Source: Cloeon dipterum (lineage: Eukaryota > Arthropoda > Insecta > Ephemeroptera > Baetidae). From it: a stretch of 64,000 bases of DNA. The stretch covers positions 25,964,335 through 26,028,334 of the forward strand of contig NC_088788.1 in the NCBI RefSeq assembly GCF_949628265.1. Reading direction: 5' to 3'. A program made the translations under genes and the position numbers. The notes under the pieces were generated by a model that saw only the letters and a list, made by a program, of their open reading frames with translations, did no database searches and was not told where the DNA came from. This document shows, piece by piece, positions 1-64,000 of this stretch; the stretch's first letter is position 1; the number at the start of each line of letters is the position of its first letter.

Positions 1-600
1 TTGATGAGCGAGCTGTACTATTCAGCGCGCTGAGCTTGCTTTTGACCTGACTGCCAGCTGGAGATGGGATGCGGCTTGACTTATTTCGCTACACTTGCTA
101 TTAATTTAAAATTAAAGAAAGGGACGAATTTGTCAAGTTGTGGTTTTAGCTTAGATATAACCTTTCTTAAAAAAAAATCGGAACTAAACTCTTCAGATTT
201 TTTCAAACAACCATTTAAATAAAATTTATAGATTTAAATTTTAAAATTAATTTTCTATAGCACAATAAAATTATCTGTATGAAGAGCTCACTTAAACTAG
301 TTCAGCTGCTTCCAGCAGTGGAAATATTGGAAATACGTTTTTCATTCTTGCCATTCTTGCTTATTTGTTTCAAATTCCTTTATTGAATTTATTATTTGAG
401 CTATGGGCTTTGTCCATATAATATTTGTTTGTCAACAAATAACTTTGTTTGTCAACAAATAACTTTGTTTGTCATCAAATAACATTAAATAATAACATTT
501 TCATGAATTTTAAAGATACCTTTGCTCACGAAACTATTTAAACTGTATAATTTCGTCGGTGAAATTTGAATAACATATTTTTATCTAAATTTGTACTCAC
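1..600 (-). other. Start of CYP307 intron 1, with a 20-bp tandem repeat
   Basis: AT-rich sequence downstream of the CYP307 exon 1 donor, running off the left edge. It contains three head-to-tail copies of a 20-bp unit (about 424-484) built around TTTGTTTGTCAACAAAT. No exon or other gene is visible. Confidence 0.6.
424..484. repeat. Three tandem 20-bp repeats with forkhead-like cores
   Basis: The unit TTTGTTTGTCAACAAATAAC occurs three times at an exact 20-bp period; the third copy has one substitution (GTCATC for GTCAAC). Each unit contains TTGTTTGTC (reverse GACAAACAA), which resembles a forkhead/FOXO core. Two full helical turns between units would put the motifs on the same DNA face. Regulatory function is inferred. 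Confidence 0.6.
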
Positions 601-961
601 AATTGTCCCTGTCGCCGCCAAAAAGCTGATTGAAGCGGGTGAAGTCCGGACGGCCGCCAAAGTGCGCGCCCTTGGAGATGAGCACCTCCTTAATGAGCGC
701 GTACGACGAGACGACGACGCAGCGGGACACGCCGAGACGCAGCCGGTAGATGGGCCCGAAGCGCCTGGCGAGGGCTGTGAATGCGTGGAACGGGGTCTGG
801 TGGCCCCCGAGCATGTGCAGGTTGCCCAGCACGGGCCAGGCGTGCGGCCCCGGGATTCCGGCGGGATGCTTGGCACGACGGCCAAGATGGGCGGCCAGGG
901 CGGCGGCCACCCCCAGCAGACCAACTGTCAGCAGCAGGCAGGCAGACACAAGCGTCAACAT
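601..961 (-). CDS. CYP307-family cytochrome P450, first coding exon (spook/spookier-like)
   Basis: N-terminal exon of a microsomal P450 that acts early in ecdysteroid synthesis (the Halloween-gene 'black box' step after 7-dehydrocholesterol). The ATG is at 961..959 with an A at -3. Residues 1-25 are a hydrophobic membrane anchor, followed by a proline-rich hinge (GIPGPHAWPVLGNL, about 36-49), and then the CYP307-like block FGGRPDFTRF and LFGGDRDN at 101-120. The exon ends in phase 1 at a GTGAGT donor; the leftover T would start the Ser expected after GGDRxN in CYP307 proteins. The remaining exons, including the haem-binding Cys, lie beyond the left edge, so activity cannot be judged. Spook, spookier and spookiest cannot be separated from this exon. 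An upstream TATA box and the head-to-head neverland gene support the call. Confidence 0.88.
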
Positions 962-992
962 GTTGAGTCTCCACGACGGCCTCTCAGGAAGA

Positions 993-1021
993 TGAACCGG
1001 CCGCAAGGCAGCCTCTTTATA
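993..1021 (-). promoter_or_regulatory. Core promoter of the CYP307 gene: TATA box plus initiator-like motif
   Basis: On the minus strand TATAAAG lies at 1021..1015, and an initiator-like TCATCTT follows with its A at 993, about 28 nt downstream. This would give a 5' leader of only about 32 nt before the ATG at 961. Spacing and orientation fit a focused RNA polymerase II promoter. No transcript evidence is available. Confidence 0.55.
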
Positions 1022-2968
1022 CCAACAGCCCCCTCTCCGCTCTCCTTGGCCTCTTCGCTCTTCTCTCACTCTCTTTCGCCGCAGACACGCAGGAGTGCGC
1101 GGCCCCCTCCGCCCCTCGGGACACCCTGGGCGCCCTCTCCAAACCCTGAGCCAGCGTAGAGAGGAAAACGTGAAAGACGCGACCACGGGGAATTCCCGCG
1201 ACCGCTCTGCGAAACGGGGATGCTAATAGAACATTTTAAGGTGTCGTTTGCCGAAGCATTTATTTATTACGCCTCGTGTCTGTTACACACAATCTTTTAA
1301 AGCCTCAGGGTGTACTTCTACAGAGTTAGGATTAGAATGGAATCTCTATTTTCCTCAAAACTGAAAGGATATACTTTCTAAATTTTTAGAATTGTTTCTT
1401 TTTTTTGTTTCATGCAACTCTTGTTAAAATTTATTCATGAGATCAATAGTTTCAACAATTCGATCTAAGAAGGAGTGAAATGAGTCGAATGAATATTGAA
1501 AAATTATGTCAAACAGTACAAACTCTCGTTTTCGATTTATATACACTATGAACATTATTTGTTTTGACAACTCCGACATCTCCAAAAAAACGACCGCAAG
1601 AGCTTGGATACAAACAAAATAAGCAAAATCACTCTGCAAATAATGTTATTAGCAAATGGCGGGTCACAACAAAGAGAAGAACATATATGCGCTCATATAC
1701 ACTGTCTCAATTATGAATCGGTAAATTCCCGTTGACGTCATAGGTTTTCCTGTGATCGTCACTTTTATTCCTCCACCATGTTCACTAATTCGTACAATGC
1801 AGTGGGTATTTGAGTATTTTTTTTCTTAACTTATGCCGACGAAATTTTTAAGACAGAATCATTGATTGAAACCTTTGGGTTTGTGAGACAGTGATCCCCT
1901 AAGAAAACAAATCCTTCAATCTGGTCTTAAATCTGATGCATCAAAGCGTTGATGCAAAGCAATTTTTAGTATTCTTCCACACTTTTTTCCCAATTATTGC
2001 ATTTTCACAATATTTTTTTAAGTTAAACGCGTGTTTTCTATAATTTTTCAAGGTTACAACACAATAATATTTGAAAAACACCTGTTTTAAATACTTTCGG
2101 TAATTCATTTTTGAGCCTGTGCGGCATCCTTTAAGAATTTAAACTCCTAGAATACTTCATAGGCGTATTGTAAAAGGGAATTCAGCTTATGCTGACGTTT
2201 ACCTCTTTACTAACAAGTTGAGTATTTTTTCCAAAACAACTTTTCAAAAACAAAATGGTTTATTTTGTTTTTGCTGTAAAAACACAGAAACTTTAGTGCC
2301 ATTTCGAAATTTATTTTTATCTAAATAATAGACCAATGTTTTTTATCTGACTGGGCCATATAAACGTTTAAAATTTAAAGAGATGAGCATGAGTGTGAAG
2401 AAACAAAAAAATACTGCAAGGGCTGCGATGCAGTTACTTCAGACTAGAAAAGATTACAATAACCCTGGAAAATTTGTAACCTTTGCTCAATGTATTCCTC
2501 TGATTTCCAAAGGTTCGAATTTGCGGATTGACTTATGCCACTTAAATCGGAATTTATTGGACGAAAAGAGATTTTAAAAATTACACGATTTTTGGTAAAT
2601 CAGTATAAGTAATTAATTTGTAGACGTCCCTGGTAGATTTGTCACCGCAGCTGCCACTTATTGTTAGCAAGGTGCAGCCTTGGTGCTTTTACAAGTGAAC
2701 GGGGTTGCTTGGTCACTCGTCGCTCCCCTATGCGGTTGTGCTTGGCGCACTTCCCCTCCGCTTCTGCCGCATTCGAACGCGATGTGTGCACCTCTAATCT
2801 GGAGCTGCGCGCGAGGAGGCGTGCGGCTGCCACCGCAATTGCCTTTGAATCGCCCAGCCCAAGAGACGGACGCCAGCCGCCGCTCGCTGCCTGCCCAGGT
2901 ACACACAAACACACTCTCACCATCTTCGCAGGTAATTTTCTGTCCTGCTCTGGCCCACGTTTCGGCGG

Positions 2969-3062
<94 letters not shown>

Positions 3063-6000
3063 GGTCGCGGAGGAGGGCAAGAGCAACAGGTGTCGGCCGG
3101 CCAATCGCGCCCGTTCGTACGAGCTTCCATACTCCGCACCGGTCTCGGTTCGAAATCTGCCGGATGCAAATCTGCACTGGGTCACGAGTTCAGTTTATTT
3201 CAGTTCAAGGGGATTTTTAAATTTGTCTTACTCTCGTTCGAAAGTAGCTTTTTCAAGGGAGAAAATTTCCAAGGACAAAATCAAAGTTTGAATTTTTCTC
3301 TCTGATGATTTATTTTTTATCTAACAATTAAGTATTGATTAAGTGCTGAGATTTCCGCAAAACAAACTAAAACTGAAAGTTTTGCTTGATGTGCCAATAA
3401 TAATTTTTTAAAACTCTGCAATGTCAACTTGATAAAAATCTCAAAATAATATCGATCAAATGAAGGCTGTGTATTAACAGGATTAAACACGAATATTAAG
3501 TCCCGCAAGCTAAAAGCGCGTTTTCCTCACTGGCCTGGTCCAATCGCGTTTTTATCAGTTTCTGCTGGATCAAACCAAGGCTGACACACAGGAGAGTTTG
3601 TCGTAACACACGATTTGTTGACGAAGTCCTGGAGAGCCTATATACCAGTTGTCCAGCGAAGAAGCGAAATGGAGGGGACTTAATTACCGTTACGATAAAA
3701 TGCCAATCAAAACTTCTAGAATGTTTTTATATTGTAAAACGTTTTTTGAGGCACGCGTTCTTTACGTAATATAGGTAGTATTTTTATTCCCTTCTCAGTA
3801 TTCCCTCTCTCAGGGAGTTCCCGCCCACAAAACCATCATGTGACAAAACCAAAGAGGCACGTTGTTGATTCGTAGTTTTTGTTTTCACTGAGTAAGAGAA
3901 GGTATAAACAAGGGTCCCATCGGAAAGATAAAATGATCATATAATTGCTCTGTCGTGAGTGCGTAGTTTACTTTCATTATAAGTTATTTTTTTATTAATT
4001 TTAACACCACGAAGGGACACAATTTTGCGAATGAAAAAATAAACAAACAACTTGCTTGTTAATCGTAAGAAAAAATTTCAACGTTCTTATGTAACGTGCA
4101 AGTAGTGCAACCTTGATTGGTTCAATAAAATTTAATTTATATGGTTGTGAATCTAAATATAACACATGAAGCCGGATGCAAAACGAGTTGGATTTTTGAT
4201 CTACGCGCCTTCCAAAAATTAAGCGTTGCGGCTTCCCCGACGAAAAAGCCGATAAGGCCGCGCGGTTTTTTGTTATTTTATGTTGTCACATGCGTTAGGT
4301 AAATCCGACTGATAAGACACGTTAAATCATCATTTCGCACGAAAAAATTATCTTATACACTTTGCACATTTGCGGCATTAATTCGTAAATTCCTCTTCAG
4401 ATAAGGTGATTCATTTTTTGCACCGCCCAATGCTGGGCGAGTGGCGTGCGCGAATTCGCGGTTTATTGAACCAGTCAGTGAAAAAGCAGCCAACGAGAGA
4501 ACTCTCGCTGCTGACCGCGAGCGCTGGCTTTTTCGCCCGCCGCGATGCACTGAGCTAGGCCAATGTAACGGACTTGATCTTGAAATTGATCGCTCATTGT
4601 ACTCGCCCCGTGCGTCTTAATGAGCCCGCGCGATCGTAATCTCTGTGCTGTGCCCTGCAACTTTTCAATCTGTGAAAGGAATCTGCTCCGCTCATTCGTA
4701 GCCACGAGCGCAATTTTTCATTACTGCTGAAAAAAAGTTGATTAACGAAACGTCAAAACAACTTGCTCGCGGAGCGGAGCAGGAAGTCATGCCAGCACTC
4801 TCGCGCGAGCATATATATGTTATTAGACGCAGATTTCAAACGGAGACTCATCTCGGCCACTTTCGGTCGCCGATATCATTCCGAGAGATGCAGTGCGCGC
4901 AACGGACCCGTTCATCTGCGACGTCGGCCTGTGCTAATTGGCCTTGCGTTAGGAAACGTGTCAATGTGCGTATGATTATAAATAAAATCTTGCGTGCATT
5001 ATAATTTCGCAGCGTGTCCGCTTTCGCTCGGAATTTTAAATCCAGCACCGTGGATTTCAGTTACTTTCTCACAATCAGAGCTAATTGCAAACATATCTGA
5101 ATCCCAGTGTTTCCCAAAAGCAAACAGTTTTCCTCCACGATTTAAATTATTCGAATTGTGCTAACAAGAATAATTATTTTGCAATACTCGGCAAAATCAT
5201 TGTTACTTTAAGGGTTAAAAGGTTGCCAGGTTTGGGAGCTTTTAAAATGGCGAGCATAACTGTCTCCTCAAGGGACATCTTATTATCATAACAACAAGAG
5301 TTTAATTCTCCTTCACAAGACATACGATATTGGATGGATTTCGTCGAGAGAGGTATTGAAAGATGTGATGAGAAAATGCTCAAGCGTCGTGCATTGTAGA
5401 GAAAATAGGAACAATCTGAAGCTTGGCCATGTTAGAGGAAAGCTGTACAGAAAAAATGTGAAAATCCTTTTACCTTTACTTAATAAATTATCTCAAAAAT
5501 TGGGACAAAGTTAAAATTAAATTTGCAAAATAATATATACTCCGAAGTTTGCATGCTATTCAAACGGCAACCGAAGTGTCTCCCTGTTCAGGATTAATTT
5601 CACCGTAAGAGAAATTTAACTCATAATTCGCACGCTATTAAATAGATCGCGACAAGAAGAATCAAGCGATCAAATAACTTACAAATCGTTGAATTTTTGA
5701 GAAATTTAGCAGGCCTAGATGGTAAAATACACTTGCAGTGAAATTTTGTCAAAAAATAAATATAAAAAACATTTTGTGCTGTTTAAAGGATTGCAAAATA
5801 CGTTTTTGGGTTTAGTAAAACCAGCTAATAAATTATCTGGTATAATTTTCATTAGACTACAAGATAATAAAAATATTTGAAAAGAGGATTCATTTGCAAA
5901 AAATGCTAACAATAAATTTGCTATTGATTGTGCGAGATATCCTCTCCTAATTTCATCGGTAATTCGCAGTTCTAGTCATAAAATTACTGGGTGTATGAAA

Positions 6001-9000
6001 GGATGTATTATTGATGTTCCCTTTTGCACGAAGCGCACCTGACGGTCAAGGAGGGTCCGCCCAGTTTCCTCGTCCATGCAACTTCAGGCGAATCGGCAAA
6101 TTTTGACCCTGACTTATTTTGGCACGCTCTTCTAGCGAGAACAAGCCACGTGTTGCTCATTAGACTGAAGGAAGAGAGAAAAATGTTTCTAAAAAGAGCA
6201 GCATGCGGTTTCCCTTTTCAGGACCTTCGTCAGTGGCTCAGTGGCTCGTCTCACTCTCGTTTTCTCCCGTTTTCGTAGGCCAGCGCGCGTGTGTATGGAA
6301 ATCACTTTCCTGCGCGCCGCCGTGTCGACTTGCAGAGCGCGTATTATGTGAGTGTGTGGATCAGTAAATGTGTCTGCCGAGAAAATAAAACACAATCTGT
6401 GCCTGGCGGCGCAGACTTGAGATGCTAGGCGCGATACACATTCTCTTACATAAAATTACGGCCGCGGATCGATTCAACGCGTGTGATTAAAAATGCTCCT
6501 TTTTGAATATCGTCCGATTTACGTCCGTTCGGCTCGCGGACATGGTCAGAAACGCTTTGTTTATGACTCGCGGCTGCTTTTATGGACTCGGCGATCTGAT
6601 TTTTACAAGTTTTACGTGATTTTGATGACTCGTAGCTTCACGTTGAAAATGAATGTTCAAAATTTTTGTATGTAGAATTTGCTACGGTCAATAAAAAGTT
6701 TCCACAATAATTACGTCGCTTAAACATGAAAGTTGTATATTTAATTGCTTCAAAATATTTGAAATTCTCGATATTTCATGGCTGAAATGTATATTTGTCT
6801 ACTCTCACAGTCAAAGTCCATAAAAAGTATGTAAGAAAGTAGGAAACTTCAGGAAATCAAGTTAGCTAAGACACGGTCCACGAGGACAAAGCCAAAGTGG
6901 GCCCAGACTAGTATATTGTAAATGTTTTATATATTATTTTTCCATTTTTTACCTTAACAGCAAAAAAACATCACTCAAAATCACACTTTAAAATCTTACT
7001 GTCACATTCGCCTTGCGTAGGGAGGGAACCTGTGCCGGCGAACAGTCTTCCAGGTGCATATCATGTATAAAAAAATGAGATTGCATTTATTATCAACGTG
7101 CACAAAATGTTGTAGACCAAAAATATGTAAAATAATAGATGATTTACAATTAGGAATGGATACATTTATTCATCGACAATCACAAGAGAATTTGAAGTGA
7201 TAAAAGACGAAATATATAGAAGGAAAAGAGCTTTCAAATCCTGCTTATTTATGCTTATGCAATTCGTTGGCATTTGAGTCGCACTGGTTGCATACCTAGT
7301 TTCTTGGCAGGCAACTCGCGAACCGCGTTTTATTGGACTTGTTGTTGTTTTACATAAATTTTAGGTCAATAACTGTTCTCTTGATTTTGCGTAGAATTCC
7401 CCAGTCAGATTTTCTGACGAGATAAAATCAAAACATTTATCAATGGCAAAATTCTAAATTATTGCAGGTCTCTTTGTGTTATGGAAAAATCAGTGGTTGA
7501 TCTGCTTCATTCGGCAGATATCTCTGTTGAAATAACGCTGCTGGGCGGACGCAGTTTGCTTTTTCGACATAATCCTGCTTATCTTTGTAGATCGATATTG
7601 TTTGCGCTATTTATCTCGCACAATAATTGCGTCGGCACAGTATGCGTACGTGAGGACACCGCACATTTTGGGAGTGGCTTATTGCGTACTTATTGCGTTA
7701 CGCAATAAATAAAAGTAATATCTGTTTCATTTAAAAATAAATTTAAAGTTTTTCTGAACAAATAAATTTTTTGGCAATTTACAGAGAGTATTTTAAACTC
7801 ATGATCAAGTGCGTATTTCATCGTACCATTTTTGTTATTAAAAATTAAAAATTATTAACTATTTTAAAAATAAGCACATGATCACCGAATTGAATTGAAG
7901 TTAGTAAGTTTCCACGGCTGGTTGAGGCAAATTCTTCTGCAAATTACTGAATTGTAGATTCCGTGACTTAGCAACTATGCTGTCTGGTACATGAATCCGT
8001 GCAAGATAAATTTATCTTCTTCAACAATTTACTTCTGGCGCACATTTTGAATCATCTGGAAAATTAAAATTTAGGCATTCACTTAGAATGAGCGAAATTC
8101 AGAATCTGTGGCAGCTGCGCAGCATTCAGCAACTGAGCAAGCCGATGCAAAAATTCAATTCTCTTTGATTCTCTCTCGCACTCACTAACGAGCGCGGATG
8201 CCATATTTGAATGCTAGTTAGATCCGGGCAGTGCATTCCGCTTGCCAACAATCCGGTCTGTTCACTCACATATCCTGGTGTAATGATATTGTTATTTTAA
8301 TTAAAAAATACGAGGACCGCAGACCTGCTTTCTCTCGCTTTGAGTTTTTGCATTGAATTGAGATCAGAAGATGTAAATTAAAACGAGACAAAACTGTAGC
8401 TAAACTTGACTTAAAATCATTAAACAGGGGAAATTCTTGGTAATTTTAAAATTGATTTAAAAAGGGGCAAAACAATTTGGAGAGGCAGAATTTTTAATAT
8501 TTTTTTTCAAAATTAATATTTTTCTAATTTAAACGTACATATTAAAATAAGCAACAATGCTTGAGTTTGTGGTGTTTAGTCACTCCCGATTTTGTTCATA
8601 TTCTACTTAAAACTCCTACTTTTCTCTCATTTTTATTGCATCTTCATGACTGATTATGCCATGGGTGTATCTTACTCTCGCCATTCGTGGAAAAAACCTG
8701 CGTCTTCCTTGTTTGCAGTAAACCTGACTGAAAAAAATGTCTTAAAAAAGTGTGTATCTGAATGCCAATTAGTCTGAGAAAAATCGACGGTTTTATAATG
8801 CGCGGCCGCGAAATACCAGGAAACTTCGGAATACGGTTGCTGTTTTTAATTGTATGCAAAAAGTCCACACGCGCGCTCTCGCACTTTTTCAAGCGCGCGG
8901 ATGCGTGAGAACAAGAGGAGAAAAACGAATCTGGTTATCTCGGGCCAGCATCACCAATCTTAGCATCGCATTATAATCGGCCAGCGCGCAGGACTTCCCT

Positions 9001-9500
9001 GCGCCGCTGCCGCCTCCGAGGAATTAGAATTGCATGAGAATGCCGACCAGGTGTTCGTTTAAAATCCAAAAGCCGAGAGATACGTGCCCTAGCAACAGGA
9101 AATTCGAAAGAAAATTCACTTTCAACGTGGCCAGACCTCGTAATTTAACGAGATAATTTGCCCGTCTAGCCCAACATTTGATATTCATATTAGTCTCACT
9201 CTGATTTTCATCTGTCGGCGAGCAAGAAGCATGTTTACTACACGGCTGTAAAATTTACTCAATACGTAAGAGTGTATAAAGGTTCGTTCCTAGAAGTGAC
9301 GAACTGTAACTAATCCAGAAGGTCACCGAGGATTTAAATTATTTGCAATAATTCCTAGTACGATAGGCACAGTTTTGATATTTTCCTTGTCAAGTTGCTG
9401 CAATTAGATATTAAACTAATTATATTCAAACAGTGCATAATTTTTAAATTGTTGTGTTTAACTCCAACAGGTCAGTGCTTTTAAAAAAGCGGCCACTATA
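1022..9500. other. CYP307-neverland intergenic region, left part
   Basis: No gene is supported. The DNA is AT-rich with many short chance ORFs. Notable points are a palindromic CRE-type TGACGTCA at 1733-1740, a CpG-rich island at about 2640-3190 interrupted by a CT microsatellite, and another GC-richer island at about 4430-5040. Weak AT-rich palindromes occur but nothing could be assigned to an RNA gene. Confidence 0.6.
2971..3059. repeat. (TC)n microsatellite, about 89 bp
   Basis: An uninterrupted TC dinucleotide tract (GAGA on the minus strand) sits inside a GC-rich island of about 0.5 kb. It makes long low-complexity reading frames of alternating Ser-Leu or Arg-Glu that are not genes. Confidence 0.98.
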
Positions 9501-9511
9501 TAGAGGCTACT

Positions 9512-9956
9512 CAACGACCATACTGCTTCCGGGCTCTAGCTCAAGGGCCCGGTGCCCAATCTGAAAAAATCCTAAACGGGTGTAAACTTTTTCTGGCAAC
9601 TGCCCAGCCAGGGTCATCGGGCCCTGGTCGAATGTGGTCTCGCTACTATGCGAAATGCAAAGGTAATAATGGTGTCTAAAGGAAAATTTATAAGTACAGC
9701 CTTTAAAAAAATCGTAGTTATCGCACAAGCCATTACTTTTCAGCACGCGATTTTGCACGTGCCCCTTAGCAAAAGGTCACAAACCAAAATGGGATTAAAA
9801 AATGTATGTTTTGTCAAATATCAGACAATTTTTGCACAGAATTGCCGTTTTTTAAACTGAAAATTTCGAAACATTTCTTAAAACGATGCCCCCGTTGGAT
9901 TTTTTTGGATCGGGCTCCTGGCCCCTGAGCTATAGCCCCGGAAGCAGTGGTCAATG
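9512..9956. mobile_element. MITE-like element A with about 65-bp imperfect terminal inverted repeats
   Basis: The left arm (about 9512-9579) and right arm (about 9888-9956) are imperfect reverse complements. They share the core ACTGCTTCCGGG and AGCTCA followed by GGGCC and an A-run. The roughly 310-bp interior has no coding capacity, as expected of a non-autonomous DNA element. A target-site duplication could not be fixed because the arm ends have diverged. Confidence 0.7.
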
Positions 9957-9987
9957 AATTTAGGAACACCATGTACAAATAAACTTA

Positions 9988-10322
9988 CACTGCAAGTCAG
10001 GGGTGAGAAAATGTCACTGCGCTGCAATGAGAAAATCTCACCCCGCCGTATAATATTGTATTGCGACTGCTTTGGTGCGAGGCTTAAGGTGCAGTGGGGG
10101 ATAAGGTGCAGTAAGGGTGCACTGCTTGTCGCACACCTTTGTACTGCCACCTGGCGATACAGGTTAAATGCAAAGTAGTAGAACAGTAGTGGCGAGAAGG
10201 CGCCACACACTATACCTGGGGTGTCAAAGGTGAGTTTTTCGCACCGCGCAGCAGTGACATGCGGCGGGTTGAGATTTTCTCACTGCAGCGCAGTGACATT
10301 TTCTCACCCCTGATTTGCAGTG
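9988..10322. mobile_element. MITE-like element B with about 61-bp terminal inverted repeats
   Basis: The left arm 9988-10048 and right arm 10262-10322 are near-perfect reverse complements, beginning CACTGCAA and containing GTGAGAAAATGTCACTGC. Only a few positions differ. The roughly 210-bp interior repeats GGTGCAGT-type words and has no ORF of note. It begins about 30 bp after element A. Flanking bases are TTA on the left and ATA on the right, so a short TA-type duplication is possible but not certain. Confidence 0.8.
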
Positions 10323-13300
10323 ATATATTTGTAGTTAAAAAGGAAGACGTATATTTAGATTTGTCAGGTTCGAAAATTCTAGAAAATATCTCCACTGTTT
10401 GTATAATATTTGCACTCGGTCAGGCGTAACTCGTATTACCGTACGTTCTGGAAAACAGTTCGCGGAGATTTAGCGCCGGGAGATTGAGGCAGGTACTCAA
10501 AAAACTCTCTCGCAACGGTAAATTTATTCTTCGACTTTACTAGTCTGGACGGATGAAAGTTTGTGTTTTTTTCGGTCCGTTATAAAATTTGCCCCGCTGA
10601 CGTCATATATGGAGCAGATGAACTGCGCCGCAGCTATAATAATAAATCGAAATGTGATGCATCATCGCGTGTTCGCCAAAAGAGAAACTAATTGCAAGTC
10701 GCTTTTTGACGTATTGATTGGTCCTTGCTCCCAGAGCCCTTTAGAGGCGTGTTGCAGTTCTGTTGTAATTTTTGAGTGCACTTTTAGCTGCAGGTCACCT
10801 TTTTACAGTGTCAGTTTTTGCCACGGGAGAAGGCGCCTAAACAACTTTCTTGCTCCTTAGGCGAGCCTTTGTCCAGTCAAAAATTCTAACTGCGCATCGA
10901 AAAGTAGAACAAAAAGGTCAATGTATTTTGCTTTGCGTCTGATTTCGCGAATAGTTCAAAATATCGGGGCTCAAGGTGATGAGAGATGGGAAATAAGATA
11001 TATGTGCTGAACCTCAAACGGGAAAGGCAGGTAAAATATTCGACACATAAACGCTAACACATAAATCCAATATATCTGTATTTTTACGGTGATGTGATTG
11101 GAATATTTCGCAGATAGCACTTTAAATTTCTTACGGTTTTCTAAATTGTAGATTTTTGCGTAAATATTGCAAAATTGCTTTATTTAAAGATGCCTTCTAA
11201 AGCATCTCAATTTTAGGTATAATGAAAGATAAAAATATACACAGCTATAGTGTAAAACGTAACATAGCTAATGGAATAAAACCAAAGAACGACCGGTTGC
11301 TACTAATTCCCATTAAAATAAAAATTAAAAACACGATCACATAGAAGGAAGGGGAAATTATTTTGCGTCGAAGAGTCAACTTTGATTTGATGCTGAAAAT
11401 TAGGATCGGTAGACCAATAATACAAAATATTAAAATCAAAGAAGTAGGAAGTAGTTTCTCTTCACACTGAAATCTGCGTGCAAACAGACTTTAACAAAGC
11501 CGTAAATTGGCCACCCTCAACTGGTGAAAATAAGAACAAGACAAAATTCAAGAAAAATGCGATAGATTAATTTGATTCATGACTCTTAATGCCTAAGGAA
11601 CTCTGGCTCTCATCGCTTCGTTTTCATTATGTTTTACACCTTGATACAATGTGAGAGTTTCCTTCTGGGATGATGTGATTTTAACAATCATAAACTTTAT
11701 GGAGTTTCAAGCAATATAGATACCATACCAAGAATTAGTTTTATCATCGGCATTTCTCGTGTTTAATGCTGTCATCTTGAATGAATATCTGGGCTATGGA
11801 AAATTCCTCAACCTTTCTCTAAAACCGTGACCTATGTAAATGGCACGCATTTGTCCCTCAGAGAAATTCCAAAGTCAGATTTTAATTTGCGTTTGCTGGT
11901 CGACGACTCTTGGCGAAAGGATTTATACTTGGCAATGAGGAGTGTGAAACATTTTTGTTGTATAATCCGTCCAAATACTTGAATAAAAATTAACCCCCTC
12001 AAAAGGAGTGCTTGGGGTCAACGTCCACGTGGAAATATGCGCTTAGAACTATAGAGACAATTTTACACAATCACGGAGACTATGCGTATGCAAATCCAAT
12101 TTGACCGAGCGATGACAGATTCATCTCGACTTAATATCCAGACAACCGCTGCTTCAGCAATTTTCCAGCTGGCCTACTTTCACCATAATAAACGCTTAAT
12201 TTTCCTGCCTATGTAAGCTCCTTGCCTCATTCCCTGGTTCTGTCCCAATTTGAATCCGTTTTTCACAAAGGGAGCAATGCCCGAAAGAAAAGTCATGCAC
12301 TAACGTCATCTCATTTGACGTGAAATATTAAAAGCATTTCCTTAAAGCAGTCATGAAATAAAGATTTCCAAGGTAAACAAAAAATGATTTGCCAAAATGT
12401 TGCGAGAATCGAAGACGTGCTGAATTGCAGGTGCGAAAGTCTATCTCATTTTCTCGCCGTTCCCAATTTGCATGCGAGCCACAACCACGTAAGAAAGTAA
12501 GTGAGGCTTCTTAGGGGGCATTCCTCTCGAGATGGGGAGGTTTGATCGGTCACGAGGACGGAAGCTGGTCGTCATTAGCAAAGGAACTGCATAATAGTGA
12601 GAACGACTCACGTGTGACATATGCACCGAACGTGAGTCGTGGACTATATTGTGTGTCATCTTATTGGTGCCTCGTGAGTTGACGTAGTTCAAGTTCACCT
12701 TAAACGCACGTCAGCGCATGCAGAATTAAAACTATTTCCCTTTTCTACAACTTTCCGTCTCGCTCTAATTCCTCTCTCGATTTCAAGCAAAAGTGTGTGA
12801 TTAATTTTTAAACATCTTCCCCATGCATGATCTTATTTTCTGAACAAAGGTCAAACGTGACCATATTCTCTGATACACTCATTTGCAATTGAAGACAGCT
12901 TACAGAAAATAAAATAATATTATATAAAATGAATTTTTGTATTTTTGCGTTTTTAAAAATGCGAGAAAAATTCCACAATTTAATTTTTTTGATCTTCAAT
13001 TTTAAACTTAAATATTTATCGGATAAATGAAATTTTTCCAGCTTCGGAAAACAAGTACAGTTTACATTTTCGTAAAACACGAGATTTTCTACAATAAATC
13101 ATCTGTGAAACAAAAATTATCATTTTTAGAAAACGTACATCTAAGAACGTATCTTAAAACCTGAACTTTATGCATGAAAAATTATTTGACAGTGAACTAG
13201 TTATTGTTTACAAAGAAATCTGTATCAATATGCTATAATTTTAATAAAACCTGTGAGAAAATCATAGATGCTTTCTCATCTGACAGAGAAACTGTCAACC

Positions 13301-13482
13301 ATAAATATTTAAATTAACGAGGCTATGGTCTGATGTAGGCTCGGAAAATTACAAAGTCAAAATTGAAATTTGCGACTTTCTGGAGACAAAAGTGGCGGCC
13401 GTGCGTGGGAGGGAGGGGAGAGTGCTGGAAGTTGACGATTCGAGTAACATGTCGATTGTGTCCACAGTTTCCTACGAGGACT
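10323..13482. other. Intergenic region upstream of neverland
   Basis: No gene is supported. A TATAAAA at about 10581 is followed by a palindromic TGACGTCA at 10598-10605, with no convincing exon after it. The last few hundred bases before the neverland ATG are AT-rich, and no clear TATA-initiator pair could be assigned. Confidence 0.5.
10598..10605. promoter_or_regulatory. Palindromic CRE-type site TGACGTCA
   Basis: A perfect CREB/ATF palindrome lies 17 bp downstream of TATAAAA in the neverland upstream region. Regulatory role is inferred only; an 8-bp palindrome can occur by chance. Confidence 0.35.
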
Positions 13483-16400
13483 ATGTCGTCGTTGTGGTCC
13501 TTCGTCCAGGAGCAGCCCACTGCCGCCGCGTACGCAGCGCTCGCCTTCATCATCTGGATCGCCTACAAGATCGCCAGCAGACCCATCAACTATGTCAAGG
13601 TATCGTTTTTGGATACATATTATATTCTTCACAACGTCGTGGTGCCGCTGAAATTAAGCATATCGCTCAACAAAAAACCAAATTTTCATTGTCGAATATT
13701 GATTGCTGCCCTTTTCTTGTAACAAGGAAGTTTGTGCATGGTTGATTTGCTATGCGCATTTTTTCCGCTACCTATACGAAAAGCTGATTATTATCAGCTT
13801 TATTTCTAGATGATTTGTTTTTGATCCAGTTAAAATTTCACTCTCCTATGCCTTAAAATTTTCCTAGTTTGAAAATTTGAACGGAAATTGACCTTTTTTA
13901 GTGTGCTTTACTAATTTTTTTAAATAGTTTGAACGCAATGTTCAAAACTTTGCCAGATATGTAATTTTTTATTTTTTTTTAAACTGCAATGCTCACCGGC
14001 GCTAACTTGCCACACTTGCTGGTTTTTGCACATTTCCTGCGCCTTTTCTCGCGTGTCATTTAAAGATCTCGGTGCGGGAGAGGCCACGTTGGGCCCCTTG
14101 TTATCCGCTCGGCTGTGTTATTGGGAATAATATCCCACGGGATGTGCTGAGTAGAGGTTCAAGGGTGAAAAATGCACTGCCAATAAGCGCTCCCATTCTC
14201 ATAGTCTTCTCATTGTAAGCTCAAACGCTTAAAGACAATGGTTTGGATTTTCAGTGGACTGAGCCTGCGTCTGTTACCAACACAGCTGTAGAAACTTGGT
14301 TGCCATCAGCAATTTTCCCTTTTGCAAGTAGAGACATTATAGCTGAGTTTAGTTTGGTTGATGAACGAGTTTTAAGGGGTGTATATGAAAGGTGATTAAA
14401 AATCATTTTCGTGTTGAAAGATAAAAATATCACTTCCTTATTTGTTTCATAATATATCTCTAACGAAGGTCGATACCTGCCGACAAGGGCTGTGATAGAT
14501 TTTAAAATTAATTTTTGGTAAACCTCTCTGTACTTCGAAACTCTGCTAGAAAACTATGCGGTTGCTGAAGCAGATAAAATGATGTCTCTTTTGGTTCACA
14601 TCACTGTGGGCTTTTAGTACATGTTCAAATTACAAATATTCTCAAAAGATGACCCGTGATTGAATGACCAATACCTTTATTGAAGTAAAATTGTTGGTAT
14701 ATAACTCTTTAATAATTGTAAACTAAACATTTCCTAACAATTTAAATGTAAACTGTTTTCATGACCCAAATGCATTATTCAATTTCAAGTTGTTATTTTT
14801 TAATGCTAGCTTTTGCTCTTCAAATATTTTGACGGCCTTGTGGTTTAATCGAAAACCAAATCGCACTGGAGACATCATCTTGTTTGAATGAACGTAAACG
14901 TATACATATGCAGTATGTAAACTGTCATTTATTATTGGCACACAGAGGACACCATGCCCCTCATTCAGCCGAAATCAGTATTCAAGGTCGAATTTCTTCG
15001 CTAAGTTCGCGATGAATATATTTTGAACTTGAACACGGCGCTCCCCGTCGCGAAGTCACCGCTTAATTATGACATTTACTCGGCTGGCAGGAGCTGAGCT
15101 GTGTCGGCTTCGACCCGACCCTGGAGAGCGGCTCGGCAGGGCGTTGGAAGGGCAAGAGCAGGTCCGAGCTGGCCACCGAGATGAGCAGAATGCGCAAGCT
15201 GGGCAACCTGCCGCCCGCTTTCCCCAATGGCTGGTTCGCCCTCCTCGAGTCCGACACCTTGGCCAAGAGTAGGGTCATGCACGTCGCTGCGCTTGGTAAG
15301 CTTTAACTTTTCACAATAGGAAGAGATTCCGTCCCAAAGCTGGTTTCCAGTGAAATTGATAAACGAATTTTCTATTTGCACCTAGCTTCAGTCTAGAAGC
15401 TGTTTAATATGATTTTTAAGTACTTTTATCACCTTTAATTTAGTTATTTTTTGCTCAAGTAAATACAGGTTACAGAATCTGTTGAATGTTTGAATTTTGA
15501 AAATACACTCGATTTAAACCTCAATAAATAAAAAACTTTTTAAAATTTTCAATTTTGTAATTTTAATGACAGGTGAAAATTTCGCCGTCTTCCGCGGCGA
15601 GAGTGGTGAGGTGTATGTACTGGACGCTTACTGTCCGCACTTGGGGGCCAACATGGCCGTCGGGGGCTGCGTCAAGGGAGAGTCACTGGAGTGTCCCTTC
15701 CACGCGTGGCGCTTCGGCGGGAAGGACGGCCAGTGTGTTGCCATCCCGTATGCGGAAAAAGGTAGGATTAATTATATTATATCGAAATAGTCATGTTTTT
15801 TTGTGACTTCACAATCTTTTTGAAGAATGAGACAGACAGAGATTAGCTAACGGCCCTATTCCATAAATTTGATAGCAATATGAGTTGGCTAATAGAGAGA
15901 TGCGATCCCGTTGTGATGTTTAAATAAAATATGGAATTGAGCCAGATTCGAATAATTTAAAGAAGAGATACGGATGTCTGACTTTCCACCTGTATTTTAG
16001 TGCCCGAGTTTGCCAAGGCCCGTCGGTGGCACAGCGTTGAGGTGAATAGTTTCATTTTCGTGTGGTACCACGCGCAAAACGAAGAGCCAACCTGGAAGTT
16101 GACTGCCTTACCGCAGCTCGCCCCTTCGCAGTGGGTCTATAGAGGAAGATCTGAATTCTACATCAGTGCTCACATACAGGTATTTCTAAAACAGTCGTTT
16201 TTATTGCATTTCGGCCATTGAAACCAAAAACAAACAAATTTAAAAAACGATTTTTATCATTTTAATATAAAACGCTCTCTACGTTTGACTAAAGTTTAAT
16301 TTATATTAAGTTTAAAGCGCATTATGTGGTTGAAAATTTTCTTCAAAAAATACCAATACTAAATAAAAATCGAAGAAAGGCTTACCAAGCATGTATTTCT

Positions 16401-18108
16401 TGGATAAATGAAAGATCTCGAATTTTCAAATTTAACTTGAAGCACTGTTTTCATTGCAGTTTTTTTTTAACTCATACTCAAAGTTACTATTTTGCGTGTC
16501 AGGAAATCCCGGAAAACGGAGCGGATGTCGCTCATCTGAACGCGATCCACGGACCATCCCTGCTAGCTGGCGGCACTCTGAGCACGTCTGGCTTCCTGGC
16601 CGGCGGTTCGTGGGCCCGGCACCTGTGGACGGCCTCATGGGCGGCCCAGACGGGCCCCAATGAGGGCCACAAGGCCATCCTATCGCTCGTACACGAGTTC
16701 CGACTCTTCAGCAAGTTCGCGATGATCAAGATGAACGTCAACGCAGTGCAGGTAAATTGTCGTGATTTAAATGCCATATACACGCATAGTTTGTAAAATG
16801 TTGCTACATGTGCGCGAGTTGCAGCTTTGCAATTCAGATACCTCAAGATTTCAATAGTTTCTTGCGTAACAAAGTGACCTCTGGCAAATGGGCATATCAA
16901 TTAGGCACTTGACATATGTATGAATTTCGACATGTTTAAATAACAGAGCCGTCATGTAACTTCTAATATTGGCTAAAATAATTCCTCCGCTTTTAAACTA
17001 AATAACAAATCTGATACTTCGCCACGCCAGACGCATTCATTTTTAAGAGGCACGCATTTAAAATTAAATATTTGCTGATTCACATTTATTTTATTCATGC
17101 CCGAACAACGTGATAGAATTTTTAAGTCGAAAATGATTCACACTCGTTGACGTGGAACGGACACATTCGTAATTTCATCAATTGAAATTGGAAATCAACA
17201 GATCGGCCCAGGATACGTTGAGCTGTCCGTCGACACGACCTTTGGCAAAGCGGTGATTCTACAGAGCGTCACTCCCGTCGGGCCTCTCCTTCAAAGGGTC
17301 ATCCATCGAATGTACGCCGCACCCTCCATGCCCGCACCCTTTGCCAACATGATCATGCTTGGAGAGGCAATCATGGTAATTTTACTGATTTCTATATCAT
17401 TTTAGGGTTTACTTTAAAATTGTAAGGATTTTAAGCACAATTTTTTCAACCTTTTGCTCATTTTGTTTCATTTAACTACATAGCACACAGTTTAACATAC
17501 ATTACACAGTTTTAAAAAGCTATTGAAATTGACTGAAACAATTTTTTAATTTTCATTTAATCAAAACAAAACAAATTCAAACAAAATAAAACGCAAACTA
17601 ATTAAGGAAGACGTTCTTAACAACCGAAAATATTTTCAGAAATGTTTGAAAATTTAAAATAATTATTTCAAACTAAATAGAAAATTATCAGCCAACCTGT
17701 ATTCCAAACTTATTTTTGATATAACTGTCGGGCTTTTTCAGATAGTTTCTAACGATCTGTTTCTAATAAAATTTTTAATGGAGTACTTTGTGTTGTGAAA
17801 CCTATGATATATGCAACCGGCGCGTCTCAAGCGCCGAGAAATTGCCTATGTTGCTATTATAAGGAAGGAAAGAGACGACGATCACACGAAATTAATTGCG
17901 CTTCGTTCTGAAGGTCAATTAAAATATACTTGTGTGTTTTCCACAGTTCAAACGGGACATCATAGTATGGAACCACAAGAAGTTCGAGGATCGACCGCTG
18001 CTGGTGCGCGAGGACAAGGCGATCAACCGATACCGCCGCTGGTACTCGCAGTTCTACTCGGAAAACAGTCCGCGCCTTGGCAAAAGTCCAGACGGCTTGG
18101 ACTGGTGA
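13483..18108 (+). CDS. nvd: Neverland, Rieske-domain cholesterol 7,8-dehydrogenase (DAF-36 family)
   Basis: Converts cholesterol to 7-dehydrocholesterol, the first committed step of ecdysteroid synthesis. Seven coding exons join in phase: 13483-13599, 15091-15295, 15573-15761, 16001-16179, 16503-16751, 17202-17375, 17947-18108, giving 424 aa and TGA at 18106-18108. That is a normal length for the family. Residues about 14-30 form a single N-terminal membrane segment. The Rieske [2Fe-2S] ligands are C128, H130, C148 and H151 (CPH-x17-CPFH). The non-haem iron motif is intact as E234-x3-D238-x2-H241-x4-H246. All introns have GT-AG ends. The ATG at 13483 precedes the membrane anchor. No frameshift or missing catalytic residue is seen, so the gene looks functional. 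Confidence 0.97.
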
Positions 18109-20022
18109 TTTAATTTGCACACATTTTTATTAGGAAAACAAGTGCCCTCTCTTCATAGCGTTAGTATTATAGCTGCTTAGCAACGAAACTTCTGCCATAA
18201 ACTGAAGACCCAGAAGTGGATAAAAGAACAAATTCTAAAAAATACTATTTACTACTTATTATGCATTGACTGTAAACTGTTCTGCACTTGAACTGGATGG
18301 GTAACTTTTTAAAATCCTTTTTGAAAAATAAGGATTTTTCAAAAGTTTAGTTTCATTTAAATCGTTCATTATTTTTTTCACAATCTCACATGGAAATTTT
18401 GGCACCCTTTTGTTCAAAAAGATCAAGAATAATGCCTACCGTGATTATGACGATTTTATTCATCATAAACGAGAAAGAAACATTTGTGATTAGGTTGAAA
18501 GAACCATCCAAATAGCGGTTTGGATTGCCTTATCCTCATTCAACTGACGAATGAACACTGTGTCACATTATGAACTACACTCATTTTACAAGCATTTCTA
18601 TTTTCATTGTGTTTTATGTAATTGACTTAGAATTAAGGTGAGGATGATTCGTAGTTTATAAAACCTGTAGGTATTAATTAAATTATTGGAAAGCATAATA
18701 GTCTTTGTAATAAATGGATAATTTTTCTAAAATAAATTAGGCAATAATGCGAGAATATAGCCTTGCATTTCTTTTGTATGAGTGCTCCAGTTATTTTAAG
18801 AGCGCCAAAATATGTTTCCCATCGGTGAAAACCTATTTTTAACTTGTATTTTTAGTGCTGTGGTTCGTCATTCTTTATTTCTGCTGGGCATTGTTAGACA
18901 AAACGCAACAGTATATTTTCACACTCATGCATACACACAAAATATGTCATCGATTCTTCAATAAATGATGATTTGATTAGATAAAATAAATTCTCTATTG
19001 AGTGCATCGCTGAACGAGAAACTACTCTGTAACAACTCTTGCTTGAGTTAAGGGGCTTGAAAATAAAAGTAGTGGCTCCTTTGGCATTTGAACCATGCTC
19101 TCGAATTCTTAAGTTAACCACGTGTGCAGATCTCTTAGCTGCAATTACTGTTCTAATTTGTCTGCTAGTTAAACTGCTGTAGTATTTTCTTTATTCATTA
19201 AGGCCAATCGTCTTTTTCATCAAAGGTTTTTATTTTGCCTGCTTAATTCTAGTTTATTTATATAGGCCTTGTTATGATTTGAAGAAGAGGAAACCTTTTC
19301 TTGTTTACAAAGGATTTCCCTTCCCAATATAAGAAGTGGTTAAGTTTCTACCACAGGAAAAAGACAGAGTTTTGGATTTGCGTGTGAGTTTCAAGATTTC
19401 GCAACAAATGGTTTGAATATCTAAATCTCGACCTATTGCAAACGGAAATACAAAGAATCACTTATGAAATAAAGAGGTAGAAAATATTTACATAAAAATT
19501 GCCTTCCTTTATTCTCAGCGATCCTTTTCTATCCTGGACAAATGTTATTCTGTCGTTGGCTGCTGTTGGTGCAATTTCTTTCTCCATGAACTATATATAC
19601 TGTGTTAGTCCAAAACTCGTTGAAATGGAAGGTTAAAGGAGGGAGTTTTTAAAGCCACGAGGATGAAGTCCGTTTTAATTATAACATGTAAATGTTATTT
19701 AATTTTATTCACTTTTTGCTACACCAAAATAGCCTTGGTGGTTCTTTTTAGTATAATAGATGAAAAAAATGCAGTTTTACTTCAATTTCAAATTGTCTAA
19801 ATCCATTGTTTTTTGATCAAATAGAATAAATTTTGAAGCGGCTCAGGTGTCTAGGCGTGTTTGCGTGTCTGGGGCCAGGGAGGCGGGACTGGCGACGCGT
19901 CCATGCGGCTATTTTGGTCGACGCCGGACGGTCGGTCGGGCCGGTGAGTCAGTCAGTCGAGTCGCCGAACGGGTCGACCACGGCAGCAGAGCTTCTCTAG
20001 AGTCATCTCACACCCAACAAAC
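18109..20022. other. Neverland 3' UTR and intergenic region
   Basis: AT-rich, with several AATAAA-like signals (for example near 18733) that could end neverland. A GC-rich stretch from about 19840 to 20020 leads into the first exon of the next gene and contains TCAGTCAGTCG at about 19949, an initiator-like sequence. No other gene is visible. Confidence 0.6.
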
Positions 20023-31258
<11,236 letters not shown>

Positions 31259-33884
31259 GCCGAATTTCACAGATTTCTATTATTATGTACGTTTAATTTA
31301 ACAAATGCAGTGTTTTTCACTTAAAGTGTTGTGCGCGCTCTTGATGTTATATACAAGTTGTGAATTCTATTTGTAAATAATATGTCATTATTGTATGAAT
31401 TTGTAAGTGTGATCCTACACTGATGTGTTGATTAGATAAATAATCATATCTCAAATGGAAAATGTTCACATGTTGTTTTTTCATTTATGCACACCTAAAT
31501 ATACTCACAAGTTTTAAGTTAACTATATTATAGTTTTCGGCGAAATTATTGAAATCGTGTAGTATCCAACAAGATTAGATATATCTTAGGGTATCTTATT
31601 AATTGGACCAAGTTTGCGAGTTACAAGGCTCCGAGAAGTTTAAAAATTTGTATGGGATTTAACTAGGAAAATCGATATTAGAAGTCAGTTTTAATTAAAA
31701 TCAAGGTGATAAGACTCTACTTGAAAAGACGAATCGTTTGGAAGGTAGGTCAATTTTGATTTTTCAGAAAAAATCCTTTAACTTTTACCGTGAAATCAGC
31801 TTATGGCTCATTAACCGTTTGAGATAAAATGTTGGCTCTCGGGTCATTATGTAGCTCCATTTTTGTCTTGAAAAATATCTAAAAAATTTTAGATTTTTTT
31901 TTTACTTTTTCAAACAATTTTTTTTCTTACATTTTTTGTTTATCAGGAAAAGCTATCAATTATGAGTTCTGTAATTTTTCTCAAATCACCGCTAAACGGA
32001 AAAGATAGGAATATAATTTAAAAATGTTTTGAGGGTAAGTAAAGCTTACTAAACAATTTCTTGTCGTCGCCTTAAAAATTATTGTTTCAAATCTTGCAAA
32101 GATTGATAGAAAAGCGACAAGCCACTATAATCTGATCGCGATTTAAAATCTAATTGTTTAATTTGATTTACTTAGTGAAAAGCCGCACGTGTGACATGTG
32201 ACACTCTATTTGATTACAGTGTAACTTGCACGACACAAAAATTATTTCGCATCACGTTAGTCAGACAAAAATCATTTAAACCCAAAATTAACACAATTAA
32301 TAACAGAAGTTATAAATCAGATCGCCTTATCATCAACACGCGGTTAACTTGCACCAAACCTCACAAAAGAGGGCTGCTGGTGGCGATGCCTCGTGAGCCA
32401 GGAGCTTATTGCCCTTCTGAATGGCTCACACTCTGAAGACGAGTCTCTGCCGTTGCCGCTACTATCATAGCCCAGCCTGAGATCAGTTCTCCGACGCGAT
32501 GCGTCCAATACAGACAAGGGATACCCTGAGAGACCTTTCAACGACCGCCCTTCACCTACACCCTCTCAACAACTAATGGCCGGTAAGGCGAATAATTGGT
32601 GTTTTTTATCATCATATTTGAACACCAAAATCTCAAAAGCAAGCAGTGGTTAAAAGCCCTATAAATTTCTGCCGCACGCTTTTTGATCTACTCCGACAGA
32701 CGACACCACCGAGGACTCCCCTAGCCGACGACTTCGTGCTGCCGCCCTGCTTGATAATTCTCCCAGCTCAACTCTCTCTCCCTTTCTCTCACAATTTGCT
32801 GTTTTAAGAAGACACAATAAAAACTTAAATGATTTCAAGGGATTTTTCCTAGTTTTTGTTAGCACCGATAAATTAAACAATACAATTTGAAAGAGATTTG
32901 TTTCGATTCTAGAAAACCAAGCCGGCAGTGATTCAATTTTTAAGCCCACCAACAATCTGCTAATCTGTTGCTCTGCTGATCCGCAATAAAAATTACTTTG
33001 AATATAACCTGGTTGGAGAATATGAAATTCACCCCTTGAATAGCATTTACCCCTCTAGTTATTGGCGACCATAGCCCGCTATTAAATAGTTGTTCTCCTC
33101 CACCACTGTAACAGTGATGGCTTGCGTTCATAATCGATGTTTTAGTGCGATAAACAACTCGATAAATTCACTTGTCCATGATTTCCTCACGAGTGCTCAT
33201 GGATTCTGACCCGCGATAGGATGCCCTCCGGAGATGCGCTGTCCAAAGCACATCAAGTCAATACCAGAATGTGCAATAATTAAAATTACATTGAAATCAA
33301 TCAAACCGACTGTTAGAAATTTTCATGCAATGATTGAGGCTTTGTTTGGAATAAAATGCATCTTAAGCAACTAATTCTGTTATTAATTGATTGTATCAAT
33401 TATTATTTAATCAATGGATAAATTCTCTTTTTCAAAACTAATTCTGGATTAGGATTTCTTACAACAACTTGACCTCCCAAGTTCAATGACTCGAGGGTTA
33501 AATAATATTCTAGATTTGAGTTTCAGCATCTTAAAATTATATTTCAACTATATAACTTGACTTGAAACAACAATCTTCACTTGAAAAGGCATCTTTCGCA
33601 CATTTAAAATTCTCATCGCTTCCTTGATGAAATGCAGGTGAATTAAAACTTACAGAATATTTTTTAAATTATTATATATATGGCTTTGAAATTTTTAACA
33701 GACAAGTCTGAAGTCAAACACAACACGTTCTTAACAGATGAGGCAGCGGTCACATATCTTGGTCAAATTGAGTGGGGAAAAATAATAGACTTGCAGTTTC
33801 AGCCGTCTTGCAAGTTGTTCCGCGCCTTGTGAAGTCTCAAAATATCACATAATGGCACAATCGGTGCATTGTCACGCTGGAGTT
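31259..33884. other. Convergent intergenic region between the UBAN adaptor gene and USP8
   Basis: Mostly AT-rich, containing both 3' UTRs. Between about 32370 and 32780 the DNA is GC-richer and protein-like on the plus strand (for example LVSQELIALLNGSHSEDES), but stops and frame changes break it. It may be a decayed mobile-element ORF. No intact gene is supported. Confidence 0.5.
32370..32790 (+). pseudogene. Possible decayed coding remnant (unassigned)
   Basis: Three short plus-strand segments read like protein: an acidic peptide ending before TAG near 32458, a charged/proline-rich peptide to about 32585 (ERPFNDRPSPTPSQQLM), and an STPTDDTTEDSPSRR-type stretch from about 32690. They lie in different frames separated by stops, and no start, splice chain or known domain was found. 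Base composition differs from the AT-rich surroundings. Chance is possible. Confidence 0.2.
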
Positions 33885-36800
33885 TTACCGGTCTCTGGGC
33901 AAGATGTAGGTGGAACTTCTGAGGTTCTGAGATGCGTAAAAAAGAATATAGGCTGCGTTGGAACGCACACTTGATTCGGAGATCTCAGACACATCAGCGT
34001 CGTCAAACTTGTACCACCTGGAATAGTAAATTAATGAATGAGCACTTTTTCCTTGCACAGCAACAGCGTCAATAGGTGGTTAGCTAAGCAACTCTGATGT
34101 AATATGATTAAGAAAATTATTCATTTTTTCCATCTATAAAAAAAGATTAATTTTCTTGAGAGACTTCTCGACAATAGGTGAAGCACTTACTTTTTGAAGG
34201 TTGCGCTCCTGCTGTATGTGGTGTAGTGGCCACCTTCCATGGTGCCATAGTGGTTGGACACGGCATACAAATCGTAGAAGGTGTGTTTCTGGTTTGGTCT
34301 CACTGTGTACTGCGTCATCGTCAGCCTCTGAAGCGGAAATTCCACTAGAGTGTGCTGCTTCCGCCACGCGATGTCCTCGCAAAATCTAAATGATGAATAA
34401 AAATCACGGTTCCATAAATTCATACCTGACATCAGCAGAGCAACTAAAATTATTAAATATTTGAAAAGTGCGACCACTCGAGGTTGTTTTCATGTTGAAT
34501 ATAATTAAAACCAGGCTTCATCCTCGTTGTCAATTAAAGAAGACGAATTTCTCTTTAATTGACAACGAGGATGAAGCCTGGTTTTAATTATATTCAACAT
34601 AAATTTATTAACTTCAACATTGTTATCAAAAAGAAAAACGAAAGGCAAAACAAATGGCAAAAAATAATCTAATTTAAATGACACTTTCGCTCAGTTATAA
34701 TTACTAGTAATCCAAGTTTTTTTGAAGTAGAATGTTATTTTTTGTTGTGTTTATTTACATTTTTCTTTTATGTGAGATAATAATAGCTCAATAATTCATT
34801 TTGAGGATATCATGACGTGATTACCACAGGCTGCAAATGGAAAATAAACTTTTATGCTTTTGTGAGATTGCTGATAGTCTACAAATGATCAACTAAACAG
34901 TAAATTAAGGTAACATACCGTTTGAAATGAATGACTAGAATTGGTGGAAGTCGCCAAATATCAAACTTTTTGGTGGCGCGGCGTGTTAGCTTGCACTTAG
35001 GACACCGCCACTCTTGAATAGGCTCTGGGGCTAGGTACAGGTTCAAGCAGTCCTGCAAAATGTTGAGACAGTTAAATTATTGCGACTCAAAAGCCACTGC
35101 TACTCACATTTAAGGAACATTTGTCTGAATTCTGTGGAAGCACAAGGGTGAGCGTGCTGAAGGGCTCGAAAGTTACAGACTCAAAGGAGCACGAGTTGCA
35201 CCGCACTGTTGAGCTCTGCTGGCCAAAGAAAAGGTGTAGGATCCGTGAGTCGTTGCACTTTTCAAAATCGTGCCAAGCGATTTTAGCCGACTCCTCCATA
35301 TCTTCGATTTGCTGCGGCGGCTCCTCAGGTTCTTGGGCAGGAGGGATCCGTTGCTTGATGTGGTGCTTCTGCACAAAATGATAAGTAAACACTGCGATTT
35401 CAAATCACAGGGTTTTTCTTTACCTTGTTCAGGTCATTATGGAGCCAATCCATCAGTAACGTCAGAAACTCGTGCGAGTCCTGCTGTCGGACACCACCAA
35501 AATCAACGTGATATGATCCAGCCGCCCTCTAAAAATTCTTTGATTGGATTGTGGTTGAAAATATGGCAAGATTTACCTTAAAGTCTCTGCAAGCTATCGT
35601 TCTATACTCGTTAGCCCACAAAGCGCGGACCACAAGAGCCAGCTCTTCCACAATTTGTCCCCGCGTTTTTGTATTAGTGTTCACATCATCCCTGAAAAAA
35701 TATGACACAGACGTTTTAAGATCAATTTAATAAAAACAAATACATTTTAATCAATAAAACTAAACCCATAGGAAACAATGGAAGGCTTAAATTTAAAAAT
35801 TTAAAAACAAAAATTAATATCATACGCTCTCGTAGCCATTATAAAATCAATTTAACTAGTTAAATTTACCCACGGGTTTCCTTTTTCATTTTTAAAATAC
35901 ACTTGAATCAAAATCTAATCATACATTTAAGATATGAGAAAAAGTCCATCAATTTTCCGAATTTTCCCTTTAAGAGAAGCCTAATTTTTGAGTTAAAAAT
36001 TTTCAGGAAAACATTAGAAAAATAATCCAACACATTTTATAATCCAGAGCAAATGAAAGAAAAAGCAATGATTTTTATAAATTTAAGGCTCCTACCTGTA
36101 CGATCCCTCACAGAAGTAATTCCTTAATTCATTTGTGTTGGAGATGCACTGAACGATCGAATTCATGTAGCACGAGTTGCCTAGATTCTTTAGTCCAGTG
36201 AGGCCGGGTCCCTGTAAGTGAAGCACGTTGTTTGCATGAGGAGAATGTAAGTCAGTGAAAACGAAACAACAGGCGGCAGGCTGCATTTTGAGGAGTGAAC
36301 CAGATACACGCCGAGACCGCGCGTTCTAGTAAGAAAGGTGTTATGGTTTTTGGCTTCTAACAATCTAATTACTCGCGTGTTTTACGTAACGCGCCTCTTG
36401 TCAACTTTTCCACTGCAGAATGCCAAGGAGGCAGTTACGCCGGCCGTATCGAACGTAACATCGCATCAAATTAAATTTCATTTTGTAACGAGTACAAACG
36501 CTTCTCTCTTGGAGAATTATTACAAATGGGTTGCATTTCACATTTTTACGATTACTACCGTCATGACATCAGAAAAAGACGAGAGTCGGCAAAATAATTA
36601 AACGCTTTATCTGGTACATAATATTGACTGTTTTTGAGAAGTGATAGCTCTGACATGAATTAAGAAATTGCTTCACTCAATACAACACAATACGAATAAG
36701 AATTTTGGAGAAAAGTTTGCATGCTAATTTGAAATCGTGATTAACAAGAGAAAAGTTAAGAAGTCGACACTTAAGGTTGGTTCTTCCATGAAAATGAAAC

Positions 36801-39800
36801 AGACTTAATTGATTCTCGTTTCTTTAAAATTTTCCTCTTCTTTACATCTTCCGGTACTAATGGCTTGGGGTACATAGCTTTATGGGCTGATATACATTAT
36901 TACAGCAATTAATGTATATCTCCTGTCGTACATTTTTCTCTCTGCTAAATAAACTGCAACGTTACGATTTGTATCGTTCAGATTTAAAATTTGTTATCTC
37001 ACAATTATTGGAATTAATAACTAAAGAAAAAGCGCAAATATTTACCCTGTTGAAGGGAATACAAAGGAGAAGGTTGGAGTTGGCAAGTAGGACCATTGTG
37101 GTTCACTTCCGCACGCAGCTAACCCATTTAAGAGAGCACTACTTTTGATGCTGCTGACACTTGACCGAGATGCCACAGACAACGCACTCGTTCGCACACT
37201 GGACGCAGAAACGTGCCCCATCATTTTTGCGATTTCAATCGGCCGCGCGCCGCCCCTTCCTGTCTAATGGTATTACACCGATCCACCACTCGCGGCAAAT
37301 ATAGGGATAGATGAAACGCCGTCGACTAATTTTGTTATTGTTCGTGTCTATTGATCGCAATCAGATCAAATTCGACTTACAACTTAATATAGGACTTCAT
37401 AGCTATTGTTAGTATATATCTCATAAGTTCCCCGATGAAACAGCTAAAAATACTAAATTTTTCATTTTTGCAATTTTTTGAAACTGAACTTAATAAAAAA
37501 TAGAAAACATTAACTGGAATAAATCACAAATACAACACTTTCAAGGCTTAGCCCTTAAGTCATCTCATTGAAGGTTAATACTGTCACGCCAAGCACGTGG
37601 TCAATTAAAGAGAAACGTGATTTCCAAAACGTGTCAACTGATCAATAATAACTCGCCATCACTCGCGAAAAGTAAAAATGTGACTGCCACGCGAGGAACG
37701 TGCTCACTATTCTCACCAAGCAGGAGAGAGATACAGATATTACAAATTATAAATAAGAGCTATCATAAATATTTTTGTAAAGACAAGCAATTGCCTTCTT
37801 CAATTCTTATTGGAGTTGATGACAAAATCCTATTTGCCACTTAAGTTTTTCATCAATTAATTTAGTTTAATTTACCGATAACACAAACATAAAGATGCCA
37901 AATAAGCCCCTGCCGAGGAATAAAAACTAGAGCGAGTGGAAAAAGATGGTAGGAACCATATTTCCATTTCAATTTTACCATCCAAAGAAAAAGCAAGAAG
38001 TAACTGACTAGCATTCAATTTAAATATATCAAATTCTCTATACCTTGGTGCCATAAACTGGACTCAGATCTCTTTTTTCTACCCGAGGCAGGAAGTGTTC
38101 CCTGTGAGGCGCTGGTTTGGTTCTTCGATCAAACTGCGGCATATCATCATCCATCTGTAACAATACAGCATGCAATGATACACAACATTAAATAATCAGA
38201 CAAATTTAGTATGTATTATTATTTGCATGACTTTGGCAAGAGAAAACAACAACAACAATATACACACACACACACACACACACACAAACTTCTGATATCA
38301 CTCACATCTTTAATATTTGGAGATGAGTGGGATCGAGAGAGGTTGGATGACTCGGAGGGTTCCCTCTTCAAAGGCTCAAATCGTGGTGGTTTGTTAGCTG
38401 CATTAAATTAACAGAAAATTATTTTGTGTTTGCAATAACATGGGTTCCATACTTCTTTCTGAACTATCAGTTGGCTTTGACTTTTCCACAAACTTTGAGG
38501 GCGGTGGCGGGATACGAGGAATCCTGTGCAAACATAGATGGTGATTAAAATTAAAAAAAATACGAGGAAAGATTACTTTTCGCTCTGCAAAATTCTCTTT
38601 TTGGCCATTTGGGTGGTAACTGCTTTCAGTTTTCCCAATTCTTCATCTTTGGCGTCAACTTCCGGCGGCACTTTTACCCCAGGTGTTTCTGATTCAGTTT
38701 TAATTCTAGTTTTCAACTCATTGTTTTCAAGATCCTGCAAGACTTGTATTTATTTTATTTCAACACGTTTGGAATGAAAATACCAATTTCTTGCACTGTT
38801 CTTGCAGGCGCGCAATTTCATCTAAATACTCCTGTTCCACCATCTTCCGCAGCTCATCGTTTGCCTCATTCTCCTTTGCTTGCCGAAATTTCTACAGAGA
38901 CATCAATATGAAAAAAGCTAGTCAATTAATTGCAGGAAAACTCACCTCCCACTTCTTCTCTACTTCCAAAAGTTCCTTCTGTTTATCTACCGCTTCATTT
39001 AAAACAACGTCCTTTTGTTTTTGAATCCTTCAAATGCATACAAAAATTAATTTCCTACAAAAGAAGAAATCGGCATTCGTACTTATCAACCAGTTGCTGC
39101 TTCAACGTCCTGTCAAATACTGGGATGCTAGGCTGCGTGGTTGCAGCTGGCAGAATTTCAGACACAATTTCAGGCTTGATAGGCTGGACAAAAGCTTCTT
39201 TAACAACAGGAATTGGTGCAGGTTTCAAGCTTCTGTTGAACAGCGGGGAAGGATTGGATGGCGACGATTGGCTCAAAAGGTCTGGATAATCGATGCTATC
39301 TGAACAAAAATCATGCAGTCATGGATAGGAGCTAAAATTATTTCTACCTAAACATATAAGATCGTCCAAATCTTCAGGAGAATGTTTAGCTTCCACCCTT
39401 GGGTTGGTTGTTATTGACGGATACATATCCAACCACTCGGAGTACCCTTTGTGAAGAACTAACGGTGTTCTTTCATAACGAACTCCAATGTCCCACTGAA
39501 AGTATTTAGTCAGAAACCACTCTACATTGAAACAAAGCTTAGGCAACCTTGAGCAAGATGGTTTTCAAGTAATAGATTTCAGACATTGGCAACATGCCCT
39601 TAAGGGTGCTGTTCCAGTCTACAAGAACTACATATTTGGCTCCAATTCTGGTCTTCCACAGATTCCTTGACTCAGCAGGCAATTGTCCCTCAAGTTTGGT
39701 TGTAGTGATTCTAAAACACAAGTCAGAAAATTAGGAAAATACTAGGTAAGAGTAAAAGTATTATTACCCAGGCTTTACAATCTCTTTGGGAACGCTAATA

Positions 39801-41013
39801 ATGCAGGGCACATCTATGTGCGATTCTTGGAAATCAGCTTGCGGTCGGACATCCATGATCAACAACCCACCAGTGCCTCGGAATCGATTAACCAGCTCGT
39901 TCAGCTCTATGCAAGTCAACTCATCAGTGTAATCTTTGGCTTTGTTGGCTAAAACAAACAAATTTCAAATTAATCAGTACAACAAGAGGTTCAAGCTTTG
40001 ATTCTCAATTATTATGTTTCTTTACTACTAATATTTTTATTCAGGGACAGTTAACAAATTTTATATTTAATTTGAAAATTTTTTAATTTGGATTATCCTC
40101 TTTTCTGTAGTGAATTTTCAACAATAATTATTTCAGTTTCATACTTCATTGCAGCGTGATACAAAATTCTTATAATATGTACAAAATATTAACTTTACTG
40201 CAGAAATTCAGAGCCACAAAATGAATGAATTTATTTCTTCTTGATTTCTTTCAAGGCAAATTTAATGCTCTTAACAAATTGGATGTAACAATCAAATTAT
40301 TAAACAATTTCTCAAAATTTTTGTGTTGATTTATAGCGCTTTCAATAGATATTATTTGGAACATTTCAAATTTATTTTATGAAACAAAAAACATCAGCAT
40401 TGCTTTGGCAAAAAAATTCAAATACTTTTGTCAACAAACTTACATGCTGCTCCAGCAAAATTGTTGCTCGGCGCTACAGTAACCTCTGGCGGGGCCTTAA
40501 CGGCCTCGATCGCTGCATTTCGCAGTAGTTTCTCCTCTTCCGCGGTCTTATATCGTCTTTCAAGGATCTTAGTTAGAGCTTCTGCTTGCTCTAAGCACCT
40601 TTTAATGCTAGTATTGCTGAAGACGGACTTGGTATCCTCGCGTTTGATGTCAGGTGATCGGCCGATTTCCATAGCCAGGTGGGTGAAGCGCATGAACAGA
40701 ATATAGGCCTGTTCTTGATCACCTTTTTTCAAATAATCTTCTGCTGTAGCCGGAAGCTTTTGGGCACTTGCCAACAGCCTGGAATGAATTAAAATTTGTA
40801 GTCATTAAATTGTACTGAGTGCAGAAACGACTTGGTCCTTAATTTTAACATATTTGTCAGACTCAACGTTTTGATAATAAAACTAAAAATAAACTGTATT
40901 TATAATTACATTTTAGCTGGTGTCGTGGTAATAAGCTTTTGCATGTTACTGAGCTCATTGTTCAGGTCTTTTAAGGACGAGTACTTCAGTGCCTTGAGAT
41001 AAACTTCTGGCAT
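33885..41013 (-). CDS. USP8: USP8/UBPY ubiquitin carboxyl-terminal hydrolase
   Basis: Endosomal deubiquitinase acting with ESCRT-0 on receptor sorting. Nineteen exons join in phase to 942 aa: 40910-41013, 40444-40778, 39768-39948, 39548-39710, 39348-39495, 39083-39299, 38946-39027, 38784-38891, 38577-38734, 38453-38523, 38306-38397, 38044-38154, 36096-36211, 35577-35691, 35424-35528, 35108-35368, 34919-35052, 34191-34385, 33885-34017. The USP8_dimer domain spans 1-145, the rhodanese-like domain about 150-300, coiled coil about 383-470. SH3-ligand motifs PxF[DN]RxxK[PQ] start at 329, 370 and 559. A 14-3-3 site RSHSSP is at 544-549. The catalytic domain has Cys604 (GNSCYMN), His887 (GGHY) and Asp904/905, plus zinc-ribbon Cys759/762 and 806/809. 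It appears intact. An acceptor just before the ATG implies a 5' UTR exon upstream. Confidence 0.96.
34492..34600. repeat. Perfect inverted repeat: 49-bp arms, 11-nt loop
   Basis: 34492-34540 is the exact reverse complement of 34552-34600, with loop 34541-34551. It lies in the USP8 intron between the exons at 34919-35052 and 34191-34385. In RNA it would form a fully paired 49-bp hairpin. It could be a very young foldback element, a small-RNA hairpin, or a sequencing/assembly foldback artefact. Confidence 0.95.
36212..38043 (-). other. Long USP8 intron before the catalytic domain
   Basis: 1.8 kb intron between the exon ending at 38044 (SH3-ligand region) and the one beginning at 36211 (catalytic Cys). 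Mostly AT-rich, with a GC-richer patch near 37050-37260. No nested gene is supported. Confidence 0.6.
38262..38286. repeat. (CA)n microsatellite, about 25 bp
   Basis: Short CA dinucleotide tract in a USP8 intron, about 20 bp from the donor at 38304-38305. Confidence 0.9.
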
Positions 41014-42097
41014 CCTGTTAACCTGCAAACAAGTACGTATTAGATTAAAAATAGTAAAATTTATTGGCCTTAAGTCTACAGCACTACCAAACGTCAATTG
41101 ATTCACTGCTGTAGACTTACATAATGGATAAACAACGATGCAATAAAATAATTTTCCGCTTGATGACCTACATATTTTTAAATATAGACAAGTCGGCACT
41201 GTCAAGCAAGTTGGTCCAACGGAAAATGTACCCACCTTTAGCAACTAAAAAGGGCTGGCAAGGAGGAACAAAGCGAAACGCATGTCCTGCAAACGTTGGC
41301 CTCGCACTTTTGGTCCGCTGGCAGCGAAAAAGGACGCGAATTCGTCACACAGGCGTCAGTGTTATCCACTTACCGCTTTTTATAATTACAATTATTTGTA
41401 GTACGGTTTCACAATGTCCTCCCACAGTTTTTGTTTCGCACAAACCAAAGAGATCCTCTTATTGCTGAAGAGTAGAAAGAGTTGTCTACGAGGCGTAAAA
41501 AGCGAATAAGTCAACACATTTAGAAGACACGGGAATGAAGGGGGAGTTGCATTCCAAAGAGGGCCTCTTAATATTTACATTGCTCTCGGGTACTACAGAA
41601 TGCAAAATGTAAATTGATTAACCTCTTAGTTTTTTGTATCGCATTAGATGCCAGCACTAGACGTAATAACGTCCAATCAGTACAGTATCGCAATTTGCGT
41701 GGCTGCGTGCATGCTTGGTGCAGCTTCAGCTTGGCCCAATCAGAAGCCCAACCTGGCCATCTAGTGTCCTAAGAGTAAAACTCAACCATACCAGCACCTG
41801 ACCTAACTCAAGCATGCGCGGTGCAAATCTATATGTATTGTTTATTTACCTATGTGAAAGGAGCGTTGAGGAGCAGCTGTGGAGCACTGACGGGGGCTAA
41901 GAGTTTTTGGGACTTCTTTTAGTTTGGTACAATATATACCTAATTTTTTAAGAAACAAAAATTTTAAATTTGAATTTAGAAGCCAATAAAATTACTTTGC
42001 TGATTTTCTTGGACAAAGACGAAAATGTGGTAGCATAATACGTACATAATAGTTTGACTGCGACACTGCTTTCAAACAAGAATTAAGAGCCATCAAC
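41014..42097. other. Divergent promoter region of USP8 and the C2H2 zinc-finger gene
   Basis: 1.1 kb separates the two start codons. The USP8 leader is spliced: an acceptor (TTTGCAG) at about 41023 precedes its ATG, so a non-coding first exon lies somewhere in this interval. There is no convincing TATA box on either strand. A shared bidirectional promoter is likely but not shown. Confidence 0.5.
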
Positions 42098-45000
42098 ATG
42101 GAACCCGTGAATAAGGAAGACGAAAGTAGTGTCCTTCTTATGAAAGACATAATGGACATTGAGGATCAGCAATGTGCACTCGAAGTCTATTCAATGCGTA
42201 ACAATGACGAGTTTGAAACATTGCCAGGTAACTCGAATAGATATGGGTTCCATACAATATAAATTTTGCTCTACATTATTCTCTTACAGACTTCCCAGAT
42301 GAAATTCACATTGACATGAACATGTATCACGAAGAATTCCCATACGGTCTTGAAGAGATGACATCAATACCAAAAAGGATCACTGCAGCAAATCAGGTCT
42401 ACACATAACTGTGTCCAAATCGTTTTTGATGTTTACCTTTTATGTAAATAAATTTCTCATCCCCCAATGTCGTGGTTGCAGGTTTTGCCTTTGTTCAAGA
42501 GTGTGTATGAAGACCGCTCTCAAGAGGAAGAAATTAGCCTGGCCAACGAGTGGCAAGAAATATTCCAGTCTCTGTCGACTGGCTCCATCAGAGACCATTG
42601 TGAGTGTCTGCTGTGCAACTGCTTTTTTGTCACTCCATCAAAACTCTTGAATGTTCGTAAGACAAGACCTTGGTGACACCCGATTTAAACTAAAAAATAT
42701 TAAATTCCAGCATGTCAATGTTTCTCACCCCCACTTTGGGTCCAAAGAGCTGCAGCATTGCTATGTGTGCAGCCAACGTTTTGTGTTTCCAAAAGCCTTG
42801 TCCCTGCACCTGGAACAACATCATGGGCTCTTAGCTCCGCACCTCACCTGCTCAGTTTGTTTCACGCAGCTCAGTTCCCAGTCTGAGTTAAAGGCCCATA
42901 TGCGCAAGCACAGTCTCATCGAATCCTGCCAATTTTGCTATAGTCATTTTCCCTCCAAACAGCAATTGGCCCAGCACCTCGCCTCTGTGCACGTCAAACA
43001 GTTCCCATGTCCATACTGCAGGAAGTCTTTTGACCACAAAGCAGTCTACAGGTGATTATGGAGCAAACCATTGGCTGCTTCAATTTTAAATTATCTATTT
43101 TGTCTAGATCCCATTTAGCCAGGCATGAGTCTTTTTCCACCGCGCCCTGTGTTCACTGCAAATGGAAACCAAGTCAGCAGTTAATTGATCCTGAATTGGC
43201 CATGCTGCAACACTTGCACACATACCACACTCCAGACCAGTTGCAGTTTTTCTTTGATACAGTTGTGGAAGAAGACAAGCATGAACTGGAATTTGAAAAT
43301 TTACTAAGAGCCTATGAAGAATCGTCTGCATCAATTTTAAATGTATGCCAAATATTCCCAAACTCTTAACAGTAAAAACAGATTCATGTTTTTAGGTGTC
43401 AGAAGAAAGTCACTGCCTTGAGGCAATTTTGAGTAGCGTAGAAAAAGTGGTCGGAGAGCTGAAAAATACAGAGGTTTGTATGAAAGCTTAAGCAATCCCA
43501 AGAAGTGTAACTTTGGGTTAATTTAATCAAGGATGTCGACACCCAAGTTATTCGATTGTGCAAACTATGCACTAAGGAAGTCCAGAGTCTGGATGAAATA
43601 CCAGACCATGTGCAGGAATTCCACCCAAAAAGCAAGCAGTGTCCCATCTGTAAGAGTAGGTTTCCTACTGTAAAAAGAGCCCAATGTCACACAAGACTGC
43701 ATCTGAAGACTGAACCTGAACAAAAGGAATACAAGTGCCAATTCTGTGACATGGAATTTAAAGATACTGGCAAGTTGAACAGACATTTAGAAAACTCTCA
43801 CAAGGTTTGTAGTTTTTCCTAGACTTTCTTGGAGAAGAGAAAAATAACATAATTTTTTAGATCAGCATTCTTGTCAGACCTTTCAGCTGTTCTGTTTGCA
43901 ACAAATCCTTCAAGCTAAAAACCATCAGGGATAAGTAAGTATGAAAATTTTATCATTGAATAATTTTCATAGGAATTTTGTGTTTTAGGCATCTTTCAAC
44001 CCACCAGGAGATTTTTAAAGCCAATAGAGAAGAAAATATCTCACTGAGATGCAAATTTTGCAACTGCATCTTTATCAAATCCAGCTATCTTGCCAAACAC
44101 ACCGAGAAATACCACAGCAGGTTTTATATTTATGAGTTGTAAAAATAATGTAACTTTTGCTGTTTGTATCTTCTACTCAAAAGATAAATAAATACACTTT
44201 TGATAGGCACAACGTCAGTCCATATATTATAAAAATATTAAATTTGTTGATTAAAAACAATTAATGCTCTCTTTAGGCTAGAAAATCTGTCATCTATTGT
44301 TGAATAATACTTTACTCTCTTCTTACGTGCCAGTATTTTTTCCACCAAACCCTTTAATCCGCAAAATACTAAGTGCTAACTTGTTTTTATATTTCAGTGC
44401 TCTCTCATCTGCTGATGGAAAAGCAAGCTTTCAGTGTGCGCACTGCAAAGAGCATCTCAGTGACTTGTCCAAGCTCAAGCGGCACATGGTGTACAGACAT
44501 GGGGCCGCGTCGGACAAATGTCGGTTTAAGTGCAACCTCTGCAAGGTCAGTTGCCGGACAGCAGTGGGACTGAAGGTTCACATGCGGACACACACCAACT
44601 TAAAGCCTAATGAATGCAAAATATGTGGCAAAGGATTCAACCGAACCCATGTGAGAGATTAACAGTAGAATTAGAAATTTATAAATTTCGAAGGCTGTGG
44701 ATTTTAGGCTTTGAATCTCCACATGAAAATCGTGCACTCAATCAACACACACCTTAAGCAAAGCAAAAAGATGTACTTATGTGCCCAAAGTGGGTGCTCT
44801 AATCAGCAGCCAACTTACGCTGCGATTCTGAAACACTTTCTCCGGGCACACCGTGATGTTAAAAGATTTATTTGCGGTCTTTGCGGAGAGTGGTAAAATA
44901 TCTCCCTTATTTCTAATTCTGTCTCCTCAGTGTTGGTTTCCAGCTACTCCCAAAACCAGGAGTTGAAGATCCACATGAAGAACAAACATAATTTAATTGC

Positions 45001-46930
45001 GCCAAGTATTTCTATCAAAGAGTCAAACAAGCAGACTGATGTAAATTAATTTGAAAATCTTGATGAAATTAACTGTCGCTACGTGACACCATTGCAGATC
45101 CACGTTTTTCCTTCGGTAGAAAAACTTCCGGCTAGTCACCCTCATGCAATGCTAATAACTCAAATATACGAAGACCAGTTGAAGAAGACGTTAAATTTGC
45201 CTGATTTCCAAGCAGCTGAGGAGATAGGTATTTCAAATTCATTTAAATTTCCTGAGTTTCCATATTGACACTAATTCTTGTTTCAAGGAGATGTTCAGTC
45301 TGACCATAAATTTAGCGAAACTGAGAAGAAACAAACTAAAGAAGTGAAGCAAAATCAAGGTGGATTGCTTAAACATGGGGTCGGTAGCAATTCTAAATGT
45401 ATCCATTCTTACAGAACTACCTCTCAATGAGACAATAATTTACGACACTGACCGATACCAGACTGCATTTCCCGACTTGGAAGCCATTGCTGCACCCAAT
45501 TCCTTAGCAGCAGTCAACAAAGAAACTTACATGAGCATCATTGGTAAAGCCTATGATAAGCTGACTCCACAGTACCCTGAAATGGTTGCTGCTGTTGTAA
45601 ACTTACCTCCAAAAGAGGAAGAATTTGCCATCTCTCAGCCAATTGTGATATCAAGCAGCACCCAAGAAAGGTGACATAACTGTTTAAAAAAATTTAAACG
45701 CAAGTTTTGAGTTTGATTACTTTTGCAGCATGTTGTTGAATCCAAATCCTGAAGCTATGACTGTGACTAGCCAAACTGATGCAGGTGCAAAATACCGGTC
45801 TTCTTGATTGAGCCGCCTCTAATTTTGTTTTTTCCAGGGGTTTTTTCTTGCGAGACATGCAATATTGCCTTCCACAGCAATGTTGAGTATACCAATCATT
45901 TAAAGAGACATGCAAATGAAACTTTTGAGTAAGAGTATCTTCATCGCTGAAAAACATTCCATAACTGAAAGTGTGATTGATAGCGATGAAGTTATGCTGG
46001 AGGAGCACAAAAAGGTCCATCAGTTGTCTAAAAGATCCAACCATGTTTGTCCACACTGCCCAGATCGAGTTTTCAAGAGATCAAGTGACCTCCAAAGACA
46101 CCTTAAGAGCCACCAAGAGAACAGAAGGTACCCTATTTTTTAACTTTTGGTTGTATTCCGATATATTTTTTTAAACCTTGGAGTAGCGGTGCTAAATTAA
46201 TTCTTCTCACCGACTAAAATTTTAAAATAACTATCAAAAAGCGTTTTGAATATGTCATTTGCCGTCAATTGTGCAGATAAAAAATCTATTATTATAGTCA
46301 TCATTGTGACCTGTGTGGAATTGGGTTTACAAGAAAGGATACACTGCTGGTTCACCAGACCAGAAAACATGGATTGCAGAACTTTAACTGTGAAACTTGC
46401 GGCAAAATCTTCAAGCTAGAGAGTCAGTTCAAGGAGCACGTCAGAACCCATGCAGGTGAATAGAGCAAATTGCTTAAGCCAAGAAATTTTAGTTAAAAAA
46501 AAAACACTTTCAGAGCGAAAAGATCACAAGTGTGATATTTGTGGGCGTTTATTCACTATGAGAAGCTACCTTAATAGCCACCTGAAGCGGCACGTGAAGC
46601 AAAAGGACTACATCCCATGTCCCAGCTGCCCCAGGAAATTCAGCTCTGAAAATAATATGCAGGTGAAACCGATAATATATATTTTATATACCAATTAAAC
46701 CTACTTGAATTTCATTTCAGGTGCACAAAAAGAGTTTTCACGCTAAAGGAGCGATGCTTCTCTCAAGACAACAGAAACAAGATGCACAGAGGCAGGAGGA
46801 GGTGCAGAAAGCCACCTTGGCAGCCAACCTGGAGGATGAAATGCTCCAGGTCGACTACTACCTTGAAGACAGCCAGGCTGTGTGCCTAAAGGTACTTTCG
46901 GATGCAGACCTGGAATTTCTGCCGTCATGA
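42098..46930 (+). CDS. Poly-C2H2 zinc-finger protein (about 22 fingers)
   Basis: Probable nuclear DNA-binding protein; no orthologue name assigned. Twenty-one exons join in phase: 42098-42227, 42290-42396, 42482-42652, 42711-43051, 43108-43342, 43396-43473, 43532-43804, 43861-43934, 43989-44120, 44398-44650, 44708-44892, 44944-45040, 45098-45227, 45288-45359, 45415-45670, 45729-45784, 45838-45928, 45972-46127, 46298-46455, 46514-46662, 46721-46930, about 1117 aa. The N-terminal 80 residues are acidic with no ZAD-type Cys pattern. About 16 fingers precede an acidic spacer (exons 45098-45784) and six follow it. Several fingers are split by introns, including the first, restored as C-x2-C-x12-H-x4-H. 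Two donors (GTCTAC, GTTCGT) are weak but required by frame. The exon at 45972 could instead start at 45984. A C-terminal acidic tail ends at TGA 46930. Confidence 0.88.
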
Positions 46931-47015
46931 TTTACGCCTCAGGCCCACAAAATTTTCAGTCTCACCCATTCAGAAAATTTTTGACAGTGAAACTTTAAAT
47001 TATGAGATTGTTACT

Positions 47016-47021
47016 TTTATT
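47016..47021 (-). terminator. Polyadenylation signal of the tandem USP8_dimer gene
   Basis: TTTATT on the plus strand is AATAAA on the minus strand, about 120 nt after the stop at 47144..47142. If both this and the plus-strand signal at 47075-47080 are used, the two convergent mRNAs overlap at their 3' ends. Confidence 0.45.
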
Positions 47022-47074
47022 CTTTGACCATTCCTTACAGGAATCAATTTAACACGTTTAAAATACATTTCAAA

Positions 47075-47080
47075 AATAAA
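47075..47080 (+). terminator. Polyadenylation signal of the zinc-finger gene
   Basis: AATAAA lies about 145 nt after the zinc-finger stop codon. It lies downstream of, and therefore overlaps, the 3' end of the opposite-strand USP8_dimer gene. Confidence 0.55.
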
Positions 47081-47141
47081 TTACTGCGTATTTGATTTAC
47101 TTAATATTTAACAATGATTAGTCATAAACTGCAAAATGTTT

Positions 47142-48374
47142 TTATTTTTGGCTTGGGTTTGCTGTTGCTGCCACTGTATTTCCTACATGTCGCTTTTCCT
47201 CTGTGGCAGTCTTGTATTGCTTTTCTAGGATTTTGCTCAGCTTCTTGGCATTCTTTGTGCACTTTCCAACACTACTTTTGTTGAACATGGACTTGCAAAC
47301 CTCCTGGTCTACATCCGGCAACTGGCTGATATCCTTGGCTAGGCGAGTGAAGCGCGTGAACTGGATGTAGGCCTGTTCATGGTCGCCCCTGTTCAAGAAT
47401 TCTTCTGCCCTGGCTAGCATCTTTTCAGCATTTTCCATTATGCTGAAAAAAATTAGCATTTTATGAGAAGACCATCAAAGCGTTTTCAAGGTTCAAACTT
47501 GTTGGGGGTTGGAGCGACCTTCAACTTTATTTTTTGGGAAAACAAAAGCTCCATGGTGTGAATATAATAAACTAATACCTTTGGGGTTTTGTCCTCATGA
47601 TTAAGTTGTGCATTATCTGAACTTGATTGTTTAAATCATTAATGGATGAGAACCTCGGCGTCTTTTGATACACTTGTGGTTCATTGTCCGCCTGCTTATG
47701 AAAACAAAAGGTGAATACAGTCACATTAAAAAATAATTGTGCGAACATAAAGATAGATTTACTCATTTTTAAATTTGACCTTCATAATTTTAATAATGCG
47801 GCTACCCTTTGATTAAATTCCACCAAAACGGAAAATTTACCTCGGGCTGTTTATAAGCACTTAAGCAAGAGAGAAGAAAACACCACGGTTGTACTCCCGA
47901 CTCCATCCTTGCAGTTTGCTGCTGTTCGCTGCGAATTTCGACCTCCGTAGGTTCACAGCGCGTATTGTTCTCCACGCTATCAGTGGTCTTATACCGCCTT
48001 TCAAGTATCCCGGCCAGCGCATCAGCCTGCTTAACGCACTTCATGACCCTGGTATTGTCAAAAATGGTCTTGCACGCCTCTTGATCTGCGTCTGGCAACC
48101 GACCAATGTCCATGGCCAAGTGGGTGAAGCGTTTGAAGGCGATATATGCCTGTTCTTGGTCACCTTTTTTCAAGAAATCTTTCGCTGTGGCTGGCATCGC
48201 TTCAGCTATTGGCATGATCAACCTGAAATAATTACGAACCATCGGTCTCAAATCGACGAAGAAAACTACAAACGAAAAATACCTTGCCGATGGTGTCTTC
48301 ATGATTAATTTGTGTAAACTCTTGACTTCATCGTTCAGTTCCTTTAAGGAAGAGAATCGCAGAGATTGGGGCAT
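47142..48374 (-). CDS. Tandem USP8_dimer-domain protein without a catalytic domain
   Basis: Four exons join in phase: 48283-48374, 47841-48222, 47579-47691, 47142-47442, giving 295 aa. Residues 1 to about 115 (MPQSLRFSSLKELNDEV ... LERRYKT) and about 159 to 290 (TPRFSSINDLNNQV ... LEKQYKT) are each a complete copy of the USP8 N-terminal dimerisation domain. Copy 1 is closest to USP8, sharing [11 protein letters not shown] and RFTHLAM. Both copies keep the USP8 intron position and phase (phase 2, before the conserved helix), so they arose by DNA duplication. Copy 2 lacks the initiator ATG at the aligned position and joins copy 1 through a phase-0 intron of 149 bp, supporting one gene rather than two. 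No rhodanese, SH3-ligand or protease part is present. It may bind USP8 or ESCRT partners as a regulator or decoy (inference). Confidence 0.82.
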
Positions 48375-49701
48375 CTTGAGCTGTAAATGCAAGCAAGAAA
48401 CAATTATGAAATAAATACGAAACAGTCTGGAAATACAATTTTTCTAATAAAATTGTTTGTAACCACGATGATCGACGCATGAATCAATGTAATCTACTGC
48501 CTCTATATACGACTGATGAAGTATGCTTTAGACTTTATTTATCAGATAGTTAATTGCTTCAGTTTTAAATGCGTTTATCTTTCCTTATACCTACGCAGTA
48601 AAAAATCGTCTTAAACTAAACAACTGAAAATAATTGCCAACATATTAATCCAATTAATGAGGAAAGAGCCGCTATATATGTAACAAACGATAACAAGTAA
48701 AACAAAAAGCAGACCTTGGTTTAATGTTGATTAGACTCTTGGAAAATATTTTTATTGTTTCTATTCCCAGCACAAACATAAATGGAAAAATACTAAAAGG
48801 ACCATAACAGCATTTCTTTAAAATTTAAAAATATTTAAATTTTGTGTGGCAAGCGGAACACTTTTAAAGTAAGTGACAAAAATCATCGATATGAACTGGC
48901 CGTCAAAGTAAATTTGCCTCGGGGGGGGGGGGGGGGGAGAAAGCATTTTTCATGTCAAGGTAATTGTTGCGAGAGGCAGGCGAGAGGCTTCTTCCGCGGT
49001 TTATAAACTGAAAAAAGCATACGTGTAAAATTTGCAAATTACTGCATCTATTATATTTATGATAAAGTTAATGTTTTATGCACGAATTCGAGCTATTGAA
49101 AATTATTTTTCATTTTTGCCATTAATTCTTACCAATTTTTAAAGTAAAAGAGGTGTCTATTTGTAAAAAAAAGAAAATTATGAGAATTATGAGCTGTAAG
49201 GCAAAAAGGAAACCAATATAGCAAGCTGAATAAATTCCAAGAAATCCTTGCGATGGAGCTTATACTGTATAACTATATTATATCCATCATCTCTGATTTA
49301 GTATTTTTTATTTTATGTGCCTAGTAAAAAATGGATAAAATTAATATTATTACATACGTTATTTCTTGTTGTATGAATTAACTAAATAATATATTTATCA
49401 TACTATGTGACTGACTTATCATTTTTAGCAGGCATTATCGAAATATTATTAATTAAAAATACTTACTGAACTCGCAGGTGATGCCATAAAATCGGCAATT
49501 TTACCTCTCGCCACCAAATTATTTGTCATACGCCAAATACGCTTCATTTCAAATTGTGTGCCAACCGCGCCAGAGTAAGTTTAAAAGTGCAACTATTCAC
49601 ACTGACAGTGCGCATACGCCCCATGCTCACGTCAAGCTTGTAGATCAAGGCGCTAGGTGCGCACCGAACGCCGAAAACAAAAGTCATTCTCGTCAACAAC
49701 C
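48375..49701. other. Divergent intergenic region between the tandem USP8_dimer gene and the proteasome subunit gene
   Basis: AT-rich. An acceptor-like TTTACAG just before the ATG at 48374 suggests a spliced leader. A run of 17 G occurs at 48921-48937. No other gene is visible. Confidence 0.55.
48921..48937 (+). repeat. Poly-G run (17 nt)
   Basis: Seventeen consecutive G in AT-rich intergenic DNA. It is a possible G-quadruplex and a likely site of length error in sequencing. Confidence 0.95.
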
Positions 49702-51395
49702 ATGGCCTCAGTGCTGTTAGCAGAGAACCAAGAACCCGGTTTTTCCTTCGAAAACTGCAGAAGGTAAGCTATTTTCAGTGTTGTGGCACATAAAATTTGG
49801 AATTCAGAAATATTTTCCTCCATTATACAGTAACTTTAAGCGTGTGTGAGCTGAAATTTGTCGTCATTTTGCCACCGCGTTTGTTGCCTTGTCACACCCG
49901 GCTAGCGATTGTTTTATATTCGAAAAAGAGATTAAAAAAGTCAAATTTAAAATTTCAGGAATGCCTTTTTGGCGAAGAAGGGCAACGCTTTGCCGAAGGC
50001 GACCAAGACAGGAACGACCATCGTAGGCATTATCTTCAAGGATGGCGTCATCCTCGGCGCAGACACCAGAGCCACTGAAGACACGATTGTGTCCGACAAG
50101 AACTGTTCCAAGATCCACTACCTGGCCAAGAACATGTAGTAAGTGTCCTTCACATGAATGTTTAAATCCAATTCATATCATATATGTATTGTATTATATG
50201 GAAGTCCCCATTTTTGAGAACGAATTTTTTAAATGGCTTGTCTATTGACCATTTGATTTTTAACTGACTTCACTCAAATCGCATCATTGCACATTTTAGC
50301 TGCTGTGGTGCCGGCACTGCTGCGGACACCGAGGTGACCACTCAGATGATCTGCTCGCAGCTGGAGTTGCACCGGCTAAGCACCAACCGCGACATTGTGC
50401 CCGTGGTGACCGCATGCAAGTTCTTGAAGCAGATGCTGTTCCGCTACCAGGGCCACATTGGCGCCGCCCTTGTCCTTGGTGGCGTGGACAACACTGGTCC
50501 ACACTTGTACTCGATTCACCCACACGGCTCCTCTGACAAGTTGCCTTACACTACAATGGGCTCTGGCTCGCTGGCAGCCATGGCTGTGTTTGAAGCAGGC
50601 TGGAAGCCTGAATTGACTGTAAGTTTTGGCTTGCACTGAGAAAAAAAATAATTCAAAAATTATTTGAAGCAGTTTATTTCAAGAGTTTGAGATGTTTGAT
50701 TGATTTTTTAAATTGCCATACTTGCATAAGTGGTGATTTCAAGACGCTTGATATTTTTTGGACCAAAATCGCTTGAGTTATTACTTGACAATTTTATCTC
50801 CTTATTAAAAAATAGGTCATTGACGCGAAAATTTAAAGACAGCAGCTTCCTGGACTAGCCTGGACCAATTTGTTTCGCTTGCACTTCAATTTTTTCAACT
50901 TTCTGTCTCACAACTGGCGCAGCTTGGCCAAACTCAGTAACTCAGAGCGGCTGACTGTTACCTCTATTAAATAATGCATTATAGATGTAGAATAATTCAA
51001 TTATCAAATCATGTTAAATGAGTTAGAGATGAATATTGAATAATTTTCAATATCTTGGCTATATTTACTGCTATTATTTCCCCAATTAAATTTTTTCCTT
51101 GGAAATTTAGGAAGAGGAGGGCAAGCTGCTTGTGCGAAACGCAATCGCTGCTGGCATCTTCAACGACTTGGGCTCAGGCAGCAACATTGACGTTTGTGTG
51201 ATTCGGCGGGGCTCTGTCGATTACATTCGACCTTACGAAACGGCCAACCTTAAGGGAGAGAAGCAAATGTCTTACAATTTCAAGAAGGGAACCACGGCCG
51301 TGCTGGACGTTAAAACAGTCCCCATCATCATTGAAGATGTGGTTGTCCATCACACTGGTGAATCAGCCGTTGAGTCTATGGACACCTCCTCTTAA
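49702..51395 (+). CDS. PSMB7: 20S proteasome subunit beta-2 (trypsin-like), PSMB7 family
   Basis: Catalytic beta-2 subunit of the 20S core, cleaving after basic residues. Exons 49702-49763, 49959-50138, 50300-50618 and 51111-51395 join in phase to 281 aa, close to the 277 aa of human PSMB7. The propeptide is residues 1-39; autocleavage at Gly39-Thr40 (KTG-TTIVG) exposes the nucleophile Thr40. The DTRAT block, GAGTAADTE, and SGSLAAM follow in normal order, and the C-terminal arm that wraps beta-3 is present. The ATG at 49702 has a good context (ACCATGG). The gene is convergent with the IP3 kinase gene. Confidence 0.98.
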
Positions 51396-51446
51396 AACTT
51401 TTTTTTTGTAAATTAATCTAAGTATTAATGGATAAAATGAGGTTTC

Positions 51447-51452
51447 AATAAA
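51447..51452 (+). terminator. Polyadenylation signal of the proteasome beta-2 gene
   Basis: AATAAA about 52 nt after the stop codon at 51395. Confidence 0.7.
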
Positions 51453-51642
51453 TTTCCCTTTGGTTTCACACTCTGTGTTTCTCTATATAACCATTTCATG
51501 GCTAATACTAAGCAATAATTTTTAGCAACTTTCATGGTTTTAAATTAGATCCAGTAAATTTCTGTTAAGTGTTTTTAGATTGCCTGCGTTGGGGCTTTTT
51601 CTGGTGAAAACACGAAATCATAAATATCAGAAAATCATTTCA

Positions 51643-51648
51643 TTTATT
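51643..51648 (-). terminator. Polyadenylation signal of the IP3 3-kinase gene
   Basis: AATAAA on the minus strand, about 570 nt after the stop at 52222..52220. It implies a 3' UTR of about 0.6 kb that ends short of the convergent proteasome gene. Confidence 0.5.
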
Positions 51649-52219
51649 GTAAAAATGTTTCATATTTAATTATCATAAACAATTGATATACCATCTACTT
51701 TTTGGTACACAAGTCTCACCACAAATTGAGTCTTTTACACATATTAGAATCTCGTGTCCTGTTTGCGAACGCAGTTTAAAAAAGGCAGCAATCACACACA
51801 AAAAAAACGACGAATAGTCTAGTGCACGCTCTTCGGTCGATTTCCATTCAGGCGCGGCGGGGTGAAAGCGATAATTATTCCTTGGGCGTCTCAGCCGCAG
51901 TTCGCATTTATTTAATATTCATAACTGGCAGCTTCAGAGCCCTGCACGTGACTCTCCTTTGGCGCGGTGCACAAGGTCTGCATTATTTGCAAAACCACGT
52001 CAAAACGTAATAGTTACAATGCAGTGTAATTGCTCCACGCGCGTCTTGCAACACTGAGCCGTGTGTCTGGTGGCGCGAAACCATTTTTTTTTACATGTAA
52101 TGACATAGGTGGCTCTTCAGGAGTCCAGCCGGCATAATTGTCGACTACCAGAGTTTGTTTTTTGTCCAAGGGCACCCACTGACATATTTCAAAGATGGTC
52201 CACTCAGCTTTAGAGTTTC

Positions 52220-54078
52220 TTACTTCCACGGCAAGCTGCGCACGATTTTTTCTAGCCTGGAGGTCTGCAAAACTTTCAAATCACACTGATCCACAGTCTG
52301 TAACAAAATTAAACACAATTTAGCTGCTGAAAATTAGCACACAAATTTAAACTGAATTTTGTAATAATACCAAGGTTTTGAACATTTTCAAAGAAAAAAC
52401 AATAAGTATAAATAATGCGATTCCAAGAGTGGCGCGGACATGAGTCCAGTGTGCACCCTTGACTTTTAAGACGTGCTTAGAGTGCAAATTCTCTCACCTC
52501 AATAAGCGTGTCAAGGCCAAACAAAAAGCCTTCCTCGTGGTTGCCGTCGCACCAAGGCGACCGGTGGTCAAGAGGGATGTCTGATGACCTCGCCTTCGCG
52601 AAGTCGATGAGCCAAGCACCCACTTTAGCATTTTCCCTAACTAGCAGTAGACTGGAGCCTACCACCTGCGAGCAGATATTGGAGCGGATTAGCATGCAGA
52701 AACTTCAGCCTCACTGCTAACATGTACCTCATTGTACTTGAAAAAATTTGATTCTTCGAATGCCGTTCTGATTTTCTTGAGACGCTTCAATAGACTCTGC
52801 TTGTTTTGTTCTTTGCCCTGCAGGAACAAGGACAACACTGCCTGCACGTCCCGCTGTGAGCACACTTTCTGCAGGTCCCGCACAGGCTCGCATCCCTTCA
52901 TCTGCAACAGATGGTAGAGCGCTCGGTTAACATTTTTGCACGTTTAGTCAGTGTCGTATACAGTATTAATATGCTTGTTCATTCTCGCAATTGTCGATTG
53001 CCATATATTCTAATGTTTGACGCCAGTAATGAATAATTTAAAGAATCGATAGGATTTTTCAGTTTCAGTATGCGTAATATAAACAAAATAACATTTGCGA
53101 TGACGTAAAATCAAATGACATTCGACTGACCTCTTTTAAAATTAAGTTTTCTCATTTGATTTTATTTGAGGACAAAAACAAACGAGAAGAGAATAAAAAG
53201 ATTTCATACAAAATTTACCTTCATGGCTTCTATTCTGAAGCCAAGGGTGCTCGTCGACGACTGCTGCTCTCTGAACCTCATGTACCTGAGCTTGGTCACA
53301 GCCTGAGCTTTGTGTTCTTCTTGGGTAGGAGCATTGCTGTCGACCCGCACCATCTGCAAAGCGAGAAAAATTTGTAGCGAGAGAACGCAGGGTGGATCAG
53401 CAAACATACCTTTTGATAAAGGTCGGGCCGCGCGTTTGTCCTGGAGACTTCAGATTCTAGGAAAGTCCTGGTGCCCATTTTAATGTCCATCACGAAAGGG
53501 TCATTGAAGTCGCTGAGCAGGTCTTCCAGCTCGATGAACAGTTCGCTTTTGAACTCCACCTTCCTGGATGCAGAAAAATAAATTGTGAGGTATGCCACCC
53601 TTTGGAAGTGTCCGAATAAGCCTACCTGTAGAACTTGGGCACGATGCAGTAGGCAGGGTCATTTTTCTGCTGCTGCAGGGCCTCATAAACTCTGATTTCA
53701 CCGTCTTCCAAGGTGGTTTTCTTCCAAATGGTGCCAGGTCCGGCTATTGCGAAACTGTCCGGATGGCCTGCCAAATTTAAATTGTAAAGTTTGATATGTG
53801 TTACACACGAGAAGGGAAAATTATATCTACCTGACAGTTGAAGCCATCCTGAAGTTTCATTGCTGCTGAACTTCAGGGGTAGGCCGCTGGCTGGTGAGCC
53901 TAGCTCAAGAGCATTCTAAAAAAAATTATCGTAAGAAAATATATTCATATTTCCCTCCAAGAAAGCATTGATATCTCAGATAAATCAACGCGCAACAATT
54001 TTTGAAGAGTGAAGTGAACTCACCAAGGCCAAATACTTCAACAGGGTCATGTCTTCTTCCTCTGCGTTGTTAGCAGTC
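52220..54078 (-). CDS. Catalytic core exons of inositol-trisphosphate 3-kinase
   Basis: The eight tightly spaced exons that encode the conserved kinase domain, listed separately because they are certain whichever first exon is used. They run from the acidic [18 protein letters not shown] segment to a C-terminal helix ending RSLPWK and TAA at 52222..52220. All introns are GT-AG with matching phases. Family length, motif order and the [16 protein letters not shown] block match animal IP3 3-kinases. Confidence 0.94.
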
Positions 54079-57000
54079 CTGCGAAAAAGACCAGACTCAG
54101 TTTGATTCGTTTACAAAAGAGACCACCGTCCCCTTCCATTTATCTCTTATATGGGTTTTTAGAATAAACAAGAATAGCTGAAGAGCATTTATTGGCTCGC
54201 GGCGTGATTCACTTTTTCCTCCAGAGGCTCAAAGGAGAGGGTGGTGGAATACATATCGTTCTTTTTTTTCTGCGACAGACAGTGCCCTGATTCATGAAAG
54301 ACCAACAAGGAAAATAATGCGTAATTTACAATTACTTCACCGAACCGTTAGGCATGAGCAGAGAGAGCGAGCGTGCAATCCTTTTCCCCCCAGATTCCGT
54401 ATAAGTGATATATTCTGTGTAAAACTCTTTCCTCTTGCGCGCGCTGGGAATCCAGGTAACAGTAAAACATTCGCGATTTGAAAGTGAAGCCTTCGCCAAT
54501 ATTGTAACAATACATGCACGCGCCGTTGATCATACCTCCATCACTCTTACGTCAATTTCGATCGATGCGAGTTTCAAAATAAATTAACGTACTGCACGAG
54601 CCTATAATAACTCTCGCTCTCAGCTGGAATATTATTTACTTTTATTAATCCACCAAGACCATAAGACACCGCTTTTAAAATCTCATATCAACCATGTTTT
54701 TGAAATTCCAGCCGAGCAAAGTCCACGGTCAAGGTACTTTTCATGGCAAATAATTAAATCCCGGCGCACGGGTGGTAAACAATTCCCAAGTTGGGAGAAA
54801 TCGGAGCAGAAACCGTGGTAAAATGCGGCTTCTGGCTGCAAAGAGGCCGCGTGCGTCACACGAAGACGAGATAAATAGCCTATCTTTTATCAGCAAGAAT
54901 AATGCGAGAGTGAGAAAAAAAAGATGCCGTTGCAAAATTTCTCGGCTAAACTGTATTGAAAAAAAAGGGAGACTCACCCTGGTTTGTGGCTGGTTTCATG
55001 GTGATTCTTGGCGTTGTTCTTGCGCCAGGCCTTGGCCGGTTTGCCGGTGTGCGACTCGTGCTTCTGCAGGCAAAAAAGAGCGGCCGGGTGAAACAACTGC
55101 ACCATCGTGGAAAAGCGTCGTGCATCGCATGCAGCGGAAAAGTGAAAAAGAAGCCACTGCCTGGCTGCCTGCCTGCGTCCACGATCGCGGCGTGACGCAA
55201 AATAGCAGGCGTGACGCAAATCGCTGCTCCATCTCCACCAGTATTCATGCATTTATTGAAATGAGCAGAAATGTGAATGTGTGTGTGAGTGCTTGCATGT
55301 GTCAACCCGTGACATGCAAATCGGCCCGCGACCCACCAACGCCCTCCTCGCCACCCGAACTGAGTCGGCGGCTCTCTTTAATCTGCGTCCAGTTTCCTCC
55401 TTCCCGCCGCACGCGCCCTGCGCCGCCTGATGTCGCCGGCCCCGAAATAAATGCAAATCTCTACTCAAACCCATTATGTTGCAACGGGAATTTTTAACTT
55501 GAGGTCGGCTGAAACATTTTTTACAAAATGTTCGTTGGTTGCTTCTCTGATTGAGTTAACGCAATTCCTTTTCCCTCTCCTCTTTTATTTTTAGACACAA
55601 CAATTGATAAATATGATAAAAATATTGATTCTTTTTTCAAATGAAGGTTGAAAAACGGTAAAAAAATCTTACTAGAACAAGAAAAAGCAGGAAATCGAAG
55701 AGTTAAAATAGGCTGCCGTTAAAGTTATTCTTCAAGTTAATTACTGCTGATGAGGCCATCAACTACGAGAACGATTCAAAAAATGTAATTAATTATTCGA
55801 TTTTGCCACCCATTCCGACTTTATAACACTTGGAGTAAAGCCATTTGTCAATTTGCAGTATGATAAAAACTTTATATCCCAGAGAGCTATCTCAACGTAA
55901 ATTTTTATCGTTTTACCCTCGCATAGCAAAAAGACACAAAATACGTGCGACACATTGCTGGAAAAGGTTATACTGACGGCAAATAAAAAAATACAGTCAG
56001 CATCAATTTTAATTATGCACGATATTCCTCAAGTTAATTAGATTAAAAATTATGTTTATTGCGGATTTCAGTTAAACATTGGAAATACATTTCATCATGC
56101 ACAGATTTTTTTAACTGCCAAAAAGAAAAAAATTGATTGCCAATAGGGCAAGGACCAGAAAGACTGCACAAAATATTTAACAAACACAAAATTTACTATA
56201 TCATATTTTGTACATGGAATTATTAAGATTTGTTGCACGCGCTAGAATGTTTGTGCATGGAGGACAATAAAGAGAAAAAAATGTTCTTAGAATATGAGAG
56301 CTTTTGTTGCCTCGGGGCTTAAGACTCGAGATAAGCTTACGTTAATATAAATCTCAGATGGTAAAGCAACAACGTATACTTGGTGTTGACCGTGAAGCCT
56401 AAAGTGTGTTTGAGCGAGAAAACAATTTTAAAAGCATAGCTTGCAAGGAATGCGATATATTATTTTAAATGTTATTATATCTCTTCAGCGAAATCTGATC
56501 ATTTTTAATTAATCTTGTTTAAATTCCGAGTAAAATGTAGAGCTTGTTCGTGTGGTTTCGTCAAATAAATATTGAAACGCAGAAAAACTGGAAATGGCCC
56601 AACCCGTGCGAGTGCGTCAGCACTAGCACCTCGCGCTTTGACACTGATTCACAATATTTGCGTGTTTCCCCGACCGTGTCGTTCCAAAAAGCAAAGCCAC
56701 CCGCGCGTTTTCAAAACAAGTTGCCCCCGATATAATTTCCCCGTCCGATGCGGATGCGCCACGTTGTTATCACACGCTTCCCAATGTGCGTCATTCGTTT
56801 TGATAAAGAGGAAACATCGCCGAATATCAAGTAATTCACAGTATTAGACACACGCATATACGCCAATTAGTGTTTCACCGTATGCGAAACGAGAAGGAAG
56901 TTCAAATGATATTTTTTTGGCTGAGTGAGGGCATGGTCGAATATGACGCGCGTGATTGCAATCTGGAAACGTCGCCAAGGGAAATTGGAGCGCGAGCTGT

Positions 57001-60000
57001 TTTTACTTTTCAGGTTGTGGAGAAGACAGCGGGCGATTATTCTGCTGTTTGCACTTTGATTACTCGCTGAGTAGAATCTCTTTATGTCTGCTTGTTTGCA
57101 ATTCTCGAGCACAAAAGGCGCGCAGAAGGACTGCTTGCTCTGCGGAGAAATAGCTCAGATCCTTTCACTTTCCCACACTTGAGGGCAGGTCGCTAAGGAC
57201 TCTTTTACGACCACTTCAATGGCAGCGCCAGGGCACGCAACTCGCTTTATTTTATGAATTATTATTGTCCGCGTTTGGAAGGTTTTTCGAGCTGACGCAA
57301 TCGGAGTAGAGCAAAGATTAACCCAAATATGTGAAAACAATCTAGGCTGATTCGTCCAAACGAGTTTGATTTTCAGAAATATAGAGCAAACTGTTCAAAG
57401 TTACCGTGCCCTCACGACCAACTTGAAATTTCAAAGAGACGTTGGACTCTTGGTGTGACAAACTTGATTTTGTACTTTTTATAGCACGCGTTCGAGAAAT
57501 GTCTAAAAGCCCATAGTTCATTTTACTGGCCACATCTAGTTTTACTAAGGATCACCGGATCTATTACATCATAAAAAATCAATCGAAACAAATATGCCAT
57601 TTACAAAGCAGATCAATCTTCCAGAAAATGAACACGTCTGTTCGAATAAACATTCTAAAAAAATAATCATTCTACGTGGTAAGGGGTAAAATAATTTAGC
57701 AAATAAAAAATTTGTCGCTTTGCAACTGTTGAAATTTCCCATTCACTTCCTCATCTAAATGATCCGATGCTAACTAATTTATCATTGGAAGTATGCACAA
57801 TGTATACACGAAAGTCGGAATTTCACTGCTCGCATTGCGTCAGAGCGGGACTACATCAAGTGTGCATGTGGGTCGCACATGACGGATTCATTAGGGTACT
57901 TCTCGTTAAAACTTAACACGCGTCGCAGTGAAGAGTATATTCGTGGTGAGAATCCGCCTACAACTTTGGCAACTAGAATTTCCACACGACGAGCATATTG
58001 TTAGAGTATGAAAAGTAAAAAATAAATCATTTTATAAAAGAAAATATTTTTAATGGATTATGCAACCATGACGAAACCTAAATATCTATTTTGCTTATAC
58101 GAAACATAATATATGCACGTTACAGCTTTCGCTCAGTTAAAATAAAAAAATTAACAGATTTTTTTTGACAGAATCGACATAATAAAGCAAGAAAATTGAA
58201 CCAATGCTTCAACCAATTAATTTTTTGAAGAGACCATACTGGCACAAATACCATGATATCCTGAATGACGAATTTTTAAGCGGAACAGAGAAAAGAAAAA
58301 CGCCAAAATTACCGGTTTCAAGAGAAGAAATAATGATGGACAAGCTTCCTTTTGGAATTGAATATAGCTTTTCGCCTAGACTAATTTTTCCTGTGCAGAA
58401 AATCAACACCCATCGCCTAATATGCAGAGCTAGATCGGTGAGATGGCAACCTTAGGCTTACCAAGGGAAAGCAGAACAATGCCGAGTTGATTGACAACAT
58501 GTGCAGCTTCCTGAAGGGCGGCCCTGATTGTGAGCTGTAATCACGGCAGCATGAGGGTGGCCGATCGTCGAGGAGGCCGGGGGAGGCGGAGGCCCCTGTC
58601 GGCCATGCCAGCGCTAAATTTTCGCAGCGGACGCCGACTCCATACTTTTGGAAGCACAACCTGCTGGTAATTGTGAGACCAAGAGTGGCTGCTGCTGGCT
58701 GTCGAGGATGACGTCAATGCCGACCTCGGTGGTTCCGCACTGCAAAGTAATGTGATACACACTGCCAGTTCTGAGTGACGTCAAGCTGCCGCCGCCACCG
58801 CCGCCGGTTACCCAAATCCGGCCGCACGGCCAGCCGCCTCCCATGTGCCGAGCGGTCAAAAGCCCAAATTTCAGAACCGGCCGTCCGACCCTGCAACCTG
58901 CTCCGGAAGAACCCATTCAGCACGCCAGACCCCCGCGCTAAGACAAACGGCGCACATTCATTCTACCGACTCGCCCCGCGCGCGTCACGCAATCCTGGAA
59001 AGACGCAATTTGTCTGAAATTTACAATATATTATACGCAGCTCTGAATGGAAACACGGCAAGCGCTTCTAGCACCGATCCTAGAGCTTGTAAATAGGGCT
59101 TTCCAGCTTATTCTCTCAATTGCTGACGCAAGGGTGCTGACCGGAAATTTCAGTCATAAAAAATTACCATCAGTTTATTTTAATGCGTGCATGACGGCTT
59201 CCAATTGCTCAATCTTGCGCTGAACGTAAAACAAACAAATCACGATGCGAATATTCCGACACTGACGTTTTTCTATAGCACGAGGAAAGAAAATACGATG
59301 CAAATAAAAATTGCAATTTGATTTCTTTAAGCCCCCCTTAATGATTTACCTCTTCAGTTGACTTCGCTAGGCTCTCTTGGCTAGACTCTGCGGATAATTC
59401 CATTTTTACGGATAATATGATTCCGGTAGTACAGCAATTGTATAGACGTGTCAACGTATAGAAGTGAAATGAAGTGAAAATTATTTCGAGAGAGACTTTG
59501 CTTGCTTCACAAGATAAAATCGATAGTTTTGGGAGCTTTATTTGGACTTATTTTACTTGAAAAAACAAAAATATTTGTCTGTTAAATAACGAAAATATGC
59601 TGACAGAAGAATGAAATTAAGATTCCGATTGCATCACTCCATACAACAAAAATTTAATTTCGTCTCCATCACGCACAATTTAATTTGAGTGAAACTGATG
59701 ACACTCAGTGGAATTGTTGGAAAAAAATTAAGAAATATTATTATATAAGAGAGATTCAATCACAATTAGCTGTAGCTTGATCGATTGCTCAGTGACATTG
59801 CTACCTTGAGTTCTTTACGCAAGGTCGATTGTTTGTTTTCCGAAGCTTTTTAACTTGCAAAAAGCGTTGTGGCGTTTCTCATTTAGCAAAGAGATAATCA
59901 ATTATTGCTGGCAACGTGAAATATGCACAATGTTTCGATCCAAAATATAAATGAAATACTATAGAATTCGAAGGGCTGTTGCTATATGCTTTTGGAAACT

Positions 60001-63000
60001 ACATTTCGAGATAATTAAACTGGAGAATTTCCCAGAGCGAGAATTCAAACTTATTGACTTAACGGATAAAAACGTTATTGGTTCAATGCTTCCAACACTT
60101 GTACCGCGAGTGATCAGAATGTTGGCGCCTTTTGTTATCTCGATGACCATTCAGCGAGTTGTTTATATCATTCTCGACAGTTACGTAGGAACGACATCCC
60201 TCAGATTTGAAGAAACACGCGGCGCTGCGTGGCGTGAGAGCAACTTTAAAAGTGTGTTTCACAAGGTGCGCGGCTTGAGCAATGGGCGCGCATTTGTTTT
60301 CTTCTTCTGGCTCTTGCGTATTCTATTTCCGGAGCTGTTTAATTGGTTTAGTGTTCTGCATGTGCAGGCAGAGAGCTGTAAATTGTCGGTGCTGTTCGGC
60401 GGCCAAGGCCAAGAATGGCGGTGGAAATGGGCAATTAGAAAACAAACGAACGATTGCCTCGAACGCTCGCTCATTTGCATTGGCCATAATACATATTCGG
60501 GCCGGTGGACGCCCGACTCGCCGCGCACACGTGACGCGCCGTGCATAATTATGGGCCATTTAACTGGCCCATCCTCTGCGCGGAGTCGAGTCTCGAAAGG
60601 ACGCGGCGCACTAGGCCTTCTTTCCAGCACGCGCGCTCGCTGGTCGATTATCAAGCGAGGCGAGGAACCGATTAATTGATTTATCGCGGACTATAAGGCT
60701 TGATTTTTCAAAGGCTGACGCACGAATGTCAGCCAGACTGGCGTCGTCGACATCTTTCTCGCATCGCTTTTTCACATGTCAATATTGCATTTTACCCCTA
60801 TATGACAGTTTTTCGGTTTTGGTCTAATTCCGTTTTGAGATCCGAGCGTGAAAGTGAAAAAAGTCCCACTTAATTCATTTGGTTTTCAGTTTACTAGCAT
60901 AAAATTTGCTCATATAACCCTAAAATTTTCCACCAAAAGTTATACAAAAGTTACATAACGCTGGTGCGCCTGGCTTTGCGCGAAACTGGTACGCCCAAAG
61001 TCATTATGGAATGTTCGCTACTTGGAAATGTGAGGTGCCCTTAAACAGACGTGAAGCCCAAAATGATTTTGTCCGAAAACTGCTCTTTGTATATATGCGA
61101 TTGACAAGTAGTACCGCACGTAAATGAGCTTTCTCTCTAGAAATCCAATTTCCTTGACGCGAATCTAGAAGGTCTCGGTCAGCAGTCTCAGTAATGTCCA
61201 CGGGACACCATAACACTCACACAAATTTGAATTTTCTCGTCCTAAATGGTTTCAGAGCAAATATATTATCATTATTAAAAAAAAAAACAGTTGATAAAAT
61301 TTTCTATTCTACAGCAAATCACTACAAAATCATTGAAAATAAATCATACTGAGATAGAATCCATTTTTCCTGGCCCTGGCAGGATATAGGCACGAAAGAG
61401 AAAAGAGAGCGGTGCGTCTATCAAGCCCTACAAACTATACTAAAGTACGGGATATCTGTTGTGACAGGAGGGTTTACGTGTTGCTTTCACTAGCCAATAG
61501 CAATCGACATCAGCTCACCCCTCACCCCCTGGGAGTGAGTAGCAGTTAGTCTGTTTTCCGGGAAATTTCGAAGTGAGAGATTTTGTGAAAAATGCGGGAG
61601 GCAAATAATAAGAAATGCCTTGGTCGCTGCCAGCGAAATATTTGCTCAGGAATCCAGGTCGCACAGCAATATAATATATCTTTTGGAATTATGCGCGGAA
61701 GCACAACTGTTTCTTACTTGCTTCGTGATTATTTTTCAATGAATCATTAGAGCTGATCTTAGTTTAGTCGCAAGAGCTAGAATTTTAAATCGATTGTGAT
61801 ACCAACTCGGCGTTATTAGTGATTTCAAACCAGACCATTGTTTGAGTTCTATTATGTTGCTTTGTGTGAAATCCATTAGTAAAACAATAATACATTATAT
61901 CTCATACTGTGTTTCATACACACTAAAATTTACTTTGTAAACTTCAACGCAGAAACTTAAGCCGTGTCTATCATTTGATGCTTTGTTTGCAAGGTGTACA
62001 GTCTGTCTGCTAAAAACCCGTTTTCCTTCTAGAAAATCTGGTTTGTTGGAGTTTTAAACAGGATTTTCACTAGAATTCCTAATAGCGCGTTTAATATTAA
62101 AGCACTTTCTATTTTCCGAACAAATTATATTCTTCTATTTTTAATTTTGAACAATGTAAAAGCAAAAGCTCAGTGCTTAACCAAACATACTTATCTGTAC
62201 GAAAACAAAAAGTTAAGTTTTATCATTTTCGCACAAATAATAGAGCTAGATTCTTGTGAGGAGAACCGTCCACGTTTTAAAATTTAAAACAATTTTCTTC
62301 TATTGCGGCTATAAATACTGAACGCCCTATATTAAATTAAAGTCCTTCAAAATAGACAGATTAGATTGCTTTGTGCGTCAATTGGCTATTTTAAAAGGCC
62401 CGCATCTCATTTCACATGCGGGGATTTGATAGCAGCAAATCTAATCTAAATGGAAACAACGTGCAAAAGTGTTCGCGTAATTGAAAATTGCGAAACACTG
62501 CCCACTGGTGAAGAGAAAAATTATATTTGGAATGAATTGCGCTATCAAAGTGAAGGAAGGCACTAAATGAAAAGTTCAGGTGGCAGAAAGAAAAGTCAAG
62601 AATGATAAGAATAACTAACTCACCGAGGAATCGCTCTTATTTCGCTTATCACGCTTGGAAATTATCTGAAAAAGCAAAAGACAGTTGCAATTAACTCCAC
62701 ATAATAAAGTAAATTTATGAAGAAATTTTTAAGAAAAAGAGCAAAATTTACGAAAAATGCATGCAATAGTGCACAACAAGCTTTAAATTAATTGAAATGG
62801 AAAAATCCGAGAGAATTTAAATGTGGGCTGAGGATTCATTATTGAAACTAACTACATAGTACTGATTTAAGGAAGAAAATAAATATTTTTTACGATTTTC
62901 ACATTTTATATTCATATACATATTAAAATTAATGAAAAAAACTAAGCAAATTCTTTCAATCATCAATAATTACATAATATAAATTACTGTGCAAAAAAAA

Positions 63001-63129
63001 TCTGCAAAAAGGATTTGCTAATATTAATGTAATTCTTTTTAGCATGTCACATACCTCTCGCAAAACATTACGACTGAAAAAAGTGGTCGAGTAGGTGTGT
63101 GGCGGAAATTCGGTGATCGTGGCAGCCAT
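52220..63129 (-). CDS. Inositol-trisphosphate 3-kinase, longest inferred isoform
   Basis: Phosphorylates Ins(1,4,5)P3 to Ins(1,3,4,5)P4, linking calcium and inositol signalling. Core exons in phase: 54024-54078, 53831-53915, 53626-53767, 53410-53563, 53219-53353, 52728-52901, 52498-52665, 52220-52297. They contain the IPK signature P184-x3-D188-x-K190-x-G192 (FVMDIKMG), the IP3-binding/helical region ([19 protein letters not shown]), the calmodulin-region-like [20 protein letters not shown], and the metal-binding Asp337 in LIDFAK. Most animal homologues have DFG there, so Ala is unusual. The basic exon 54978-55063 ([11 protein letters not shown], phase 0 in, 2 out) probably precedes them. Exons 63055-63129 and 62624-62665 fit as the start (397 aa), but are inferred from splice phase alone. 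Other possible first exons lie at 59350-59403 and 58545-58606. Confidence 0.85.
55064..58544 (-). other. 5' intron region of the IP3 3-kinase locus
   Basis: AT-rich sequence with GC-richer patches at about 55000-55450 and 56550-57200. A plus-strand frame of about 241 codons across 54772-55497 is antisense to the kinase exon at 54978-55063 and lacks a proper start, so it is not taken as a gene. No RNA gene was recognised. Confidence 0.5.
58545..58606 (-). CDS. Candidate alternative first exon of the IP3 3-kinase gene
   Basis: An ATG at 58606..58604 in good context (GGCATGG) opens 20 codons ([20 protein letters not shown]) ending in phase 2 at a GTGATT donor. This matches the phase required by the 54024-54078 exon and would give a 350-aa form. 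It sits in a CpG-rich island with two TGACGTCA palindromes upstream. The donor is weak and the reading frame stops immediately after it. Confidence 0.35.
58709..58783 (-). promoter_or_regulatory. Pair of palindromic CRE-type sites in a CpG island
   Basis: TGACGTCA occurs at 58709-58716 and again at 58776-58783, 67 bp apart, about 105-175 bp upstream of the candidate first exon at 58606 on the minus strand. Two full palindromes this close are unlikely by chance. A CREB/ATF-responsive internal promoter is inferred. Confidence 0.4.
59175..59219 (-). CDS. Candidate short terminal exon ([14 protein letters not shown], stop)
   Basis: After an acceptor (ACGTTCAG) come 14 codons of amphipathic helix-like sequence and TAA at 59177..59175. 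It enters in phase 0, so it matches both the 59350-59403 exon (giving 32 aa) and the 62624-62665 exon (giving 53 aa). It may be an alternative last exon producing a micropeptide, or chance. Confidence 0.3.
   Translation of the reverse strand, partial: RKIEQLEAVMHALK
59350..59403 (-). CDS. Candidate alternative first exon (MELSAESS...) of the IP3 3-kinase locus
   Basis: An ATG at 59403..59401 opens 18 codons, rich in Ser and Glu ([18 protein letters not shown]), ending phase 0 at a GTAAAT donor. It could splice to the orphan exon 59175-59219 (32-aa product) or to the basic exon 54978-55063 (376-aa kinase). No homologue is recognised. Confidence 0.35.
59951..60679 (+). CDS. Unassigned long open frame (242 codons) inside the IP3 3-kinase locus
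   Basis: ATG 59951 to TGA 60679 without introns, antisense to the inferred kinase transcript. The first 80 residues contain two hydrophobic stretches (about 47-55 and 60-78), and the remainder is Arg- and Ser-rich in a CpG-rich patch. No domain, signal or splice context is recognised. Length alone is the evidence, and GC-rich DNA favours long chance frames. Confidence 0.15.
   Translation: MKYYRIRRAVAICFWKLHFEIIKLENFPEREFKLIDLTDKNVIGSMLPTLVPRVIRMLAPFVISMTIQRVVYIILDSYVGTTSLRFEETRGAAWRESNFKSVFHKVRGLSNGRAFVFFFWLLRILFPELFNWFSVLHVQAESCKLSVLFGGQGQEWRWKWAIRKQTNDCLERSLICIGHNTYSGRWTPDSPRTRDAPCIIMGHLTGPSSARSRVSKGRGALGLLSSTRARWSIIKRGEEPIN
60551..60572. repeat. Short perfect palindrome ATGGGCCA-6-TGGCCCAT
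   Basis: Eight-base perfect arms around a 6-nt loop in a GC-richer patch. It could be a small hairpin or a protein-binding palindrome; no further support. Confidence 0.5.
60680..62623. other. AT-rich intron of the inferred long IP3 3-kinase transcript
   Basis: No exon, RNA gene or repeat of note beyond short homopolymer runs. Confidence 0.5.
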
Positions 63130-64000
63130 GTCTGCGTGGACAGGCCTGGACAGTGGGACAACAGGCAACCAAGCATGTGAGGGGCGGAGGACCGCAGCAG
63201 CTTCAATTCAAACTGTTGCCGGCGTCGCAGTGTCTACGGTTGAGCGCCAAAAAAGCCGAAAGCGATAAGGTAACCTGTGAAATACGATGACATTCAATTT
63301 AGCACGTACAGTCTTTGCATTTTTAATCTTCAGGCGAAGGTGAGAGGATACTGGTCTTCCTGTTTCGTGCGAAACAAGGACAGACGTTGTGTGTTTGCAT
63401 CCATGTATATTTTGCACTTGCAGATCTGCCGCACATTTCAGTGAATGACACACACGTTTGAAGTTTTGGACGCATTAAAGAGACAGGGACTCCAATATAA
63501 GGCTGCACCCACCTGCGACCGCTGATATTGCTCCTTTTGTTTGCTGTGTTTACTGATAAAAAATCCGGTTGATGGTGCTCCGTTTTAAGTTAGACGCTCG
63601 GCTACCATAGCTCACTTGCAGCGGCAGCGCTCCATCAGTAAACTGAGTAAACTATTCTGCTGCGGCGAGACCGCAAATTTCAGAGTTCACGATATCAGTG
63701 ATTGTGCGTTAAGTAGAAAATAGGGCTTGCATGAGCGCCATCTTACATATGAGATGCACAATTTAATTTAAAATTTGATGAAGCTTTTGAAATTTCCGCG
63801 CGCCTGATATTATGGCTTACTTGAACTGCATCGTATCCTCATGAACGCATGCGCACTACATCAAGTTCAGCCCTTCGGCCCTTACATCTGACTTGTCAGA
63901 ATTAAATATTTTGTTACTTGTTTATTCAGCCTATCATCTGTTGGGACTGCGGCTGCCCGATGAACAGCTGTTAATTATTTCAACAAGCTTGGGCAGGGGC
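63130..64000. other. Right-end region upstream of the inferred IP3 3-kinase start
   Basis: Moderately GC-rich, probably promoter or 5' UTR for the minus-strand transcript starting before 63129. A minus-strand ATG-GAG-CGC-TGC frame with a GTGAGC donor near 63620-63640 could be a leader exon but is too short to support. No other gene is visible. Confidence 0.4.

Follow-up and report, generated by a model that had tools for sequence, protein, structure and literature searches.

Does a group of four exons lying upstream of USP8 in the mayfly Cloeon dipterum form a gene of its own, how did it arise, and what would its product do? The window, meaning the whole stretch of 64,000 nucleotides that was analyzed (contig NC_088788.1, positions 25,964,335 to 26,028,334), contains both loci on the same strand. 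A first-pass annotation had proposed that the four exons encode one 295-aa product with two USP8_dimer domains and no protease. Joining the exons (Table 1) across GT/AG introns gives 888 nt in a single open frame, comprising 295 codons and a terminal stop without internal stops or frameshifts, so the proposed gene model holds; the alternative frames of the same spliced sequence contain 21 and 18 stops. The stop codon of this tandem gene (47142) lies 6.1 kb upstream of the USP8 ATG (41013), in agreement with the distance of about 6 kb originally given.

Table 1. Positions of the tandem gene, USP8 and neighboring features, numbered from the first nucleotide of the window.
Feature	Position	Strand	Description
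Exon 1	48283..48374	-	ATG and N-terminal segment of copy 1; donor AAG/GTATTT, phase 2
Exon 2	47841..48222	-	MIT three-helix core of copy 1 and linker of about 48 aa; donor GAG/GTAAAT, phase 0
Intron 2	47692..47840	-	149 nt; join fusing copy 1 to copy 2; one ATTAAA at 47794
Exon 3	47579..47691	-	N-terminal segment of copy 2; ancestral ATG out of frame; donor AAG/GTATTA, phase 2
Exon 4	47142..47442	-	MIT three-helix core of copy 2, stop codon
AATAAA polyadenylation-like signal, after stop	47016..47021	-	Consensus match only
USP8 first coding exon	40910..41022	-	ATG at 41013, 9 nt of 5′ UTR after acceptor, phase-2 donor; parent of exons 1 and 3
USP8 second coding exon	40444..40778	-	MIT core; parent of exons 2 and 4
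C2H2 zinc-finger gene	42651-43055 and 43511-43822	+	Pfam matches; outer limits by eye; between USP8 and tandem gene
Proteasome beta subunit	starts near 49951	+	Pfam

The domain content was evaluated with Pfam. The whole predicted protein matched PF08969 (USP8_dimer) over two stretches with an E-value of 4e-24 and 85.4 bits, against a Pfam cut-off of 24.6; scored separately, copy 1 (exons 1 and 2) reached 40.5 bits and copy 2 (exons 3 and 4) 51.5 bits. At E-values up to 10, 15 families matched the protein, and only PF08969 exceeded its curated cut-off. Neither a protease domain nor the rhodanese and UCH families scored above cut-off in the 295-aa product. The genome was also scanned for PF08969 exon by exon, and the best candidates at E ≤ 0.001 comprised five exon matches in three genes: one in the USP8 of the window, one in each copy of the tandem gene, and two exons on contig C5 that belong to an AMSH-like gene, the MIT of which finds human STAMBP at 2e-32. 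Pfam's generic MIT model, PF04212, did not match the tandem gene at E ≤ 10, and the five matches that it gave across the genome do not include this gene; nor did it match the N-terminus of USP8 itself at E ≤ 0.01. A protein search of the genome for further copies returned only the gene's own exons and USP8 (five matches, E ≤ 1). The DNA of the exon 2 tail and intron 2 matched only itself, indicating a linker that is not an abundant repeat at the sensitivity of that search.

Folds were predicted with AlphaFold using single-exon translations from the unspliced sequence (exon 2 and exon 4) and 3-row alignments. The three-helix core of each copy is contained in one exon, and the mean pLDDT was 73.2 for copy 1 (linker below 50) and 78.3 for copy 2. 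Both models had the human USP8 N-terminal domain (2A9U) as their best PDB match, copy 2 with an E-value of 3.8e-4 and a TM-score of 0.88, and copy 1 with 4.8e-3 and a TM-score of 0.59, the compared length here including the disordered linker; copy 1 had no PDB match at E ≤ 0.001 (best 0.0048). After 2A9U, other MIT domains matched, namely VPS4B and the MITD1 or VPS4 MITs. In these models, both core exons adopt the three-helix MIT fold, like the human USP8 N-terminus.

The boundaries of the gene were then considered. The acceptor-like motif TTTACAG was seen by eye 6 nt upstream of the exon 1 ATG, so a 5′ UTR intron in front of the coding sequence is likely. Donor sites were scored using an approximate weight matrix; the exon 2 donor was the top-scoring donor-like site of the 3-kb stretch scored, and the exon 3 donor was weak, with 11% of GT sites scoring equal or better. 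A second AATAAA, at 47146, overlaps the stop codon. Intron 1 (48223-48282, minus strand) is 60 nt long, which is divisible by three, and contains no stop in frame; if it were retained, the product would gain 20 residues and the frame would stay unbroken.

The fusion of the two copies depends on intron 2. Copy 2 had been reported to have lost its ATG at the aligned site, which is correct for the reading frame: an ATG persists there in another frame, where just 17 codons are open. In frame, copy 2 has no ATG before one within the first domain segment, and a start there would give 111 aa; exon 3 is in frame only when read from the phase-0 donor of copy 1. With only 149 nt, intron 2 offers little room for a terminator and a promoter between two genes, which counts for one fused gene. 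A different possibility is that copy 1 alone is functional, as a protein with one MIT ending within intron 2, and that copy 2 persists only as a remnant, relaxed or dying. In favor of this, read-through past exon 2 would meet a stop after 12 further residues, an ATTAAA stands at 47794, no usable start is present in copy 2, and the copy 2 branch gave no rejection of neutrality (see below). However, copy 2 has no stop or frameshift across 137 codons and scores above copy 1 against PF08969, and the donor that such a protein would bypass is the best one scored, so we consider this reading unlikely.

The relationship to USP8 was examined through intron phase, exon layout and phylogeny. The intron inside each copy is in phase 2, the same as in USP8, and the first coding exon of USP8 and both copies have the same layout, with the start 9 nt after the acceptor and a phase-2 end. 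The first-pass annotation had described the intron position and phase as matching USP8 exactly in both copies; the phase does, and the position in copy 1 agrees within one codon, there being one extra codon beside the junction. In a 6-row protein tree, copies 1 and 2 are sisters (UFBoot/SH-aLRT 96/95) and both group with the USP8 of the window (96/93); human USP8 falls outside, and the two AMSH rows stand apart, with the AMSH-like gene of contig C5 grouping with human AMSH. This topology suggests, provisionally with six rows, that a single USP8-derived gene arose first and was doubled later. NG86 estimates over the three pairs gave dS of 1.5-1.8 and dN of 0.38-0.44 (128 or 134 columns, some of them in the poorly aligned tail), and dS values of this size indicate that the duplications are old and near saturation. 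The anatomy and the tree together show an origin by duplication and fusion, for which the order of events would be as follows: a partial tandem duplication of the first two coding exons of USP8 gave an independent gene; this gene was duplicated once more, and the second exon of copy 1 became spliced to the former 5′ UTR acceptor of copy 2.

USP8 itself was recognized by PF08969 over its first two coding exons (65.2 bits), a sub-threshold rhodanese match in the exon at 39764-39964, and the start of UCH at 36092-36325, above the Pfam cut-off. Of the eight stretches of the window compared with Pfam, two, 39539-39730 and 38573-38749, had no match. The proximity of the two loci raises the possibility that the upstream exons are alternative 5′ exons of USP8, transcribed from an upstream promoter and giving isoforms with an extra or replaced MIT. 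Three chimeric joins were tried, and all keep an open reading frame: USP8 exon 1 preceded by exons 1-2, and USP8 exon 2 preceded by either exon 1 or exons 1-3. This compatibility is partly inherited, since the phases are homologous. Nevertheless, such isoforms would require a roughly 7-kb intron across the opposite-strand zinc-finger gene, and exon 4 has its own stop followed by AATAAA signals, which makes this explanation rather improbable. The zinc-finger gene (42651-43822, plus strand) stands head to head with USP8 and tail to tail with the tandem gene, and carries two ZNF451-like sub-threshold Pfam matches.

Selection on the two copies was estimated with a three-branch codon model over 109 domain columns, which gave omega values of 0.20 for USP8, 0.105 for copy 1 and 0.60 for copy 2. 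A single ratio across all branches was not rejected (p = 0.086). Neutrality (omega = 1) was rejected with p = 0.0004 for copy 1 and with p = 9e-7 for the two copies taken jointly; for copy 2 alone, whose omega profile extends from about 0.2 to above 2.5, it was not (p = 0.52). Copy 1 is thus under purifying selection. Constraint on copy 2 is probably relaxed or shifted, because in simulations at omega 0.22 its neutrality would have been rejected in 20 of 25 cases. The reading in which the gene died recently and neither copy is functional could draw on the weak exon 3 donor; the joint rejection of neutrality and the open 295-codon frame both stand against it, and we regard it as very improbable. 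When neutral decay of copy 2 was simulated at the fitted length of 0.76 per codon, the frame was stop-free in 3-7% of runs, and with indel:substitution ratios of 0.05, 0.1 and 0.15 it was intact in 0 of 2000 runs each, where the ratios and a 20% in-frame share are assumptions. For recent decay, the probability of an open frame was 0.24 at t = 0.25 without indels. The intact frame of copy 2 therefore argues against long neutral decay and leaves room for a recent loss of constraint.

Literature on the human domain was used to consider what the product might bind. The human USP8 MIT binds IST1 (KD 0.5 uM), CHMP3 (12 uM) and others weakly, and AMSH binds 10 of 12 ESCRT-III tails (PMC9477494). A MIM1-like motif has been described, with contacts N71, K74 and E103 taken from AlphaFold 3 models (PMC12057046). 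Deletion of the MIT removes the endosomal function of USP8, abolishing rescue of CTLA4 turnover (PMC11486831), and a review proposes that AMSH may outcompete USP8 for ESCRT binding (PMC6925526). The USP8_dimer domain is an MIT domain whose best-measured role is the binding of ESCRT-III tails, and its dimerization is disputed. In the 6-row alignment, N71 and K74 are not retained even in the USP8 of the window, so only E103 is informative; that USP8 and both AMSH rows also have E at the equivalent position, copy 1 has D there, and copy 2 has K. Copy 1 would therefore keep a USP8-like acidic contact; in copy 2 the charge is reversed, and the domain has probably changed to a different ESCRT-III ligand or taken on a structural or avidity role.

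From the gene model, the predicted product would be a 295-aa, catalytically empty protein with MIT domains in tandem. On endosomes or at abscission sites, these domains would bind ESCRT-III proteins by their C-terminal tails; this binding would compete with USP8 and AMSH, or pre-occupy their sites, bringing no deubiquitinase activity; bridging of ESCRT-III tails is the alternative to competition. Competition for, or bridging of, the tails is favored because of the known MIT ligands, the effect of MIT deletion and the E103 comparison. The combined proposal, origin from USP8 exons and a catalytically empty protein competing with USP8 and AMSH for ESCRT-III tails, has in our estimation an even chance of being correct. 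The first-pass annotation had suggested titration of USP8 or its partners; titration of partners is plausible, and dimerization as its mechanism is less supported. A direct heterodimer with USP8 would be consistent with the crystallized human USP8 N-terminus being termed a dimer (title of Avvakumov 2006, from the reference list of PMC8576004) and with the co-immunoprecipitation of two tagged USP8s (PMC8576004). However, full-length USP8 is cited as monomeric (study cited in PMC12057046), and the partners of the domain with measured affinities are ESCRT-III tails (PMC9477494), so titration through heterodimerization seems to us quite unlikely. A further reading is that the gene encodes a dedicated and long-lived, lineage-specific decoy for the USP8/AMSH branch of ESCRT, a tandem-MIT protein that consists solely of USP8 docking modules and serves as an inhibitor or adaptor, which we put forward tentatively, as a possibility short of an expectation. 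Within it, and just as tentatively, one USP8-like and one charge-reversed MIT might set how much deubiquitinase reaches ESCRT-III.

The tandem gene was compared with known MIT proteins. With USP8/UBPY (N-terminal MIT, PF08969, PDB 2A9U), its parent gene, it has in common sequence family, fold, intron phase and neighborhood; it differs in that its predicted product has the domain twice and lacks rhodanese and UCH, and in the Lys at the E103 position of copy 2. The AMSH/STAMBP MIT (PDB 2XZE, 9LE4) belongs to the same Pfam family and binds ESCRT-III, but it is a single MIT on an enzyme, and the AMSH-like gene of this genome is separate. The MITs of LIP5/Vta1, CAPN7 and ULK3 are not known to be of the USP8 type, and each of these proteins has an extra domain (VSL, calpain and kinase, respectively). 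These three have two MITs in tandem that are able to bind ESCRT-III tails according to PMC9477494, whereas binding by the tandem gene's product is predicted. In the same source, MITD1 is a non-protease MIT protein binding many ESCRT-III tails. MITD1 differs from the tandem gene in having one MIT and a PLD-like domain. The general tandem-MIT architecture is therefore already known, so the suggestion that no such protein had been described stands only for the enzyme-free USP8-type pair: a protease-free protein with two USP8-type MITs was not found among the titles listed in a literature search that largely covered papers outside subscription. The genome has IST1 and LIP5/Vta1 genes, and the tandem gene as a LIP5 replacement was rejected because a separate Vta1 gene is present.

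If the gene is expressed, it would be a natural experiment in which the docking modules of a deubiquitinase were freed from the enzyme and long retained. It would then also show that regulation can work through competition for ESCRT-III tails, a process deduced up to now from tables of human binding data, and would provide a genetically encoded competitor for USP8 recruitment.

Elsewhere in the window, the first exon of a cytochrome P450 gene was detected at 581-1222 on the minus strand (PF00067, 51 bits), and a long GA/CT simple repeat at 2642-3305 gives long spurious open frames (RERERE / SLSLSL).
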